A stretch of 64,000 bases of DNA from Isosphaera sp. (GTDB lineage Bacteria; Planctomycetota; Phycisphaerae; Phycisphaerales; UBA1924): assembly GCA_013822085.1 (NCBI GenBank), contig PNJV01000002.1, forward strand, positions 1 through 64,000, read 5' to 3'. Shown piece by piece: positions 1 through 64,000 of the stretch (its first letter is position 1; each line of letters opens with the position of its first letter). The notes beneath the pieces are model-generated. The model was not told the origin of the DNA and did not search any database. It was given only the letters and a program-made list of their open reading frames with translations. Both the position numbers and the translations under genes were made by a program.

Positions 1-152
1 GGGCGCGGCCGAGGGGTCGGTCGGCCCGGCGCGGGCTGGTTCTCCAGGCCGGAGGGGAGCGGCTGGGCCCGAGCCAGGGCCAAGGGTGACGCGGCGCCCC
101 AAAGGGCGCCCGCCAGCGCCAGGAGCGCGCTGGCCAGGGGGGCTGTGCGCAC
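1..152 (-). CDS. Partial CDS: N-terminus of a probable exported protein, cut by the window edge
   Basis: Read leftward from a GTG at 152-150, the sequence is open to the window edge and gives about 50 residues. They begin with a basic residue, then a long Ala/Leu-rich stretch ending in LALARAQP, then a Pro-rich mature start. This is a textbook Sec signal peptide with a likely signal peptidase I site near ARA-Q. No Shine-Dalgarno stands out before the GTG, and an in-frame ATG at 245-243 is an alternative start that would put about 31 residues before the signal. The gene is divergent from the cobalamin-binding protein gene. Nothing in the visible part shows the function. The call rests on the signal peptide pattern alone. 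Confidence 0.45.
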   Translation of the reverse strand, partial: MRTAPLASALLALAGALWGAASPLALARAQPLPSGLENQPAPGRPTPRPR

Positions 153-512
153 GGGGAGTGCCGGCGTGGCGGCCTGGCGGCGCGCGCCGGACGCGGTCGC
201 GGGGACGTGATCAGGTGCGGGAGCGGCGCGGTGGGTCGGGTGCATGCGGGGTGCTCGCGGCGGGGCTCGGCGTCGCCAACAGCGTCGGGCGCGGGCGGTG
301 CGTTCGGTCGGTCGGTGGGGGTGACGAGTCGGAGGAGAGCGGCTGGGCGCAACGGGCCGCGCCGCTGTGTCGATAAGAAGGTCAAGCGTATCGTGACGGG
401 GCGGGATCCGCACGCGGGCGCGCCCGCTTTTGGGGGCAACGGTCGGGGTCGGCCAGGCCAAGCCCGTGCGGGTCGGAGCGCGGGCGGCGCGGGGTGTGAT
501 CGGAGGCGGTCG
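153..512. other. Intergenic region between divergent genes
   Basis: About 360 bases that separate the leftward exported-protein start from the rightward BtuF-like gene. It is very GC-rich apart from a short AT-richer stretch near 365-395. A GGAGG at 502-506 is the ribosome binding site for the rightward gene. Open frames here have no family features and look like GC-rich read-through. No cobalamin riboswitch-like core was recognised. Confidence 0.4.
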
Positions 513-1580
513 GTGAGGATCGTGTCGCTGGTGCCGTCGGCAACCGAGACGCTGTGCCTGCTGGGGGCCGGCCGGTGGATCGTCGGGCGCAGCCACGAGT
601 GCGACTGGCCCGAGTCGGTGCTCGACCGGCCCGTGCTGACAGCGGCCAGGACAAGGTTCGACACGTCAGCGGGGGTGGATGCACAGGTGCGTGCCGCGCT
701 GGCGGCGGGCGGCGAGGGGGGCCTTCCGGGGGGCAATCATGGCGGTGGGCAGTCGCTCTATCGCCTGGACGAGGCCGGGCTGGTGGGGCTCGGGCCGGAC
801 CTGATCGTGACGCAGGAGCTGTGCGGGGTGTGCTCGGTCGACATCGGGACGGTCCGGCGCGCGGTGGGCCCGAGCGCAGCCGGCAGCGGGGCGGCGCCCG
901 AGGTGGTCTCGCTCAACCCGCAGACGGTCGAGGGGGTGCTCGACGACGTGGTGCTGCTCGGGCGTGCCCTGGATGCGGCGGCCGGGCGCGCCGGCTCGGC
1001 GGCGGCGGCCGTGGACTGGCAAGGGCGGGCTGCGGGCGCGGTGGCGGCGATGCGCGAGCGGCTGGCGCGGGCCGCCGACCACGTCAACGCCTACGAGCAG
1101 GGCCCGGTGGTGGCGTTCCTGGAGTGGACGGACCCGGTGTACGTGGGCGGGCACTGGACGCCGCAGCTGATCGAGCGCGCCGGGGGCGCGCACCCGCTCA
1201 ACCCGACGACGCCGGCGCCCGGGGCGGGGGCGGGGGCGGGGCCGATCGGCCAGAGCATGCGGCGGGCCGGGCCGTCGGTGCGCGTGCCGGCGGCGGCCGT
1301 GGTAGCGGCGCAGCCGGAGCACCTGATCGTGTGCCCGTGCGGCCTGAGCCTGGGCGCGGCGTGGGCGGAGGTCGCGGCGTTGTCGCGTGAGCCGTGGTTC
1401 GCTGGGCTGCCCGCGGCGCGGCGCGGGCGCGTGGCGGTGGTGGACGGCAACATGTACTTCAGCCGGCCCGGGCCGCGGATCGTCGACGCCTTCGAGTGGC
1501 TGGTGGGGTGGCTCCAGGGGCGGCCGGAGCTGGTGCCGGCGGGCTTTGCCTGGAGGGCGTGGGGCGGGGTGGGCGCGTGA
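513..1580 (+). CDS. BtuF-like cobalamin-binding protein
   Basis: A 355-residue protein of the periplasmic-binding-protein type II fold seen in BtuF and iron-siderophore binding proteins. It starts directly with the first beta strand, IVSLVPSATE, followed by GRSHECDWP and later QELCGVCSV, which are hallmark segments of the bacterial cobalamin-binding protein family related to BtuF. GTG at 513 is chosen because GGAGG sits 6 bases upstream and because homologous sequence begins right there. The open frame extends back to 207 but that part is low-complexity. No signal peptide or lipobox precedes the domain, so it may be cytosolic, which is common in this subfamily. No permease or ATPase partner lies nearby. 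Its stop overlaps the next gene by four bases (GTGA), suggesting translational coupling. Confidence 0.8.
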   Translation: MRIVSLVPSATETLCLLGAGRWIVGRSHECDWPESVLDRPVLTAARTRFDTSAGVDAQVRAALAAGGEGGLPGGNHGGGQSLYRLDEAGLVGLGPDLIVTQELCGVCSVDIGTVRRAVGPSAAGSGAAPEVVSLNPQTVEGVLDDVVLLGRALDAAAGRAGSAAAAVDWQGRAAGAVAAMRERLARAADHVNAYEQGPVVAFLEWTDPVYVGGHWTPQLIERAGGAHPLNPTTPAPGAGAGAGPIGQSMRRAGPSVRVPAAAVVAAQPEHLIVCPCGLSLGAAWAEVAALSREPWFAGLPAARRGRVAVVDGNMYFSRPGPRIVDAFEWLVGWLQGRPELVPAGFAWRAWGGVGA

Positions 1581-2083
1581 GCCGGGCTGGCGGCGGCGCA
1601 GCGGCGTCGAGCACGGCGGTGGGGCGGGCGATGGCCGTGCTCGCCGCCGGCGTGCGCGTGCGCGGCGTGGCGGTGGACCACATCGCTGGGGCGCGTTTCG
1701 AGCGGAGCGGCGTGGTCAGGGTCGAGCGCGCCGCGGGCGGGCTGGCCGATTGCCTGATCCTGCGCGAGCGCAGCAGCGTCGCGGGATCGGGCGGTCTGGC
1801 CCGGCCGGCGTGGAACGCCGAGCGGTGGTCGGTGGGCGACGCTGGGACGCTGGAGCTTGCGCACCTGCGGTTCGGCCCGGACAGGCCGGTGGCGCTGGCG
1901 GCCTTTGCGCGGTGGCGCTGGCGGCGTGGCTGGGCCGAGGCGCGCAGCGTCGCTCCCCACGCCTGCGGGCCGGACCGCTACTGGTGCCTGGTGCGCCTGG
2001 GGGCGGGCGCGGTGGAGGTGCGCTGGCGCGTGCTCGGGCCGGCGGCGCGGCAGACGGTCGTCACGCTGTACACGACCGCGTGA
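1577..2083 (+). CDS. Hypothetical protein coupled to the BtuF-like gene
   Basis: A 168-residue product read from a GTG that overlaps the upstream stop as GTGA. It is Arg/Ala/Val-rich with several Trp residues. The C-terminal half (from about residue 115) looks like alternating beta strands, for example DRYWCLVRL followed by VEVRWRVLG. No signal peptide, membrane segment or known motif was recognised. The overlap with the cobalamin-binding protein gene suggests the two are co-transcribed, but no role can be assigned. The longer frame back to 1394 overlaps the upstream gene too far to be the start. Confidence 0.55.
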   Translation: MSRAGGGAAASSTAVGRAMAVLAAGVRVRGVAVDHIAGARFERSGVVRVERAAGGLADCLILRERSSVAGSGGLARPAWNAERWSVGDAGTLELAHLRFGPDRPVALAAFARWRWRRGWAEARSVAPHACGPDRYWCLVRLGAGAVEVRWRVLGPAARQTVVTLYTTA

Positions 2084-2106
2084 GACCGCCGGGGAGCCGC
2101 GCGGGC

Positions 2107-4569
2107 TCACTTGCGGTCGCGGCGTTTGTTGCCCTTGGCCTTGTCGCGCTGCTTGCTGCGCTGGCTGCGGCGCGCCGAGCCGTCCTGGCCCTGCTTGAGG
2201 GTCTCCCAGTCGATGCTGATCCGGCCCCCGCCCAGGGCGACGGGCCCCTCGGGCGTTGCCAGGGCGCTGGCGCCGCGCTTGGGGTAGACCTTGCGGCCCT
2301 TGCCCTTGTCGCGGGCGTTGGGGTCGGTGACGGCCACGTCCATCTTGCGCAGGGCCAGGTCCACCTTGGTGATGGTCACGTGCAGCTGGTCGCCGATGCC
2401 GAACGAGCGGCCCGTGCCGGAGTGGACCAGGCGCCCCGTGCGTTGGTCCAGCCGCCAGGCGCCGGTGGACCGGCCGCCGTCGTCCTGGCGGCCCGAGGGG
2501 AGCTCCGCCGACTTGATCAGGCCCTCGGCCAGGTACTTCTCGAGCTTGACAAAGACGCCGGCGGCGGTGCAGCCGGTGACCATGGCCGGGAAGCTCTCGC
2601 CCACGTGGTCGGCCAGGAGCTGGAGGACCAGGAACGAGCGGAGGCTCTCCTCGGCCGAGGCGGCGTTCTCCTCGGTGCGTGTGCACTCGGCCCCGACCTT
2701 GGCCAGGTCGTGCTCCGGGGGGCAGAGCGGGGACTGGCGCAGGAGCTCGCCGGCTCGGGCGCGTTCGTCGTCGTCGCGCGGCGGGTTCTTGCCGTTGGCG
2801 GTCAGGGCCAGGTAGGCGGCCAGGGCCCTGTGGAGGGTCAGGTCCGGGTACCTGCGGATGGGCGAGGTGAAGTGCGCGTAGGCCTCGGAGGCCAGGGCGA
2901 AGTGCCCGATGAGGGCCGGCGAATACTCGGCGCGCGTGAGGGTGCGGAGGACCGCAAAGTGCACCGCCGGGGCGGCGGCGGTGCCGCGCGTGGCGTCCAG
3001 GAGGCTCTGGAGCTCCTGGCGCGTGGGGCGCTTGGGGATGCTAAAGCCGGCGACCTTGGCGGTGTTGCGCAGGTCGTCGACGTCGCCGGGCGTCGGCTCG
3101 GGGTGGACGCGGCGCAGGACCGGGACCCGGACGCGCTCGAAGAGCCGCGCCAGGACCTCGTTGGCCTCGACCATGAACATCTCGATGAGCGTGTGGGTGA
3201 AGGCGTCGTCCTCCTTCTCGGCGTCGATCACGCGGCCCTGATCGTCGTAGATCAGGACCACGTCGGGCAGCTCCAGGTGGATCATGCCGGCGCGGCGGCG
3301 GCGCTCGCGGATGGCGCGGGCGCACAGGTCCATCTCCCGGAGGGTGGCGATGAGCTGCGGCGTGTAGTTCGGCTCGGTCTTGGCGTGGCGGCGGGCCTCG
3401 GCCTGGTCCCCGTCGATCAGCGCCTGGGCCTCCAGGTACGTCAGCCGCTTGGCCGACTGGATCAGCACCTGGGCCACGCCCGAGCGCAGCAGCTCGCCCC
3501 GGCGGTTGTAGTGCATGAAGGCCGACTTGCAGAACCGCGGCACGCCCTCCTGGAGCGAGCAGATGCCGTTGGAGAGCACCTCCGGGAGCATCGGGATGAC
3601 GTGGCGCGGCAGGTAGACGGAGTTGCCCCGGGCGCGGGCCTCCTCGTCCAGCGGCGAGCCCGGCGGGATCCAGTGGGCCACGTCGGCGATGTGCACGCCC
3701 AGCTCCCAGCCGTCGGGCGTGCGCGTGATGTGGATGGCGTCGTCGTAGTCCTTGGCGTCGGGCGGGTCGATGGTGATGATGAACTGCCCGCGGAGGTCGT
3801 CGCGGTCGCTAAAGCCGTCGGACTCGAGCTGGGCCAGCTGGCGGTCGAAGTGCTCGGCGCAGCGCCGGGCCTGGGCCGAGACGCGCTCGTCGAACTCGCC
3901 CGGGAGGTTGTACGCGGCGATCACCGCCTGGGTCTCGACGCTGGGCAGGCCGGCCTCGCCCAGGACCTCGGTGATGACCCCCTCGGCCAGCGTCGAGCCC
4001 TCCGGGTAGTGGAGGATCTCGATGACGACCTTGTCGCCGGGCTTGGCGTTGCGGCTGGCCGCGTCGCGCACGACCACCGGCTGGGTGAGCTCGCGGCCGT
4101 CCGGGTAGACGACCCACGACGAGCCCTGGCGCGTCAGCTCGCCCGTGAAGCGCGAGCGCTTGCGGGTGATCACTTCGATGATCTTGCCGGCCAGTTCCGT
4201 CTTGCCCGAGCGGGCCTGCCGCTGCACCTTGACCTTGACGGTGTCGCCCGAGAGCGCGTCGCCCATGGCCGGGGGCGGGATGAACACGTCCCCCTCGGCG
4301 ACCGGCGTCTGGGGGACCACAAAGCCGAAGCCGCGCTGGTTCTTGCGCAGGACGCCGACGATCGTCTCCCCGGCCTGCGGCAGCGTGACCTTGCCCTGGG
4401 CGTCTACCACCAACCGGTTGGCCTTGGCCAGCGCGTCGACGGCGTGGGCGAACAGGGCCGTCTCGTCGGGGGCCACGCCCAGGTCGTGGGCCAGCGTCGG
4501 GATATCCGCCGGGGAGTAGGAGTCGTGCTGGAGATGGTCGATGAGTCGGCGGGAGTAGCGGTCGGGCAT
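2107..4569 (-). CDS. rnr: Ribonuclease R (RNB-family 3'-5' exoribonuclease)
   Basis: An 820-residue RNase II/R family enzyme that degrades structured RNA processively from the 3' end, acting in mRNA decay and rRNA/tmRNA quality control. The order seen is an N-terminal winged-helix region (MPDRYSRRLIDHL), cold-shock-type OB segments, and the RNB catalytic domain with the metal-binding signature IDPPDAKDYDDA near residue 265, which holds the conserved Asp residues. After that come FTSPIRRYPDL typical of the family, an S1 domain and a Lys/Arg-rich tail. Length matches E. coli RNase R (about 813). It is divergent from ftsK, with 143 bases between the starts. No clear Shine-Dalgarno precedes the ATG. 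Confidence 0.95.
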   Translation of the reverse strand: MPDRYSRRLIDHLQHDSYSPADIPTLAHDLGVAPDETALFAHAVDALAKANRLVVDAQGKVTLPQAGETIVGVLRKNQRGFGFVVPQTPVAEGDVFIPPPAMGDALSGDTVKVKVQRQARSGKTELAGKIIEVITRKRSRFTGELTRQGSSWVVYPDGRELTQPVVVRDAASRNAKPGDKVVIEILHYPEGSTLAEGVITEVLGEAGLPSVETQAVIAAYNLPGEFDERVSAQARRCAEHFDRQLAQLESDGFSDRDDLRGQFIITIDPPDAKDYDDAIHITRTPDGWELGVHIADVAHWIPPGSPLDEEARARGNSVYLPRHVIPMLPEVLSNGICSLQEGVPRFCKSAFMHYNRRGELLRSGVAQVLIQSAKRLTYLEAQALIDGDQAEARRHAKTEPNYTPQLIATLREMDLCARAIRERRRRAGMIHLELPDVVLIYDDQGRVIDAEKEDDAFTHTLIEMFMVEANEVLARLFERVRVPVLRRVHPEPTPGDVDDLRNTAKVAGFSIPKRPTRQELQSLLDATRGTAAAPAVHFAVLRTLTRAEYSPALIGHFALASEAYAHFTSPIRRYPDLTLHRALAAYLALTANGKNPPRDDDERARAGELLRQSPLCPPEHDLAKVGAECTRTEENAASAEESLRSFLVLQLLADHVGESFPAMVTGCTAAGVFVKLEKYLAEGLIKSAELPSGRQDDGGRSTGAWRLDQRTGRLVHSGTGRSFGIGDQLHVTITKVDLALRKMDVAVTDPNARDKGKGRKVYPKRGASALATPEGPVALGGGRISIDWETLKQGQDGSARRSQRSKQRDKAKGNKRRDRK

Positions 4570-4712
4570 GGCAGAGCGTAGCGGCGGGGCGGGCGGGACC
4601 GGCTGGGCCGGGCGTGGGCGCGGCGCGCGGTGTTCGGTCGATGGTTTGGTCCGGCGATGCCCGGGCGGGAATCTGTGCCCGTCGGGGTTGGTCGGCCGAT
4701 AGGGTGTGATCT

Positions 4713-7520
4713 ATGGCCAGGGCGATCGGCAGCGGCCGGGTGCGAACGGAGAGGGTCCTTCGGCGGGCGGCCAGCGCGGGGCTGGACGCCGACGGCGTGG
4801 CGCGGTCGGTGCTGTGGGTCATGCAGCTGGCCGGGTGCGTGTTTGTGGCGGCGGCGTTGTGGTCGTTCTCGATCGACGACTGGCCCAGCGGCTCGGTCTG
4901 GCCGCACGCGCCCGGCACGCGGAACTGGTGCGGGCGGGCCGGGGCGTGGGTGGCTTACCGCATGCTGCACGCGCTGGACTACGGCGCCTGGGCGCTCGCT
5001 GGGCTCTGGGCGCTGCACGTGGTGGTGACGGGCTTCGTCTCGCGGGTGGGCCAGACGGTGGCCCGCGCGCTGGGCGCGGCGTTGATGGCCGCGTCGGTGG
5101 CGGGGCTCCAGCGGCTGCTCGGCGAAGGCAGCGGGGCGATCCCGGACCTGAGCGGGGGCGTGATCGGCTCGGTGGCGCACGCGGAGCTGACCGGGCGGTT
5201 CGGGGGCCTGGGTGCGTTCCTGATCCTGGGCGTGGCGCTGCTGGTTGGGGCGGTGGTGACGCTCGACGCGTGGGTGTTCATCGTGCCCGCGTGGGCCTGG
5301 GGGCGCCTCAGGGCGGCGGCCCCGCCGGTGGCCAGCGCCACCGCGACGGCCGCGACCAAGACCGCTGGGGCATGGGCGCGGTGGATCCAGTGGGCCCGGG
5401 CCCGCCTGGCCCGCCCCTCCAAGGCGCAGTCTGCCGCGGCAACGCACAAGAAGAAGCGACGCGCGGCCCAGCAGCAACCGGCCGCCCCAGCCGCCATCGA
5501 TGAGAACGCCGGGGGCCTTGGCGGGACCGAGGCATTCGATCCGGACCAGAGCCTCGCCCAGCCGGAGGCGCCGGCCGCTGCGCAGCCGGCCGAGGCACCG
5601 CGGGCGGCGCCCGCGCCGGAGATCAAGCCGGCGGCGCAGGCCCTGACGCCCGAGCAGCTGCGCGCCAAGATCTCCAAGCTCCCGCTGCGGTTTGCCGCCT
5701 CGGGCAAGAAGGCCGCCACCGAAGAGGACCTGCGCGACGTGCAGAACCAGACCGACCTGGAGGGCTACCGCTTCCCCGGCGTGGACCTGCTCGAGGAGCC
5801 CGAGCCGGGCTACGGCGTCAAGCTCGAGGCGTTCGTGCGGGACCAGGCCTCGGCCCTGGAGCGGGCCCTGCGCGAGTACCGCATCGACGGCGAGGTGGTG
5901 GGGATCGACTCGGGCCCGGTGATCACGTTCTACGAGATCCGGCTGGCGGCGGGCACCAAGGTCGCGGCGCTCCAGAGCGTGGCCAGCGACCTGGCGCGGT
6001 CGCTGCGCGCGGTGAACATCCGCATCGTGCCCAACACGGCCGGGCGCGACACGGTGGGCATCGAGGTGCCCAACCCGCACAAGGAGAAGGTGCGGCTCAA
6101 GGAGCTGATGGGCAAGAGCGAGGTCTACGGCGGCATGAGCCTGCCGATGTTCCTGGGCAAGGACGCGGCGGGCAACCCGCTCATCGCCGACCTGAGCAAG
6201 ATGCCGCACATGCTCATCGCCGGCACGACCGGCTCGGGCAAGTCCGTGTGCATGGGCTCGATCCTGATGAGCTTCCTGTACACCAAGAAGCCCAACGAGC
6301 TCAAGCTGGTCCTGGTCGATCCCAAGATGGTCGAGCTGAGCCAGTTCAAGGACGTCCCGCACCTGATGTGCCCCGTGGTGACCGAGATGGGCAAGGCGGC
6401 GGCGATCCTGGAGTGGGCCGTGCGCAAGATGGACGAGCGCTACGAGCTGCTCATGGAGGCCGGGTGCCGGGACATCGGGGCGTACAACGCCCTGAGCTGG
6501 GAGGAGCTGCGCGAGCGCTTCGCCCCCGCCGACGAGGCCGAAGAGGCGCGGATCCCCAAGAAGCTGCCCTTCATCGTCTTCGTGATCGACGAGCTGGCCG
6601 ACCTGATGATGACCAACAAGGAGGTCGAGGGCTCGATCGTGCGCATCGCCCAGAAGGCCCGCGCCGTGGGCATCCACCTGATCGTGGCCACGCAGCGGCC
6701 GCAGGCCAACGTCGTCACCGGGCTGATCAAGGCCAACATGCCCTCGCGCGTCTGCTTCAAGGTCGCCTCGGGCATGGACTCGCGCATCGTCATGGACCAG
6801 AAGGGCGGCGAGCTGCTCCTGGGCCAGGGCGACATGCTCTTCCTCTCGCCGCGGTCGAGCGAGCTGGCGCGGGCCCAGGGCACGCTCGTCGACGACAAGG
6901 AGATCCGCAAGGTCGTCAAGTTCCTCAGGGAGGTCGCCGAGCCGACCTTCGAGCGCTCGCTGATGCAGATCCGCACCGGCTCGGCCGCCGCCGGCGGGCT
7001 CGAGGGCGACGAGAGCCCCGAGGGAACCATCGATCACGACGGCCTCACCGCCGCCCAGGCCGACCCGCTCTTTGACAAGGCCGTGGACATCGCCCTGGAG
7101 ACCAAGATCGGCTCGGTCTCGATGCTCCAGCGGCGGCTGGCCATCGGCTACACGCGGGCCTCGCGGCTGATCGACGCCATGGGCAAGGCCGGCATCCTGG
7201 GCGATCACAAGGGCACCGTCGCCCGCGAGGTCCTGATCTCGCCCGACGTGTGGGAGCAGATGAAGGCCCAGGCCGCCGCCGACGCCTCGGGCTCGGCAGG
7301 CCAGGAGGACGGCCTCTTTGCCGGCCCCAGCCCCGACAATCAGCCCCAGCCCAGCGAGCCGCCCGCCGACGAGGCCCCCGACGGCCTAGGCAGCGATGAC
7401 CACGAGCCGGGCTCTCCTGACGAGAGCGACGAGAGCGACGAGAACGACGAGAACGCCGATGCCGACGCCGAGGCGCCGCCCTTCGAGACCGACGAGCCCG
7501 TCCGCTCCCCGCGCCGCTGA
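4713..7520 (+). CDS. ftsK: DNA translocase FtsK/SpoIIIE
   Basis: A 935-residue septal DNA pump that segregates chromosome termini at division. The N-terminus has several membrane segments (around residues 34-53, 80-108, 116-133 and 167-192). A Lys/Ala/Pro-rich linker follows (about 200-300). The motor has Walker A GTTGSGKS at 504-511 and a Walker B-like FVIDELADLMM. The C-terminal gamma winged-helix domain (about 785-840, SMLQRRLAIGYTRASRL) normally reads KOPS sites. An acidic Asp/Glu/Ser tail follows. It ends directly against the convergent ABC-F gene: the two stop codons abut as TGATCA with no base between and no terminator in between. Confidence 0.95.
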   Translation: MARAIGSGRVRTERVLRRAASAGLDADGVARSVLWVMQLAGCVFVAAALWSFSIDDWPSGSVWPHAPGTRNWCGRAGAWVAYRMLHALDYGAWALAGLWALHVVVTGFVSRVGQTVARALGAALMAASVAGLQRLLGEGSGAIPDLSGGVIGSVAHAELTGRFGGLGAFLILGVALLVGAVVTLDAWVFIVPAWAWGRLRAAAPPVASATATAATKTAGAWARWIQWARARLARPSKAQSAAATHKKKRRAAQQQPAAPAAIDENAGGLGGTEAFDPDQSLAQPEAPAAAQPAEAPRAAPAPEIKPAAQALTPEQLRAKISKLPLRFAASGKKAATEEDLRDVQNQTDLEGYRFPGVDLLEEPEPGYGVKLEAFVRDQASALERALREYRIDGEVVGIDSGPVITFYEIRLAAGTKVAALQSVASDLARSLRAVNIRIVPNTAGRDTVGIEVPNPHKEKVRLKELMGKSEVYGGMSLPMFLGKDAAGNPLIADLSKMPHMLIAGTTGSGKSVCMGSILMSFLYTKKPNELKLVLVDPKMVELSQFKDVPHLMCPVVTEMGKAAAILEWAVRKMDERYELLMEAGCRDIGAYNALSWEELRERFAPADEAEEARIPKKLPFIVFVIDELADLMMTNKEVEGSIVRIAQKARAVGIHLIVATQRPQANVVTGLIKANMPSRVCFKVASGMDSRIVMDQKGGELLLGQGDMLFLSPRSSELARAQGTLVDDKEIRKVVKFLREVAEPTFERSLMQIRTGSAAAGGLEGDESPEGTIDHDGLTAAQADPLFDKAVDIALETKIGSVSMLQRRLAIGYTRASRLIDAMGKAGILGDHKGTVAREVLISPDVWEQMKAQAAADASGSAGQEDGLFAGPSPDNQPQPSEPPADEAPDGLGSDDHEPGSPDESDESDENDENADADAEAPPFETDEPVRSPRR

Positions 7521-9632
<2,112 letters not shown>

Positions 9633-9714
9633 GGCGGGGCCACCGCCGGCCGGTCGGCGGCGGGGAGAGAATCAATAGGGGCTCTCGGGGCCGGGCGTCG
9701 GCCCCAGGGCCGGA

Positions 9715-10161
9715 TCAGCGGGGCGCGGCCGGATCAGCGGGCGGCTCGGCGGGCGCCGCTTCAAGAGCGGGCATCGGCGCAGCGGCGTCCGGTGCCCGCG
9801 CAGCGGGGTCACGCCGGCCCGACATGGCCACGGCCACGCCGGCGAGGATCAGCCCGAAGGCGACGTAGTCCTGCACCCGCGGGCGCTCCTTGAGCACGAA
9901 GATCGCAAAGCACGTAAAGACCGTCAGCGTGATCGCCTCCTGGAGAACCTTGAGCTGGGAGGCGCTCAGCGGCCCGCCGTGATCGACGTGCCCGATCCGG
10001 TTGGCGGGCACCTGGAGGATGTACTCGGGCAGGGCGATGAGCCAGGAGATCACGATCGCCGTCGGGATCGTCCACCCGGTCTTCTTGAGGTGGCCGTACC
10101 AGGCCCAGGTCATGAAGCAGTTGGAGCCGATGAGCAGGGCCGTGGTCAGGGCGATGCGCAT
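9715..10161 (-). CDS. DMT-family small membrane protein (DUF486)
   Basis: A 148-residue protein with about four hydrophobic helices. Its first 115 residues match the DUF486 pattern closely: SNCFMTWAWYGHLK near the start, LPEYILQVPANRIG in the middle, and QLKVLQEAITLTVF followed by a last helix. The family belongs to the drug/metabolite transporter clan; its substrate is unknown. The C-terminal 30 residues are an Ala/Pro-rich soluble tail that is not typical. It lies between hpnH and the ABC-F gene, all leftward, with 106 bases to hpnH. Confidence 0.85.
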   Translation of the reverse strand: MRIALTTALLIGSNCFMTWAWYGHLKKTGWTIPTAIVISWLIALPEYILQVPANRIGHVDHGGPLSASQLKVLQEAITLTVFTCFAIFVLKERPRVQDYVAFGLILAGVAVAMSGRRDPAARAPDAAAPMPALEAAPAEPPADPAAPR

Positions 10162-10211
10162 GGGCGTTGGTTCCTGTCAGCGGTGCGCCGGGCCGGGCTG
10201 GTGGAGCGTGG

Positions 10212-10261
10212 GCAGCGGGGGCCGGCAGGAGCGGTCGAGCAGCGGGGGCCGGCAGGAGCGG
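10212..10261. repeat. 23-bp direct repeat in the hpnH/DUF486 spacer
   Basis: Two identical 23-base copies at 10212-10234 and 10239-10261, four bases apart, made of GCAGCGGGGGCC followed by GGCAGGAGCGG. They lie immediately after the hpnH stop codon and upstream of the DUF486 start. No hairpin is formed by the pair. This could be a slipped duplication or a short protein-binding repeat. Confidence 0.75.
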
Positions 10262-10267
10262 CCCGCC

Positions 10268-11404
10268 TCAGGCGGCGACCTCTTCCCGGTCAGACTTCCG
10301 CGCCGTGATCCCCAGCTGCACCAGCGGGCCGTGCGGCTTCTTGGACTCCTCGCTCAGCCGCTGGGCGGCCTTGGCGTCGGCGTAGCCGCCCGAGAGCAGC
10401 GCCCGGATGTTGGCCCAGATCCCGCCGATGCCCGAGAACGTGTGGTGCACCGCGCTGGCCTCGTAGCCGCTGTGCACCATGCACTGCTGGCAGGCCTTGT
10501 TGCCGCTGGCCCGGCCGTAGTTGGCCCATTGCGTGCTCTGGATCAGCTCCTGGTACGTGTCGGCGTAGCCGTCCTGGAGCAGGTAGCACGGCCTTTGCCA
10601 CCCGAAGATGTTGTACGTCGGCATGCCCCACGGCGTGCACTCGTACTCGCGCTTGCCCATGAGGAACTCGAGGAAGAGCGGGCTCATGTTGAAGCGCCAG
10701 CCGCGCTTGCGGTTGCTCAGGATCATGCTGAAGAGGTCGTTGGTCTTGCGGCGTTCGCTCAGGAAGCTCTTCTGGTCGGGCGCCTTGGGGTAGGCGTACC
10801 CCGGCGAGACCATCATGCCCTCCACGCCCAGGGCCATCATCTCGTCGAAGAACGCGCGCACCGCGCTCGGGTCGGCCCCGTCGAAGAGCGTCGTGTTGGT
10901 CGTCACACGGAACCCCATGCCCACCGCAAGGCGGATGGCCTCGACGGCGGTCTGGTAGGTCCCCTCTCGGCAGACAGCAAAGTCGTGGTGCTCCTCCTGG
11001 CCGTCCATGTGCACGCTGAAGCTCAGGAACTTGCTGGGCTTGAAGATGCCCTCCTCCAGCCGCTGCTTGAGCAGCAGCGCGTTGGTGCACACGTACACGT
11101 ACTTCTTGCGGGCCACCAGGCCCTCGACGATCTCCTTGATCTGCGGGTGGAGCAGCGGCTCACCGCCGGGGATGGCCACCACCGGCGCCCGGCAGTCCTC
11201 GGCGGCCTTCCAGCACTGCTCCGGCGTGAGCTGCCGCTTGAGGATGTGCGGCGGGTACTGGATCTTGCCGCAGCCGGCGCAGGCGAGGTTGCACCGGAAG
11301 AGCGGCTCGAGCATCAGCGTCAGGGCGTAGTGCTTGTTGCCGCGCAGCCGCTGGCCGACGACATATGAGGCGACGGTCCACATCTGGGAGATCGGGACTG
11401 GCAT
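10268..11404 (-). CDS. hpnH: HpnH, adenosyl hopene transferase (radical SAM)
   Basis: A 378-residue radical SAM enzyme that joins the 5'-deoxyadenosyl radical to diploptene, the first step in making extended (C35) hopanoids. The cluster motif CNLACAGC places Cys38, Cys42 and Cys45, and the whole segment MLEPLFRCNLACAGCGK is diagnostic for HpnH. GGEPLLHP follows, as in the family. ATG at 11404 is chosen because the family sequence (PVPISQMW) begins there; the open frame itself runs much further back over the divergent gene. No Shine-Dalgarno is visible. No other hopanoid gene (shc, hpnG) is in the window. It is divergent from mqnC. Confidence 0.93.
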   Translation of the reverse strand: MPVPISQMWTVASYVVGQRLRGNKHYALTLMLEPLFRCNLACAGCGKIQYPPHILKRQLTPEQCWKAAEDCRAPVVAIPGGEPLLHPQIKEIVEGLVARKKYVYVCTNALLLKQRLEEGIFKPSKFLSFSVHMDGQEEHHDFAVCREGTYQTAVEAIRLAVGMGFRVTTNTTLFDGADPSAVRAFFDEMMALGVEGMMVSPGYAYPKAPDQKSFLSERRKTNDLFSMILSNRKRGWRFNMSPLFLEFLMGKREYECTPWGMPTYNIFGWQRPCYLLQDGYADTYQELIQSTQWANYGRASGNKACQQCMVHSGYEASAVHHTFSGIGGIWANIRALLSGGYADAKAAQRLSEESKKPHGPLVQLGITARKSDREEVAA

Positions 11405-11716
11405 GTTGGTGGATGCTAGCGCCGCGGAACTGCTCCCGGGACTGGGGGCATACGGCCTGATCGACAGGCCCAGGTCCCGGAAGGGGACGCCCTGGGACAG
11501 GACCAGCGCGGGGCGGGGATGGATTGGAGCCCTGGGCCCGTGGGGCATGGGTTGCAGGGGGATGGAGGGCGATGGGGGACGCGGGGGTGTGGGCGTGGGT
11601 GGTGGGTGGTGGGGAGAGATGCGGCCGGGTCGGGTGTCAAATCTTTCAAATATCATTGAAAACGGCTCGAAATCTCGTGCCACATCTGCAAAGATCATGC
11701 ACAGACGAGAACCACG
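11405..11716. other. Divergent intergenic region hpnH/mqnC
   Basis: A 312-base divergent spacer with two parts. About 11560-11622 is strongly G-rich, with runs of three to five G separated by short gaps. About 11636-11710 is distinctly AT-richer and holds an inverted repeat, so it is the likely place for promoters. No good -35/-10 pair could be fixed on either strand. Confidence 0.5.
11644..11661. promoter_or_regulatory. Inverted repeat TTTCAA-N6-TTGAAA, possible operator
   Basis: A perfect 6-base inverted repeat with a 6-base AT-rich spacer, in the AT-rich part of the hpnH/mqnC divergent region, 55 bases before the mqnC start. Size and spacing are typical of a dimeric regulator site. The internal TATCAT (11651-11656) could also serve as a -10 element for mqnC, but no matching -35 is present. 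Confidence 0.35.
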
Positions 11717-13255
11717 ATGCCGAACACAGACGCCCCCAACCGCGACCGAGCCAGCCCGGCAACCGCCCAACCCATCGCCGCCCCGCCCATCGCCGCCCCG
11801 CCGACCGAGCACCCGGGGCTCTCGGGGCTGGACCCCGGCCTGCTCGGGGCGGTGGTCCAGGGCCAGGCCCGGCTGACGCCCCAGCAGGCCATGGAGATCT
11901 TCCGGGCCATGCCCCTTGCGCAGCTGGGGCGCTGGGCCGACGCCCGCGCCCGGCACGTCCACGGCGACCGGGTGCGGACGTACATCATCGACCGCAACAT
12001 CAACTACACAAACGTGTGCAACGCCCGGTGCACCTTCTGCGCCTTCCGCCGCGACGGGCACGAGCACGACGCCTACACCCTTGACCACTCGGCGATCCTG
12101 GACAAGGTCGGGGCCCTGGTGGCCATCGGCGGCACGCAGATCCTCATGCAGGGCGGCATGAACCCGGCCCTGCCGCTGGAGTGGTACACGGACCTGCTCG
12201 GCGCCATCAAGGCCCGCTACCCCAAGGTGCACGTGCACGCCTTCAGCCCGCCGGAGTTCATCGAGTTCGTGCACTTCTTCGACCCCCCGGGGGCCGACCT
12301 GCGGGCCAAGGTCCGCTGGGTGATGGAGCGCCTGCGCGGCGCGGGGCTCGACTCGCTCCCCGGCGGCGGCGGCGAGATATTCTCCGGGCCCGTCCGCCGC
12401 AAGATCGGCCTGGGCAAGTGCGACGCCCGCTCGTGGCTCACGTGCATGAACGTCGCCCACGAGCTGGGCATGTTCACCAGCGCCACGATGATGTTCGGGC
12501 ACATCGAGGGGCACGCCGACCGGGTCCAGCACATGTGGCTGGTGCGCAACTGGCAGGACCGCGCCCTGGCCATGGCCCGCGCCGCCCCCGCCGGGCACTA
12601 CGTGGCCTTCATCGCCTGGCCCTTCCAGCGCGAGAACACCCCGCTGGGCCGCGTCCCCGACTGGGGCGCCCAGCCCGACGAGCTGAGCCAGGAGTTCCCC
12701 GGCGACGCCATGGCCAGGGCCTGGGACCTCTTCTCGGGCGACGGCCTGGACGGCGACGGCGCGCTGGCCCCCGACGCCTGGCCGGACCACCGCCGGCTCG
12801 ACGCCGCCGAGTTCCCCGCCGCGGCGCAGTTCGGCCGACGCGTGCGCACCAGCGGCTCGACGGACTACCTGCGCACCCAGGCGCTCTCGCGGCTGTTCCT
12901 GGACAACGTCTACTCCATCGGCGCCTCGTGGGTCACCATGGGGCCGCACGTGGGGCAGGTGGCCCTGGCCTTCGGCGCCACCGACATGGGCAGCGTGATG
13001 ATGGAAGAGAACGTCGTCTCCTCCGCCGGCACGACCTACTGCCTCGACGAGGCGCTCCTGTGCCGATTGATCCGCACCGCCGGCTTCGTCCCCGCCCAGC
13101 GCAACAACACCTACGACGTGATCCGGCTCCACGACGGCGCGGGCGGCCGGGCCCCGGACCTGGACGTCTCCGACTGGTCGCGGCACCGCGTGCAGCAGCT
13201 GCACCAGCAGGCGCCCAAGGCCCCCAAGGCGCAGGTCACCGTCTCAGCCAGATGA
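11717..13255 (+). CDS. mqnC: MqnC, dehypoxanthine futalosine cyclase (radical SAM)
   Basis: This radical SAM enzyme cyclises dehypoxanthine futalosine in the futalosine route to menaquinone. The motif NYTNVCNARCTFCAF gives cluster Cys101, Cys105 and Cys108; NYTNVC with CTFCAF fits MqnC better than MqnE. GGTQILMQGGMNP and later TMMFGHIE and AFIAWPFQ are family segments. At 512 residues it is well over the usual 350-400. There is an Ala/Pro-rich N-terminal extension of about 35 residues, and an insert of about 45 residues after the PFQRENTPLG segment (near DGLDGDGALAPD). ATG at 11717 is the only strong start in the AT-rich leader. No other mqn gene lies in the window. Confidence 0.88.
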   Translation: MPNTDAPNRDRASPATAQPIAAPPIAAPPTEHPGLSGLDPGLLGAVVQGQARLTPQQAMEIFRAMPLAQLGRWADARARHVHGDRVRTYIIDRNINYTNVCNARCTFCAFRRDGHEHDAYTLDHSAILDKVGALVAIGGTQILMQGGMNPALPLEWYTDLLGAIKARYPKVHVHAFSPPEFIEFVHFFDPPGADLRAKVRWVMERLRGAGLDSLPGGGGEIFSGPVRRKIGLGKCDARSWLTCMNVAHELGMFTSATMMFGHIEGHADRVQHMWLVRNWQDRALAMARAAPAGHYVAFIAWPFQRENTPLGRVPDWGAQPDELSQEFPGDAMARAWDLFSGDGLDGDGALAPDAWPDHRRLDAAEFPAAAQFGRRVRTSGSTDYLRTQALSRLFLDNVYSIGASWVTMGPHVGQVALAFGATDMGSVMMEENVVSSAGTTYCLDEALLCRLIRTAGFVPAQRNNTYDVIRLHDGAGGRAPDLDVSDWSRHRVQQLHQQAPKAPKAQVTVSAR

Positions 13256-13330
13256 GGGCGCTGGCGAGACATGATCGTGTGTGTCACCCCGCCCGCGTTG
13301 CCCACCGCGATGGGCCGCTGCGCGTCGGGC

Positions 13331-13361
13331 GTCAATAAAGAAGCCCCGGGCGGCCGGGGCT
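13331..13361 (-). terminator. Rho-independent terminator of the sigma factor gene
   Basis: A perfect 8-base stem AGCCCCGG / CCGGGGCT (13342-13349 with 13354-13361) with a 4-base loop. On the minus strand it is followed by TTCTTTATT. It lies 35 bases past the stop codon of the leftward sigma gene and is oriented for it. The plus-strand side has no T tract, so it would not stop mqnC transcripts in the same way. Confidence 0.8.
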
Positions 13362-13395
13362 GTGCGGGATCGGGGTGGGCACGCCGCGGCGGCGT

Positions 13396-14532
13396 TCAGG
13401 CCTTCATGAGCGTTTCCAGAGAGGGCTGCGAGGTCTCGTCGGCGGCGGCCTGGGCCTCCTGGGCCTGGCGCAGCTCGCGGTTGCCCAGGAAGTTGGCCTC
13501 CAGCTCCAGGCGGATCTTCTCCATGGCCTTGTTCTGGATCTGGCGGACGCGTTCCTTGGTGACGCCGATGATCTGCCCGACCTGCTCGAGGGTCATGGGC
13601 TTGTCCAGGTCCCCCGACTCGAGGCCGAAGCGGTGCTCGATGACGGTGCGCTCGACGTCGGTCAGCTCGGCGCGGTTGTCCAGGACGATCCGGCGGACCT
13701 CGTCGGCGGCGTCCTTCTCGAAGGTGGCGCGCTTGGTCTCGAGGAAGTTGGACTTCTCGAGCTTGGGGTCAAAGTCGGTGGGGAAGCGCTGGCGGTACTT
13801 GCTCAGCTTCATGCCCTGACGGCTAAAGGCCTTGAGGATCGCGCGACATGCGTAGGTGGAGAACTTGTAGCCCCGGCCGGCGTCGAACTTGTCCACGGCG
13901 CGGAGCAGGGCCATGTTGCCCTCGCTGACCAGGTCGGCAAAGTCGACCTCGCTCATGCGGGTGCGCTTGGCCATGGCCAGCACCAGGGCCAGGTTGGTGT
14001 TGGCGATCTGCTCGCGGACGCGCTCGGCCACGCGGTGCCAGCGCAGGACCTGGTCGGCCTGCTCGGTGCTGGGCCGACGCGAGTCGGTCGACCAGATCTC
14101 CTGCTGGAGCTTCCAGATGCGGTAGCGCGCGTAGTTGAACTGGTGGAAGAGCACCTTCTCCTGGGCCCCGGTCAGGATCACCTGCTGGGCCGTCTTGATC
14201 GTCCGCGTGCGCCCCGAGAGGTCGTCCATCACCGGGTGGTACCAGGTGGTGTCCGGCTTGGGGATCTCGGGCGCGTCGTCGTAGATCTTGCGGTCGGCCT
14301 CGTCCTCGTAGAACGCGGGGCTGTCGATGAAGTCCTGCTCCGACTCGAGCAGGGTCGCAAGCAGACGCTCGTCGGCCAGGCTCAGCTTTCGGCTGACCCT
14401 CTTGCCGCTCTTGGCAGGCTTGCCCGCGGCCACGGCGGTGGCGCCGGCGGTCTCGGCGATGTCCACGCGCGTGCGGCGGCGGTGCTGCTCCATCGGGCTC
14501 AGGGCGCGGGTCATGGTCTCGATCGGTTCCAT
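13396..14532 (-). CDS. RNA polymerase sigma-70 family factor
   Basis: A 378-residue sigma-70 protein. Region 2 is clear (VSEGNMALLRAVDKFD then GYKFSTYACRAI) and directs core binding and -10 recognition. Region 4 is clear (MTLEQVGQIIGVTKERVRQIQNKAMEKIR), the -35 helix-turn-helix. Between them the usual STYATWWIRQAI of primary sigmas is replaced by STYACRAILKAF, so the aromatic pair that helps melt the -10 element is not conserved. The roughly 175-residue N-terminal region, with a non-conserved first 50, is unlike classic region 1.1. An Ala/Gln-rich tail follows region 4. The start is supported by GGAAG 8 bases upstream. It is probably a lineage-specific alternative or primary-like sigma, preceded by a long AT-rich leader and followed by a terminator. 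Confidence 0.88.
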   Translation of the reverse strand: MEPIETMTRALSPMEQHRRRTRVDIAETAGATAVAAGKPAKSGKRVSRKLSLADERLLATLLESEQDFIDSPAFYEDEADRKIYDDAPEIPKPDTTWYHPVMDDLSGRTRTIKTAQQVILTGAQEKVLFHQFNYARYRIWKLQQEIWSTDSRRPSTEQADQVLRWHRVAERVREQIANTNLALVLAMAKRTRMSEVDFADLVSEGNMALLRAVDKFDAGRGYKFSTYACRAILKAFSRQGMKLSKYRQRFPTDFDPKLEKSNFLETKRATFEKDAADEVRRIVLDNRAELTDVERTVIEHRFGLESGDLDKPMTLEQVGQIIGVTKERVRQIQNKAMEKIRLELEANFLGNRELRQAQEAQAAADETSQPSLETLMKA

Positions 14533-14885
14533 TTTCGTGCTTCCTTCGCGTCAGGCGTTCACACGGCCGCCGTCAGTGGCGACCGGCAAGATGGTCCGCT
14601 CCGCCGACCGTGGGCAAGGGCCCGACACACTGTCAGACCCGATGCGCCAGACCGGCCATCCAAACACAATCACGACGGCGTGTCAAACCCGTACATACAG
14701 GTCGGCATGCCGGCGGCCTTGTGCGTGGATGAGTGGTGCATGGTTCCTCATGATCTTCTCGTATTGCGGTTTTTTATCAGTCATCGCTTCGATTTGTTTG
14801 GTTCTTGTTTATATATACCGGCGTTGTCAATTCACAACTCTCGACGCGAGCGCCCTCAGAACGATCTCTGAAAGGCTCGCCCGTT

Positions 14886-14904
14886 GCTGAGTCTCCGACT
14901 CAGC
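14886..14904. repeat. Perfect 8-bp inverted repeat (hairpin)
   Basis: GCTGAGTC, spacer TCC, GACTCAGC. This is a perfect palindromic hairpin in the AT-rich spacer. A smaller one, TCAGA-N6-TCTGA, lies about 15 bases to its left. No T tract follows on either strand, so it is not a standard terminator. It could be an operator or part of a structured RNA. Confidence 0.6.
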
Positions 14905-15194
14905 GTTCACTGCACGCTCGGGGTCTCGATTCCGTCCGTATTCCTAACAAAGATCCGCGTAGACCTCATCACAATCACGGTGCGTCACACGACATCGCCC
15001 CCTGGCTCGAACACAACCGACCCTGCCCCCGCCCCGCGTGTCGCTGGCAGCAAAGAGCGCTGCGCTGCACTGAGACCGCGATTTGACACGTCTTTATACG
15101 ACGCACACGAAAATTCGTTTCATCACGCGGACGCTGGAGTGTTGGAAGATCGTCATAGCTGTGACCCTTTCGACAATGAACGCGGAGCCGCGTG

Positions 15195-15282
15195 TCTTTC
15201 GGACCGGTTTTCTGTGCATGCTGGCGAGTAAAAGCCCTCAGAGAATACAAACAAATTGCAAACAGAAAACCGATCAGAGTGA
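15195..15282. repeat. Long imperfect inverted repeat, possible structured RNA
   Basis: The core arms CGGTTTTCTGT (15205-15215) and ACAGAAAACCG (15262-15272) are perfectly complementary over 11 bases. Pairing continues outward with a few mismatches to 15195 and 15282, and inward by GCA/TGC past a 2-base bulge. In total about 20 pairs enclose a loop of roughly 40 bases that is A-rich on its right side. Chance is an unlikely source of so long a stem. The strand of any transcript is unknown. It could be a small RNA, a leader structure or a recombination remnant. Confidence 0.55.
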
Positions 15283-15552
15283 ACGCAAACATACCGCACA
15301 CGGCGCGGATTGGCCAACTCTTCATCTCCGATCCGGGGGCTTCCCTGTCTGTATAGCGATTGCGTGCCACCGCATGCCACAACGCAGCTGCGCTACGCGA
15401 TCAGGAGCGTGCAGCGGGACATGTTTCCGGTCGTGCATACGCTCGTACCGACGGCGCGCCCGGGGCGGCGGCGCACCGCGGGATCAGCCCGCAGCCACGC
15501 CGCTGACACACTCGGGACGCTCCGAAAACCCCTCACTCGGGAGAAGACCACC

Positions 15553-16194
15553 ATGCCCTTGACGCTTCCAAACCTGCCCTACGCCCTCAACGCCCTCGAA
15601 CCGCACATCGACGCCCGGACGATGGAGATCCACTCCCAGAAGCACCACGCCGCCTACGTGACCAACGCCAACAACGCCCTGGCCGGCACGCCCTGGGCCG
15701 ACAAGGCCCCGGAGGAGATCATCGCCAGCCTGGCGGCGCTCCCCGAGGACAAGCGGGCCGCGGTGCGCAACAACGCCGGCGGCCACGTCAACCACGCGCT
15801 GTTCTGGTCGGTCATGGCCCCGCCAGCGCACGGCGGCGGGGGCGCGCCGGCGGGCGCGCTGGCTGAGGCGATCGCCAAGGCCTTCGGCTCGTTCGATTCC
15901 TTCAAGGCCCAGTTCGCCGACGCCGCGGTCAAGCGGTTCGGCTCGGGGTGGGCCTGGCTGGTCGTCAAGAACAAGGCCCTGGCGATCGTGAGCACCGCCA
16001 ACCAGGACAACCCGCTCATGGGTGAGGCCGTGGCCGGCAGCGGGGTCAGCGGCACGCCGGTCCTCGGGCTGGACGTCTGGGAGCACGCGTACTACCTGAC
16101 GTACCAGAACCGCCGAGCCGACTACATCGCGGCGTGGTGGGGTGTGGTGCACTGGGCCGAGGTGGCCCGGCGGTTCCAGGCCGCCATGGGCTGA
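15553..16194 (+). CDS. sodA: Superoxide dismutase (Mn/Fe family, Mn-type features)
   Basis: A 213-residue iron/manganese superoxide dismutase that converts superoxide to peroxide and oxygen. Metal ligands are visible as His in MEIHSQKHH, His in [10 protein letters not shown], and Asp and His in [25 protein letters not shown] carries the Gln typical of Mn-type enzymes, so manganese is more likely than iron. There is no signal peptide, hence cytosolic. ATG at 15553 is chosen because the family N-terminus ([16 protein letters not shown]) starts there and GGGAG lies about 9 bases upstream. The in-frame extension back to 15310 is spurious. Confidence 0.95.
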
Positions 16195-16240
16195 GCGGGC
16201 GCGGCCGATCGCGGGCGCACGCTTGGCCGTTGGCGGCGGG

Positions 16241-16291
16241 GCGCGTCTGTGTGCGGGGCGCGTCTGTGTGCGAGGCGCGTCTGTGTGCGGG
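16241..16291. repeat. Three tandem copies of a 17-bp unit
   Basis: Unit GCGCGTCTGTGTGCGGG at 16241-16257, 16258-16274 (one change, GAG for GGG) and 16275-16291. It lies between the SOD stop and the esterase start, 56 bases before the latter. Confidence 0.8.
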
Positions 16292-16346
16292 TTGATACAT
16301 TTGCGCCTGGGACGCGGCGTGCCCGCGGCCTGTGGAGATCGCTCGG

Positions 16347-17729
16347 ATGAACAAGATCGCTCTGACAGCGTGGCTGGTGGCCCCGATCGCGGTGGTGGCT
16401 GGGCTGGCCCTGGCCGTGGACCGCCAGGCGGCCCGCCGGTCGCGCGACAGCTCCCAGGCCCCCTCGCTGGTCGCCGCCGCCGAGCGCTTTGCCAGCGACG
16501 CCGCGGCGGGCCGGGCCCAGCCCGCCGGCGTCCAGCCCGAGTCCCTGCCCCAGGGCTTTGTGCTGGTGGTCAAGGACCAGACGGGCCTGGCCAGCGCCTC
16601 CTCGCCGATCTTCCTGGCCTCGAGCCACAACGGCTGGAACCCCGGCGACGACAAGCAGGTGCTCACGGCGCGCTCGGACCTGCGCTGGCAGATCGTCATG
16701 CCCAAGCCCACCAACGACAGCCCCATCGAGTTCAAGTTCACGCGCGGCTCGTGGGACCTCGAGGAGCTCGACGGGGAGCTCAAGGCGATCGCAAACCGCA
16801 AGCTGCCGCTGCTGGACCCGGCGTCCATCACGCCCGGCGAGCCCCCGATCATCGAGTTCACGGTGGTGGCCTGGGGCGATCAGAAGCCCGACGTCTCGCA
16901 GCGGCCCGACGCCTCGCCGTACTACGACCTCAAGGTCACCGGCACCGTCAAGCGCCTGCAGGTCGCCGGCGGGGCCGTGCGGCACGTGCGCGACCTGCTC
17001 GTGTGGCTCCCGCCGGGCTACGACGCGCCCGAGAACGCCACGCGCACCTACCCGGTGCTGTACATGCAGGACGGCCAGAACCTCTTCCAGCAGTTCCCGG
17101 GCACGCCCGCCGAGTGGGGCGCCGACGAGACCGCCACCGAGCTGATCACCGCCGGCCGGGTCGAGCCGGTGATCATCGTCGGGATCCCGCACGCCGGTGC
17201 GGCCCGCGCGACGGAGTACACGCCGATCCAGCTCCTCGACGGCGCCACGCCGCGCGGCGGCAGGTACGTCTCCTGGCTCCTGTCGGAGGTCATGCCGCGG
17301 GTCGATCGCGCCTTCCGCACCAAGCGCGGCCCCGAGTTCACCGCCATCGGCGGGTCGTCCTTCGGGGCCGTCATCGCCATGGAGGCCGCCGCCGAGCACC
17401 CCGACGTCTTTGGCAAGGTCCTCCTTGAGAGCATGTCCATCACCCGCAACAACGGCGCGGCCCTGGCCCACTTCCTGGCCAAGCCGCGCTTCCCGTCGGT
17501 CGTCTACTGGGGCATGGGCGGGCGCGAGCTCTTCGACAGCGGCACGCCCGAGCAGAACGCGCGCTTCGTCGAGGGCACCGAGGCCTTCGACAAGGCCCTG
17601 GCGCAGCGCCCCGAGGTCAAGGCCAAGAAGTTCGTCGTCGTCCCCGACGCGGTGCACAACGAGACCGCCTGGCAGGCGCGCTTCGGGGGCGCCCTGGAGT
17701 TCCTCTTTCCCGCCAGCCGAGGCCAGTAA
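16347..17729 (+). CDS. Exported esterase with N-terminal carbohydrate-binding-like domain
   Basis: A 460-residue protein. It opens with MNKIALTAW and a hydrophobic segment ending in LALA, a likely signal peptide. Next is a beta-sandwich region (about 65-140) with SSHNGWNPGDD and FKFTRGSWD, resembling CBM20/CBM48-type starch-binding or E-set domains. The rest (about 190-460) is an alpha/beta hydrolase of the enterochelin esterase / esterase D type. LLVWLPPGYD and YPVLYMQDGQNLF are followed by the nucleophile elbow GGSSFG and a late His in DAVHNETAW. The substrate is unknown; feruloyl, acyl-sugar or siderophore esters are possible. ATG at 16347 is chosen for GGAG at 16334; an upstream in-frame ATG at 16332 lacks one. 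Confidence 0.8.
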   Translation: MNKIALTAWLVAPIAVVAGLALAVDRQAARRSRDSSQAPSLVAAAERFASDAAAGRAQPAGVQPESLPQGFVLVVKDQTGLASASSPIFLASSHNGWNPGDDKQVLTARSDLRWQIVMPKPTNDSPIEFKFTRGSWDLEELDGELKAIANRKLPLLDPASITPGEPPIIEFTVVAWGDQKPDVSQRPDASPYYDLKVTGTVKRLQVAGGAVRHVRDLLVWLPPGYDAPENATRTYPVLYMQDGQNLFQQFPGTPAEWGADETATELITAGRVEPVIIVGIPHAGAARATEYTPIQLLDGATPRGGRYVSWLLSEVMPRVDRAFRTKRGPEFTAIGGSSFGAVIAMEAAAEHPDVFGKVLLESMSITRNNGAALAHFLAKPRFPSVVYWGMGGRELFDSGTPEQNARFVEGTEAFDKALAQRPEVKAKKFVVVPDAVHNETAWQARFGGALEFLFPASRGQ

Positions 17730-18417
17730 TCCCTCCCGGCGGGAGCCACTTGCCGTTGCCCCGCCCCGTGCCCAGCGCGGCGCCCTGTCGGTGGCCCCAC
17801 GCAAGGGCCCGCTGCGCGGCGCAAGCTGGGAAACCCTGAGCGACTTTGCGCGCTCCCGTGCAGCCGCTGCCCCGCCCGGTGCGCATAGACGGGTGTCCGC
17901 AGCCCGCCAGGAGTGGATCGGCACCGGCACCACGCAGCACAGCACACGCAGCACGGCGCTCGCAGTGATGAACGCGTCTTGGCCAGGCGTTAGGCAGGGC
18001 TGGGGCGCGGTGTGACCGCCCGCGCTGGAGCGTGAGCAGAGTTCCGGGAGATCGGGAGAGTTCGGGGTCGGGGTGCGCGTGAGTGGGGAGGGAGACGGGG
18101 AGAGCCGGAGGCACGCTGTGCGAGTGCCGCTGTGCCCGTGGTCGATGCCGGTGAGGTCTGAGGTGGCCCAGCGCGGATCAGCACGCCCGGGCAAGCGCCC
18201 GGGCGTCGTTGTTTGCGCAGCAGCGCGGTGCCGCGATCGGTCTAGCGCCGGCTCTGGCGCAGCCGGGGGCGTCGGTCCCCGAACCGCCCGGCGGGGGCAG
18301 CGTACAGACAGGCCCATGCACACGAACCCGAATATGCTTTCGCCTGCCGCCACCCTTTCGTCGCCCGGAGTCGGCAGCGCGCCCGTCGCGGCGTCGGCCC
18401 GGGCCCAGGGAGCAGAT
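17730..18417. other. Intergenic region between esterase and PilT-like gene
   Basis: About 690 bases. GC-rich throughout, with frames on both strands that show no family features. The only clear structure is a hairpin at 18183-18206. An in-frame ATG at 18316 could extend the PilT-like protein by 34 residues, but it has a weak ribosome site. Confidence 0.45.
18183..18206 (+). terminator. Candidate terminator hairpin
   Basis: Perfect 10-base stem ACGCCCGGGC / GCCCGGGCGT with a 4-base AAGC loop. It is followed on the plus strand by CGTTGTTTG, a modest T-rich tail. It lies 454 bases after the esterase stop and 212 before the PilT-like start, so it may end a transcript from the esterase side. The distance and the weak tail leave this uncertain. 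Confidence 0.5.
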
Positions 18418-19596
18418 ATGTCGGCTCACGCCAACCATCCCAACAGCCACGGTCATGGGCATCATCAGGGGACCGGGCACGTGGTGCTCGAGACGGGCAA
18501 CAAGAAGGACCCGCACGCCACGCGCATCGGGGACTTCCTCAAGGCCTGCATCAAGCTGGGCGCCTCGGACCTGATCATGAAGGCCGGGACGGTGCCCAAG
18601 CTGCGCATCCGCGGCTCGCTCAAGCCCCTGGACACGGCGCCGCTGACGCAGGACGAGTTCGTGCAGATCGCCAAGCAGATCCTCTCGGAGGAGCTGTGGG
18701 AGGACCTCAAGACCTACGGCTCTGCGGACTTCGCCTACGACTACGACGAGACGACGCGCTTCCGCGTGAACCTGTTCCAGGCCAAGGGCCGCCTGGCCAT
18801 GGCCGCCCGCCTGATCACCAGCAACATCCGCCGGTTCGAGGACCTGTACCTGCCGGCGTCGATGTCGCAGATCGCGATGCAGCCGCAGGGGATCGTGCTC
18901 CTGTCGGGCGTGACCGGCTCGGGCAAGAGCACCACGATCGCCTCGATGCTCGACTACGTCAACGAGCGCAAGCCGGTGCACATCGTGACCATCGAGGACC
19001 CGATCGAGTACGTCTTCCAGGACAAGAAGGCGACGATCAACCAGCGCGAGATCGGGCTGGACGTGTCGGACTTCAAGGTCGCCCTGCGGGCCCTGGTGCG
19101 CGAGAACCCGGACATCGTGCTCGTGGGCGAGATGCGCGACAAGGAGACCTTCGAGGCCGCCCTGCACGCGGCCGAGACGGGGCACCTGGTCTACGGGACC
19201 ATCCACGCCTCGAGCACGACGCAGACCTTCAGCCGCATTTATGGCCTCTTCGAGTCGGAGGAGGTCGAGCAGGTCCGGCGCGTGCTGGCCTACCAGATGC
19301 GGGCCTTTGTGTACCAGAAGCTCCTGCCGACGCTGCACGAGAACATCGCGCGCATCCCCGCCCTTGAGATCCTCATCGCCAACCCGGTGGTGCAGAAGTA
19401 CGTCCTGGACGGGCGCGAGGGCGAGCTGCGCGAGTACCTGCGCACCGTCGAGGCGCGCCAGCAGGGCATGGTGGACTTCAACGGCTCGCTGGTGGACCTT
19501 GTCGAGCGCGAGTACATCCACGTGCGCGTCGCCGAGGAGGCCTCGCCCAACATCGACGAGCTCAAGATGCGTCTCAAGAAGCTCGGCGGGCGCTGA
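18418..19596 (+). CDS. PilT/PilU-like ATPase with a His-rich leader
   Basis: A 392-residue hexameric secretion-type ATPase of the pilus retraction branch. After a His-rich leader (SAHANHPN, HGHGHH) of about 35 residues comes the PilT N-terminal domain (FLKACIKLGASDLIMKAG). The core follows, with Walker A GVTGSGKS at 164-171, the Asp box TIEDPIEY, Walker B PDIVLVGEMRD and the His box AAETGHLVYGTIH. All catalytic motifs are intact. The C-terminal part diverges from classic PilT. ATG at 18418 is chosen for the strong GGGAG site 5 bases before it. The next gene, 162 bases on, encodes a membrane-bound relative lacking those motifs. A second, more canonical PilT is at 50206. Confidence 0.85.
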   Translation: MSAHANHPNSHGHGHHQGTGHVVLETGNKKDPHATRIGDFLKACIKLGASDLIMKAGTVPKLRIRGSLKPLDTAPLTQDEFVQIAKQILSEELWEDLKTYGSADFAYDYDETTRFRVNLFQAKGRLAMAARLITSNIRRFEDLYLPASMSQIAMQPQGIVLLSGVTGSGKSTTIASMLDYVNERKPVHIVTIEDPIEYVFQDKKATINQREIGLDVSDFKVALRALVRENPDIVLVGEMRDKETFEAALHAAETGHLVYGTIHASSTTQTFSRIYGLFESEEVEQVRRVLAYQMRAFVYQKLLPTLHENIARIPALEILIANPVVQKYVLDGREGELREYLRTVEARQQGMVDFNGSLVDLVEREYIHVRVAEEASPNIDELKMRLKKLGGR

Positions 19597-19758
19597 CGGC
19601 GGGCCCAGCCCTGCCGGGCCCGGGGCCATAGACTCTCCGACGCGGCTGCCGTCCGGCCCTGGCCCGACGCGCCCCGGCGGGCACGCGCGGTATGCTTGGC
19701 CCCCGCGCGGCGCGGCCCGGCACCCGACGCCGGCCCCGCCCGTGCACCCGGAGTCGGC

Positions 19759-21564
19759 ATGGCATCACTCCTCCTCCTCGATTGGGCCCACCCCGCACCC
19801 GGAGCGCTCAGGCCGGGCGCCGTCCTGGCTCAGGCCTCCCAGGCCCTGGTGCTCGTCTCGCCGTGGAAGCCGCTGGTGCTCCTGGCCGTCTTTGGCGCCT
19901 GGGCGTGGGTGGTCTCGACGGTCTACGACAAGCACGCGGCGCGCTTCCGCCTTGCGCGCGAGCGCTGGAACCTGATCCACCTGATCGTGGGTCTGGTGGC
20001 GCTGGTCGTGGCCGTGGGCATCCCGTGGGAGCACCCGGCGGCGTTCTTCGTCGGCCTGGCCGCGGCCCTGGTGATCCTGGGCATCGACCTCTACGCCTAC
20101 GCGCACGTGGCCAATAAGGACGAGCGCGTCCCCGAGTCCCAGCGCATCCGCCTCGACGCGCTGACCAAGGTGAGCAACGCCCGCGCCGAGCGCTCCAAGT
20201 CCAGGGGCAAGATCGAGCCCAAGCTCCGGCTCATCGCCCCCGACAAGTCCGTGCTGCCGCCGCCGACGGCCGACACCCCCGAGGCGGAGGTGCGCCTGGC
20301 CGCCGAGTCCGTCTACCTGCGCGCCATGGCCTCCCGCGCAAGCTCGGTGGAGATCCGCCCCACGGGCAAGGACCAGTCGTACGCGCCGGTCTTCATCGTC
20401 GACGGCTTGCAGACCCCCGGCGACCCGCTGGCGGCCCAGTCGGCCCTGGCGATCATCGACCTGTGGAAGCTGGGCGCCAAGCTCGACGTGGCCGACCGGC
20501 GCCGCAAGCTCCAGGGCACCCTGGACGTGGAGCACGCCGGGGCCAAGCACCGCGTGCGCATCACCTCCGTCGGCGTGGCCGGCGGCATGCGCCTGACGAT
20601 GCTCATCGACCCCGACGGCCAGGTCCGCCGCGAGCCGGCCAAGCTCGGCCTGACCGACGAGCAGTTCAAGGAGCTGCGCGCGATCGTCGACGATCCCAAG
20701 CGCGGCGTGGTCCTGCTGACGACGCCGCCGGACGGCGGCCGGACCACCCTCACCTACTCGGTGGTGCAGATGCACGACGCCTACACCCAGCGCGTCGAGG
20801 TGCTCGAGGTCGATCAGCAGCTGGCCATCGAGGGCGTGCGCCACACCCCCTTCGACCCGCTGGCCGAGGGCGCCGACTTCGGCACCACCGCCCGCTCCCT
20901 CCTGCGCCGAGACCCCGACGTGCTCGCCGTGGCCGAGCTGCCCGACGCCAACACCGCCAAGGAAGTCGCCAAGGCCGACACCGACCGCACCCGCGTCTAC
21001 GTCTGCTTCCGCGCCGGCTCGGCGCTGGAGGCCCTCGACTCGTGGATCAAGGCCGTGGGCGACCCCAAGCAGGCGGCCCGCAACCTCCGCGGCGTGGTCA
21101 ACGGCAGGCTCCTGCGCAAGCTCTGCACCAACTGCCGCGTCGAGTACACCCCCTCCCCGGAGATGGTCCAGAAGCTCGGCGTCACCGACCCCAAGGCCTC
21201 GACCAAGCTCTTCAAGAAGGGCGGCCAGGTCCTGATCAAGAACAAGCCCGAGGTCTGCCCGGTCTGCGGCGGCGTCGGGTTCATCGGTCAGGAGGGGATC
21301 TTCGAGGTCTACGCCATCGGCGACGAGGAGCGCGCCCTGGTCGAGTCGGGGAACCTCTCGGCCATCAAGGCGGCCCTGCGCAAGAAGCCGCTGCCCACGC
21401 TCCAGGCCGCTGGCGTGGCCAAGCTCCTCCAGGGCGTGACCAGCCTCGAAGAGTTCACCCGTGTGACCTCGCCGACGCCCGCCCCGGGCGCCGCCGCTCC
21501 GTCCAGCCCCGCGCCCCAGGCCCCGCCACCGGCCAAGGGCGCCAGCGCCACCTCGCGCCGCTGA
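19759..21564 (+). CDS. Membrane-anchored GspE/PilB-like protein with degraded ATPase motifs
   Basis: A 601-residue protein. Three hydrophobic segments lie in the first 120 residues (around 27-52, 72-92 and 96-118). The rest aligns by eye with the GspE/PilB fold: SRASSVEIRP for the RASDIHIEP region, then the nucleotide core, then two CxxC pairs (CTNC and CPVC) of the zinc region. The core motifs are broken. The Walker A position reads TPPDGGRTT with Arg328 for the essential Lys, and the Asp box TAEDP is replaced by LEVDQ. Walker B is VLAVAELPD instead of VILVGEIRD, and the His box is lost (VCFRAGSAL). It is therefore probably a pseudo-ATPase serving as a membrane scaffold or regulator. GGAG 5 bases before the ATG supports the start. 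Neighbours are a PilT-like ATPase upstream and a CvpA-like protein downstream. Confidence 0.75.
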   Translation: MASLLLLDWAHPAPGALRPGAVLAQASQALVLVSPWKPLVLLAVFGAWAWVVSTVYDKHAARFRLARERWNLIHLIVGLVALVVAVGIPWEHPAAFFVGLAAALVILGIDLYAYAHVANKDERVPESQRIRLDALTKVSNARAERSKSRGKIEPKLRLIAPDKSVLPPPTADTPEAEVRLAAESVYLRAMASRASSVEIRPTGKDQSYAPVFIVDGLQTPGDPLAAQSALAIIDLWKLGAKLDVADRRRKLQGTLDVEHAGAKHRVRITSVGVAGGMRLTMLIDPDGQVRREPAKLGLTDEQFKELRAIVDDPKRGVVLLTTPPDGGRTTLTYSVVQMHDAYTQRVEVLEVDQQLAIEGVRHTPFDPLAEGADFGTTARSLLRRDPDVLAVAELPDANTAKEVAKADTDRTRVYVCFRAGSALEALDSWIKAVGDPKQAARNLRGVVNGRLLRKLCTNCRVEYTPSPEMVQKLGVTDPKASTKLFKKGGQVLIKNKPEVCPVCGGVGFIGQEGIFEVYAIGDEERALVESGNLSAIKAALRKKPLPTLQAAGVAKLLQGVTSLEEFTRVTSPTPAPGAAAPSSPAPQAPPPAKGASATSRR

Positions 21565-21629
21565 CACCCACCCTCCCTCCCCTTGGCACCTACCCACGTA
21601 CGCCCCAACTCCACTCCCCCCGGCCCCTC

Positions 21630-21667
21630 GCCCCGCAACCCCCCGCCCCGCAACCCCCCGCCCCGCC
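21630..21667. repeat. 15-bp tandem repeat, 2.5 copies
   Basis: Unit GCCCCGCAACCCCCC at 21630-21644 and 21645-21659, with a partial third copy to 21667. It lies in the 122-base gap between the pseudo-ATPase and the CvpA-like gene. Confidence 0.75.
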
Positions 21668-21686
21668 TTCGGCACGGACACGACCC

Positions 21687-23501
21687 ATGATCATGAGCCT
21701 GATCGTCATCGCGGCCATCGGCGTGCTGGCCTATCTCTGGTCGGCGCGCGGCTTCTTCTCCGGCTTCTTGCACCTGATCAACGTCCTGGCCGCTGGCGCC
21801 ATCGCCTTCGCGTTCTGGGAGCTCGTCGCTGGGGCCGTGCTGGGCGCCACCGACTCGCGGCTGATCACCGACATCGCCATCGGCGGCTCGCTGATCCTCC
21901 TCTTTGCCGTCACCCTGACGGTCCTGCACCTGGCCGTCACGGCCCTGGTGCCGGGCAACCTGGTGCTCAAGCCGGCCCACGACCTGATCGGCGGCGGTCT
22001 GTGCGGGGCGGCAGCGGCGTTCGTCTCCATGGGCATCCTGGTCATCGGTCTGAGCCACGTCCGCCTCCCGCGCGACTTCCTGGGCTACCGGCCGGTTGTC
22101 TCGGACAGCTCCGGCTCTGTGGTCCGCTCGGCGGGCCTGTGGGTCCCGGCCGACCGCCTCACCGCGGCCCTCTACCGCCAGCTCTCGGTCACGGCCTTCT
22201 CCACGGCGGACAGCCTGGCGTACTGGCACCCGCTCCTGGCCGAGCGCGGCCACCTCAACCGCTCGGCCACCAAGGACGCCGTGCTCAAGTCCACGCTCCT
22301 GCCCGCGGACGTCACGCTCGTCGGGCGCTACACCGTCGGCCGCCAGTCCGACGTGCCCTTGGCCCAGTTCCTCGCCGAGCCCGGCCAGGCGCGGCAGAAC
22401 GTCAAGGCCTTCGACGGCTCCGACGCCACCACGGCTTACGGCGGCCAGGCGTACGTCGAGGCCGTCGGCCTGGTCTTCGGCTCGGGCGCCCGCGAGCCGG
22501 GCAACTCCCAGATCATCTACGCCCCCGGGCACGCGGTGCTGCTCATGAGCCGCGGCGACGGCTCGCCGCTGGAGGCCTTCCTGCCCTTCGGGCTCGTCTC
22601 GCAGGCCGAGGGGAGCACCCAGAACCTTGGGCGCTGGCGCTTCGACGGCCAGGACGCGTTCGTCGCCTCCGTCGGGGCCGCGGCCAACCCGGTCGTCTTC
22701 TACGAGTTCCTGGTCCCCAAGACCAACCCGCCCCTCTCGCCGGTGGCCCTGGACGTCCGCGGCGTGCGCATCGACCTGAGCACCCCCCAGACGCGCAACA
22801 CCACCCAGCCCACCCCCATCACGGCCATCGACGAGTTCCCCACCCCGAGCGACCGGCTCGACGCCGTCGCCTCCGGCCTGCTGCGCGAGCAGGCCGTCGC
22901 CCAACGCACCGCGCTGGACGCCACCGGCGCCCCAGTCGTGTCGGTCAACCCCACGAACTTGCAGGAAGCGCTCAGGGTCAGCCAGGCGTTCTTCCCGGCG
23001 CTCAACAAGGGCGTCATCTCCGGCCTGACCTTCGACGACAACAACCGCATCATCGACGGCGAGTGGGTCGGGCGACCCGCCGGCGGGCAGAGCCAGGTCA
23101 TCGACCGCAACCTGCGCGTGGCCGAGTTCGGCAAGCCCTCCGACATCGTGATCATCCAGCTCAACGTCAGCGGCCGCGGCAACGACTTCGGCCTCCTCTC
23201 GGCCCGGTCCGGCGAGGCCTCGGGCGCCCCGCTGCTGGTCGCCGCCGACGGCCAGCAGTTCGAGTGCGTCGGGTGGCTCTACGAGGCCGCCACCGAGGTG
23301 CGCGTGCGCTACACGCCCTCGCGCCCGGTCCGCCAGAAGTCCGAGCTGCCCAGCCTCTCGTCCACCCGCGACGACCAGAAGCTCGTCCTCATCTTCCGCG
23401 CCGCGCTCAACACCACCATCACCTCCTACGCCATCGGCTCGACCGTCATCGCCACCCTCGAACGACCGATCGAGCTCAACACTCGGCAGGGCACCCGCTG
23501 A
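21687..23501 (+). CDS. CvpA-like membrane protein with a large C-terminal domain
   Basis: A 604-residue protein. The first 120 residues carry about four hydrophobic helices, with the pattern of the CvpA (colicin V production) family: GVLAYLWSARGFFSGFLHLINVLAAG, a short acidic turn, then AHDLIGGGLCGAAAAFVSMG. The following roughly 480 residues are soluble, rich in beta-prone segments, and have no motif I recognise. Their side of the membrane is not certain, but the topology would place them outside the cytosol if the helix count is even and the N-terminus is out. ATG at 21687 opens the hydrophobic region; a second ATG two codons later is equally possible. It is co-directional with the PilT-like and pseudo-ATPase genes, suggesting one unit. 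Confidence 0.65.
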   Translation: MIMSLIVIAAIGVLAYLWSARGFFSGFLHLINVLAAGAIAFAFWELVAGAVLGATDSRLITDIAIGGSLILLFAVTLTVLHLAVTALVPGNLVLKPAHDLIGGGLCGAAAAFVSMGILVIGLSHVRLPRDFLGYRPVVSDSSGSVVRSAGLWVPADRLTAALYRQLSVTAFSTADSLAYWHPLLAERGHLNRSATKDAVLKSTLLPADVTLVGRYTVGRQSDVPLAQFLAEPGQARQNVKAFDGSDATTAYGGQAYVEAVGLVFGSGAREPGNSQIIYAPGHAVLLMSRGDGSPLEAFLPFGLVSQAEGSTQNLGRWRFDGQDAFVASVGAAANPVVFYEFLVPKTNPPLSPVALDVRGVRIDLSTPQTRNTTQPTPITAIDEFPTPSDRLDAVASGLLREQAVAQRTALDATGAPVVSVNPTNLQEALRVSQAFFPALNKGVISGLTFDDNNRIIDGEWVGRPAGGQSQVIDRNLRVAEFGKPSDIVIIQLNVSGRGNDFGLLSARSGEASGAPLLVAADGQQFECVGWLYEAATEVRVRYTPSRPVRQKSELPSLSSTRDDQKLVLIFRAALNTTITSYAIGSTVIATLERPIELNTRQGTR

Positions 23502-23514
23502 CCGCCACCGCCCA

Positions 23515-24678
23515 ATGCCAACGCCCAGCGCCATCGTGATCGGCGGCGGCCCGGCGGGCGCCTGCGCCGCCTATTGGCTCCGCGCTGCCGGCGTTGCGGT
23601 GACCCTCGTCGAGCGCGCACCCTTCCCACGCCACAAGCCCTGCGGCGAGTTCATCTCCCCCGCTGCCACGGCTGAGCTGCAGGCCGTCGCCCCGGGGCCG
23701 GCTCTGCTGGCCGCTGGCGCACGCCGGGTCAGCACGCTCGAGCTGGTGCGTGCCGGCCGGCGCGTCCGGTGGCCCCTGCCCGTGCCCGCCTGGTCGCTGA
23801 GCCGGGCTGCGCTCGACGCGCTGCTGCTGGCCGCCGCCGCCGACCCCGCCCTGCCCGCCCCGCCGCTGGACCTGCGCCAGCCCGCGGCCGTGAGCCAGGC
23901 GTGGTACACCGACACCAGCGCCCACGTGCGGCTCTCCGACGGGGCCCAGCTCTGTGCCGACGCCGTCGTCCACGCCGACGGCTCGGGCAGGCACGACCCG
24001 GCTGGGCCGGCGCCGTCGCGGCGCGGCGTGGTCGGGGCCAAGTGCCACCTGCGGCTGCGGATCGACCCCGACGCGCTGGTCATGCACGCGCCGCCGGTGC
24101 GCGGCGGCTACTTCGGGCTTGTCACCATCGGGCCGGGGCTTGTCACGTGCGCCGCGGTGCTCCAGCGGGGGCTGCTCGCCTCCGACGCGAGCATCGACCG
24201 GGCGCTGCGCACGCTCTGGCCCGCCTACGACCCGGCCGACCGGGACGGCCCGTGGATGGCATGCCCCGTGCCGGGCTCGGGGCACATCCCGGCCGGCCAC
24301 CCGCGCTCCTTCCGCGTCGGCAACGCCGCTGCGGGCGTCGAGCCGGTCGGCGGCGAGGGCATCGGCCTGGCGATCTGGTCGGGCACGCGCTGTGCGCGCC
24401 TGCTCACAGCCCCCGGGGCACCGCTGAGCCGGGGCGCCGCCGCGGGGGCCGAGGCCATGGCAGCCCTGGCCCGGACCCAGGCCCGACTGGCCCGCGACTA
24501 CCGCCGCCGGCTGCGCCTGCGCAGGCCCGCGTGCCGCGCCGCGGCGTGGGTCCTGGAGCAGCCGGGCCTCTCGGCGGCGCTGTGGCCGCTCCTGAGCCTC
24601 CCCGCGTGCACCCTGGCGCCGTGGTACGCCCTGACGGGCAAGCCCCGCCGGGCCATCACGACTGGGCCAGCACTCTGA
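23515..24678 (+). CDS. FAD-dependent oxidoreductase, geranylgeranyl-reductase type
   Basis: A 387-residue flavoprotein with an N-terminal Rossmann FAD motif GGGPAGACAAY (from residue 10) and the KPCGEF segment typical of geranylgeranyl reductase and related FixC/UbiH-type dehydrogenases. Later come DGSGR and the second FAD contact RVGNAAAGVEPVGGEGIG. Members saturate isoprenoid chains or oxidise tryptophan, halogenated or polyketide substrates; the substrate here is unknown. It starts 13 bases after the CvpA-like gene. Its 3' end overlaps the convergent peroxiredoxin gene by 23 bases. Confidence 0.8.
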   Translation: MPTPSAIVIGGGPAGACAAYWLRAAGVAVTLVERAPFPRHKPCGEFISPAATAELQAVAPGPALLAAGARRVSTLELVRAGRRVRWPLPVPAWSLSRAALDALLLAAAADPALPAPPLDLRQPAAVSQAWYTDTSAHVRLSDGAQLCADAVVHADGSGRHDPAGPAPSRRGVVGAKCHLRLRIDPDALVMHAPPVRGGYFGLVTIGPGLVTCAAVLQRGLLASDASIDRALRTLWPAYDPADRDGPWMACPVPGSGHIPAGHPRSFRVGNAAAGVEPVGGEGIGLAIWSGTRCARLLTAPGAPLSRGAAAGAEAMAALARTQARLARDYRRRLRLRRPACRAAAWVLEQPGLSAALWPLLSLPACTLAPWYALTGKPRRAITTGPAL

Positions 24679-25165
24679 GCGCCTCGATCACCTTCTTGTG
24701 GTGATCGGCCACGCGCACGTTGTCGAACCGCGCCGCCACCTTGCCGGCCGCGTCGATCACGTACGTCGTGCGGATCACGCCGGTCACGGCCCGCCCGTAC
24801 ATGGTCTTCTGCCCGAAGGCGCCGTACTTGGACATCACCTTCGGGGCCGGCTTGAGGCCCGCTCGGGCGGCGGCCGGCGGCGGGTCGCTCAGCAGCGTCA
24901 GGCCGAGCCCCTGGGCGCTGGCGAACTGCCGCAGCCTCTCGGGCGTGTCGGGGCTCACGCCCACCACCGTCGCGCCCAGGGCCTCGAACTGGGCCCTGGC
25001 GTCGTTGAACTGGCACGCCTGCTTGGTGCACGCCGGCGTCATGGCCTCGGGGTAAAAGTACAGCACCACCGCCCGGCCCTTGAGCGACGAGAGCGCGAGC
25101 TTCTCGCCGTGGTGGTCCTTGAGCGTGAACGCCGGTGCGCGCTGGCCGATCTCGATCTTCGCCAT
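24656..25165 (-). CDS. bcp: Peroxiredoxin, Bcp/PrxQ type
   Basis: A 169-residue thiol peroxidase of the bacterioferritin comigratory protein family that reduces peroxides with thioredoxin. It begins KIEIGQRAPAFTLKD. The catalytic motif TPACTKQACQF gives the peroxidatic Cys and a resolving Cys five residues later, as in two-Cys PrxQ. VVLYFYPEA and GVSPDTPE are family segments. The ATG at 25165 is chosen because the family N-terminus starts there. A small insert (PPPAAARAGLKPAP) replaces the usual loop before the KYG segment. The 3' end overlaps the flavin reductase gene by 23 bases. Confidence 0.9.
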   Translation of the reverse strand: MAKIEIGQRAPAFTLKDHHGEKLALSSLKGRAVVLYFYPEAMTPACTKQACQFNDARAQFEALGATVVGVSPDTPERLRQFASAQGLGLTLLSDPPPAAARAGLKPAPKVMSKYGAFGQKTMYGRAVTGVIRTTYVIDAAGKVAARFDNVRVADHHKKVIEALRVLAQS

Positions 25166-25265
25166 GCCGTGGCCCCATGCCGCCCGCTGCCCGCGGCCCG
25201 TGCCGGGCCCCACCGGGGCCCACACCAGGCCCGCCGGGCCGAGGCGGGTCACGGCGTTCTCTACG

Positions 25266-25943
25266 TCATCGCGTGACCCACGCGGCCATCGCCGCAAGCA
25301 GCGCCGCGCCCAGCGCCAGCGCCCAGACCAGCACGCGCAGCGACGGCGAGCCCTCCCGCCCGGCACGCCGCCCGCGCGCGGGCACAAACCCCAGCAACGG
25401 CCGGGCCGATTCGAGCGTCTCCCCACGCCGCGCCGCGTCCTGCACCACCGCGATGACCAGCCCGGCCTCGAACGGCCGCATGCCCAGGGCGTGCGCCGCG
25501 TGCATCAGGCCGCGCCGGCTCTCAGCGGGCAGCGCCGCCACCGAGCCGCCCTGGAGCTGCTCCCCGGCCCGCGCCGCCAGGATCCACCGCGCGTCGTCCG
25601 CGCTGAGCCCGCGCGAGAGGATGTTCTCGGTGGCCACCGCCCGCCGCTGCTCCCGAGCCGTGGCCGTGGCCCGTCCCCGGGCGGGCGGCAAGCCCCCGGC
25701 AGCCGCCGGGCCGATCGCTCCCCGCGCCCCGCCCGCTGCGACCGCGCCGGAGCCCACACGCTGGGCCACCAGCCGCTGCCGCACGCGCGCCAGCCGGTCC
25801 CCCGCGTCGGTCCCAGCCTGCGGCCAGGCGGTGCCGCTCCCGCCGAACTGGGCGCGCGTCCCCGCTGCCCCGTCGGCGGCATCGTCCAGGCGCAGGCGCA
25901 ACCGCGGCGGCTCGGGCTCGGGCTGGATCGGCGGTCGGGTCAT
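25266..25943 (-). CDS. Hypothetical protein with one C-terminal membrane segment
   Basis: A 225-residue product. The first 100 residues are Arg/Pro/Ala/Gly-rich and probably disordered. From about 115 to 190 there is a helical region (LSADDARWILAAR, MRPFEAGLVIAVVQDAARRG). The last 22 residues are one hydrophobic helix ending in WVTR, as in tail-anchored proteins. The start is supported by GAGGAG just before the ATG. It lies 100 bases upstream of the peroxiredoxin gene on the same strand. No function can be assigned. Confidence 0.55.
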   Translation of the reverse strand: MTRPPIQPEPEPPRLRLRLDDAADGAAGTRAQFGGSGTAWPQAGTDAGDRLARVRQRLVAQRVGSGAVAAGGARGAIGPAAAGGLPPARGRATATAREQRRAVATENILSRGLSADDARWILAARAGEQLQGGSVAALPAESRRGLMHAAHALGMRPFEAGLVIAVVQDAARRGETLESARPLLGFVPARGRRAGREGSPSLRVLVWALALGAALLAAMAAWVTR

Positions 25944-26181
25944 GGGCTCCTCTGCGCGACGCTCCCTCGGCTCACACAGTGTCGCTCGTCCGCGGCTCTG
26001 GGCAAGCCCCCGGGGCAGATTCTCCAGCGGCACGCCCCGGCGTGGCCCGCACAGCCCTCACGCGCTACGCACGGCGCCGCGGTCCGAAAACACCCCCGCC
26101 AAGCCCGTCACGCCCCCGGCTCGGCCCGCCGACGCGCCCGGCTCGAGCGTACCTGGCCCGATCGCTTGCTAGGCTCCTGCG

Positions 26182-26787
26182 ATGCAGCCCCCGACGACGC
26201 AGCCCGTCACGCCCGAACAGCCCAACGCCGAGGCGCTGGTCGCGCGGTCGGTGCCCGTGCCGTCGCTGGAGCTGACCATCGAGCCGCAGGCCCTGCTGGA
26301 CCGGCTCGACGCGCTGGCGCGTCGCGGCAGGCTGGCGGGCTTCCGGCGTGGGCGCTCCGGCGGGCCCCTGTTCACGGCCGAGGCCTGGGGCACGCCGTTC
26401 GACGGCGTCGTCGGCGCCACGCTCGAGCGGGACGCGTCTGGGGCGCCGCGGCTGCGCTTTGTGGCCCGGCTGCGGCCGGTGGCCCCGGCGCTGTGGGCCG
26501 TGGCGATGGTGCTGTCGGTCTGGCCCGGCGTGTGGATGACCGAGTCGTTCCTGGCCAGCGTGTTCACGTCGTGGCCGGCCGCGTGGAAGTACACATATTG
26601 GTGGTATCTGCCCCTGGCGATCGTCGGCGCGCCCTGGGCGGTCTGGGTCGCCTGGGCCCGGTCGTTGGCCTCGGTGCACGACTCGGCCCACCGCGTGGCC
26701 CGCAGGGTCGCCGCGGAGATCCCCGGCGCCCGGCCCGCCCCGACAGGGACGCATCCCGAGCCCGCGCCCACGGCAGGCCCGGCCTGA
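26182..26787 (+). CDS. Hypothetical membrane protein
   Basis: A 201-residue protein. A soluble N-terminal half (about 1-95) contains alternating charged and beta-prone segments. Two hydrophobic helices follow (about 98-118 and 135-157), separated by a Trp-rich loop (WPAAWKYTYWWYLPL). The Pro-rich C-terminus is soluble. No family recognised. It is divergent from the tail-anchored protein gene, with 238 bases between, and convergent with the helicase gene. Confidence 0.6.
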   Translation: MQPPTTQPVTPEQPNAEALVARSVPVPSLELTIEPQALLDRLDALARRGRLAGFRRGRSGGPLFTAEAWGTPFDGVVGATLERDASGAPRLRFVARLRPVAPALWAVAMVLSVWPGVWMTESFLASVFTSWPAAWKYTYWWYLPLAIVGAPWAVWVAWARSLASVHDSAHRVARRVAAEIPGARPAPTGTHPEPAPTAGPA

Positions 26788-26843
26788 GCCCGCGCCGTCA
26801 CGGCCCGGGCATGCGCCCACGGGCGCCGCCTGAGCCGGTCGGC

Positions 26844-29800
26844 TCAGTCCTCGGCCGCTGCTGCGATCCTGGCCCACTGCTTCTCAAGCCTGGCCACCGA
26901 GACGGGCACGCGCGTGCCCAGCTCCTGGGCAAAGAGCGACACGCGCAGCTCCTGGATCATCCAGCGCAGGTGCTGCACCTGGGTCCAGCGCGGCCCGTGC
27001 CGCCGCGTGGTGCGCTCGAGGCGGTCGAGGCCCTCCTGCCAGGGCAGGACCACGGCGCGGGCCCGCTCGTCGCGCCCCAGGGACTCGCCGCCACGGCGGA
27101 GCTTCTCGAACCGCAGCCGGGCCGCGGCCATGTACCGGTGCAGGTCGGCCAGGCGGGCCAGCGGGGTGCGTTCGAGGAAGTCGCCGGCCATCAGCCGGCG
27201 CGCGTGCTCGGCGCCGTCGGCAACCGCCGGGGCCATCAGCGGCGTGCCCTGGCAGCGGCGCATCTCCGCCGCGGCCAGGTGCCACTGGCGCAGGGCCGCG
27301 TCGACGGCCGGCACCAGCTCGGCCGCGGCCGACTCGAAAGCGCGCAGCCCCTGCCGGAGGATGGCCTCGAAGCCCCGCGCGTCGCGCACGCCCGCGGCCG
27401 GCTCGCCCACGGCCCGCCGGGCGATCGCCGAGCCCAGCCCCGCCCTGAGCAGCGCCCCGGGCCCCAGGGGCGCGTGCAGCACCGTCAGCTCGTCGATGTC
27501 GCGCAGCCTGCGCACGGCGCGCTCCAGTTCCTCGCGTGCCACGAGCGAGATCAGCCGGCTCACGCCCGCCCCGTGCACGAGCGTGGCGCTCTGCGGCGTG
27601 GCCCGCGGCCGGACCTCCACGCCGCCCGCGGCCGCCGCGCCGCGCGCCCCCGGGCCCTCCGCCGGGCCGGCGTCCACCAGCGCCGGGAACGCGGTGATCC
27701 GCACCGCCTCGCTGCCCGGGCCCAGCCCCACGACCGAACCGGGCACCGTCAGCTCGACCCGCTCCGGGAGCGTCCCGACGTCCCACCGCTCGATCCCGGC
27801 CCGGTTGTACGGCCCCTCGGGCAGCGACCGCAGGGCCGCGTTGATCTGGTCGCCCAGCTCGCGCCGGATCTGGTGGTACGCCCGCCCGCTCCCGAGCACC
27901 GCGCCGCGCCCGTCGACGACCCGGTAGTTCAGCTGCAGGTGCTCGGGCACGGGGGCCGCGTCGAGCATCGCCGGGCTCACCTGGGCGCCGCCGAGCGTGC
28001 TCAGCTCGTCGGCCAGCCAGGCGCTCAGGTCGCCGGCGCCCCACCCCTGGGCCGGGCCCCCGCGCCCTGCCGCCCCGCGCGCGCGCTCGATCAGCGCCCG
28101 CGCCGCCCGCTCGGCCACCTCGGCGACCGGCTGGAGGTTGGCCCGCGCGTTCTTGGGCAGCCCGCGGATCGTCGCCTCGATCTTCTCGCGCAGCATGCCC
28201 GGCACGAGCCACCGCCCGGCGCGCTCGTCGATGCTCGCCAGCGCGTGGATCGGCACGATCGCCGTCACCCCGTCCTCGGCGTGGCCGGGCTGGGCGCGGT
28301 ACACGATCGGCACCCGCACCGGGCCGCCCGCGGGCGCCGCGCCCTGAGCCAGCGGCCCAGCGGCGGCACGCTCGGCGCGCTCGCGGTCGCTCTCGAGCGG
28401 GTCCTCGGCGGGCCCCTCCGTGGCGCCCAGCGCCAGCTCGTCGGGGAACTCGTCGCGCAGGCGGCCGGCGATCGCCGCCAGGCTCTCCTCGCCGTCGGCG
28501 ATCACGTCCTCCTCGCCCATCCACAGCAGCCGCGGGCGCTGGCGCTCGGCCTCGGTGCGCCAGCGCTCGAAGCCCTCGCCGCTGAAGACCCCCGCCGGCA
28601 CGCGGGCGTCGAAGAACGCGTGCCGCTTGGTCGTGTCGGCCACCAGGTCGGCGCGCCGCAGCTTGTCCTGCAAGCGCCGCACGCGCTCCATCAGCTCGCG
28701 GTTGTGCTCGATGAACGAGCCGTTGACGCCCCACGCCTCCAGGCCGCCCTCGACAAGCCCGTGGTGGATGAACACCTCCCGGCACAGCGTCGGCTCGATC
28801 GGCCCGTAGTGCACGCGCCGCCCCGAGGTGATCTCAAGGCCGAACAGGCTCGTCTTCTCGCTGGCCAGCACGCGCGCCGTGGCCTGGTCGTAGCCGGGGT
28901 CGCTGTAGCTGCGCTTGAGCAGCGGCCCCGCCGCGTCCTCGATCCACGCCGGCTTGATCGCCGCCACCGTCCGCGCGTATGCCCGCGTGGTGCGGACCAC
29001 CTCGTGGGCCACCACCCAGCGGGGCGAGCCCCCGAAGAGCCCCGAGCCGGGGAAGATCGCGAACTTCATCCCGCGCGGGCCGTCGTACTCGTAGCCGTCG
29101 CCCTTCTTGCCCACGCTCGAGAGCAGGCCCGTCAGCAGCGCGCGGTGGAGCTTCTCGTACTGCTCCGGCGTCGGCTCGTCCCACGCCTCCTCGGGGGACC
29201 CCACGGCCGAGCGTGCGCTGCGCCCGACCAGCCACGAGAGACCGGGCTGCTCGGCCGGGTTGCGCCCGTGGCCGTCGCTGCGGCCGTGGCCCACCCCTCG
29301 CCCCTGGCTGCGCGCCTGGCCCGCGCTGGGCGGACCGCCCGGCTTGTCGGCCCGGTCTGCCAGCTCGCTCACGAGCCTGGCCTGGGTCTCTTCGAGCATC
29401 TCGCGCAGCTGCCGGTGCACCTCCTGCCACTCGCGCACGCGCACGAACGAGAGGTGGTTGTCGCGGAAGAACCGCCGCTGGCGCGAGCCGCCCACGCCCG
29501 CGGTCTTCTCCCGGCAGAACCGCCAGAGCTTGAGCAGGCCGACAAAGTCGGACTGCTCGTGGCGGAAGCGCGCGTGGGCCGCGTCGGCCGAGTCCTGGGC
29601 CCCCATCGGGCGCTCGCGCGGGTCCTGGACCGACAGCGCCGCGGCGATGACCAGCCCCGAGCCCACGCAGCCGTGCTCGACGCTGGCCAGCACGATCCGC
29701 GCGATGCGCGGGTCGATGGGCAGCCTGGACATCGCCCGCCCGATCGGCGTCAGGGCCTGCCCCTGATCGATCGCGCCCAGCTCGACCAGCGTGTCGTAGC

Positions 29801-31379
29801 CGTCGCCGATCAGCCGCTCGTCGGGCGCCTGGACGAACGGGAACGCCCGCGGGTCTCCCAGGCCCAGGCCCGCCATCTGGAGGATCACGCTGGCCAGGTC
29901 CGTGCGCAGGATCTCCGGCTCGGTGAACTCCGGCCGCGCGTCGTGGTCCTCCTGCGAGTACAGCCGCACGCACACCCCGGGCCCGGTGCGGCCGCAGCGC
30001 CCGGCGCGCTGCTTGGCCGACGACCGCGAGACCGGCTCGACGGGCAGCCGCTGCACCTTGTTCCGCGGCGAGTACCGGCTCAGGCGCGCCAGGCCCGTGT
30101 CCACCACGCCGCGCACGCCCGGCACCGTCACCGAGGTCTCGGCCACGTTGGTCGCCAGCACGATGCGCCTGCCGCGGTGCGGGCGGAAGACGCGCAGCTG
30201 CTCGTCGGCGCTGAGCCGGGCCATGAGCGGCAGGACCTCCACGCCGTGGCGCGCGTCCCATCCCGCCGCCTCCAGGCGCTCGGCCGTCTCGCGGATCTCG
30301 CGCTCGCCGGGCAGGAAGACCAGGATGTCGCCCTCGACCTGCCCGGCCAGCTCGCCCACCGCGGCCACCACCCGGTCCTCCATGCGGTCCTCGGCCTCGT
30401 CCTGGTCGCCGGTGGGGACCGGGCCGTGCTCGGACCCGGCGTACGGCCGGTAGCGCACCTCCACCGGGTACATGCGCCCGGAGACCTCGATCACCGGGCA
30501 GCGGCTCGGCCCGCCGAAGTGCTCGCTCAGGCGCTGCGGGTCGATCGTCGCCGAGGTCACGATCACCTTCAGGTCGGGCCGCCTGGGCAGCAGCTGCTTG
30601 AGGTACCCGAGCAGGAAGTCGATGTTCAGCCCGCGCTCGTGGGCCTCGTCGATGATGAGCGTGTCGTACTGCTCTAGGAGCCGGTCGCCCTGCGTCTCGG
30701 CCAGCAGCATGCCGTCGGTCAGGAGCTTGATCAGCGTGCCCGGGCCGGTCTGGTCGCCGAAGCGGACCTTGTACCCGACGGCGCCGTTGGGGCCGCCCAG
30801 GGGCACGCCCAGCTCCTCGGCCACGCGCCCGGCGACGGTCCGCGCCGCCAGCCGGCGCGGCTGGGTGTGCCCGATCATGCCGCAGATGCCCCGGCCCATC
30901 TCCAGGCAGATTTTGGGCAGCTGCGTGCTCTTGCCCGAGCCGGTCTCGCCGCAGACCACCACGCACTGATGCCCCGCGATCGCCTCGGCGATCTCCCGGC
31001 GCCGCTGGCACACGGGCAGGGCGTCGTCGAAGCGCACCGCCGGCGCCGCCCCCCGGCGGGCGGCTGCGCGGGCGGCCGAGCGCTCCACCTGCGGCGCCAG
31101 GTCCTCGGCGCGGCGGGCGATCTCTCCGAGCGTCCCGCCCCGCGGCCCCTGACCGCCCGCGGCGACCACCGCTGAGGCGCCGGGGCCGCCGCCCTGACGC
31201 AGGCGGGCCGTCAGGGCCACGAGCTTGCCGGCAAGGGCCCGGCGGTCGCTGATCATGCACTCGCCCAGCCGCGAGCGCAGCCGCGACAAGGTCTCGGTGA
31301 CGGTGACGGCCGGGGCGTGGTGGCCCCGGTGGGCGCGATCGGGCGTCACCGGGCGCCCCCGATCAGCCACCGCATGCAC
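26844..31379 (-). CDS. hrpA: ATP-dependent RNA helicase HrpA (DEAH box)
   Basis: A 1511-residue DEAH helicase. HrpA resolves stalled or collided ribosomes and mRNA structures. Seen are GETGSGKST near residue 144, IIDEAHERGLN near 237, TSATID, LATNVAETS and QRAGRCGR. Then come the winged-helix and OB regions and the long HrpA-specific C-terminal domain ending in IQELRVSLFAQELGT. E. coli HrpA is about 1300 residues; the extra length is Ala/Gly/Pro-rich inserts, such as a Gln/Arg/Gly-rich one near residue 700. The N-terminal LSRLRSRLGECMISDR aligns with the E. coli start, so the true start is a GTG at 31379 or 31349; neither has a strong ribosome site. It is divergent from the RND adaptor gene. 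Confidence 0.93.
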   Translation of the reverse strand: MHAVADRGRPVTPDRAHRGHHAPAVTVTETLSRLRSRLGECMISDRRALAGKLVALTARLRQGGGPGASAVVAAGGQGPRGGTLGEIARRAEDLAPQVERSAARAAARRGAAPAVRFDDALPVCQRRREIAEAIAGHQCVVVCGETGSGKSTQLPKICLEMGRGICGMIGHTQPRRLAARTVAGRVAEELGVPLGGPNGAVGYKVRFGDQTGPGTLIKLLTDGMLLAETQGDRLLEQYDTLIIDEAHERGLNIDFLLGYLKQLLPRRPDLKVIVTSATIDPQRLSEHFGGPSRCPVIEVSGRMYPVEVRYRPYAGSEHGPVPTGDQDEAEDRMEDRVVAAVGELAGQVEGDILVFLPGEREIRETAERLEAAGWDARHGVEVLPLMARLSADEQLRVFRPHRGRRIVLATNVAETSVTVPGVRGVVDTGLARLSRYSPRNKVQRLPVEPVSRSSAKQRAGRCGRTGPGVCVRLYSQEDHDARPEFTEPEILRTDLASVILQMAGLGLGDPRAFPFVQAPDERLIGDGYDTLVELGAIDQGQALTPIGRAMSRLPIDPRIARIVLASVEHGCVGSGLVIAAALSVQDPRERPMGAQDSADAAHARFRHEQSDFVGLLKLWRFCREKTAGVGGSRQRRFFRDNHLSFVRVREWQEVHRQLREMLEETQARLVSELADRADKPGGPPSAGQARSQGRGVGHGRSDGHGRNPAEQPGLSWLVGRSARSAVGSPEEAWDEPTPEQYEKLHRALLTGLLSSVGKKGDGYEYDGPRGMKFAIFPGSGLFGGSPRWVVAHEVVRTTRAYARTVAAIKPAWIEDAAGPLLKRSYSDPGYDQATARVLASEKTSLFGLEITSGRRVHYGPIEPTLCREVFIHHGLVEGGLEAWGVNGSFIEHNRELMERVRRLQDKLRRADLVADTTKRHAFFDARVPAGVFSGEGFERWRTEAERQRPRLLWMGEEDVIADGEESLAAIAGRLRDEFPDELALGATEGPAEDPLESDRERAERAAAGPLAQGAAPAGGPVRVPIVYRAQPGHAEDGVTAIVPIHALASIDERAGRWLVPGMLREKIEATIRGLPKNARANLQPVAEVAERAARALIERARGAAGRGGPAQGWGAGDLSAWLADELSTLGGAQVSPAMLDAAPVPEHLQLNYRVVDGRGAVLGSGRAYHQIRRELGDQINAALRSLPEGPYNRAGIERWDVGTLPERVELTVPGSVVGLGPGSEAVRITAFPALVDAGPAEGPGARGAAAAGGVEVRPRATPQSATLVHGAGVSRLISLVAREELERAVRRLRDIDELTVLHAPLGPGALLRAGLGSAIARRAVGEPAAGVRDARGFEAILRQGLRAFESAAAELVPAVDAALRQWHLAAAEMRRCQGTPLMAPAVADGAEHARRLMAGDFLERTPLARLADLHRYMAAARLRFEKLRRGGESLGRDERARAVVLPWQEGLDRLERTTRRHGPRWTQVQHLRWMIQELRVSLFAQELGTRVPVSVARLEKQWARIAAAAED

Positions 31380-31459
31380 GCCGCGCGCAGCGCGCCACGC
31401 CCCCCGCGGCCCTGGGCCGGCTCCCGATGCGCACGCCGCGGGGGCATTTTGCGGTCTTT

Positions 31460-31476
31460 GTTCGATCTTTTCGAAC
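31460..31476. promoter_or_regulatory. Inverted repeat GTTCGA-N5-TCGAAC before the RND genes
   Basis: A perfect 6-base inverted repeat with a T-rich 5-base spacer in an AT-richer stretch (31446-31500), 33 bases before the adaptor start and 81 before the hrpA start. The position suits an operator for an efflux-pump regulator, but no regulator gene is next to it. Confidence 0.35.
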
Positions 31477-31508
31477 CTTCACCCACGCCGGAAACATAGT
31501 GTTGCCGG

Positions 31509-32810
31509 ATGAGACTCGGCCCGAGTGATGCCCGAAGGTCCCGAGCCCGCGCGGCCGCGGCGTGGGCGGTGTGCGTGGCGCTTGGCCTGTGCGCGTCGGG
31601 CGCGCACGGGCAGGGCCCCAGCGGGGGCGGCGGCCCGCCAGCAGGTAACGCGGCCCCCCCACCGGCCAACGTGGTGGTGGAGGCGGCGCGCATCGAGCCG
31701 CTGGAGCGCACGCGAGAGGTGACGGGGCAGCTGCGCGTGGGCCGGCGCTCGGTGCTGGCCTCCGAGGGCGTGGGCCTGGTGGTGACCATGGACGTCGAGC
31801 CGGGCGACACGATCGACCGCGGGCAGGTGGTCGCGCGCCTCGACAGCGCCCAGGCGCGTCTGGCGGTGGGCCGGGCACTTGCAGCGGTGGCCGTCCGCCG
31901 CGCCGTGCTGGCCGAGCGATCGGCCGACCGCGACCGAGCCGGCGCCGAGCTGGCGCGCTTCGACAGCGCCGGCGAGTCGGTGGCGCCGCTCGAACTGGAG
32001 AACCGCCGCGCCCTGCTGGCCATCGCCGACGCCCAGGTGATGGCCGCCGAGGCCGACGTGGGCACGGCCATAGCGGACCTGGACGAGGCCCGGCGCCGCG
32101 AGCAGAAGCTGGTCATCGCTGCGCCCTTCCGCGGCCGGGTGGTGAGCCGGCGCACGGACATCGGCCAGTGGATCCGCGAGGGGGACCCGGTGGTGGAGGT
32201 GGTGGACCTCGAGTCGGTCGAGGCGGTGCTGGACGTGCCCGAGTCGCTGATCGCGCGGATCGACGCGCCGGGCGCGATCGTGCGCGTGGTGATCGGGGGC
32301 ATCGGCGCCGAGATCGACGCGGCGGTGACGGCGATCGTGCCCGACGCGGACCCGCTGGCCCGGCTCTTCCCGGTGCGGGTGCGTCTGCCCAACCCGGAGG
32401 GCCGGCTGCGCCCGGGCATGAGCGCCAGCGGCCTGATCCCAACGGGCCGGTTCGAGCCCGTGCTGACGGTGTCGCGCGACGCGATCCGCCGCGACGACTC
32501 GGGCGAGTACGTGTTCGTCGAGCGCGGCGGCGTGGCGCTGCCGGCGCGGGTGCGGCGCGTCGACGCCTGGGGCGGGCGCGTGGCGGTGGAGCCGGCCGGC
32601 ACGGCCCGGCTGGGGGCGGCCCAGGGCCCCGACGCGGGCGCGAGCGTGACGATCGCCCAGGGCGCGATGGTGATCGTCGAGGGCAACGAGCGCGTCACAG
32701 CGGGCGCGCCGGTCAAGAGCACGGTGCGTCAGGCGACGCCGGCCGAGCCGCGCCCGGGCGCAGCCCCGGCGCGGGCGGGCACGGCCGAGGGGCTCAGGCG
32801 GGCCGGGTGA
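31509..32810 (+). CDS. RND efflux periplasmic adaptor (membrane fusion protein)
   Basis: A 433-residue adaptor that links an RND pump to an outer-membrane channel. A signal peptide occupies residues 1-34 (cut near AHG-Q). A Gly/Pro-rich stretch follows. Then a lipoyl half-motif (ASEGVGLVVTMDVEPGDTIDRGQVVARLD), an alpha-hairpin (about 115-200), the second lipoyl half (KLVIAAPFRGRVVSR), and beta-barrel and membrane-proximal domains complete the family order. It lies 37 bases before the transporter gene, forming an operon. No TolC-like gene is in the window. Confidence 0.88.
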   Translation: MRLGPSDARRSRARAAAAWAVCVALGLCASGAHGQGPSGGGGPPAGNAAPPPANVVVEAARIEPLERTREVTGQLRVGRRSVLASEGVGLVVTMDVEPGDTIDRGQVVARLDSAQARLAVGRALAAVAVRRAVLAERSADRDRAGAELARFDSAGESVAPLELENRRALLAIADAQVMAAEADVGTAIADLDEARRREQKLVIAAPFRGRVVSRRTDIGQWIREGDPVVEVVDLESVEAVLDVPESLIARIDAPGAIVRVVIGGIGAEIDAAVTAIVPDADPLARLFPVRVRLPNPEGRLRPGMSASGLIPTGRFEPVLTVSRDAIRRDDSGEYVFVERGGVALPARVRRVDAWGGRVAVEPAGTARLGAAQGPDAGASVTIAQGAMVIVEGNERVTAGAPVKSTVRQATPAEPRPGAAPARAGTAEGLRRAG

Positions 32811-32847
32811 GTGCGGCGGGGGGTGTCAGACACGGGGGCCGTGCGCG

Positions 32848-35800
32848 ATGGACGTGATTCGCTTCTCGATGACGCGGCCGGTGACGGTGACCGTCGGCGT
32901 CCTGCTGGTGCTGCTCTACGGCCTGGCCGGGCTGACGTACATCCCCGTGCAGCTCACGCCCACGGTCGATCGCCCGGTGATCACGGTGCGCACGGCCTGG
33001 ACGGGGCGCAGCCCGCAGGAGATCGTCGACGAGATCACCAGGCCGCAGGAGGAGGAGCTCAAGAACGTCGCCGGGCTCTCGACGCTGCGCTCGCAGAGCC
33101 GCCAGGGCGAGAGCGAGATCACCCTCGAGTTCGACGTGGGCACGGACATAAGCCGGGCGCTCCAGGAGGTCTCCGACGCGCTGCGGCAGGTCGGCGACTA
33201 CCCGGAGGACGTGGCCGAGCCGCGCGTGCGCGCCGCCGACGGGGCGGCGGAGAACGCCATCGCCTGGATGATGCTCGAGCTCAAGCCCGAGGCCAGGCAG
33301 TCCCACCCCGGCTTTGACATCTCCACGCTGCTCACGCGCGTGGACGAGGAGATCCGCCCGCTGCTGGAGCGCACCCCGGGCGTGGCGGAGGTCAACGTCT
33401 TCGGGGGCCGGCGGCAGCAGGTGCAGGTGATGCTCGACCCGATCAGGCTCGCCCAGCGCGGGCTGAGCCACGCCGAGGTGATCGCGGCCCTGCGCGCCGA
33501 GAACCAGGACACGTCGGCCGGCACCTTCGACGAGGGCAAGTGGGAGCTGCGCGTGCGGGTGGTCGGGCAGTTCACCGGGCTGTCGCAGATCGAGAACACG
33601 GTGATCGCCTACCGGGGCGGGCTGCCGGTGTTCGTCAAGGACGTGGGCTCGGCGCGCCTCGGCGAGGAGAAGGCCACGGGGTTTGTGCGTGCGCTGGGCT
33701 CGCCGGCGATCGGGATGAACGTGATCCGCCAGAGCGGGGCCAACGTGGTGCGGGTGATGGAGGAGCTGCGGTCGCGGCTGGACGGCGTGCGTCAGGGGAT
33801 CCTGCCCGGGCTGCACCCGACGGCGGGCCCCGACCTGCGGATCCGTGTGGTGTACGACGAGACGGTGTACATCGACTCGGCGGTGGGGCTGGTGACGGGG
33901 AACCTGTGGCAGGCGGTGGGGCTGGTGACGCTGGTGCTGCTGATGTTCCTGCGCTCTGCGTGGGCGGTGGGGATCCTGGCGGTGGCGATCCCGGTCTCGG
34001 TGGTGAGCACGTTCCTGGTGATCCTGGCGGCGGGGCGCACGCTGAACATCATCTCGCTGGCCGGGCTGGCGTTTAGCACCGGCATGGTGGTGGACAACTC
34101 GATCGTGGTGCTGGAGAACATCGCGCGGCGGCGCGGGCTGGGCGACGCGCCGCTGGAGGCGATCTATCGCGGCACGCGCGAGGTGTGGGGCGCCGTGGTC
34201 GCCTCGACGCTCACGACCGTCTGCGTGTTCCTGCCGATCCTGACCATCCGCGAGGAGGCCGGCCAGCTGTTCTTCGACCTCTCGCTGGCCATGGCCGCGG
34301 CGGTGGCGGCGTCGCTGGTGGTGTCGCTGACGGTGGTCCCGAGCTACGCGGCGCTGATCTTCCGCGGGCCACGGGCCGGTGGCGCAGCTGGGCCGCAAGA
34401 GATGGCGGGGGGCGGAGTGGTTGGGGTTGGGGTGGGGCGTTCGAGGCTGCGCACGCTGTGGGAGGACCTGTTCGGGCTTGTCCGGCTGGGCGACGCGGCC
34501 GCGGGCGCGGTGGCGGGCGCGGTGCGGTGGGTCATCACCGGGTGGCGGCTGTGGGCCGTGGCCCCGGCGCTGATCGTCGTCATGACGCTCGGGAGCGTGG
34601 TGGCGTCGCGTCAGCTTGCGCCGCCGCTGGACTACCTGCCCGCGGGCAACCGCAACCTGGTCTTCGGCGGCCTGCTGATCCCGCCGGGGCAGTCGATCGA
34701 GCAGCGGCGGCAGATCGCGCGGCGGATCGAGGACCACGTCAGGCCGTACATCGAGGCCTCGGAGCGCGGCGGCGGGGTTGAAGGGCTCGAGCCGATCCCG
34801 AGCGGGGGCGGCGGCGGCGCGGCGTTCGATCCGGTGCCGGTCAATCACCTGTTTGTGGGCTCATTCGGCGGCGGGATCTTCATCGGCGCCGGCTCGGGCG
34901 ACCCGGGCCGCGTCAAGCCGGTGGGCGCGCTGGTGACCGACGCGATGAACCGCGTGCCCGACGCCTTCGGCGGGGCCCGGCAGGCGTCGCTGTTCGGGCG
35001 CTCGGTGGGCGGGGGCAACTCGGTGAACATCGAGGTGTCCGGGCCGGACCTGGAGCGGCTGACCGCCGCTGCGCGGGGGATGATGGAGCTGGCCTTCGAG
35101 GCGTTCGGCCGGCAGAACGTGCGGCCCGACCCGACGAACTTCAACCTGCGTCAGCCCGAGGTGCGCGTGGCCCTGCGCGACGAGGGCCGGCGCCTGGGTC
35201 TGCGCACCGAGCCCGTGGGCACGGCGGTGCGGTCGCTCTTTGACGGGGCCTTCGCCGGCGAGTACGTCCTGGACGGGCGCGCCATCGACGTGGTGGTGCG
35301 GCCCGAGGTGGAGCAGCTCGAGACGCGCGAGCGGCTGGCGGACGTGCCGATCGCCACGCCGACGGGGCGCGTGGTGCCGCTGGGCTCGGTCGTGGAGATC
35401 ACCGAGGTGCTCACGCCGCAGGAGATCGTGCGCATCGAGGAGCTGCCCGCGGTGACGCTGCGGGTCTCGCCGCCGGCGGGGGTGACGATCCAGGAGGTGA
35501 TCGAGACGGCGCGGTCGCGCGTCATCGGGCCGGCGCGTCAGTCGGGGCTGATCGACCGGACGATGCGCGTGCGGCTGGAGGGCTCGGCCCGGCAGCTGGA
35601 CACGGTGCGAGCCGACCTGTTCGGCGACCCGGAGCGCGCAGCGGGGCTCGGCGGCTGGCTCGGGGCGCTGGGCCCGGTCGGGGCCGGGCTGCTGGGAGTG
35701 GGCGTCGTGGTGGCCGCGTGGTGCGTGGTGCGCGGGGCGGCCCGGCGGCGCTCGGGCGGGCTCGGCGAGGGGCTCTGGGGCGCCGCGGGGGCCGTCGGCG

Positions 35801-36504
35801 GGGCGCTGCTGCTGGGCGTGGTGGTCTGGGGCGTCGGGGAGCGCCCGGAGCTGCTGCTGGCCCGCGCCGTGTGGGTGGTGGTGGTGACGTACCTGCTCAT
35901 GTGCGCGCTCTTTGAGAGCTTCGTGTACCCGCTGGTGATCATGCTCAGCGTGCCCTTTGCGGTCGTGGGCGGGCTGCTGGGCCTGGCCGCCGTGCACGCC
36001 TGGACCATGGCCACGCCGACCATCGACCCGCAGCAGCTGGACATGCTCACCATGATCGGGTTCGTGATCCTGGTGGGCACGGTGGTCAACAACGCGATCC
36101 TGATCGTCGAGCAGGCCCTGAACTTCATGGACCCGGGCAAGGCCGGCGCGGCGTACGCCGGGGAGGCCGGCATGGAGCCCGCCGAGGCCATCGCGCTGTC
36201 GGTTCGCAGCCGGATGCGTCCGATCTTCATGACGACGCTCACGACGGTGGTCGGGGGCGTGCCGCTGGTGATCTCGCCCGGGGCTGGCTCGGAGATGTAC
36301 CGCGGGCTGGGGGCGGTGGTGTGCGCGGGGATGCTCTGCTCGACGGTGTTCACGCTGGGGCTGGTGCCGATGATGTTCGCGGTGACCCTGCGGATGCGCC
36401 GGGGGCTGGTCGAGTCGCTCCGGCCGGCGCTTCGCCGCGGATCGGCCTTGCAGCGCGCTGCGCCTTTGGGCGCAGCTGAGGGTCTGGCAGCCGGGAGCGC
36501 CTGA
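32848..36504 (+). CDS. RND efflux transporter with an enlarged second half
   Basis: A 1218-residue inner-membrane proton-driven exporter of the AcrB/MexF class. It begins with TM1 (FSMTRPVTVTVGVLLVLL), followed by porter-domain segments. TM4 carries STGMVVDNSIVVLEN, where Asp-Asn takes the place of the Asp-Asp proton relay of AcrB. Typical members have 1000-1060 residues. The excess is in two places: a Gly-rich insert after TM6 (about 505-540), and about 80 residues at 925-1010 with two extra hydrophobic stretches just before the family segment LLMCALFESFVYP. The C-terminal LTTVVGGVPL motif is present. Substrates unknown. Confidence 0.88.
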   Translation: MDVIRFSMTRPVTVTVGVLLVLLYGLAGLTYIPVQLTPTVDRPVITVRTAWTGRSPQEIVDEITRPQEEELKNVAGLSTLRSQSRQGESEITLEFDVGTDISRALQEVSDALRQVGDYPEDVAEPRVRAADGAAENAIAWMMLELKPEARQSHPGFDISTLLTRVDEEIRPLLERTPGVAEVNVFGGRRQQVQVMLDPIRLAQRGLSHAEVIAALRAENQDTSAGTFDEGKWELRVRVVGQFTGLSQIENTVIAYRGGLPVFVKDVGSARLGEEKATGFVRALGSPAIGMNVIRQSGANVVRVMEELRSRLDGVRQGILPGLHPTAGPDLRIRVVYDETVYIDSAVGLVTGNLWQAVGLVTLVLLMFLRSAWAVGILAVAIPVSVVSTFLVILAAGRTLNIISLAGLAFSTGMVVDNSIVVLENIARRRGLGDAPLEAIYRGTREVWGAVVASTLTTVCVFLPILTIREEAGQLFFDLSLAMAAAVAASLVVSLTVVPSYAALIFRGPRAGGAAGPQEMAGGGVVGVGVGRSRLRTLWEDLFGLVRLGDAAAGAVAGAVRWVITGWRLWAVAPALIVVMTLGSVVASRQLAPPLDYLPAGNRNLVFGGLLIPPGQSIEQRRQIARRIEDHVRPYIEASERGGGVEGLEPIPSGGGGGAAFDPVPVNHLFVGSFGGGIFIGAGSGDPGRVKPVGALVTDAMNRVPDAFGGARQASLFGRSVGGGNSVNIEVSGPDLERLTAAARGMMELAFEAFGRQNVRPDPTNFNLRQPEVRVALRDEGRRLGLRTEPVGTAVRSLFDGAFAGEYVLDGRAIDVVVRPEVEQLETRERLADVPIATPTGRVVPLGSVVEITEVLTPQEIVRIEELPAVTLRVSPPAGVTIQEVIETARSRVIGPARQSGLIDRTMRVRLEGSARQLDTVRADLFGDPERAAGLGGWLGALGPVGAGLLGVGVVVAAWCVVRGAARRRSGGLGEGLWGAAGAVGGALLLGVVVWGVGERPELLLARAVWVVVVTYLLMCALFESFVYPLVIMLSVPFAVVGGLLGLAAVHAWTMATPTIDPQQLDMLTMIGFVILVGTVVNNAILIVEQALNFMDPGKAGAAYAGEAGMEPAEAIALSVRSRMRPIFMTTLTTVVGGVPLVISPGAGSEMYRGLGAVVCAGMLCSTVFTLGLVPMMFAVTLRMRRGLVESLRPALRRGSALQRAAPLGAAEGLAAGSA

Positions 36505-36533
36505 GGGCTCGCGTCAGCCTGCGGCGCCCCGCC

Positions 36534-37232
36534 CTAGCTCAGCGCCCGCGCGCACGAGAGCAGGACGTGCGCCGAGAGCCGGTCCGGCCGACCCAGGGCG
36601 ACCATCGCGTTGTGGGTCAGGGTGTCGGCGTAGAGCAGGGCCTCGGCCGAGCCGCCCTCGGCGCCCAGCCGCACAAAGACGTGCGCGGCCCACGGGTGTG
36701 TGGTGGCGTTGTCGGGCTGGATGTGCTCGATGAGCCACGCCGCGGCCCCCTGCGCCCGGCGGGCCAGGTCCGGGCGGCGCAGGCGGGTCGAGAGCAGGTC
36801 CAGCGCGTGGACCGCGGCCAGTTCGGACTCGGTGGCGACCTCGATCGTGCGCGTCGGCTGGGCCAGGGCTGGCGCAGCAGCGACAGGCCCCGGCGTGAGG
36901 GCCGAGTCCAGGCGTGCGGAGGCGTCGGCGGGGCTCGCGTGCAGGAGCCACCAGAGCGGCGCGTCGTCGGTCAGTGCCAGCTGGCTCGGGAGGGCGGGCG
37001 AGCGTGGCGGCGGCAGCGGGGGTGGCGGGGGTGGGGGGGGGCCGGGGTCGAGGCCGTGCAGGTAAGCAAGGAAGGGGCGGTCGCAGGCCCGGCGGTGGCC
37101 GAGCTCGTCGGCGAAGCGCGTCAGCGAGTCGGCGGTGAGCGTCGGGAGCGCGTCGAGCGTCAGGGCGGCGGCGGCGCGGAAGCGGTCCGACCATCGCGCA
37201 AGCGCGCTGCTGGGCTCGGCGGGGGCGGTCAT
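36534..37232 (-). CDS. Hypothetical protein coupled to a glycosyltransferase gene
   Basis: A 232-residue product whose ATG overlaps the glycosyltransferase stop as ATGA, indicating translational coupling. It has two helix-rich regions: residues 8-60, and 130-230 with SELAAVHALDLLSTRLRR and LSAHVLLSCARALS. They are joined by a poly-Pro run near 70-80 that arises from the C-rich minus strand. There is no signal peptide or membrane segment. Not recognised; by context it may assist the glycosyltransferase. Confidence 0.6.
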   Translation of the reverse strand: MTAPAEPSSALARWSDRFRAAAALTLDALPTLTADSLTRFADELGHRRACDRPFLAYLHGLDPGPPPPPPPPLPPPRSPALPSQLALTDDAPLWWLLHASPADASARLDSALTPGPVAAAPALAQPTRTIEVATESELAAVHALDLLSTRLRRPDLARRAQGAAAWLIEHIQPDNATTHPWAAHVFVRLGAEGGSAEALLYADTLTHNAMVALGRPDRLSAHVLLSCARALS

Positions 37233-38230
37233 GCGGGAGCCGTGTGCAGCGCGGCTGGGGGGCCGGGGGCGGCGAGTCCGGTGGGGGTGGGGCCGGTGGG
37301 GGTGTCGAGGTGGCGCGCCACGGAGCCGTCCGGCATGCACACGTCGATGTGAACGTGCGGCTGAGCGACGGGCGTCTCCAGGCCGTCGCGGGCCCGCGGC
37401 GACCAGGGCCCGCGGAAGCGAGCGATGCCCGGGGCCCCGTCCCACGGCCCCGCGTGGCGCGTGGGGTGCCACTGGTGAAAGGCCATCGCGCGGCCGATGC
37501 CGACGCCGACGCCCGAGCCGGAGGCCATCAGCCGGCGGCCGAGGTCGTCGTCCTCCTGGCCGTAGCCGGCGTAGGCCTCGTCGAAGCCGTTGACGCGGCC
37601 GAAGGCCTCGAGGGTGACGGCGAAGAGCCCGCTCATGAGCTTGGGCTTGTGCGGCTTGGTCAGGCGGAGCGGTCTGAGCCAGGAGGCCAGGACGGCCGAG
37701 CGGCGCGCCCCGCGCAGGCGGGCGAGAGCCTCGGGCTCGATGGCGGCGGGCCATCGGCCGGCGCGCAGGGCGGCCTCGTCGAAGGCGTCGGTCTGCTGCT
37801 GGGAGAGGTAGACGACGCGGCTGATGGCAAGGCCGCGGCGGCGGCGCGGCAGGCCCAGGAGCGACTGGAGGGCCGCCACGCAGTCGCGCGCCGGGGCGCA
37901 GTCGCCGTCGAAGAAGGCCAGGGCGTCGCCGCCGGCAGGCGCGGGGCGGAGCGCCGCCAGCAGGGCGCGGACGCCGTTGTTGCGGGCCTGCGCGCTGCGG
38001 CACACGCCCGTGTGTGCGCGGGTCGCGCGGATGATCGGCACGCCCAGCTCTTGGGCGCAGGATGCGACGAGGCCGGCGATGGACGGGTCGTCGCCGTCGA
38101 TCGTGACGGTGACCGAGCGGACCGCGGGGGATTGGACCGTCACGCCCAGGAGTGTTCTGCGGAGGTGCCGCGTGGTGTGGGTGGTGACGATGGCGTGCGC
38201 GTGGTGCACGGCGGAGGATATCGTGCGCAC
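37229..38230 (-). CDS. Family 2-like glycosyltransferase
   Basis: About 333 residues. The N-terminus AIVTTHTTRHLRRTLLGV matches the first strand and helix of GT-A glycosyltransferases. FFDGDCAP is the DxD-like metal site, and VNGFDEAYAGYGQEDDDLGRRL is the GT2/galactosyltransferase C-terminal signature with the catalytic acidic residues. The last 60 residues are Pro-rich. It probably adds a sugar to a surface glycan; donor and acceptor are unknown. The start is uncertain: GTG at 38230 or at 38209 both precede the first strand without a clear ribosome site. It is divergent from panC, with 58 bases between. Confidence 0.75.
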   Translation of the reverse strand: MRTISSAVHHAHAIVTTHTTRHLRRTLLGVTVQSPAVRSVTVTIDGDDPSIAGLVASCAQELGVPIIRATRAHTGVCRSAQARNNGVRALLAALRPAPAGGDALAFFDGDCAPARDCVAALQSLLGLPRRRRGLAISRVVYLSQQQTDAFDEAALRAGRWPAAIEPEALARLRGARRSAVLASWLRPLRLTKPHKPKLMSGLFAVTLEAFGRVNGFDEAYAGYGQEDDDLGRRLMASGSGVGVGIGRAMAFHQWHPTRHAGPWDGAPGIARFRGPWSPRARDGLETPVAQPHVHIDVCMPDGSVARHLDTPTGPTPTGLAAPGPPAALHTAPA

Positions 38231-38288
38231 CGGCGGCGGGGGCGGGCGCGGCGGCGTCGGCCGGCTGCGCACACGGAGCGGCGGTGCC

Positions 38289-39104
38289 ATGCGTGTGGTG
38301 ACCAGCGAGCGGGAGCTGCGGGGGCTGGGCGGGTGCGTGTGCGTGCCGACCATGGGCGCGCTCCACGCGGGGCACGCCTCGTTGGTGCGCGCCGCCCGGG
38401 CCGCGGCCGGCGCCGCTGCGCCGGTCGTGGTGACGGTGTTCGTCAACCCGACGCAGTTCAACGACGCGGCGGACCTGGCGCGGTACCCCAGGACCCTGGA
38501 GGCCGACGCGGCGCTGTGCCACCAGTCCGGGGCCGACGCGGTCTTTGCGCCGCCGGTCGGCGAGGTGTACCCACACGGCCGTGTGGTGCGCGTCCCGGCG
38601 TTGCCCGCTGTGGCGACCGAGCCCGGGCTGGAGGACCGCTGGCGGCCGGGGCACTTTGCCGGCGTGTGCCAGGTGGTGGCGCGGCTGTTCGAGATGGTGA
38701 GCCCAGCGGCGGCCGTGTTCGGCCAGAAGGACTGGCAGCAGCTCCAGGTGATCCGGGCGATGACGGCGCAGGAGCGGCTCGGCGTTGAGATCATTCCGGG
38801 CGAAACGGTCAGGGAGCACGACGGCCTGGCGATGTCCAGCCGCAACCGGTTCTTGTCGGCGGCGGACCGCGCGCCGGCCACGGCCCTGAGCCGGGCGCTG
38901 GCTGTCGCGGCGCAGGAGCGTGACGCTTGCGGGGCGGAAAAGCTGATGCTCGACACGCTGCGCAGCGCCGGGCACCGGGTGGAGTACGCCGTGGTGCGCC
39001 AGGCCGAGACGCTCGGGCCGATCACCCGCGCGGGTGATCGGGGCAGGGCGTTGATCGCCACACGCTTAGGTGATGTTCGGCTGATCGACAATGCGGCGTG
39101 GTGA
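38289..39104 (+). CDS. panC: Pantothenate synthetase
   Basis: A 271-residue enzyme that joins pantoate and beta-alanine with ATP to give pantothenate. Seen are PTMGALHAGHASLVRAA with the HxGH nucleotide motif, VTVFVNPTQFN, FGQKDWQQLQVIR (usually GEKDYQQ), and the KMSKS-like region LAMSSRNRFLS. The ATG at 38289 begins directly at the family N-terminus; the longer upstream frame is antisense to the glycosyltransferase gene. panB and panD are not in the window. The later CoA step gene coaB lies 9 kb away on the other strand. Confidence 0.93.
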   Translation: MRVVTSERELRGLGGCVCVPTMGALHAGHASLVRAARAAAGAAAPVVVTVFVNPTQFNDAADLARYPRTLEADAALCHQSGADAVFAPPVGEVYPHGRVVRVPALPAVATEPGLEDRWRPGHFAGVCQVVARLFEMVSPAAAVFGQKDWQQLQVIRAMTAQERLGVEIIPGETVREHDGLAMSSRNRFLSAADRAPATALSRALAVAAQERDACGAEKLMLDTLRSAGHRVEYAVVRQAETLGPITRAGDRGRALIATRLGDVRLIDNAAW

Positions 39105-39214
39105 CGTTGCGCCGGGTGCGCGGGCGCGCCGGTGTGGCGTGGGTGCGAGGCCGTGCACATCGGCGCGCTTGGTGCCGATGACATGGGCGCGTGGTCGAGC
39201 GACTGGGGGCACCG

Positions 39215-39736
39215 ATGACCGATCAGGCACACGGAGCGCACGAGGAGGCGGCCGCTGACGCGGCGGGCACGGGCGCAGCTGACACAGCCGCCACGGGCAC
39301 CGCCAGCGCAGCCACCGCTGGCGGCGGGCAGCCCGCGCCGCTGGTGCCCAAGAGCCTCAGCACCACCGCCGGCCGCGAGCAACGCCGCCACGAGCGCCAC
39401 CCGTGCTACTACAAAGTGGCCATGTACGACCTGGACGACCGGGGCAACCTGGGCGCGGGGTGCGACGCCGAGGCGATCGACATCAGCCGGGCGGCGCTGG
39501 GGGTTCGGTCGCGCCGGATGTTCCATCAGGGACGGCTCGTGGCGGTGATCATGCTCCAGCAGGGGCGCCCGGTGCGATGCCTGTTCGGCAAGGTCGAGTA
39601 CAGCGAGTACGAGTCGCGGGGGAACTACAGGGTGGCGGTGAGTTTCTGCCAGATGCCCTACGAGCGCGAGGTGCTGGCGGCCCTGCGCGAGAAGCGCGGG
39701 TGGGAGTATCAGGTGGTTCAGCCGGGCGAGCGGTGA
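39215..39736 (+). CDS. PilZ-domain-like protein
   Basis: A 173-residue protein. An Ala/Gly/Thr-rich leader of about 50 residues precedes a PilZ-like domain with RRHERHPCYYKV, which fits the RxxxR cyclic-di-GMP motif, and DISRAALGVRS, which fits the D/NxSxxG motif. The residues needed for binding are present, so it may sense cyclic-di-GMP. ATG at 39215 is preferred over the GTG at 39191. A second protein of the same type is 253 bases downstream. Either could modulate the pilus/secretion machinery encoded further right. Confidence 0.7.
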   Translation: MTDQAHGAHEEAAADAAGTGAADTAATGTASAATAGGGQPAPLVPKSLSTTAGREQRRHERHPCYYKVAMYDLDDRGNLGAGCDAEAIDISRAALGVRSRRMFHQGRLVAVIMLQQGRPVRCLFGKVEYSEYESRGNYRVAVSFCQMPYEREVLAALREKRGWEYQVVQPGER

Positions 39737-39746
39737 TCATGCCTCT

Positions 39747-39774
39747 CCCCCCACCCCCCACCCCCCACCCCCCA
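39747..39774. repeat. Four CCCCCCA units (G-quadruplex-prone on minus strand)
   Basis: Four runs of six C separated by single A residues, right after the first PilZ gene. The minus strand therefore has four G6 runs with one-base loops, an ideal intramolecular G-quadruplex pattern. The other roughly 220 bases of the spacer are GC-rich and without a recognisable gene. Confidence 0.75.
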
Positions 39775-39989
39775 CACCGCCGCCCAGGCTCTGCGCAGCG
39801 GGCGGGCCCGGGGGGTCGTCCTGCGCGGGCGCTCTGCGAGGGTTGATGCGCGTGCGTAGGTGGGATCGGCGGCGCGGGTGAGGTGAGCGGCGCGGGTGTG
39901 GTGGGGGGTGGGGGGAGCGGTGGGCCGGGGAGTGGGGGCTCGGCCTCAGTTGGCGCGGGCGCGCTGCCGATTGAGGCGGGGTCGGTCGG

Positions 39990-40499
39990 ATGAGAGTGCC
40001 ACGCATGCACGGATCAGGTCAACGAACACCGCTCCCTCCGCACGAGCCGGACGACGACGGCTTTAGCGGCGAGGCCGAGCTCGACAAGCCGGAGCGGTAC
40101 CGGGTGATGTCCGGGGCTGGTGGCGCCATGAGGGTCAAAGAGCTGCGGGACAAGGACCGCCGCCTGGGCTCGTTCCCGGTCGTGGTGCACGAGATCGATC
40201 CCAACGGCCCGCCGGGCGCGGCGGTCAACGCCGAGACGATCGACCTGAGCCCCACCGGCCTGAGCGTGCGCTGCCGGCGCATGATCCACGTCGGGCGTCA
40301 GGTGGTGGTGCTCTTTGAGGGCGGCGGCGGCAGGCCCGGCGCCGGCGTGGGCTCGCGCGGGCACGCCACGTGCGTCTTTGCCCAGTCGGTCTACGCGCGG
40401 TACCTGGACGCGGGCATGCACCAGGTCGGGCTCAAGATCGTCCCCCGGCCGATGAACGCCGGCCTGGAGCGGTGGCTGCGCGAGCGCAAGGTCGCGTGA
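39990..40499 (+). CDS. Second PilZ-domain-like protein
   Basis: A 169-residue protein with KDRRLGSFPVVVHEID at about 50-65 in the place of the RxxxR motif and ETIDLSPTGLSVRCRR near 80-95 for DxSxxG. Its first motif is less complete than that of the neighbour (KDRRL), so cyclic-di-GMP binding is less sure. The spacing of the two motifs and the following MIHVGRQVVVLFEGG strand match the upstream PilZ-like protein, so the two are probably paralogues. It is followed by gcvT on the same strand after 160 bases. Confidence 0.65.
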   Translation: MRVPRMHGSGQRTPLPPHEPDDDGFSGEAELDKPERYRVMSGAGGAMRVKELRDKDRRLGSFPVVVHEIDPNGPPGAAVNAETIDLSPTGLSVRCRRMIHVGRQVVVLFEGGGGRPGAGVGSRGHATCVFAQSVYARYLDAGMHQVGLKIVPRPMNAGLERWLRERKVA

Positions 40500-40659
40500 G
40501 TCTTTGCCGGCGGCGGCCGGTCGGGCCAGCTGGGCGTGCCCGCGGTCGGCGGGCCGCTGGGCGGCGAGCTTCGACGTGGCGCGTCCCTGGGCGGCGCATG
40601 GAACAGCGGCGGTATCATCACCACCGCCCACCCCGGCGCCACCCAGAAAGGACCACGAC

Positions 40660-41859
40660 GTGCTCTTGAAGACCCCGCTCCACGACTTTCACGTCCGGCA
40701 CGGCGGCAAGATGGTGGACTTCGCCGGGTGGGAGCTGCCCATCATGTACAAGCGGGCCCTGCCCGGCGGCGGCGAGTCCGGGGGCATCCAGGACGAACAC
40801 AAGCAGGTGCGGCGGTCGGGGGGCATCTTCGACGTGTCGCACATGGGCCGGGTGAACCTCCGCGGCCGCCACGCGGCGAGGCTCCTGGAGCGCCTCTGCA
40901 CCCGGCGCATACGCGACATGGCCCAGGGCCAGTGCCGCTACTCGCTGGTGTGCAACGAGGCCGGCGGCGTCCGCGACGACGTGATCGTCAGCCGCTTGGA
41001 CGACGACGAGTTCCTGGTCGTGGTCAACGCCTCCAACCGCCAGAAGATCCTGGGGCACATGGCCCAGGTCCAGCAGGCCGGCGGGCTCAGCCTGACCATC
41101 GACGACCAGACCGAACGCACCGCCATGGTCGCCGTGCAGGGGCCGCGCGTCGTCGAGTTCGTGGGCAAGTTCAGCCGCGAGATCCCCGGCCTCAAGCGGT
41201 ACACCTTCGCCGTCAAGAACCTGCTGGTGGTCAAGCTGATGGTCTCGCGCACCGGCTACACCGGCGAGGACGGCGTGGAGGTGATCCTGCCCGCGTCGAT
41301 GGTGGGCCTGGCCCTCAAGCTGATCCTCAAGGACACCGACCCCAGCGCGCCCGATGCGCTGATCGCCCCGGCCGGCCTGGGCGCCCGGGACACGCTGCGG
41401 CTGGAGGCGGGCATGCCGCTCTACGGCCACGAGCTGGGCGAGGAGACCAGCGCGCTCGAGGCCGGACTGGACTTTGCCGTGACCCTGGACAAGGAGCCCG
41501 ACGACAAGGGGCAGCGCTTCATCGGCGCCGAGGCCCTGCTGCGGGCCCGCGACGCGGGCGGGCCGGCGCGTCGGCTGGTGGGGCTGCGCCTTGAGGGCAA
41601 GCGATCGGCCCGGCAGGGCATGCGGGTGCTCGTGGGCGGGGCCGAGGCCGGCCTGGTCACCTCGGGCGCGCCCAGCCCGACGCTCGGCCACCCGATCGCC
41701 CTGGCCTACCTCAGCCGTGCGCACTCGGCCGTGGGCACCGGCGTTGAGATCGACACCGGCTCTGCCGGCGCCGAGCGGCTGCGCGGCTCCGTGGTGGCGC
41801 TGCCCTTCTACAAGGCCCCCAAGCCCGCGCCGGCCGCCCCCACCCCCGCCAAGGCCTGA
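40660..41859 (+). CDS. gcvT: Aminomethyltransferase, glycine cleavage T protein
   Basis: A 399-residue tetrahydrofolate-dependent aminomethyltransferase of the glycine cleavage system. Typical segments are LLKTPLHDFHVRHGGKMVDFAGWELPI, GGIFDVSHMGRV, QCRYSLVCNEAGGVRDDVIVSRL, SRTGYTGEDGVEV, and AGLGARDTLRLEAGMPLYGHE with its folate-binding residues. A GTG at 40660 is chosen, supported by AAAGGA 8 bases upstream and by the family start. The C-terminal 15 residues are a Pro/Ala tail. The gene for the 2-amino-3-ketobutyrate enzyme (glycine from threonine) lies 2 kb away on the other strand. No gcvH or gcvP is in the window, and no glycine riboswitch was recognised upstream. Confidence 0.93.
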   Translation: MLLKTPLHDFHVRHGGKMVDFAGWELPIMYKRALPGGGESGGIQDEHKQVRRSGGIFDVSHMGRVNLRGRHAARLLERLCTRRIRDMAQGQCRYSLVCNEAGGVRDDVIVSRLDDDEFLVVVNASNRQKILGHMAQVQQAGGLSLTIDDQTERTAMVAVQGPRVVEFVGKFSREIPGLKRYTFAVKNLLVVKLMVSRTGYTGEDGVEVILPASMVGLALKLILKDTDPSAPDALIAPAGLGARDTLRLEAGMPLYGHELGEETSALEAGLDFAVTLDKEPDDKGQRFIGAEALLRARDAGGPARRLVGLRLEGKRSARQGMRVLVGGAEAGLVTSGAPSPTLGHPIALAYLSRAHSAVGTGVEIDTGSAGAERLRGSVVALPFYKAPKPAPAAPTPAKA

Positions 41860-41891
41860 CCTCTCGGCGTGGCGAGGGGGCACGCGGCGCC

Positions 41892-42710
41892 TCAGGGCTG
41901 GCCGGCGACCTCCTGCCAGTGCCCGGCGGTGTGCCGCATGATCTTGCCGGAGACGACGTACATCACCTGCTCGGCGACGTTGGTGCAGTGATCGGCGATG
42001 ACCAGGCACTGGTTGGCCACGTCGTGGAGCGCGCTGGCCAGGTCGATCGAGATCGACCCGGCCGAGAGCTGCCGGTGCACGTCGGTGAGCAGCGCCCGCT
42101 TGAACTCGGCGACGGCCTCCTCCGAGAGCAGGACCACGCGGGCCAGCTCGGCGTCGAGCCGCTCGAGCGAGGCCACCGAGTCGCGGATGATGCCGACGAC
42201 GGAGTTGCACAGCACGCGGAACGTCGGCGGCAGCGCATCGGGCGACGCCCGGGGCGCCGGCGTGCCCGCCGGCGGCGGGGCCGGCGCGGGGCGGGCGTGC
42301 GGCGTGAGCGTCCCGTAGCCCCCGCCCAGGAAGACGCCGACCTGCTCGGCGATCGTCACCGAGATGTCGGCGATGCGTTCGAGCTCGTTGTTGATCTTGA
42401 CGATCGTCAGGACCATGCGCAGCTGCTCGGGGGCCAGCTGCGCCCCGGCGGCGGTGGCGTCGGTGAGCAGCAGCACCGCGGCGCGTTCGATCTGCACGTC
42501 GATCCGGTCGATCACCTCGTCGGCCCGGATCACCTCTTGGGCCGCCTCGGAGTCCTGGGAGAAGATCGCGTCAAAGCCCCCCTCGATGATCGCCTGCACG
42601 CGCGCCCCCTGGGCGCACAGGTCGGCCTTGAGCTGGGCGATCCGCGCGTCGAACCCGCCGGCGGGGGCGCCTGCCGAGCGGCTCTGTGGGGGCTGGGTCG
42701 GTGGCGGCAT
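41892..42710 (-). CDS. phoU: PhoU-like protein
   Basis: A 272-residue all-helical protein with two PhoU-type repeats. The first (about 20-115) contains VIDRIDVQIERAAVLLL and IVKINNELERIADIS; the second (about 155-260) contains VLCNSVVGIIRDSVASLERLD and DVANQCLVIADHCTNVAEQVMYVVSG. The NNELERIAD and DHCTNVAE segments are the metal-binding helices of the family. They are joined by a Pro/Ala-rich linker (about 125-145). PhoU restrains phosphate uptake through PstB/PhoR in other bacteria; no pst or pho genes are seen here. It is the last gene of the leftward run that follows the PAP2 phosphatase. Confidence 0.85.
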   Translation of the reverse strand: MPPPTQPPQSRSAGAPAGGFDARIAQLKADLCAQGARVQAIIEGGFDAIFSQDSEAAQEVIRADEVIDRIDVQIERAAVLLLTDATAAGAQLAPEQLRMVLTIVKINNELERIADISVTIAEQVGVFLGGGYGTLTPHARPAPAPPPAGTPAPRASPDALPPTFRVLCNSVVGIIRDSVASLERLDAELARVVLLSEEAVAEFKRALLTDVHRQLSAGSISIDLASALHDVANQCLVIADHCTNVAEQVMYVVSGKIMRHTAGHWQEVAGQP

Positions 42711-42802
42711 GGGCGGGGCTCGGGTGTTGGGCCGGCGGGCTGACTGGCAACGATATCGCCGCGGCCCGCCCGCGTGGGGACGTCCTGGCCCGCGCCGGGG
42801 CG

Positions 42803-43606
42803 TCAACCGTCAGAGCCAGCCCGGCCCGAGGCAGCCGCCGCGGCGTGCGCTTGGGCGTGCGGGCGAGCGGGCGGTGGGGCCATGGCGGGAGCGGGCGGTG
42901 GGGGTGGGACGGGGAGCGGATGGGCCCGGCGACCGAGCCGAACGATCACCCAAACGATCAGCAAGCCGACGGCGGCTCCCAGGGCCACGTCGCTGGCGTA
43001 ATGGCCGCGCGAGAGGACGCGCGTCAGGCCGCACCCGGCGGCCAGGGCCAGCAGGGCCGGGGCCCCGCGCGGGTGCAGCACGGCAAGGGCGGCCATGCCG
43101 GCCATCGAGACCGCCGCGTGGCTCGAGGGCGCACCCAGGTCCGACACGGCGCCCAGGCGCTCGGCCCACGGGATCCATACATAGGTGAACGTGGCGGGGT
43201 CGGCCTGGTCGAGCGTCCGGTCGAGGAGCCAGCGCGCGTCGGGCCTGGCGCGCCCGATGAGCGGCTTGAGCAGCTCCGCCGCCAGGCCGGCCAGCACCGG
43301 CGCAGCCACGACGAACGGCCCGCGCGACCACGTGAGCCGCGCGCCGCTGCCGCCCCTGCGGCCCGAGTCCACCAGCGCGTAGACCGCGCACAGCGCCAGC
43401 CACGGGTACACCGAGCCCAGCGCGCGCAGGCCGCGGAACCAGTCGGCGTCCTCGGTGCGCGTGCCGTGCGCGTCCATCAGCGGGACCAGCGCCGCGTCCA
43501 GCGGCCACAGGGCCACGCACAGGGCCACGCACCCGAGGAACCCCCACGGCGCACGCGACGCCCGGGGCGAGCGCGCGGCGGGTTCCTCCTGGGCGTGGCG
43601 TGTCAT
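42803..43606 (-). CDS. PAP2-family membrane phosphatase
   Basis: A 267-residue membrane protein with about six hydrophobic segments and the three-part PAP2 active site: KPLIGRARP (KxxxxxxRP), PSSHAAVS (PSGH-like, here PSSH) and SRGHYASDV (SRxxxxxHxxxD in reduced form). Members remove phosphate from lipid or isoprenoid phosphates such as undecaprenyl pyrophosphate or phosphatidic acid. Its start lies nine bases past the kbl stop, so the two are co-transcribed. The last 45 residues are Pro/Ala-rich and cytosolic-like. The substrate is not shown by the sequence. Confidence 0.88.
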   Translation of the reverse strand: MTRHAQEEPAARSPRASRAPWGFLGCVALCVALWPLDAALVPLMDAHGTRTEDADWFRGLRALGSVYPWLALCAVYALVDSGRRGGSGARLTWSRGPFVVAAPVLAGLAAELLKPLIGRARPDARWLLDRTLDQADPATFTYVWIPWAERLGAVSDLGAPSSHAAVSMAGMAALAVLHPRGAPALLALAAGCGLTRVLSRGHYASDVALGAAVGLLIVWVIVRLGRRAHPLPVPPPPPAPAMAPPPARPHAQAHAAAAASGRAGSDG

Positions 43607-43615
43607 GGGCGTCGG

Positions 43616-44914
43616 TCACAGCGACCGCAGGGCGTCGGCCAGGGCGTCGATGTGCTCCCGGGTGTGGGCCGCCGAGACCTGCACCCGCAGGCGGGCGTGG
43701 CCCTCGGGCACCACCGGGTAGCCGAAGCCGATCACGTACACGCCGCGTTCGAGCAGGCGCGCGCTCATGGCGATGGCCCTGGCGGTGTCGTGCACGATGA
43801 TCGGGCAGATGGCCGTCGGGCTGGACAGGACCTCGAAGCCCGCCGCGGCGATGCGCCCGCGGGCGTAGGCCACGTTGTCGCGCAGGCGCTCGACGCGCTG
43901 CGGCTCGCGCAGCAGGATCTCGACGGCCTTGCCCGCCGAGGCGGCCACGGTGCACGGCAGGGCGTTGCTAAAGAGCGTCGGCCGCCCGCGCTGGACGATC
44001 AGCTCGATCGCCCGGCGTGGCCCGGCGATGAAGCCCCCCGCCGCCCCGCCCAGGGCCTTGCCCAGCGTGCCGGTGAACAGGTCCACGCGCGGCGCGCTGC
44101 GCGCTGCCGGGCCGTCGGGCGGGTCGATCATGCCCCAGTGCTCGTGGGTGCCCCGCCCGCGCTGGCCCATCACGCCGTGGCCGTGGCTGTCGTCGACGAC
44201 CAGCAGGGCCCCGAAGCGGTCGCACAGGCGCCGCATCGCCGGCAGGTCCGCGACCGAGCCCTCCATGCTGAACACGCCGTCGGTGACCACCCACGCCTGG
44301 CCCTTGAACTCCGGCGAGGCCGTGCCCTTGGCCAGCGCCTCCTCGAGCGAGCCGGGCCCGGTGAGCGTGTTGTTGCGGTAGACGCCCTTGAGCAGGCCCT
44401 TCTTGATCGTCGTGGCCAGGCGGATCGAGTCGATGATGCAGGCGTGGTTGAGCTCGTCGGAGACGATCAGGTCGCCCGGCTCGCAGAGCGTGGGGAAGAG
44501 CGCCTCGTTGGCGGTCCAGGCCGACACGAACGTGTACGCCGCCTCCGTGCCCATCAGGCGCGCCACCGCCGACTCGACGCGCTCGTGCTCGGTGAAGGTG
44601 CCGCAGATGAACCGCACGCTGGCGGTGCCGGCCCCGCTGTCGCGCAGGGCCCTCTGGCCGGCCTCGATCACCTCCGGGTGGTTGGCCAGGCCCAGGTAGT
44701 TGTTGGAGCAGAAGCACACCGCCTCGCCGAACCGGCCGTCCGGGCCGCGCAGGCGCACCGTGGCGTCCATCGGCCCCTCGATGACCCGCAGGTGCTTGTA
44801 CAGGCCGTCACGCCGCAGCGAGGCCAGCGTGGCGTCGGTGCGCGCGTCGAACACGGCGCTGTGGGCTGGCGACGGGCCGGCGGCCAGGGTCTGCGGCGCG
44901 GGGGAGGTGGTCAT
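43616..44914 (-). CDS. kbl: 2-amino-3-ketobutyrate CoA ligase (glycine C-acetyltransferase)
   Basis: A 432-residue PLP enzyme of the alpha-oxoamine synthase family. It cleaves 2-amino-3-ketobutyrate with CoA to glycine and acetyl-CoA in threonine catabolism. Family segments are GLYKHLRVIEGPMDA, CFCSNNYLGLANHPEV, SVRFICGTFTEHERVE, VDDSHGHGVMG, and the PLP Lys in TGTLGKALGGAAGG. SVRFICGT and the GLYK start favour KBL over BioF, although the usual QDLHKELE is changed. GGAG before the ATG supports the start. Threonine dehydrogenase is not nearby. Glycine formed could feed GcvT, encoded 2 kb away. Confidence 0.87.
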   Translation of the reverse strand: MTTSPAPQTLAAGPSPAHSAVFDARTDATLASLRRDGLYKHLRVIEGPMDATVRLRGPDGRFGEAVCFCSNNYLGLANHPEVIEAGQRALRDSGAGTASVRFICGTFTEHERVESAVARLMGTEAAYTFVSAWTANEALFPTLCEPGDLIVSDELNHACIIDSIRLATTIKKGLLKGVYRNNTLTGPGSLEEALAKGTASPEFKGQAWVVTDGVFSMEGSVADLPAMRRLCDRFGALLVVDDSHGHGVMGQRGRGTHEHWGMIDPPDGPAARSAPRVDLFTGTLGKALGGAAGGFIAGPRRAIELIVQRGRPTLFSNALPCTVAASAGKAVEILLREPQRVERLRDNVAYARGRIAAAGFEVLSSPTAICPIIVHDTARAIAMSARLLERGVYVIGFGYPVVPEGHARLRVQVSAAHTREHIDALADALRSL

Positions 44915-45060
44915 GAGGGCTCCTGGGCTGCGGCGCGGCGGGTTCGGCGGCGCGGGAACTGGGGCGTGGGGTGCGGGTCGGCGTGGAGTCTGTGGAGTGG
45001 CCGGCGGCAGGGACGGGCAGAGCGTCGAGGGGGTGGGCGGCAGCCGGGGCACCGCCGCGG

Positions 45061-47283
45061 TCATTCTTGATGGGGCGAGCGGCGCCGCCCAGCACGCACC
45101 CGCGCCACGGCGCCCAGCGGCGAGCCCGGCGCGACCGCTGGCGCCCCCGCCAGGGCCGCCGGCTTGCGGTAGCGCAGGGCCAAGAACAGCGGGATCTCGC
45201 GCCGGGCGCGGTTCTCTTCCTCGGCGCGCGGCCCGGGCTGGCTGACGCGCTGGCCGGGCCATTCCTCGATCGCGTCGATCGTCAGCCCGGCGGCGCTGCC
45301 CGCGTCGGCGTAGCTCTGGATCGGCCGATGGAACGTCCACGTGAGCACCCCGGGGTCCGAGCCGGGGTGCATCTGGATGGGCCGAGAGAGCGGCGAGAGG
45401 TACCCGTCCACCCGGCGCCACTGCCGACCGCTGCGCGCGTCCCACGACCACTCGCTCTGCCCGGGGATCCGGAACGCCGGGTGCGACACGACCACCACCA
45501 GCGCCCCGCCGGCGCGCAGCAGCGAGGCGGCCCCCGAGAGCACCGGGCCGATCGGGTCGACGTTGCCCAGCGTCATCACGCAGCAGGCCAGGTCGAACGA
45601 GCCCGGCCCGAGCCCAAGCCCGCCCAGCGCCCGCGCGTCGCCGACGACGTACTCCGGCTCGACGCCCGCGCGCGACGCTCGGGCCGACCGGGGCAGCCCG
45701 CGGGCTCGGGCCGCAGCGACCAGCGCCTCGGAGGCGTCCACGCCCGTCACCGCCGCCCCGAGCCGGGCGACCGATCGGCAGACCACGCCCTGGCCGCACC
45801 CGATGTCCAGCACGCGGGCGCTGGACAGGTCCGCCGCCGAGCCCAGCAGCCGGACCGTGCCCGGGATGATCGTCTGCTGGTAGTGATCGCTCCCGCCCTC
45901 GTCCTGGAGCTGGTCGTACCACAGCGCCACGCGCTCCCAATCCGTGCGGGCCCCTGGGGATGCGTCGGGCAGCGTGGCCGAGCGCGGCTGTGGCTGTGCC
46001 TCCAGCGCAGCGGCATACGCAGCGGCGTGCAGCGAGCTTGGGCTGGGCGGGGCGTGCGTGGTGAAGCCGTGAGTGGTAGGGGTGGGCGGGGGGGCGGGGG
46101 TGGGGGGGCTCTCGGCGTGCCCGCGCACCGGGGCCGAGGCGCCAACAAGGTCATAAAACGCCCGCGGCGGCTCTGAGACAAACCGCCTGGCCTGGCCCGT
46201 CCCGGCGTGCGTGAAGCCCAGCTCGGTCGCGTGCAGGGCCACCCGCCGCAGCGGGTCGGCGCGCGCGCCGTAGCGCAGGTCGCCCACCACCGGGCAGCCG
46301 CGCCAGGCCAGGTGGGCCCGGATCTGGTGCTTGCGGCCCGTCTCCAGCCTGACCTGCAGCAGCGAGCGCCCCCCGCCGGTGGCGACCACCTTGTAATGTG
46401 TCGTGGCCGGGCGGGGCAGGGCCGGGTCGGGCGCGCCGTGGCCCTCGCCGGGGCGGGCCACCGCGCGGCCGCTGTGGCCCTCGATGACCTGCACGCGGCC
46501 GCTGCCGCCGACCCCGCCCGGGCCGCCCTCGCGGATCATCGCCTGGATCGTCCCCACGTCCCCGGGCGCGCCCAGCACGCCCTCGACCACCACCGTGTAC
46601 ACCCGGTGCACCCGGCGGGCCTTGAAGTCTTGCTTGAGCCAGCGGAACGCGCGGTCGGAGCGCGAGAAGACCACCAGCCCGGAGGCCTCGCGGTCGAGCC
46701 GATGGATCACGCCGATCGGCGGCGGGCGGCGCGGGTCTCGGCCGCCTCGGCCGGGGGCTCGGCCCTCGCCCTGCGGCTCGGGGGGCAGGTCGGCCTCGGG
46801 CGCTGCGGGGTCGGGCAGGTGCGGCGGCGGGCCTTTCTTGGCCAGCCGCTTGGCCTGGGCCAGCAGCGAGAGGTCATCGCCGAGCGTCCCGGGCGAGGGG
46901 ACGGTCAGCATGCCCGGCGGCTTGTCCATCACGATCACGTCGCAGTCCAGCAGCACCGCGTGCGCCGCTGCCGCCCGCGCCAGCCTGGGCGCGGGCCCCG
47001 CCAGCCGCCGAGCGGGCTTGAGCGAGCGCGCGGGGCCGGCCGTGGACGCCGGCTTGATCAGCCGCGCGGTCTTGACGGGGCCGCCGGCGGACGGTCTGAC
47101 CAGGCGGACTGCCGGCTTGGCCGCGCTCGCTGCCAGCCGGACGACGCGCGCAGCGGGCTTGATCACTCGCGCTGCCGGCTTGGCCGCGCTCGCTGCCAGC
47201 CGGACGACGCGCGCAGCGGGGAGCTTGGCCGGCGCGCTGGCCGCGGTGCGAACGGGTTTCTTGCGATCTTCAGGCTTGGCCAC
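45061..47283 (-). CDS. Fusion: RluA-type pseudouridine synthase plus class I methyltransferase
   Basis: A 740-residue single open frame. Residues 1-105 are a Lys/Arg/Ala-rich repeat region. Residues 107-385 are an RluA-family pseudouridine synthase: DVIVMDKPPGMLTVPS, the catalytic HRLDREASGL with Asp197, RVYTVVVEG and LETGRKHQIRAHLAWRGCPVVGD. A Pro-rich linker (388-445) follows. Residues 446-700 are a SAM-dependent methyltransferase with VLDIGCGQGV at 491-500, VTGVDAS, FDLACCVMTLGNV and a C-terminal EEWPGQR segment. No stop or frameshift separates the halves. GTG at 47283 has GGAG 9 bases upstream and overlaps coaB by 14 bases. It likely modifies rRNA or tRNA with both activities; the target is unknown. 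Confidence 0.82.
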   Translation of the reverse strand: MAKPEDRKKPVRTAASAPAKLPAARVVRLAASAAKPAARVIKPAARVVRLAASAAKPAVRLVRPSAGGPVKTARLIKPASTAGPARSLKPARRLAGPAPRLARAAAAHAVLLDCDVIVMDKPPGMLTVPSPGTLGDDLSLLAQAKRLAKKGPPPHLPDPAAPEADLPPEPQGEGRAPGRGGRDPRRPPPIGVIHRLDREASGLVVFSRSDRAFRWLKQDFKARRVHRVYTVVVEGVLGAPGDVGTIQAMIREGGPGGVGGSGRVQVIEGHSGRAVARPGEGHGAPDPALPRPATTHYKVVATGGGRSLLQVRLETGRKHQIRAHLAWRGCPVVGDLRYGARADPLRRVALHATELGFTHAGTGQARRFVSEPPRAFYDLVGASAPVRGHAESPPTPAPPPTPTTHGFTTHAPPSPSSLHAAAYAAALEAQPQPRSATLPDASPGARTDWERVALWYDQLQDEGGSDHYQQTIIPGTVRLLGSAADLSSARVLDIGCGQGVVCRSVARLGAAVTGVDASEALVAAARARGLPRSARASRAGVEPEYVVGDARALGGLGLGPGSFDLACCVMTLGNVDPIGPVLSGAASLLRAGGALVVVVSHPAFRIPGQSEWSWDARSGRQWRRVDGYLSPLSRPIQMHPGSDPGVLTWTFHRPIQSYADAGSAAGLTIDAIEEWPGQRVSQPGPRAEEENRARREIPLFLALRYRKPAALAGAPAVAPGSPLGAVARVRAGRRRSPHQE
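47109..47220. repeat. 49-bp perfect direct repeat inside the fusion gene
   Basis: Two identical 49-base copies at 47109-47157 and 47172-47220, offset by 63 bases and so in frame by 21 codons. They encode the duplicated segment ARVVRLAASAAKPA in the basic N-terminal region. Perfect identity, including silent positions, points to a recent duplication. Confidence 0.9.
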
Positions 47284-48178
47284 GGGCGGGACTCCTTCGC
47301 CGCGGCCCGGCCCCCACCTCAGCGGTCAGGCGGGCGATCAGCCATGCCGCAAAGTCGCCCTTGGACAAACGCCGCCCCGGCGAGTGCGTCGCGCCGTCGC
47401 GGCCGACCAGCACGCCGTCGATGTCCGCTGCGTCCATGGTTTCCAGCGGGTTGGCCACGATGAAGTCCACGCCCTTGCGCTCCAGCTTGGCCCGGGCCAC
47501 GGCCTCGAGGCCCTGGCGCGGCTCGAGCGCAAAGCCCACCAGCACCTGCCCCGGCCGCCGCCCAGACGCCGCCTCCTGGAGCAGGTCCGGCGTCGAGACC
47601 AGCCGCAGCGTGAGCCCCTGGCCCTTGCGGCGGATCTTGCCCGACAGGTCGGTGTCGGCCGGGTCCGGGCGGTAGTCGGCGACCGCCGCGGCCATCACCA
47701 GCACGTCGGTGCTCGGCATGCGCTTGGTCAAGAGCGTGCGAAGCTCCTCGGTGGTCTGGAACCGCTCGACCTTCACCGCCGGATCGTTGACAGGGGTCGG
47801 CACTGGGCCGAGCAGCAGCCGCACACGCCAGCCAGCGGCGGCCGCGGCCTGCGCGATCGAGATGCCCATCTTGCCCGACGAACGATTGCCGATGAACCGC
47901 ACCCGATCGATCGGCTCGTGCGTCGGGCCGGCGGTGATCAGCACGCGCGGGCCGCGCGCCGCTGCGACGCTGGGCCCAGGCGGGGGCAACGCCCCGGGCG
48001 CCGGGGCCGACGGCCGGCCCGCCCCGCGACGCCCGCGCGCAGCGCCGTTGCCGCCGCTCCCGCTGCGCGAGGCGGCGCCGCTCCCGCCGCGACCCAGGCC
48101 CGGGCGCGCAGCCGGTGTCGCGGCCGGAGTGGGCCGTGTGCGGGCTGTCTGGCCTTTGGCGGGGCGCGGCGGCTTCAT
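47270..48178 (-). CDS. coaB: Stand-alone phosphopantothenate-cysteine ligase (CoaB)
   Basis: A 302-residue protein. After about 75 Arg/Gly/Pro-rich residues comes the CoaB domain: VLITAGPTHEPIDRVRFIGNRSSGKMG, VLVMAAAVADYRP, GKIRRKGQGLTLRLVSTPDLL and VGFALEP. It joins phosphopantothenate to cysteine in CoA synthesis. Most bacteria fuse CoaB to the flavoprotein decarboxylase CoaC at its N-terminus. Here the CoaC half is replaced by a short low-complexity region, so CoaC must be encoded elsewhere. It is the first gene of the leftward run, overlapping the next by 14 bases. Confidence 0.87.
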   Translation of the reverse strand: MKPPRPAKGQTARTRPTPAATPAARPGLGRGGSGAASRSGSGGNGAARGRRGAGRPSAPAPGALPPPGPSVAAARGPRVLITAGPTHEPIDRVRFIGNRSSGKMGISIAQAAAAAGWRVRLLLGPVPTPVNDPAVKVERFQTTEELRTLLTKRMPSTDVLVMAAAVADYRPDPADTDLSGKIRRKGQGLTLRLVSTPDLLQEAASGRRPGQVLVGFALEPRQGLEAVARAKLERKGVDFIVANPLETMDAADIDGVLVGRDGATHSPGRRLSKGDFAAWLIARLTAEVGAGPRRRSPARGQA

Positions 48179-48377
48179 GGCGGGTGTGCTCCCAGGGTGC
48201 TGGGATCATTGCGGGGCGGGGACGCCGGACCACCGCCGGGCCGTGAACACGCGTGACGGTCCCGGCGTCGTCTATTGTTGGTGCTGCCCGTGTCCCACGG
48301 CGTCGACACGGTCGATCGCCCGGGAGCCGCGCACGCCGCGCGGGAACTAGGCCGCTGGCACTCGGGAACGCTCAGGC

Positions 48378-50129
48378 ATGGCACGATCACGTAAAAAGCT
48401 CGGCGAGATCCTTCAGTCCTGGGGCGTCGGCACGCCCGAGCAGTTCGACCAGGCCGTGGCCAAGGCCAAGTCCTCCGGCAAGCGCATCGGCGAGGCCCTG
48501 GTCGAGGCGGGCGTGGCCACCGAGGAGCAGGTCGCCAAGGCCCTGGCGCACCAGTTCGCCTTCGAGTACGTGGACCTGGGTTCCAACGGCGTGGCTGAGA
48601 AGGTCGACCTCAAGGCCATGCCCGAGGACCTCATCCGCAAGCACATGGTGCTGCCGCTGGCCAAGAGCAACGGCCGCCTGCCCCTGATCATCCACGACCC
48701 GCTGGACCTGGAGCTGCTGGACATGCTCCGCTTCCGGCTCAGCGCCGAGGTGGAGCCGCGCCTGGCCAGCCGCACGGCCATCAAGAAGTTCATCGACGCC
48801 AAGATGGCCGCCAAGAAGGACGCACCCGCGGCCATGCGCGGCTCGCTGGTCTCGGCCTCCATCGACAAGTCGGTCGACAAGTCCGTCGACAAGTCCATCG
48901 ACATCTCCTCCGACGACGCCCCGATCGTGCGCCTGTGCCAGAAGATGCTCACCGAGGCCGTGCGCATGCGGGCCAGCGACATCCACATCGAGCCCATGGC
49001 CGACCGCGTGCGCCTCCGCTACCGCATCGACGGCGTGTGCATCGAGCGCGACAACCTGCCCAAGCGAATGCAGAACTCGGTCCTGTCGCGCTTCAAGCTC
49101 ATGGCCGGGGTCAACATCGCCGAGAAACGCGTCCCCCAGGACGGCCGGATCAAGATCAAGATGGGCCCGGAGGACCTGGCCCCCGGCGTGGACCCCAACT
49201 CGGACCAGGCCTTCGTCGACTTCCGCGTCTCGGCCTGCCCCGCCTACCACGGCGAGTCGGTCGTGCTGCGCATCCTCCGTCCCGACTCGGTCAAGATCGG
49301 CCTGCCCAACCTCGGCTTCGAGGAGGACAACCTGGCCGTCTTCAACAAGATCATCCGCAAGCCCAACGGCATCTTCCTCGTCACCGGGCCCACCGGCTCG
49401 GGCAAGACCACGACGCTCTACTCGGCCCTGGACGTGCTCAACCGCCCCGACAAAAAGATCATCACCGCCGAGGACCCGATCGAGTACAACTTCCGCGGCA
49501 TCAACCAGTGCCAGGTCCGCGACAAGATCGGCCTGACCTTCTCGGCCATCCTCAAAACGATGCTCCGCCAGGCCCCGAACATCATCCTCGTCGGCGAGAT
49601 CCGCGACCGCGAGGTGGCCGAGATCGCCATCCAGGCCGCCCTGACGGGCCACCTGGTCTTCTCCACGCTCCACACCAACGACGCCCCCTCGGCCATCACC
49701 CGCCTGATCGACATGGGCGTCAAGCCCTTCCTTGTCGCCTCGGCCATCCAGGCCATCCTGGCCCAGCGCCTCATCCGCACCCTCTGCAAGCACTGCCGGG
49801 CCCCGGACCCCGACCCCAACCCGCGCTACCTGGGCCTGATCGGCATCAAGCCCGACGAGGCCAAGGGCAAAGTCAACCAGCCCGTCGGCTGCGACCACTG
49901 CGTCTCCTCGGGCTACCGCGGCCGCAAGGGCATCTACGAGATGATGCTCATGTCCAGCCAGATCCGCGACATGGCCTTCCGCCAGGAGCCCGTGAGCAAG
50001 ATCCGCGCCGTCGCCCTGGCCGCGGGCATGCGCCCTCTGGTCGAGGACGGCAAGATCAAGGTCCTCCGCGGCGAGACCACCGCCGACGAGGTCGCCCGCA
50101 TGACCCAGCTCGAGGGCCTCGGGCACTGA
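48378..50129 (+). CDS. pilB: Type IV pilus / type II secretion assembly ATPase (PilB/GspE)
   Basis: A 583-residue hexameric ATPase that powers pilus or pseudopilus extension. The N-terminal MshEN/GspE-N domain (1-150) starts KKLGEILQSWGVGTPEQ. A short SVDKSVDKSID linker near 160-172 precedes the core: RASDIHIEP, Walker A GPTGSGKT at 337-344, TAEDPIEY, NIILVGEIRD, and STLHTND. Zinc Cys pairs CKHC and CDHC follow. All catalytic motifs are intact. It begins the rightward pilus/secretion run, followed by pilT after 76 bases. Third codon positions are mostly C, unlike the G-leaning second GspE gene at 51564. Confidence 0.93.
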   Translation: MARSRKKLGEILQSWGVGTPEQFDQAVAKAKSSGKRIGEALVEAGVATEEQVAKALAHQFAFEYVDLGSNGVAEKVDLKAMPEDLIRKHMVLPLAKSNGRLPLIIHDPLDLELLDMLRFRLSAEVEPRLASRTAIKKFIDAKMAAKKDAPAAMRGSLVSASIDKSVDKSVDKSIDISSDDAPIVRLCQKMLTEAVRMRASDIHIEPMADRVRLRYRIDGVCIERDNLPKRMQNSVLSRFKLMAGVNIAEKRVPQDGRIKIKMGPEDLAPGVDPNSDQAFVDFRVSACPAYHGESVVLRILRPDSVKIGLPNLGFEEDNLAVFNKIIRKPNGIFLVTGPTGSGKTTTLYSALDVLNRPDKKIITAEDPIEYNFRGINQCQVRDKIGLTFSAILKTMLRQAPNIILVGEIRDREVAEIAIQAALTGHLVFSTLHTNDAPSAITRLIDMGVKPFLVASAIQAILAQRLIRTLCKHCRAPDPDPNPRYLGLIGIKPDEAKGKVNQPVGCDHCVSSGYRGRKGIYEMMLMSSQIRDMAFRQEPVSKIRAVALAAGMRPLVEDGKIKVLRGETTADEVARMTQLEGLGH

Positions 50130-50205
50130 GCCCGCACAGGCCCCGTCACGCCCTCGCCGCCCACGCCCCCAAGCCGACCCGGCACGCCCCTAGGAACACC
50201 CCACC

Positions 50206-51324
50206 ATGTCCACCATGCAGATGGACCGCCTCCTCGACACCGTCGTGCGCGAGCGCGGCTCCGACCTCCACCTGACCATCGGCCGGCCGCCCACCATCCG
50301 CCTCAACGGCCACCTGACCAACCTCAAGACCAAGGTCCTCGACTCGGAGGACATGGTCGCCCTGATGAAGTCCATCACCCCCGAGCAGAAGCAGCAGGAG
50401 CTCTCCGAGCACGGCGGGACCGACTTCGGCTTCTCCTACGCCGACCTTGCGCGCTTCCGCGTCTCGGTCTTCAAGCAGCGCGGCGACATCGCCATGGTCC
50501 TCCGCCGCATCCCCAACAAGCTCCTCTCCTTCGACGAGATCGGCCTGCCACCCATCTGCCGCGAGCTCATCCGCAGGCCCCGCGGCATGTTCCTGGTCAC
50601 CGGGCCCACCGGCTCGGGCAAGACCACCTCGCTGGCCACGATGATCGACTACATCAACCTCAACTTCGATCGGCACATCGTGACGATGGAGGACCCGATC
50701 GAGTACTACCACTACCACAAAAAATCCATCGTCAACCAGCGCGAGGTCGGCACCGACGTGCCCACCTTCGCCGAGGCGCTCCGCCGGGTCCTCCGTTCCG
50801 ACCCCGACGTGATCCTCGTCGGCGAGATGCGCGACCTGGAGACCATCGAGTCGGCCATCCGCGCCGCCGAGACGGGCCACCTGGTCCTGGGCACCCTCCA
50901 CACCACCGGCGCAGCCAAAACCATCGACCGCATCGTCGACGCCTTCCCCGTCAGTCAGCAGAACCAGATCCGCGTCCAGCTCTCGACCGCGCTCTTATCG
51001 GTCCTTAGCCAGCAGCTCTGCGCCCGTGTTGATCAGCCCGGCCTGGTCGCCGCCTACGAGTTCCTGGTCATCACGCCGGCCATCCAGAACCTCATCCGCG
51101 AGGGCAAAACCTTCCGCATCGACTCGTTCATTCAGATCGGCAAGAAGTTCGGCATGCAGCTGCTCGACGACCACCTCTGGGCCCATTACAAGGCCGGCAA
51201 AATCTCCGCCGAGGAGATGGTCGACAAGAGCAAGAGCCCCGCCGACCTCACCGACAAGGTCCACCGCGAGGGCGGCACCGTCGGCCGGACCGAGCTGGAT
51301 CTCAAGGACGAGGTGCCCCGCTAA
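50206..51324 (+). CDS. pilT: Pilus retraction ATPase PilT
   Basis: A 372-residue retraction motor. The order is an N-terminal PAS-like domain (MDRLLDTVVRERGSDLHLTIG), then Walker A GPTGSGKT at 133-140, EDPIEY, DVILVGEMRDLETIE, and ETGHLVLGTLHT. The AIRNLIRE-like segment PAIQNLIREGK, which is essential for retraction in other bacteria, is also present. AGGA upstream supports the start. It lies 76 bases after pilB and probably shares its transcript. Presence of a canonical PilT argues that the locus makes a retractable type IV pilus and not only a type II secretion system. Confidence 0.93.
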   Translation: MSTMQMDRLLDTVVRERGSDLHLTIGRPPTIRLNGHLTNLKTKVLDSEDMVALMKSITPEQKQQELSEHGGTDFGFSYADLARFRVSVFKQRGDIAMVLRRIPNKLLSFDEIGLPPICRELIRRPRGMFLVTGPTGSGKTTSLATMIDYINLNFDRHIVTMEDPIEYYHYHKKSIVNQREVGTDVPTFAEALRRVLRSDPDVILVGEMRDLETIESAIRAAETGHLVLGTLHTTGAAKTIDRIVDAFPVSQQNQIRVQLSTALLSVLSQQLCARVDQPGLVAAYEFLVITPAIQNLIREGKTFRIDSFIQIGKKFGMQLLDDHLWAHYKAGKISAEEMVDKSKSPADLTDKVHREGGTVGRTELDLKDEVPR

Positions 51325-51563
51325 GCCAGCACGCCGGCGTGCCCCGCCGGCAGCCCGGGGCCGCTGCGAGCGGTTCACGACGCGCGATTTGGTCATTGTC
51401 GCATAGTTTTGACGAAGTTTCATCCGGTTGTCTTGGAACCGAACTCTTTCGGCGTGCGATTGGACATACGGTGCGTGGCTCGGGTGCGTTGCCCCGAGTG
51501 GCCCGTGGTGGATGATGGGTTTGTGCAACGTCGTATCGTGTTCGGGCTGATCTGGAGCCGTTC

Positions 51564-53303
51564 ATGCCCCCCGTTGACGTGCAAGAAACCAAGGGCCGCA
51601 AGCTCGGGCGGGTGCTGACCAAGCTGGGCTTTACGACGCGCGAGCGCGTGCACGAGGCGCTGGTCATCCAGCAGACCCGCAAGAAGCAGATCGGCGAGCT
51701 GTTGATCGAGCTCGGGTACATCACCCGGCGGCAGCTGGACGAGGGCCTGGCGGCACAGTCGGGGATGGCCTGGGTGGACCTGACGGGCCTGGAGCTGACG
51801 CCGGAGGCGATCGAGTCGCTGCCGGCTGAGACGGTCCAGGCGTATCAGGTCGTGCCGGTGGAGTACCGCAAGCAGGGCAAGAAGCTCAAGATCGCGATGA
51901 AGTCCGCGGACAACTTCCGCGCCGTGGACGACCTGCGGCTGTTGATGGGCTTTAGCGTGGAGGCGGCCGTCGGCGACTCGGGCCTGATCGACGCGCTGAT
52001 CAAGAAGCACTACGCCAAGGTCGAGAGCGTGTCGGAGGTGGTCAGCGACCTGGCCAAGGACGCCAAGTTCAACGCGCTGGCCGGCCGCAACGACGCGTCG
52101 ATCGACCTCGACGCGGTGATCGAGGCGTCGGAGGACAACAAGGTCGTCAAGCTGCTCAACCTCGTGCTGCTCCAGGCGATCAAGGACCGGGCCTCGGACG
52201 TGCACTTCGAGCCGTTCGAGGACGAGTTCAAGATGCGGTACCGCATCGACGGCGTGCTCTACGAGATGGTCCCGCCGCCCAAGCACCTGGGCTCGGCCAT
52301 CACCAGCCGGATCAAGGTGATGGCCAAGCTGAACATCGCCGAGCGGCGCCTGCCGCAGGACGGGCGGATCGAGCTGACGGTGGGCAACGCGCCGGTGGAC
52401 TTGCGCGTGTCGGTGCTGCCGACGATGCACGGCGAGAGCGTGGTGATGCGCGTGCTCGACCGGGGGAACGTGTCGCTCCAGCTCGACCGCGTGGGGCTGC
52501 GCGAGGACGACCTGGCGACGTTCCGGACGCTGATCAACAAGCCCAACGGGATCGTGATCGTGACGGGTCCGACGGGCTCGGGCAAGACGACGACGCTGTA
52601 CGCGGCCCTGTCGGAGCTCAACGATATCGAGACCAAGATCCTCACGGCCGAGGACCCGGTGGAGTACGACATCGACGGGCTGTGCCAGTGCCAGGTGAGC
52701 TTGGACGCCGAGCTGACGTTCGCCAAGCTGCTGCGCTCGTTCCTGCGGCAGGACCCCGACGTGATCCTGGTCGGGGAGATCCGCGACCTGGAGACGGCCG
52801 AGATCGCCGTGCAGGCCTCGCTGACGGGCCACCTGGTGCTCACGACGCTGCACACCAACGACGCGCCGTCGTCGATCATCCGTCTGGTGGACCTGGGCGT
52901 GGAGCCGTTCCTGCTCACGGCGACGCTCGAGGGCGTGGTGGCCCAGCGGCTGGTGCGGACCATCTGTTCGCGCTGCAAGGAGGCCTTTGCGCCCAGCGAG
53001 GAGCAGCTGATGGAGCTGCGGCTGACCCCCGAGGCGGTCGGCGGCAAGAAGTTCTTCCGCGGCAAGGGGTGCGACCACTGCTACGGCTCGGGGTACCGCG
53101 GGCGCATGGCGCTCTTCGAGATCATGGGCGTGAGCGAGGAGATGCGCGACCTGATCATGAAGAAGGCATCGACCAACGTGCTGCGCGACGTCTCGCGCCG
53201 CAACGGCATGCGCTCGCTGCGCGAGTGCGGCATGCTGGCGATCTACGAGGGACAGACGACCATCGACGAGGTGATCCGCGAGACGCTCTCGGAGGACGAT
53301 TGA
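51564..53303 (+). CDS. gspE: Second PilB/GspE-type assembly ATPase
   Basis: A 579-residue ATPase. The GspE N-terminal domain starts near residue 10 (KLGRVLTKLGFTTRERVHEAL). The core has RASDVHFEP, Walker A GPTGSGKT at 335-342, TAEDPVEY, DVILVGEIRDLETAE and TTLHTNDAP. The zinc pairs are CSRC and CDHC. GGAG six bases before ATG fits the start. The 239-base gap from pilT contains an AT-richer stretch (51386-51470) that may hold a promoter. It is followed by the PilC/GspF gene, so this ATPase probably serves the pseudopilins downstream. Confidence 0.92.
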   Translation: MPPVDVQETKGRKLGRVLTKLGFTTRERVHEALVIQQTRKKQIGELLIELGYITRRQLDEGLAAQSGMAWVDLTGLELTPEAIESLPAETVQAYQVVPVEYRKQGKKLKIAMKSADNFRAVDDLRLLMGFSVEAAVGDSGLIDALIKKHYAKVESVSEVVSDLAKDAKFNALAGRNDASIDLDAVIEASEDNKVVKLLNLVLLQAIKDRASDVHFEPFEDEFKMRYRIDGVLYEMVPPPKHLGSAITSRIKVMAKLNIAERRLPQDGRIELTVGNAPVDLRVSVLPTMHGESVVMRVLDRGNVSLQLDRVGLREDDLATFRTLINKPNGIVIVTGPTGSGKTTTLYAALSELNDIETKILTAEDPVEYDIDGLCQCQVSLDAELTFAKLLRSFLRQDPDVILVGEIRDLETAEIAVQASLTGHLVLTTLHTNDAPSSIIRLVDLGVEPFLLTATLEGVVAQRLVRTICSRCKEAFAPSEEQLMELRLTPEAVGGKKFFRGKGCDHCYGSGYRGRMALFEIMGVSEEMRDLIMKKASTNVLRDVSRRNGMRSLRECGMLAIYEGQTTIDEVIRETLSEDD

Positions 53304-53353
53304 GCGCCGCCGACCCCCGCTGTGAGGCGGGCGTCTGACGCCGGCGTGCGGCC

Positions 53354-53440
53354 TGCGACGTGCGACGTGCGACGTGGATGGTTGCGGTGGTGGGTGGTGG
53401 GTGGGCGTGGGGGGCGTGGGGGGCGTGGGGGGCGTGGGAG
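53354..53440. repeat. Tandem repeats: TGCGACG x3 and GCGTGGGGG x4
   Basis: Three TGCGACG copies (53354-53374) are followed by a G-rich run, then three perfect and one imperfect GCGTGGGGG units (53405-53440). The plus strand offers many G runs in close succession, a strong G-quadruplex pattern. It lies in the 235-base gap between the GspE and PilC/GspF genes. Confidence 0.8.
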
Positions 53441-53538
53441 TGGGGTGTGGGGAACGTGCGTAGCGGGCGGGGACATCGGGGTCGGGCGTCGTCGGGGCGT
53501 TGGCCGCGTCCCGGGGGGCTCACAGGCGAGGCAAGCAC

Positions 53539-54822
53539 ATGGCGACGTACACCTACGAGGCGTTGAACAACGCGGGCAAGTCCCAGAAGGGCACGATCGA
53601 GGCCTCGTCGAGCGAGGAAGCGATCAAGCGCATCAAGGAGCAGGGGTACTACCCGACGACGGTGCGCGAGCAGAAGGGCGGGCAGAAGCAGCCCAAGGCC
53701 GAGGAGCCGGCCAAGAAGAAGCGTCGCGGGGGCGGGTTCTCCCTCGGCGGGGTGAGCCAGAAGCAGCTGACGCTCTTCACCAGGCAGCTCTCGACGCTCC
53801 AGGACGCGGGCCTGCCGCTGCTGCGCTCGCTCCAGATCCTTGAGGAGCAGCTCAAGCCGGGCAAGCTCAAGAGCGTGCTCCAGGACGTGTGCGACGAGGT
53901 CGAGGGCGGCTCGTCGCTCTCGGACGCCATGAGCAAGCACCCCAAGGCGTTCGACCGGTTGTACGTCAAGATGGTCGCCGCCGGCGAGGTGGGCGGCGTG
54001 CTGGACATCATCCTCCAGCGGCTCTCGGAGTTCATGGAGAAGTCGCAGCGGCTCAAGCGCAAGATCAAGGGCGCCATGCTCTACCCGGTGGTGGTGGTGG
54101 TGGTGGCGGTGGGCATCGTGCTCTTCATCATGATCTACATCATCCCGCAGTTCTCCAAGATCTTCGCCGACTTCGGCGTGAACATGCCGGCCCTGACCAA
54201 GTTCCTGATCAACACGTCCAACTGGCTCGGGGGCGTCCAGCCCGGCCAGACCGTGCCGGGCGCGGTGTACATCGTGGCCTCGCCGTTCGTGATCTACACG
54301 CTCCTCAAGCTGGCGCGCAAGGCGGCGCCGGGCCGGATGGTCACGGACACGGCGCTGCTGCTCCTGCCGGTGTTCGGGAGCCTGACGCGCAAGTCGGTCA
54401 TCGCCAAGTTCACGCGGACGCTGGGCACGCTGATCAACGCGGGCGTGCCGATCCTCGACGCGATCGCCATCACGCGCGACACGTCGGGCAACTACATCTT
54501 CGAGCGGGCGCTCGACGGCGTGCACGACTCGATCAAGGAGGGCGAGACGTTCGCCGAGCCGCTGCGCAAGAGCAAGGTCTGCGACTCGATCGTGGTGAAC
54601 ATGATCGACGTCGGCGAGGAGACCGGCGACATGGACACGATGCTCATGAAGGTCGCCGACAACTACGACGAAGAGGTGGACGTGGCGGTCAACTCCCTGG
54701 TGAAGCTGATCGAGCCGATGCTGGTGGTCTTCCTGGGCGGCGTGGTCGGCACCATCGTGGTGGCCATGTTCCTGCCCATGATCGAGATCATCAACAGCCT
54801 CTCCAGCGGCGGCAAGAAGTGA
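53539..54822 (+). CDS. pilC: Inner-membrane platform protein PilC/GspF
   Basis: A 427-residue polytopic protein that couples the ATPase to pilin assembly. It begins TYTYEALNNAGKSQKGTIEA, the family start, then a Lys-rich linker (about 47-70). Two repeats of the T2SSF domain follow: FTRQLSTLQDAGLPLLRSLQIL and FTRTLGTLINAGVPILDAI. Membrane helices lie near 180-205, 245-270 and 390-415 (VFLGGVVGTIVVAMFLPM). Length is normal (about 400). It lies between the GspE gene and the prepilin-type genes, as in type II secretion and type IV pilus operons. Confidence 0.93.
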   Translation: MATYTYEALNNAGKSQKGTIEASSSEEAIKRIKEQGYYPTTVREQKGGQKQPKAEEPAKKKRRGGGFSLGGVSQKQLTLFTRQLSTLQDAGLPLLRSLQILEEQLKPGKLKSVLQDVCDEVEGGSSLSDAMSKHPKAFDRLYVKMVAAGEVGGVLDIILQRLSEFMEKSQRLKRKIKGAMLYPVVVVVVAVGIVLFIMIYIIPQFSKIFADFGVNMPALTKFLINTSNWLGGVQPGQTVPGAVYIVASPFVIYTLLKLARKAAPGRMVTDTALLLLPVFGSLTRKSVIAKFTRTLGTLINAGVPILDAIAITRDTSGNYIFERALDGVHDSIKEGETFAEPLRKSKVCDSIVVNMIDVGEETGDMDTMLMKVADNYDEEVDVAVNSLVKLIEPMLVVFLGGVVGTIVVAMFLPMIEIINSLSSGGKK

Positions 54823-54932
54823 GCCGGCGGGCCTGACGCGGCGTGCGGGCCCCGGGCCGTCGTATTGGCGACAGCGGCCCGGGCAGCGGCGGGGTGTGGG
54901 GTGCGGGTGTGGGTGGAGGGGGGTGGGCGCCG

Positions 54933-55892
54933 ATGGAGCGACGGATGGACCGGCAGATCGGCCTTGCATCTCGGGGCGCACAGGGCGCCGGCGGCGCGCG
55001 CCGCGGCTACTCGCTCGTCGAGGTGCTGGTGGTGATCTTCATCATCAGCATCCTCTCGTCGCTGATCCTGGTGGCGATGCGCAACGCCCTGGGGCTGGGC
55101 AGGGCCTCGGCCGAGCAGCAGTTCCTGCGGTCGATCGGCGCCGGGCTGGAGGCGTTCGAGTCGCGCTTCGGGTTCTACCCGCCGCTGGTCAACGACGCCG
55201 ACCCGCTGGTCGCCCTGAGCGTCGGCCTTGCCCGCCCGCGCCTGCTCTCGGAGGACCCGGCGGCGCAGACCGACGCGCGGGCGCGCGCGGCCCGGCACGA
55301 CGAGTTCTTGCGGTGGGTCGAGGACGGCCCGCAGCAGACGGTCCCGCGGCGCAGCGCCCGGACGCTGACGTTCTACCTCATGGGCCTGCTGCCCAGGGAG
55401 ATCGACGGGGCCGGCTCGGTGGGCCTGGGCGGGTCGTCCGAGGGCGTGTTCAGCTTCACCGAGCCGCAGCGCGACGGCGGCTTCACCCGCCAAGGCCAGC
55501 CGGTGACGCCGCTGGTGGACCTGCGCGGCCGCCAGGAGCGCCTCCGCGTGGCCGGCACCCAGCAGGGGGCCATCGACCGCAACGAGGACAGCGTGCTGCT
55601 GGACCGGTGGGGCGGACCTATCTATGTGTATTACTGGGCGCCCGTGCCGCACATGGCCACGCCGCCGGCGTCCTACCACTACCCCGGCGCGCCGGCCAAC
55701 GACACCGCCCGCGCGGGCGAGGTCCGCTCGTACAACATGCCGGCGTTCCTGCCCGATCCGGTGGAGAACGTCGAGGTCCGCGGGGCGCGCTTCGCGGTGG
55801 TCAGCGCGGGACCCGACGGGCAGATCAACGAGCTGGTGCGCCAGGCGCCCGAGAACGCGGACAACGTGGTGTACATCGGGGGTCGCCCATGA
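54933..55892 (+). CDS. GspG-like prepilin-type protein
   Basis: A 319-residue protein. The type III signal is GGARRG then YSLVEVLVV, with Glu5 after cleavage before Tyr, and one hydrophobic helix follows. The C-terminal LLDRWGGPIYVYYW and VVSAGPDGQ segments resemble the calcium-loop region of GspG major pseudopilins (DPWGNPY, SLGADG), so this is the best candidate for the major pseudopilin, though at twice the usual size. The ATG at 54933 has GGAGGG about 12 bases before it; ATG 54945 is an alternative. The stop overlaps the next start (ATGA). Confidence 0.78.
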   Translation: MERRMDRQIGLASRGAQGAGGARRGYSLVEVLVVIFIISILSSLILVAMRNALGLGRASAEQQFLRSIGAGLEAFESRFGFYPPLVNDADPLVALSVGLARPRLLSEDPAAQTDARARAARHDEFLRWVEDGPQQTVPRRSARTLTFYLMGLLPREIDGAGSVGLGGSSEGVFSFTEPQRDGGFTRQGQPVTPLVDLRGRQERLRVAGTQQGAIDRNEDSVLLDRWGGPIYVYYWAPVPHMATPPASYHYPGAPANDTARAGEVRSYNMPAFLPDPVENVEVRGARFAVVSAGPDGQINELVRQAPENADNVVYIGGRP

Positions 55893-57205
55893 GCCCGGTC
55901 CATGACGCGGCGTGCAGTCTGACCCGAGCGGCCGGGCCCCAGCGCGGGCGTCGGGCCCGCGTCCCGCGCCGCGCCTTGGGCGTTGGGCGAGGGTTCACGG
56001 TGCTGGAGCTGCTGGTGGTGCTGGTGATCGGCGCGCTGCTGATCCTGCTGGCGGCGCCGGCGTTTGTGGCCATCAGCCGCGCCGAGGCCGAGCGCACGGC
56101 GCGGGCGCAGCTGGGGGTGGGCCTGCGCGTGACCCGCGAGGCGGCGCTGCGGGCGGGGGTCGGTCGGGACACAGCGGCGGTGTTCGCCTACGAGCCCGGG
56201 CGCGGCGTGACGGTGACGCCGGCGGTGTTCGTCGGCCGGCTCGTCGACCGCGACGCCAACAACAACGACGTGCGGCGCGACGTCTTCGTGCCCGACCCGA
56301 CCGCGGCGGTGGTGACGCTCCCGCTGCCGTGGACCGTGCGCGGCCTGGCGCCGCCGGGGTGGGTCGACGACCAGTGGTACGAGCCGTCCGGTGGCGCCAA
56401 CGGCTCGGAGCGGTACGACCGCGAGCGGCCCAACTGGGTCTTCCCCGAGACGGCCTTCTACGAGCAGCAGCGCCAGCAGGTGGGCGGCTCGGTGCGCGGC
56501 GGCAGCCGCGACGGCCGGCACCGGCAGAGCTTCATGGTGCGGTTTTCCGGGGGCACGGGCGAGGTCGCGCCCAGCTCGCCGGTCGAGGCGCTGTTCGTTG
56601 ACCCTCAGCGGCTGACCCAGCAGCCTGCGCCCAACGACCCGTTGTGGGAGCGGCCCGACCTGGCCGCGGACCTGGGCGTGTGGGCCCGGCGCGTGCTGCG
56701 CCCGGACGTGGACCTGGACCGCGACGAGGACGCCGCCGACGCGCAGGCGCGGCGGGAGCTGCTCGGCGACGAGAGCAGCCACACGGTGCTGGTCAAGGGC
56801 GTGGTGGCGCTGGCGTTGGCCGACGAGTCGGAGCTGGCCCGGGGCATCGGTGGGCGTCTCGACCCGCTCAGCGGGAGCGTGTACGACATCGAGCAGAGCC
56901 AGTCTCAGGGGTGGTTCGACGGCCGCCAGGGGGTCGTGCCGCGGCTGGTGGCTGTGCCCGGCGTCGGCCCGGGCTTGGCGGCTCAGGCGGACGTGTCGCG
57001 GTCGATCAACCGGTGGATCGAGGGGTACCGGGGCGTGCGCCTGGCGGACTTCGGCACGCGGCGGCCGGCGGACGCCACGCCGGCGCAGCTGTTCACGGTG
57101 GAGGCCGGCACCGGGGCGCTGCGCGTTATGTCGGTGCCGCGCGGCGTGCTGCCGGAGACCTCGGACCTGCCGATGGTGGGCCGGCTGGACGGGAGCATCG
57201 AGTGA
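55889..57205 (+). CDS. GspH-like prepilin-type protein, enlarged
   Basis: A 438-residue protein with prepilin signal GVGRG then FTVLELLVVLVIGALL, Glu at the fifth mature position. The usual length is about 170. The long soluble part has Trp/Arg-rich segments and an acidic DLDRDEDAADAQ stretch with no recognised motif. Its start overlaps the previous stop as ATGA, and its stop overlaps the next start as TGATG, so the genes are translationally coupled. GspH/FimT is a best guess from order and from the TVLELLVVL form. Confidence 0.72.
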   Translation: MSPVHDAACSLTRAAGPQRGRRARVPRRALGVGRGFTVLELLVVLVIGALLILLAAPAFVAISRAEAERTARAQLGVGLRVTREAALRAGVGRDTAAVFAYEPGRGVTVTPAVFVGRLVDRDANNNDVRRDVFVPDPTAAVVTLPLPWTVRGLAPPGWVDDQWYEPSGGANGSERYDRERPNWVFPETAFYEQQRQQVGGSVRGGSRDGRHRQSFMVRFSGGTGEVAPSSPVEALFVDPQRLTQQPAPNDPLWERPDLAADLGVWARRVLRPDVDLDRDEDAADAQARRELLGDESSHTVLVKGVVALALADESELARGIGGRLDPLSGSVYDIEQSQSQGWFDGRQGVVPRLVAVPGVGPGLAAQADVSRSINRWIEGYRGVRLADFGTRRPADATPAQLFTVEAGTGALRVMSVPRGVLPETSDLPMVGRLDGSIE

Positions 57206-58872
57206 TGACAGCGCAGCGGGCAACGCCGGGGCGTGGGCCAGTGGACGCGGTGACACCGGGGCGCGACCGCCGTCGCGGTCGCATTCGGGGCCGCGTCGGC
57301 GCCGACGGCCGCGGGTTCACGCTCATCGAGGTGCTGATCACGATCCTGATCCTGTCGATCGCGCTCCTCGGGCTCGGCTCGCTGCTGCCGGCGGTGCTCA
57401 CGGCCCAGCGGGCCGGCGCCGATGACGCCGACGGGGCCATGACGGCCCAGGCGGTGCGAGACCGGCTGGAGAGGTTCGAGAGCGGGTCGGCGGCGGTCGT
57501 GGTGAACCTGGCCTCTGCTGACACGACGCAGGGAACGCCGGTGGACCTGACGGCCCCGTTCCAGGGGAGCTTCCAGATCGACTTCCCGGCCCCGATCAGC
57601 GGGACGACCGCCGAGCTGCCGCTCTCAGCGACGGCCGCGCAGATCCGCGAGGCGATCGAGCGGCTGCCCGGGGTTGGCGCTGGGAACGTGGAGGTAGAGC
57701 GGCCGGCGGTCCGGCAGGGGGACCGCGCGGGGTACCGCCTGAGCGTCCGTTTCGTCCAGCGGCTGGCCAACCTGCGGCTCCAGGGCCAGGTCACGGCCAG
57801 CGTGACGCCGCTGGGCGGTGTGGGCGGCGCGGTGGTGCTCAGCGGGCCCGTGCGGACGGTGCGCAACGGCGTCATCGATCCCGAGGACCGGCCGATGGAC
57901 CCCGACCTGATCACCGCCTGGGCCCGGTACAGCCTGCGGGCCTCGCCGCCGATCGACCCGAACAACGAGCCCGCGGCCAACCCCGAGAACCTGATCCCCG
58001 GGGACGGCAGCTGGATGGTGCCGGGCACGTCGCCGGAGGGGACGCGGATCGAGTTGGGCGTGGACCAGAGCGCTGGCCTGAGCGCCGGGGACCCCGTGCG
58101 GCAGCTGGAGGTCCCGGTGCGCGAGCGGCTGGTGCGCCTGCCCGCCGGGGGCCTGGGCGTGTGGGACGTGGCGCTGCGGCGGCTGGGCCCGATCCCGGCC
58201 CCGACGGCCAGCGGGAGCACGCCGGTGCTCAGCCCGTCGCGCGAGGCGACGCGGGTGCAGGCGGCGCTGTTTGTCATGGGCGTGGACCCGAACATCTTTG
58301 TGGTGGGCGCAAGCGGGCAGCCGGCCCCGCCGGTGTCGGACTCGATCGCCGACGAGTCGCTGGGCACGCCGCCCACAAGCGCCGCGGCGGCCGGGCCCGG
58401 CGCGCTGCGGCGGTACGCGGTGGGCGTGGACGGGGCCGGCCGGCCGACGCGCACCGGGCTGGGGCAGGCCATGGCCCGGCCGATCATCGTCAACGTGGAA
58501 TTCGACCCGGGCCGCGACCCGCTGCCCGGCAACGTGCCGGTGCGCGACCGGCTGTACATCAACTCTGCGGCGGGCAACGGCGGCGTGGACGAGTCGACGC
58601 CGTTCCCGGGCAGCGGGCTGGCGCGGGAGCGGAACCTGCTGGCCCTGCTGACGCAGAACGGGCAGCGCGTGGTGGACAGCCTGGGCAACGTGCACACGAT
58701 CGTGGGGCTGGACGACCGCCTGCCCGACCCGGTGACCAGCCGGGCCGTCCGGCTTGCCCGGCCGGTGCCGCGGATCGGCGACGAGTCTGCCGCGGCCCGG
58801 GCGACGCTGGACCAGGTGGTGGTGATGCCGGTGGTGCCGCTGTCGGTGGAGGTCTTTGTCGTCAACCCGTGA
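57205..58872 (+). CDS. GspI/PilV-like prepilin-type protein, enlarged
   Basis: A 555-residue protein. The prepilin signal is ADGRG then FTLIEVLITILILSIALLGL, whose AL-GL end is typical of GspI/PilV minor pseudopilins (usually about 130-200 residues). The soluble part contains SATAAQIREAIERLPGVG, which resembles a short structural repeat found in some surface proteins, and many Pro/Gly turns. Translationally coupled to both neighbours. The subfamily assignment rests on the signal helix and on position. Confidence 0.72.
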   Translation: MTAQRATPGRGPVDAVTPGRDRRRGRIRGRVGADGRGFTLIEVLITILILSIALLGLGSLLPAVLTAQRAGADDADGAMTAQAVRDRLERFESGSAAVVVNLASADTTQGTPVDLTAPFQGSFQIDFPAPISGTTAELPLSATAAQIREAIERLPGVGAGNVEVERPAVRQGDRAGYRLSVRFVQRLANLRLQGQVTASVTPLGGVGGAVVLSGPVRTVRNGVIDPEDRPMDPDLITAWARYSLRASPPIDPNNEPAANPENLIPGDGSWMVPGTSPEGTRIELGVDQSAGLSAGDPVRQLEVPVRERLVRLPAGGLGVWDVALRRLGPIPAPTASGSTPVLSPSREATRVQAALFVMGVDPNIFVVGASGQPAPPVSDSIADESLGTPPTSAAAAGPGALRRYAVGVDGAGRPTRTGLGQAMARPIIVNVEFDPGRDPLPGNVPVRDRLYINSAAGNGGVDESTPFPGSGLARERNLLALLTQNGQRVVDSLGNVHTIVGLDDRLPDPVTSRAVRLARPVPRIGDESAAARATLDQVVVMPVVPLSVEVFVVNP

Positions 58873-58910
58873 GAGTCGGCGGCCCGCACGCGGGCCGCAT
58901 GGAGGGCGCC

Positions 58911-60581
58911 GTGGACGTGAGCGTGCGATCTGGTGCGGGCGGGCGTGGGGGCTGGGCCGCGGGCGGCTTCACGCTGGTCGAGTCGCTGGTGGCCGTCGGC
59001 GCCGTGGCGGTGGTCGCGGTGGTGGTGGCGCGTGTCTCCGGGGTGGTGGGGCGGACGGTGGCGCTGGGCCGCCAGAGCAGCGACTTCCTCTCGGCCAGCG
59101 TGGCCATCGAGCGGGCGCTGCGCGCCGACGTGTCGGCGATGACGCGCGACGGGTTCCTGCTCGTCCGCCACGAGGACCAGTTCGGTCCCCGCGACGAGAT
59201 GGTGTTCTTCGCCACGGGGCAGTTCCGCTCGCGCCGCGGGGCCGGCCCGACGGGGCTGGTGCCCGAGGCGGGCGCGGCCCGGATCTACTGGGGCCACGGC
59301 CTGCGCGCCGAGCCCCTGGACCCGGCCGGGTACGGCCCGCTGCGCCCCGACCAGGCCGCGGCCCTGAGACCGGTCAGCGACGCCGGCTCGGTCAACGCCG
59401 ACCCGTCCAACTGGCTCCTGGTCCGGCACGTGACGCTCCTGGCCCCGCCGGCGGAGGCCCCGCGCCTGGCGCTCGACCTGAGCGCCACCGGCACTGAGCC
59501 GCGGACGGTCCTGGAAACGGCGCTCCCCAACGCGACCGATCGCAACAACCAGATCGCCGGCCAGGTGGCGGCGCCGGACATCTTCCGGGACCTTGCCGCG
59601 GCGGCGGCGGTGCAGGGCAACAGCACGCTGCGCGCCGAGGTCAGCGGCGCGCCCAGGTTCGAGAGCGGCATGGTGGACATCGCGTCGGTGAGCCTGGGGC
59701 ACGTGCGCGCGGTGCTGCTCGAGTACGCCGGGGCCGGGCCCTTTGCGCCGCGCGGCCAGGTGCGGCTGGCCACGCCGGGGGAGCCCACGGACCTGGCCAG
59801 CGTCAACGGGACCGCCCGGCGGATGATCCAGGCGCTGCCGGCCGATTCGGACACGGGCCAGCGCCTGCGGGCCGAGCCGGTGGCCCCCAACCCGCTCGGT
59901 CTGGGGTGGGGCGTCCCGCGCACGGCGGCGCGGCTGACCGATCAGCAGATGCTCGCCTCGGGCGTGATCGCGGCCGGGGTGACGGCGTTCGACATCGAGT
60001 GGTCCTTCGGCGAGTTCCGCACGCCGGTCCCCGGCAGCGCGACCCAGTCGCCCGAGCTGATCTGGTACAGCGACGCCGACGGCCCGCCGGTGCCGTCGCT
60101 CTACGACTTCCAGAACGCGCCCGCGACGCGGTTCTTCCCCGAGCGACGCCGGCCCGACGGCACCATCGAGCGCGACCAGGACCAGGCCATCGGGACGCCC
60201 CTGGCTGGGGTCATCCAGTCGGCGGTGCACTTCCAGCCCGCCGGCGCGTTCGGCCAGGGGCTGTACTCGTGCTTCGGCTACGTGGACAACGGCTACCCGG
60301 TCTTCGCTGGGCCGGACCCGAACATCGGCACCTCGTTCGACGAGGACGTGCTGATCGACAACGGGGCGTCGTCGAGCACCGGCGTGACGGCGGGGGCGGC
60401 CGGCGTGTTCGACGCCCTGCGCGACCGCGACGTGCGCGCCCGGGCGCCGCGCCCGGCGGCGGAGTGGCCCAGGCTGCTGCGCGTGAGCGTGACGGTGCGC
60501 GACGCGGTCGATCCGGCCGTGACGCGCACGTTCCAGTACGTGATCGAGGTGCCCGGGGAGGGGATCCCGCGGGTGTTCTGA
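58911..60581 (+). CDS. GspJ/PilW-like prepilin-type protein, enlarged
   Basis: A 556-residue protein with prepilin signal WAAGG then FTLVESLVAVGAVAVVAVV, the form seen in GspJ/PilW minor pseudopilins (usually about 200). The GTG at 58911 is chosen because GGAGGG lies just upstream at 58901-58906, giving a 19-residue leader. Alternatives are a GTG overlapping the upstream stop (58869) and an ATG (58899). The soluble part has many short beta segments and a long Asp/Asn loop near the end (DPNIGTSFDEDVLID). It precedes the giant last protein, as GspJ precedes GspK. Confidence 0.72.
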   Translation: MDVSVRSGAGGRGGWAAGGFTLVESLVAVGAVAVVAVVVARVSGVVGRTVALGRQSSDFLSASVAIERALRADVSAMTRDGFLLVRHEDQFGPRDEMVFFATGQFRSRRGAGPTGLVPEAGAARIYWGHGLRAEPLDPAGYGPLRPDQAAALRPVSDAGSVNADPSNWLLVRHVTLLAPPAEAPRLALDLSATGTEPRTVLETALPNATDRNNQIAGQVAAPDIFRDLAAAAAVQGNSTLRAEVSGAPRFESGMVDIASVSLGHVRAVLLEYAGAGPFAPRGQVRLATPGEPTDLASVNGTARRMIQALPADSDTGQRLRAEPVAPNPLGLGWGVPRTAARLTDQQMLASGVIAAGVTAFDIEWSFGEFRTPVPGSATQSPELIWYSDADGPPVPSLYDFQNAPATRFFPERRRPDGTIERDQDQAIGTPLAGVIQSAVHFQPAGAFGQGLYSCFGYVDNGYPVFAGPDPNIGTSFDEDVLIDNGASSSTGVTAGAAGVFDALRDRDVRARAPRPAAEWPRLLRVSVTVRDAVDPAVTRTFQYVIEVPGEGIPRVF

Positions 60582-60701
60582 GCCGGCCGCGGCGGCGCGG
60601 CTCGGCGGGGCGCGGGGCGCGTCGGTGGGTTGGGAAGGCGGGGCGGGGTCGTGACGCCGGACCGGCACGCCGGGACGAGCGGTGATGGAAGGGGAGCTTG
60701 C

Positions 60702-63700
60702 ATGGCGCGTCAGAAGTCAGCGGGGCGTGGCGGCGTTGGCTGGGGTGCACGGCGCGGTCGGCGCGGCTCGGTGCTGGTGCTGGCCATCGGGGTGCTTGCG
60801 CTGCTGGCGATCCTGGTCGTGGCGTACGTGTCCGTGGGGCAGGCGGACCGCCAGAGCGGCGCCCAGGCCCAGTCGGACGCCGAGCTGCGGCGGGTGGTGG
60901 ACCAGATGGGGCGGTACCTGGCCGGGGTGATCGGCGACAGCGCCACGAACGTGGCGCGCTTCCGCGACCCGACCAACAGCGCCCGCGACCTTGTGTACCG
61001 CGTCGCGGCGGACGTGCCCGGCGTGGACCCGGTGATGCTCTCGACGCCCGTGACCGGCAACCCCGCCGACGGGGCCGTGCTGTGGCGGCGGTTCGATCCG
61101 ACGGGCAACATGTCCCAGATGGCGCGCGGGCGCCAGGACGACCCGCGGCGCGTCACCACGCCGTGGCTGTCGCGCAGCGCGCCGGGGTGGCTCAACCGCG
61201 CCAACACGCCGCGGAACCCGGCGGGCTTCCCGTTCCGCGAGAACCGCGACTGGGTAACGCTGAGCAACTTCGCCCCGTCGGGCAACTTCGTGAACCTGGC
61301 GCTCCTGCGCGGGCGGTTCGACGCCCCGTCGGGGTTCGCGTTCGCGTCCGGGAGCGTCTCGGGGCCCGGCGCCGCCGACCCGCCCGGGCTCTCGGGCGTG
61401 CTCTTCAACCCCGGCGCGGGGGACCAGCCGGCGGACCTTGCCGGCCGGGTGCAGTCCATCGCCGGCGTGACGGCCGGGGGGGCCGAGCTGGCCGCCGACG
61501 TGCGTCGGCCGTTCGACTGGACAATGTGGCAGGTCAACGCGTTCCGGCCCGTGGGCGACACCGACTACCTGCCCGGCGACCCGCGCAACCTGGACAACAT
61601 GTTCCGCGACACCGACGGCGACGGGTTCATCGACGCGCGGCTCTTTGAGATGGTGGACGCGTGGGACCCGGTGCGGCCGCGGTCGCTGCTGATCGCCGAG
61701 GCCGGGCTGCGGTACTTCTTTGCGGTCAAGGCGGAGGACCTCTCGGCGGCGATCAACGTCAACACGGCGGTGGACTTCTCGCGTCCGAGCAACGTGCTCT
61801 ACCCGCCCGGGGCGTCGCCGGCGGACGTGGACCTGCGGCGGTTCCTGGCCAGCTTCGGCGGGGCGTCGGAGCTGTTCTCCAACGTGCCGGCGCGGCTGGG
61901 CGATCAGGCGACGCGCGTGCAGATCGGCTACGACGGCTACGCGCCGGCGGTGGCGGAGCTGATCGGTCGGGCGGGGTTCCTCGGGCTGATCCAGAGCCGC
62001 CTGGGCGCGCCGCTGGCGCCCGGGGACGATTTCTCGGTCAATCAGCTGCGGACGCGCGTCCCGCGCCTCGAGCCGGGGTCGGTCGACACGGCCCGGCCGC
62101 TGCTCGACGGCGCCCGCAACGGCTTCGGCTTTGACTTTATCAACGCGATCGAGCGGCGCGACCTGTACGTCATCGCCGGGCGCGACCCGTTCGGCGTGTC
62201 GCTGGTTGGCGACGAGCTCACGTCCGACCTGCGGTACGGCAACTCGTTCGGGCTGGCGGAGTTGCTGGAGCTGCGCGCCTTTGGCGGGCTCAACTCGCCC
62301 GGCACGCCGTCGCGGCTCGAGAGCGCGGTGGACGGGCGGTTGCAGGGCCCCGGCGGGTCACCGGTGGGCCGGCTGGGCCCGCTGCGCAGCAACGTGCCGC
62401 TGGAGAGCGACCGGGAGCTGGACCCGGCGCTTGCCGGGGCGACCAACCCGATCGACCGGTGGCAGCCGCAGCTGATGCTGGCGGGGGCCAACGTTCGGCG
62501 GAGCCTGACGACGGTCAGCGGCGCCCGGCCGATCATCATGGAGGCGCTGGGGGTGGAGCTGGACGGGCAGCCGCGCGACTGGTCGTCGCTCTCGGGCGGG
62601 AGCCAGCCGCTGGACATCAACGCGGCGATCGACGCGATCGTGCGCGACATCCCCGAGGACAACTTCCTGCCCATCATGATGCCGGACTCGGAGCGCCCGC
62701 GGCGCGACGACGGCTCGATCACGCCCGGGGCGCGGCGCGCGGCCGAGGACATCTTCGGCGCGTACGTCTCGGCGCTGGCGCCGATGCTCGGGGTGACCGA
62801 CACCAACGGCAACCGGCTCGCCCAGTGGTGGGACACGGTGCAGGTGCGCCCGGCGCTGGCCCGGCTGTTCTACGGCGCCGATCGCCAGGACTTGTCGCTC
62901 CCGCCGGGCCAGGGCCCGCAGTGGACGGGCCGGCCGGCCGAGTCGGCGCTGATCACCGCGGCACACCTGACGGCGAACCTGATCGCGCGGTCGGTGCCCC
63001 GCGGAGGGACCGACCTGATTGTTGGCCCCCCCCCGAGCGGGCTGCGCGTGCGCGACGAGACGGTGGCCCTGACGGTGATGCTCACGAGCGACCTGAACTC
63101 CCCCGTCCGCACCGAGACCGACCCCGGCAACGCCGCGGCGCGGTCGTTGCCCTACGACCCGGTGGCGCTGGGCCTGAACTCGTTCCCGGGCCCCACGGCG
63201 GCGCCGAGCCTCTCGGACAGCCTGACGCGCAGCATGTTCCCGAGCTTCGCGGCGGTGCTGGACCTGGACCGCGAGATCCCGCTGGCCAACCGCGAGCTGG
63301 GCGCCCGGCTGGCGCCCGTCGGCACGCAGCTGATCAGCGACGCGGTGACGGTCTACGGCGTGACGCCCCAGCCGGTGCTGGTGCAGGTGGCCACGTTTGC
63401 GCAGTACGTCGACGCGCACGCCGGGCTGGGCGGCGACTCGGAGTTCTTCGGCACCGGGGGCGGGCCGGTGACGCCCGAGGAGCCGTCGATCGTCGGCGGC
63501 CCCAACAGCGGCGGCAACACCCCGCCCACGATCCCCAACCCCGCTGGGCCGATCACGCCGGGGAATCCGGGCGCGATCCCGGGCCCGGGATCCGGACCGG
63601 GACCGGGCGCAGGGCCCGACGGCAACTCGGGGCCGGACGTGATCCCGGACATCATCGGCGGCGGCAACGTCAACCCGATCACCATCAACGGCAACATGTC

Positions 63701-64000
63701 ACCGAGCAACGCCGACTTCCTCTTCGAGGTGGCGGTGGTCAAGCTGCACAACCCGTTCTCGGTGCCGCTGCCCCTGAGCGGCTCGCAGCCGGACTCGTTT
63801 CCGTACAACGACGGTGAGGTAATCACCAACCAGGAACACTTCGCGTACTTCGTCGAGTTCTCGGGGCGGTACTACGCGCTGCGGGAGATCGACGATAATG
63901 GCAACCGCAGGGCGATCGTGCTTGCGCCGGGGCAGACGCGCGCGTTCTGGTTGGGGGCCATGAGCGGCCCGGACATCGTGGACCGGTGGCAGCCGATGGC
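60702..64000 (+). CDS. GspK-like giant exported protein, partial
   Basis: At least 1099 residues; no stop before the window edge. The N-terminus has a basic stretch (GARRGRRG) then SVLVLAIGVLALLAILVVAYVS, matching GspK/PilX minor pseudopilins, which lack Glu5 and start with R-G-S/F. The following helix (ADRQSGAQAQSDAELRRVVDQMGRYLAGVI) also fits. Typical GspK is about 320 residues. Visible later features are Ala/Pro-rich loops and, at about 910-990, a Pro/Gly/Asn-rich linker (NPAGPITPGNPG, GPGSGPGPG), then beta-rich sequence (FEVAVVKLHNPF). GGGGAG six bases before the ATG fixes the start. It ends the pseudopilin series. Confidence 0.72.
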   Translation, partial: MARQKSAGRGGVGWGARRGRRGSVLVLAIGVLALLAILVVAYVSVGQADRQSGAQAQSDAELRRVVDQMGRYLAGVIGDSATNVARFRDPTNSARDLVYRVAADVPGVDPVMLSTPVTGNPADGAVLWRRFDPTGNMSQMARGRQDDPRRVTTPWLSRSAPGWLNRANTPRNPAGFPFRENRDWVTLSNFAPSGNFVNLALLRGRFDAPSGFAFASGSVSGPGAADPPGLSGVLFNPGAGDQPADLAGRVQSIAGVTAGGAELAADVRRPFDWTMWQVNAFRPVGDTDYLPGDPRNLDNMFRDTDGDGFIDARLFEMVDAWDPVRPRSLLIAEAGLRYFFAVKAEDLSAAINVNTAVDFSRPSNVLYPPGASPADVDLRRFLASFGGASELFSNVPARLGDQATRVQIGYDGYAPAVAELIGRAGFLGLIQSRLGAPLAPGDDFSVNQLRTRVPRLEPGSVDTARPLLDGARNGFGFDFINAIERRDLYVIAGRDPFGVSLVGDELTSDLRYGNSFGLAELLELRAFGGLNSPGTPSRLESAVDGRLQGPGGSPVGRLGPLRSNVPLESDRELDPALAGATNPIDRWQPQLMLAGANVRRSLTTVSGARPIIMEALGVELDGQPRDWSSLSGGSQPLDINAAIDAIVRDIPEDNFLPIMMPDSERPRRDDGSITPGARRAAEDIFGAYVSALAPMLGVTDTNGNRLAQWWDTVQVRPALARLFYGADRQDLSLPPGQGPQWTGRPAESALITAAHLTANLIARSVPRGGTDLIVGPPPSGLRVRDETVALTVMLTSDLNSPVRTETDPGNAAARSLPYDPVALGLNSFPGPTAAPSLSDSLTRSMFPSFAAVLDLDREIPLANRELGARLAPVGTQLISDAVTVYGVTPQPVLVQVATFAQYVDAHAGLGGDSEFFGTGGGPVTPEEPSIVGGPNSGGNTPPTIPNPAGPITPGNPGAIPGPGSGPGPGAGPDGNSGPDVIPDIIGGGNVNPITINGNMSPSNADFLFEVAVVKLHNPFSVPLPLSGSQPDSFPYNDGEVITNQEHFAYFVEFSGRYYALREIDDNGNRRAIVLAPGQTRAFWLGAMSGPDIVDRWQPM

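Follow-up and report, generated by a model that had tools for sequence, protein, structure and literature searches.

A conserved gene set of a PilT motor, a membrane-anchored GspE-fold pseudo-ATPase and a CvpA-like protein in Phycisphaerae

The described systems closest to the locus analysed here are the PilB/PilT/PilC pilus motors, PilU, the GspE-GspL pair of type II secretion and the CvpA (Colicin V production, PF02674) family with MarP. PilU is PilT-type and keeps its catalytic motifs, and MarP joins a CvpA membrane domain to an extracytoplasmic domain that is a serine protease. To our knowledge, no CvpA protein is a partner of pili. Within the secretion-ATPase superfamily, the Walker A lysine, the Walker B glutamate and the Asp-box and His residues have been reported as essential (PMC5065972), as have E204 and H229 of PilT (PMC6858323). 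EHEC and vibrios need CvpA, an inner-membrane protein, to resist deoxycholate (PMC6705877); on that basis, an envelope role for the present set is a reasonable guess only. In the literature searched we found no description of a set of PilT, a membrane-anchored GspE-fold protein (pGspE) and CvpA, in keeping with an earlier sequence-only reading that knew of no system of this make-up, and papers beyond that search could exist. The main text of the Planctopirus limnophila essential-gene paper mentions neither CvpA nor PilT.

The window (the whole 64,000-nucleotide stretch of DNA that was analysed) comes from a Phycisphaerales-type genome of 2.26 Mb in 62 contigs (86.7% complete). On its plus strand, our ORF reading places the PilT, pGspE and CvpA-like genes consecutively, with gaps of 162 bp between PilT and pGspE and 122 bp between pGspE and CvpA. 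The main pilus locus, in which the source genome retains a canonical PilT, lies ~25 kb away on the same contig; the shared orientation and the distance from the pilus locus are thus as the sequence-only reading described them. Gene starts were picked by position, without a gene caller; the PilT ORF ends at 19596 and has candidate ATG starts at 18316, 18334 and 18418. The features of the set are as follows.

18316 to 19596, plus strand: PilT-family motor ATPase with four intact catalytic motifs (TIGR01420 at 381.5 bits, motifs, own clade).
19759 to 21564, plus strand: pGspE, a membrane-anchored GspE/PilB-fold pseudo-ATPase as judged from T2SSE (113.9 bits), AlphaFold, Foldseek and Walker A.
19864 to 20118, plus strand: three predicted transmembrane helices of pGspE (hydropathy, AlphaFold, charge pattern, apparent signal peptides in sister lineages).
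20719 to 20748, plus strand: degenerate Walker A of pGspE, TTPPDGGRTT, with Lys replaced by Arg (motif alignment).
21124 to 21267, plus strand: four-cysteine (Zn-type) motif of pGspE, CxxC...CxxC, retained (Cys in 137-141 of 144 sequences per position).
21687 to 23501, plus strand: CvpA-like membrane protein with a large extracytoplasmic domain (Colicin_V in 60/72 orthologues, AlphaFold, position directly 3' of pGspE in nearly all loci).
21690 to 22055, plus strand: four predicted transmembrane helices of the CvpA-like protein (hydropathy, AlphaFold, Colicin_V match).
22056 to 23498, plus strand: C-terminal domain of the CvpA-like protein, ~480 residues, mainly beta and predicted to be periplasmic (AlphaFold; no significant match).

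Like the pilus motors, the set contains a genuine PilT-family protein and a protein with the PilB/GspE fold and Zn-type cysteines; however, pGspE is anchored in the membrane, is missing the catalytic residues and carries helices in place of the N1 domain of PilB, and the set includes no PilC and is separate from the pilus locus. By analogy, the set may resemble the pilus motor layer, a motor on a membrane platform, but it has no platform gene, and its GspE is catalytically dead and self-anchored. With GspE-GspL the set shares the GspE fold and an ATPase domain held at the inner membrane, whereas the anchor helices of pGspE are in the same chain as its GspE domain and its score falls far under the GspE equivalog cut-off (153.3 vs 630 bits, NCBIfam). 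The CvpA-like protein has the four-helix membrane domain of the CvpA family and, like MarP, an extracytoplasmic domain after it. Unlike MarP, it matches no protease family and contains no invariant His, and it differs from both in that its C-terminal domain has no detectable relative and in its linkage to a GspE/PilT pair. As with PilU, PilT is paired with a second secretion-ATPase relative, but that relative is here a GspE-type protein, fixed in the membrane and with a broken catalytic site.

The PilT of the set scores above the NCBIfam PilT/PilU cut-off (TIGR01420, 381.5 vs 319.1 bits), and its Walker A (GVTGSGKST), Asp box, Walker B (GEMRD) and His box are all intact, so the sequence-only reading was right to call it an intact PilT-type ATPase. 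These catalytic motifs are intact in all 34 sequences examined. In the PilT tree, where a mis-framed row (L070_other, branch length 10) was disregarded, the set's PilT forms its own clade apart from the other PilTs of the source genome. The PilT retraction motif, AIRNLIRE, stands outside the curated TIGR01420 definition; its consensus was not found in the set's PilT, for which the window reads NPVVQKYVLDGREGE, and the Asn of the motif is mostly Lys among the PilTs of the set. Two other PilTs of the source genome are near the consensus (AIQNLIRE and AVRNLIRE). The lack of consensus AIRNLIRE fits a client other than a pilus. PilT is slowly evolving and is the constant element across loci, pGspE being the faster-evolving of the two in the trees. 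The third PilT of the source genome, which lies outside the window (G000 contig C6:55440-56546), has the near-canonical AVRNLIRE.

pGspE matches Pfam T2SSE (PF00437) at 113.9 bits, well over the cut-off of 24.9, and lies far under the NCBIfam PilB equivalog cut-off (123.9 vs 676 bits). Its sequence similarity to PilT is weak (TIGR01420, E 0.0014). The AlphaFold model has a pLDDT of 89.5, and its best Foldseek match is PilF/PilB (5oiu, E 6e-33). Hydropathy and AlphaFold place three N-terminal membrane helices at residues 36-62, 67-87 and 93-120, with a charge pattern of -1.5 at the N-terminus, +2.0 in loop 1, -0.4 in loop 2 and +3.3 after TM3. Several sister-lineage homologues, read by eye, start with an apparent signal peptide, which together with the charge pattern suggests that the N-terminus is outside and predicts a cytoplasmic GspE domain. 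In place of the G-x4-GK-S/T loop, Walker A reads TPPDGGRTTL; the window's pGspE has neither the Asp-box Asp nor the His-box His, and its four Zn-type cysteines are kept. The sequence-only view of an inactive GspE-fold protein with three N-terminal membrane helices is borne out by the T2SSE match, the AlphaFold model, the hydropathy and the degenerate Walker A. We infer from the sequences that ATP hydrolysis has been lost in the pGspE of Phycisphaerae; nucleotide could still be bound by the retained Gly-Arg-Thr-Thr loop.

A profile search of 150 Phycisphaerae genomes found pGspE in ~146, a few of which hold partial genes at contig ends, and did not find it in G101, G132, G163 and G171. Among 61 genomes searched, nearly all have orthologues that include the membrane region; the exceptions are G005 and G060 (PilB-like matches only), G038 (truncated by the end of its contig) and G027 (split). 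The genomes compared are mostly metagenome assemblies. Across 144 distinct pGspE sequences of the class, the Walker A Lys occurs in none of the 142 that have a residue there (two have gaps), its position being taken by Arg (98), Leu (17), Gly (7), Val (7) and others. The preceding Gly is kept in all 144, the Walker A Thr in 134 and the Asp-box Glu in 141, while the His-box His remains in one and the Asp-box Asp in three; at the Walker B position, 83 sequences have Glu and 35 have Asp, and each Zn-type cysteine is kept in 137-141. Between close relatives, dN/dS is 0.03-0.18, indicating purifying selection. On these sequence patterns, the pGspE of Phycisphaerae is a maintained pseudo-ATPase, found class-wide and under purifying selection rather than as the decayed one-off copy that the sequence-only reading had allowed for. 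In genus g24 (L072, L099-L102), some of the Zn-type cysteines are also gone (RALAKSSRE ... CPESGG) and purifying selection persists. At L159 / L039 (G032), no stop ends the pseudo-ATPase frame before the CvpA gene, through which it continues in another frame; a sequencing error or a lost stop may account for this.

The membrane region of pGspE can be aligned across Planctomycetota (alignment A5), and a search with A5 found the protein family outside Phycisphaerae in the taxonomic families f48, f55, f69, f89, f98 and f110, while the many weak matches covered the GspE-domain part only. Homologues of f48, f55 and f69 have intact ATPase motifs (Walker A GPTG-x-GK, Asp box EDP/ENP, GEIRD and the His-box His), those of f98 and f89 have broken motifs, and those of f110 keep the P-loop and are altered in the other motifs. 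PilT and CvpA neighbours recur in these sister lineages, with a short CvpA of ~200-270 residues (the CvpA genes of f89 and f110 were recognised by eye); f48 often has no adjacent PilT, and at locus L126 no CvpA was found downstream of the pGspE homologue. In a tree of 61 proteins, the membrane-anchored GspE family is split from the GspE/PilBs of the source genome (98/92), Phycisphaerae form one clade (100/100), and f89 and f98 form another (100/100) beside the intact f48 (83/65). A single origin of site loss uniting Phycisphaerae with f89/f98 is absent from the best tree and has an AU p of 0.40, which leaves one or two losses of the ATPase site. The loss is not strictly tied to the CvpA extension, since f98 combines a broken site with a short CvpA. 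As judged from these sequences, the membrane helices are ancestral to the GspE family, being present in intact-site sister lineages, and the ATPase site was lost later, which overturns the earlier suggestion that the pseudo-ATPase had gained its helices. The catalytic site of a membrane-anchored GspE ATPase thus appears to have disappeared at the base of Phycisphaerae, with perhaps a second loss elsewhere, and PilT stayed intact.

The locus scan used a family-level alignment (A2, alignment A1 being too diverse), so that its patterns are Phycisphaerales-like and absence elsewhere lies outside its reach; its loci are titled Planctomycetota or Phycisphaerae, bar one evident mislabel. That locus, L169 (QWIH01000058.1), is titled 'Leptolyngbya sp. 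PLA1' and has a Phycisphaerales-type locus, probably through a wrong title or a contaminated bin. Among 40 family/order loci, pGspE and CvpA are adjacent in all 40 and PilT-pGspE-CvpA lie on one strand in 34; three of these loci have 4-bp gene overlaps, which suggest an operon. Among 80 named loci (counts that include L159 and L211, added by hand), CvpA lies 3' of pGspE in all 77 that extend far enough, and 54 of 75 have PilT no more than 2.5 kb upstream. A further 20 class loci have CvpA 3' in 20/20 and PilT 5' in 13/20. For six family loci without an adjacent PilT, an orthologue (74-78% identity) is found elsewhere in five of the six genomes, and no orthologue was found in the G032 genome (86% complete). 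Such order, conserved in dozens of genomes, is more than chance, and the genes stay together in relatives, as does the pairing of a motor with a membrane-fixed inactive homologue that the sequence-only reading had picked out. Since some genomes have PilT away from the other two genes, a second system could make use of it too.

Flanks of 161 loci were searched with the window's PilB, PilC and main PilT as the only queries; outside the set these were found only at L143, where pilus genes start ~2 kb downstream, at L070, which has another PilT, and at L138 (the flank-search rows of L057 and L267-L274 represent genes of the set itself, left unmasked). GspF/PilC-type platforms occur in 149/150 Phycisphaerae genomes, so their co-occurrence is uninformative on whether the set depends on pili. 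At L138:5716-7605 (G183), a GspE-type ATPase with an FHA domain and intact motifs lies between PilT and the pseudo-ATPase. It was considered as a second intact membrane-anchored form and rejected, as this FHA-GspE does not have that membrane region. Several Phycisphaerales relatives (L039-L078) have recurring housekeeping genes in their flanks, which we take from their sequences to be glmU, prs, pth, ribosomal S6 and L9, ssb and hisF. Two genes at 13375-14871 of the window, a superoxide dismutase and its neighbour, lie near the set in L040, L041, L044, L050, L051, L072, L075, L076 and L078; an esterase-like gene (16332-17729) is close to it in fewer family relatives.

The CvpA-like protein has a four-helix membrane domain by hydropathy and AlphaFold. 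In the window, residues 4-129 match Colicin_V (PF02674) at 17.3 bits, under the cut-off of 29.3; the family is matched by 60 of 72 orthologues (E up to 0.01, best 3.8e-9), and this protein is the sole Colicin_V match in the source genome. Its AlphaFold model has a mean pLDDT of 92.4 and a pTM of 0.90, in line with the earlier claim of a CvpA-like protein with a ~480-residue extra domain. For the C-terminal domain, Pfam, PDB sequences, and PDB and viral folds (Foldseek) gave no significant match, and neither a protease family match among the 72 members nor an invariant His in the protein was found. As a mark of the set, the extra domain holds for Phycisphaerae, of which it is typical, and does not hold in the sister lineages, where CvpA is short.

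Computation thus gives a gene set with defined motifs, conservation, predicted topology, intact-site homologues and selection. From these we infer a physical complex of PilT, pGspE and CvpA, a direction of force within it and its independence from the pilus locus. As a tentative but quite plausible reading, the three proteins would make up one inner-membrane assembly, with PilT as motor, pGspE as membrane receptor or scaffold and CvpA as transmembrane output. PilT would be its sole ATP-driven motor. Held in the membrane by its three helices and exposing its GspE-fold domain to the cytoplasm, the non-hydrolysing pGspE may position PilT under the membrane, much as PilB and PilT dock on the platform protein PilC. 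Together pGspE and CvpA would form the membrane part on which PilT docks and to which it supplies work, and CvpA, the most constant partner of pGspE, may relay what the motor does, as motion or as state, to the periplasmic domain, the putative site of effect. The ancestor probably had two active motors, GspE and PilT, comparable to the pair that extends and retracts pili. The GspE catalytic site would then have been lost in Phycisphaerae and, through the same event or a separate one, in f89 and f98, with the structural role kept, and in Phycisphaerae the CvpA partner would also have a large outer domain. The task may, as a guess, be envelope or surface maintenance.

Slightly more tentatively, this would be a Planctomycetota envelope machine independent of pili, in which PilT acts on a membrane-built GspE ring and its CvpA output and not on pilins and PilC, one of two ancestral motors having turned into a passive structural part. 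A dedicated machine is supported by the conserved gene order, the adjacency of CvpA, the intact PilT motifs and a pGspE whose fold, helices, Zn-type cysteines and Walker A Gly are kept under purifying selection, and further by intact-site sister homologues with the same membrane region and neighbours, the separate PilT clade and the near absence of pilus genes from the flanks. Against it count the platforms of 149/150 genomes, the partly unlinked PilT, the pilus genes at L143, the frequent lack of PilT in f48 and the possible nucleotide binding.

The near-universal platforms, the PilB/GspE fold of pGspE, the one class locus with pilus genes ~2 kb from the set, and a source genome with three PilTs and several GspE/PilBs would also suit a brake on type IV pili. 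Here pGspE would be a membrane-fixed decoy competing with PilB at the platform, or would sequester PilT, with CvpA sensing the envelope and setting the brake. This is possible but unlikely, and less favoured than a dedicated machine: the set has its own PilT clade and almost never adjoins pilus genes, and a pure decoy would need neither the intact ATPase site of the sister-lineage homologues nor, in any obvious way, a conserved linkage to CvpA.

It is improbable that pGspE and PilT share one hetero-hexamer in which pGspE supplies inactive positions that fix the firing order and anchor the ring to the membrane. The common superfamily fold, the conserved linkage and the purifying selection that preserves a fold whose active site no longer works would suit such a mixed ring, but the two proteins are PilT-type and GspE-type with weak sequence likeness, the intact-site sister homologues would give no dead positions, and we know of no hetero-hexamer of these two types.

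The conserved remnants of the nucleotide site (Walker A Gly in 144/144 and Thr in 134/144, Asp-box Glu in 141/144) despite the loss of Lys, together with the unlinked PilTs, raise the quite improbable alternative of a switch in which pGspE would bind ATP or some other nucleotide, leave it unhydrolysed and signal to CvpA, PilT being just a co-transcribed neighbour. The Walker A Lys, Asp-box Asp and His-box His, reported as essential (PMC5065972, PMC6858323), are gone, and PilT adjacency recurs in distant lineages. A decayed one-off paralogue, or chance neighbours without common function, would accommodate the unlinked PilTs and the faster evolution of pGspE but is refuted by the conservation data, namely pGspE in ~146/150 class genomes at low dN/dS and a gene order that persists throughout the class and outside it.

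The favoured reading of a dedicated inner-membrane assembly, if true, would mean a machine that has a PilT motor to itself and for which the set includes no pilus platform; as an undescribed three-gene set, it points to a motor complex that nobody has studied, with an outer CvpA domain that has no detectable known relative. Phycisphaerae belong to a phylum whose envelope and cell division are unusual, and the near-universal presence of the set among them suggests that its function is likely basic to the class. The intact-site homologues, their broken-site descendants and the constant PilT form a natural series on which roles of the secretion-ATPase fold that do not burn ATP may be followed.
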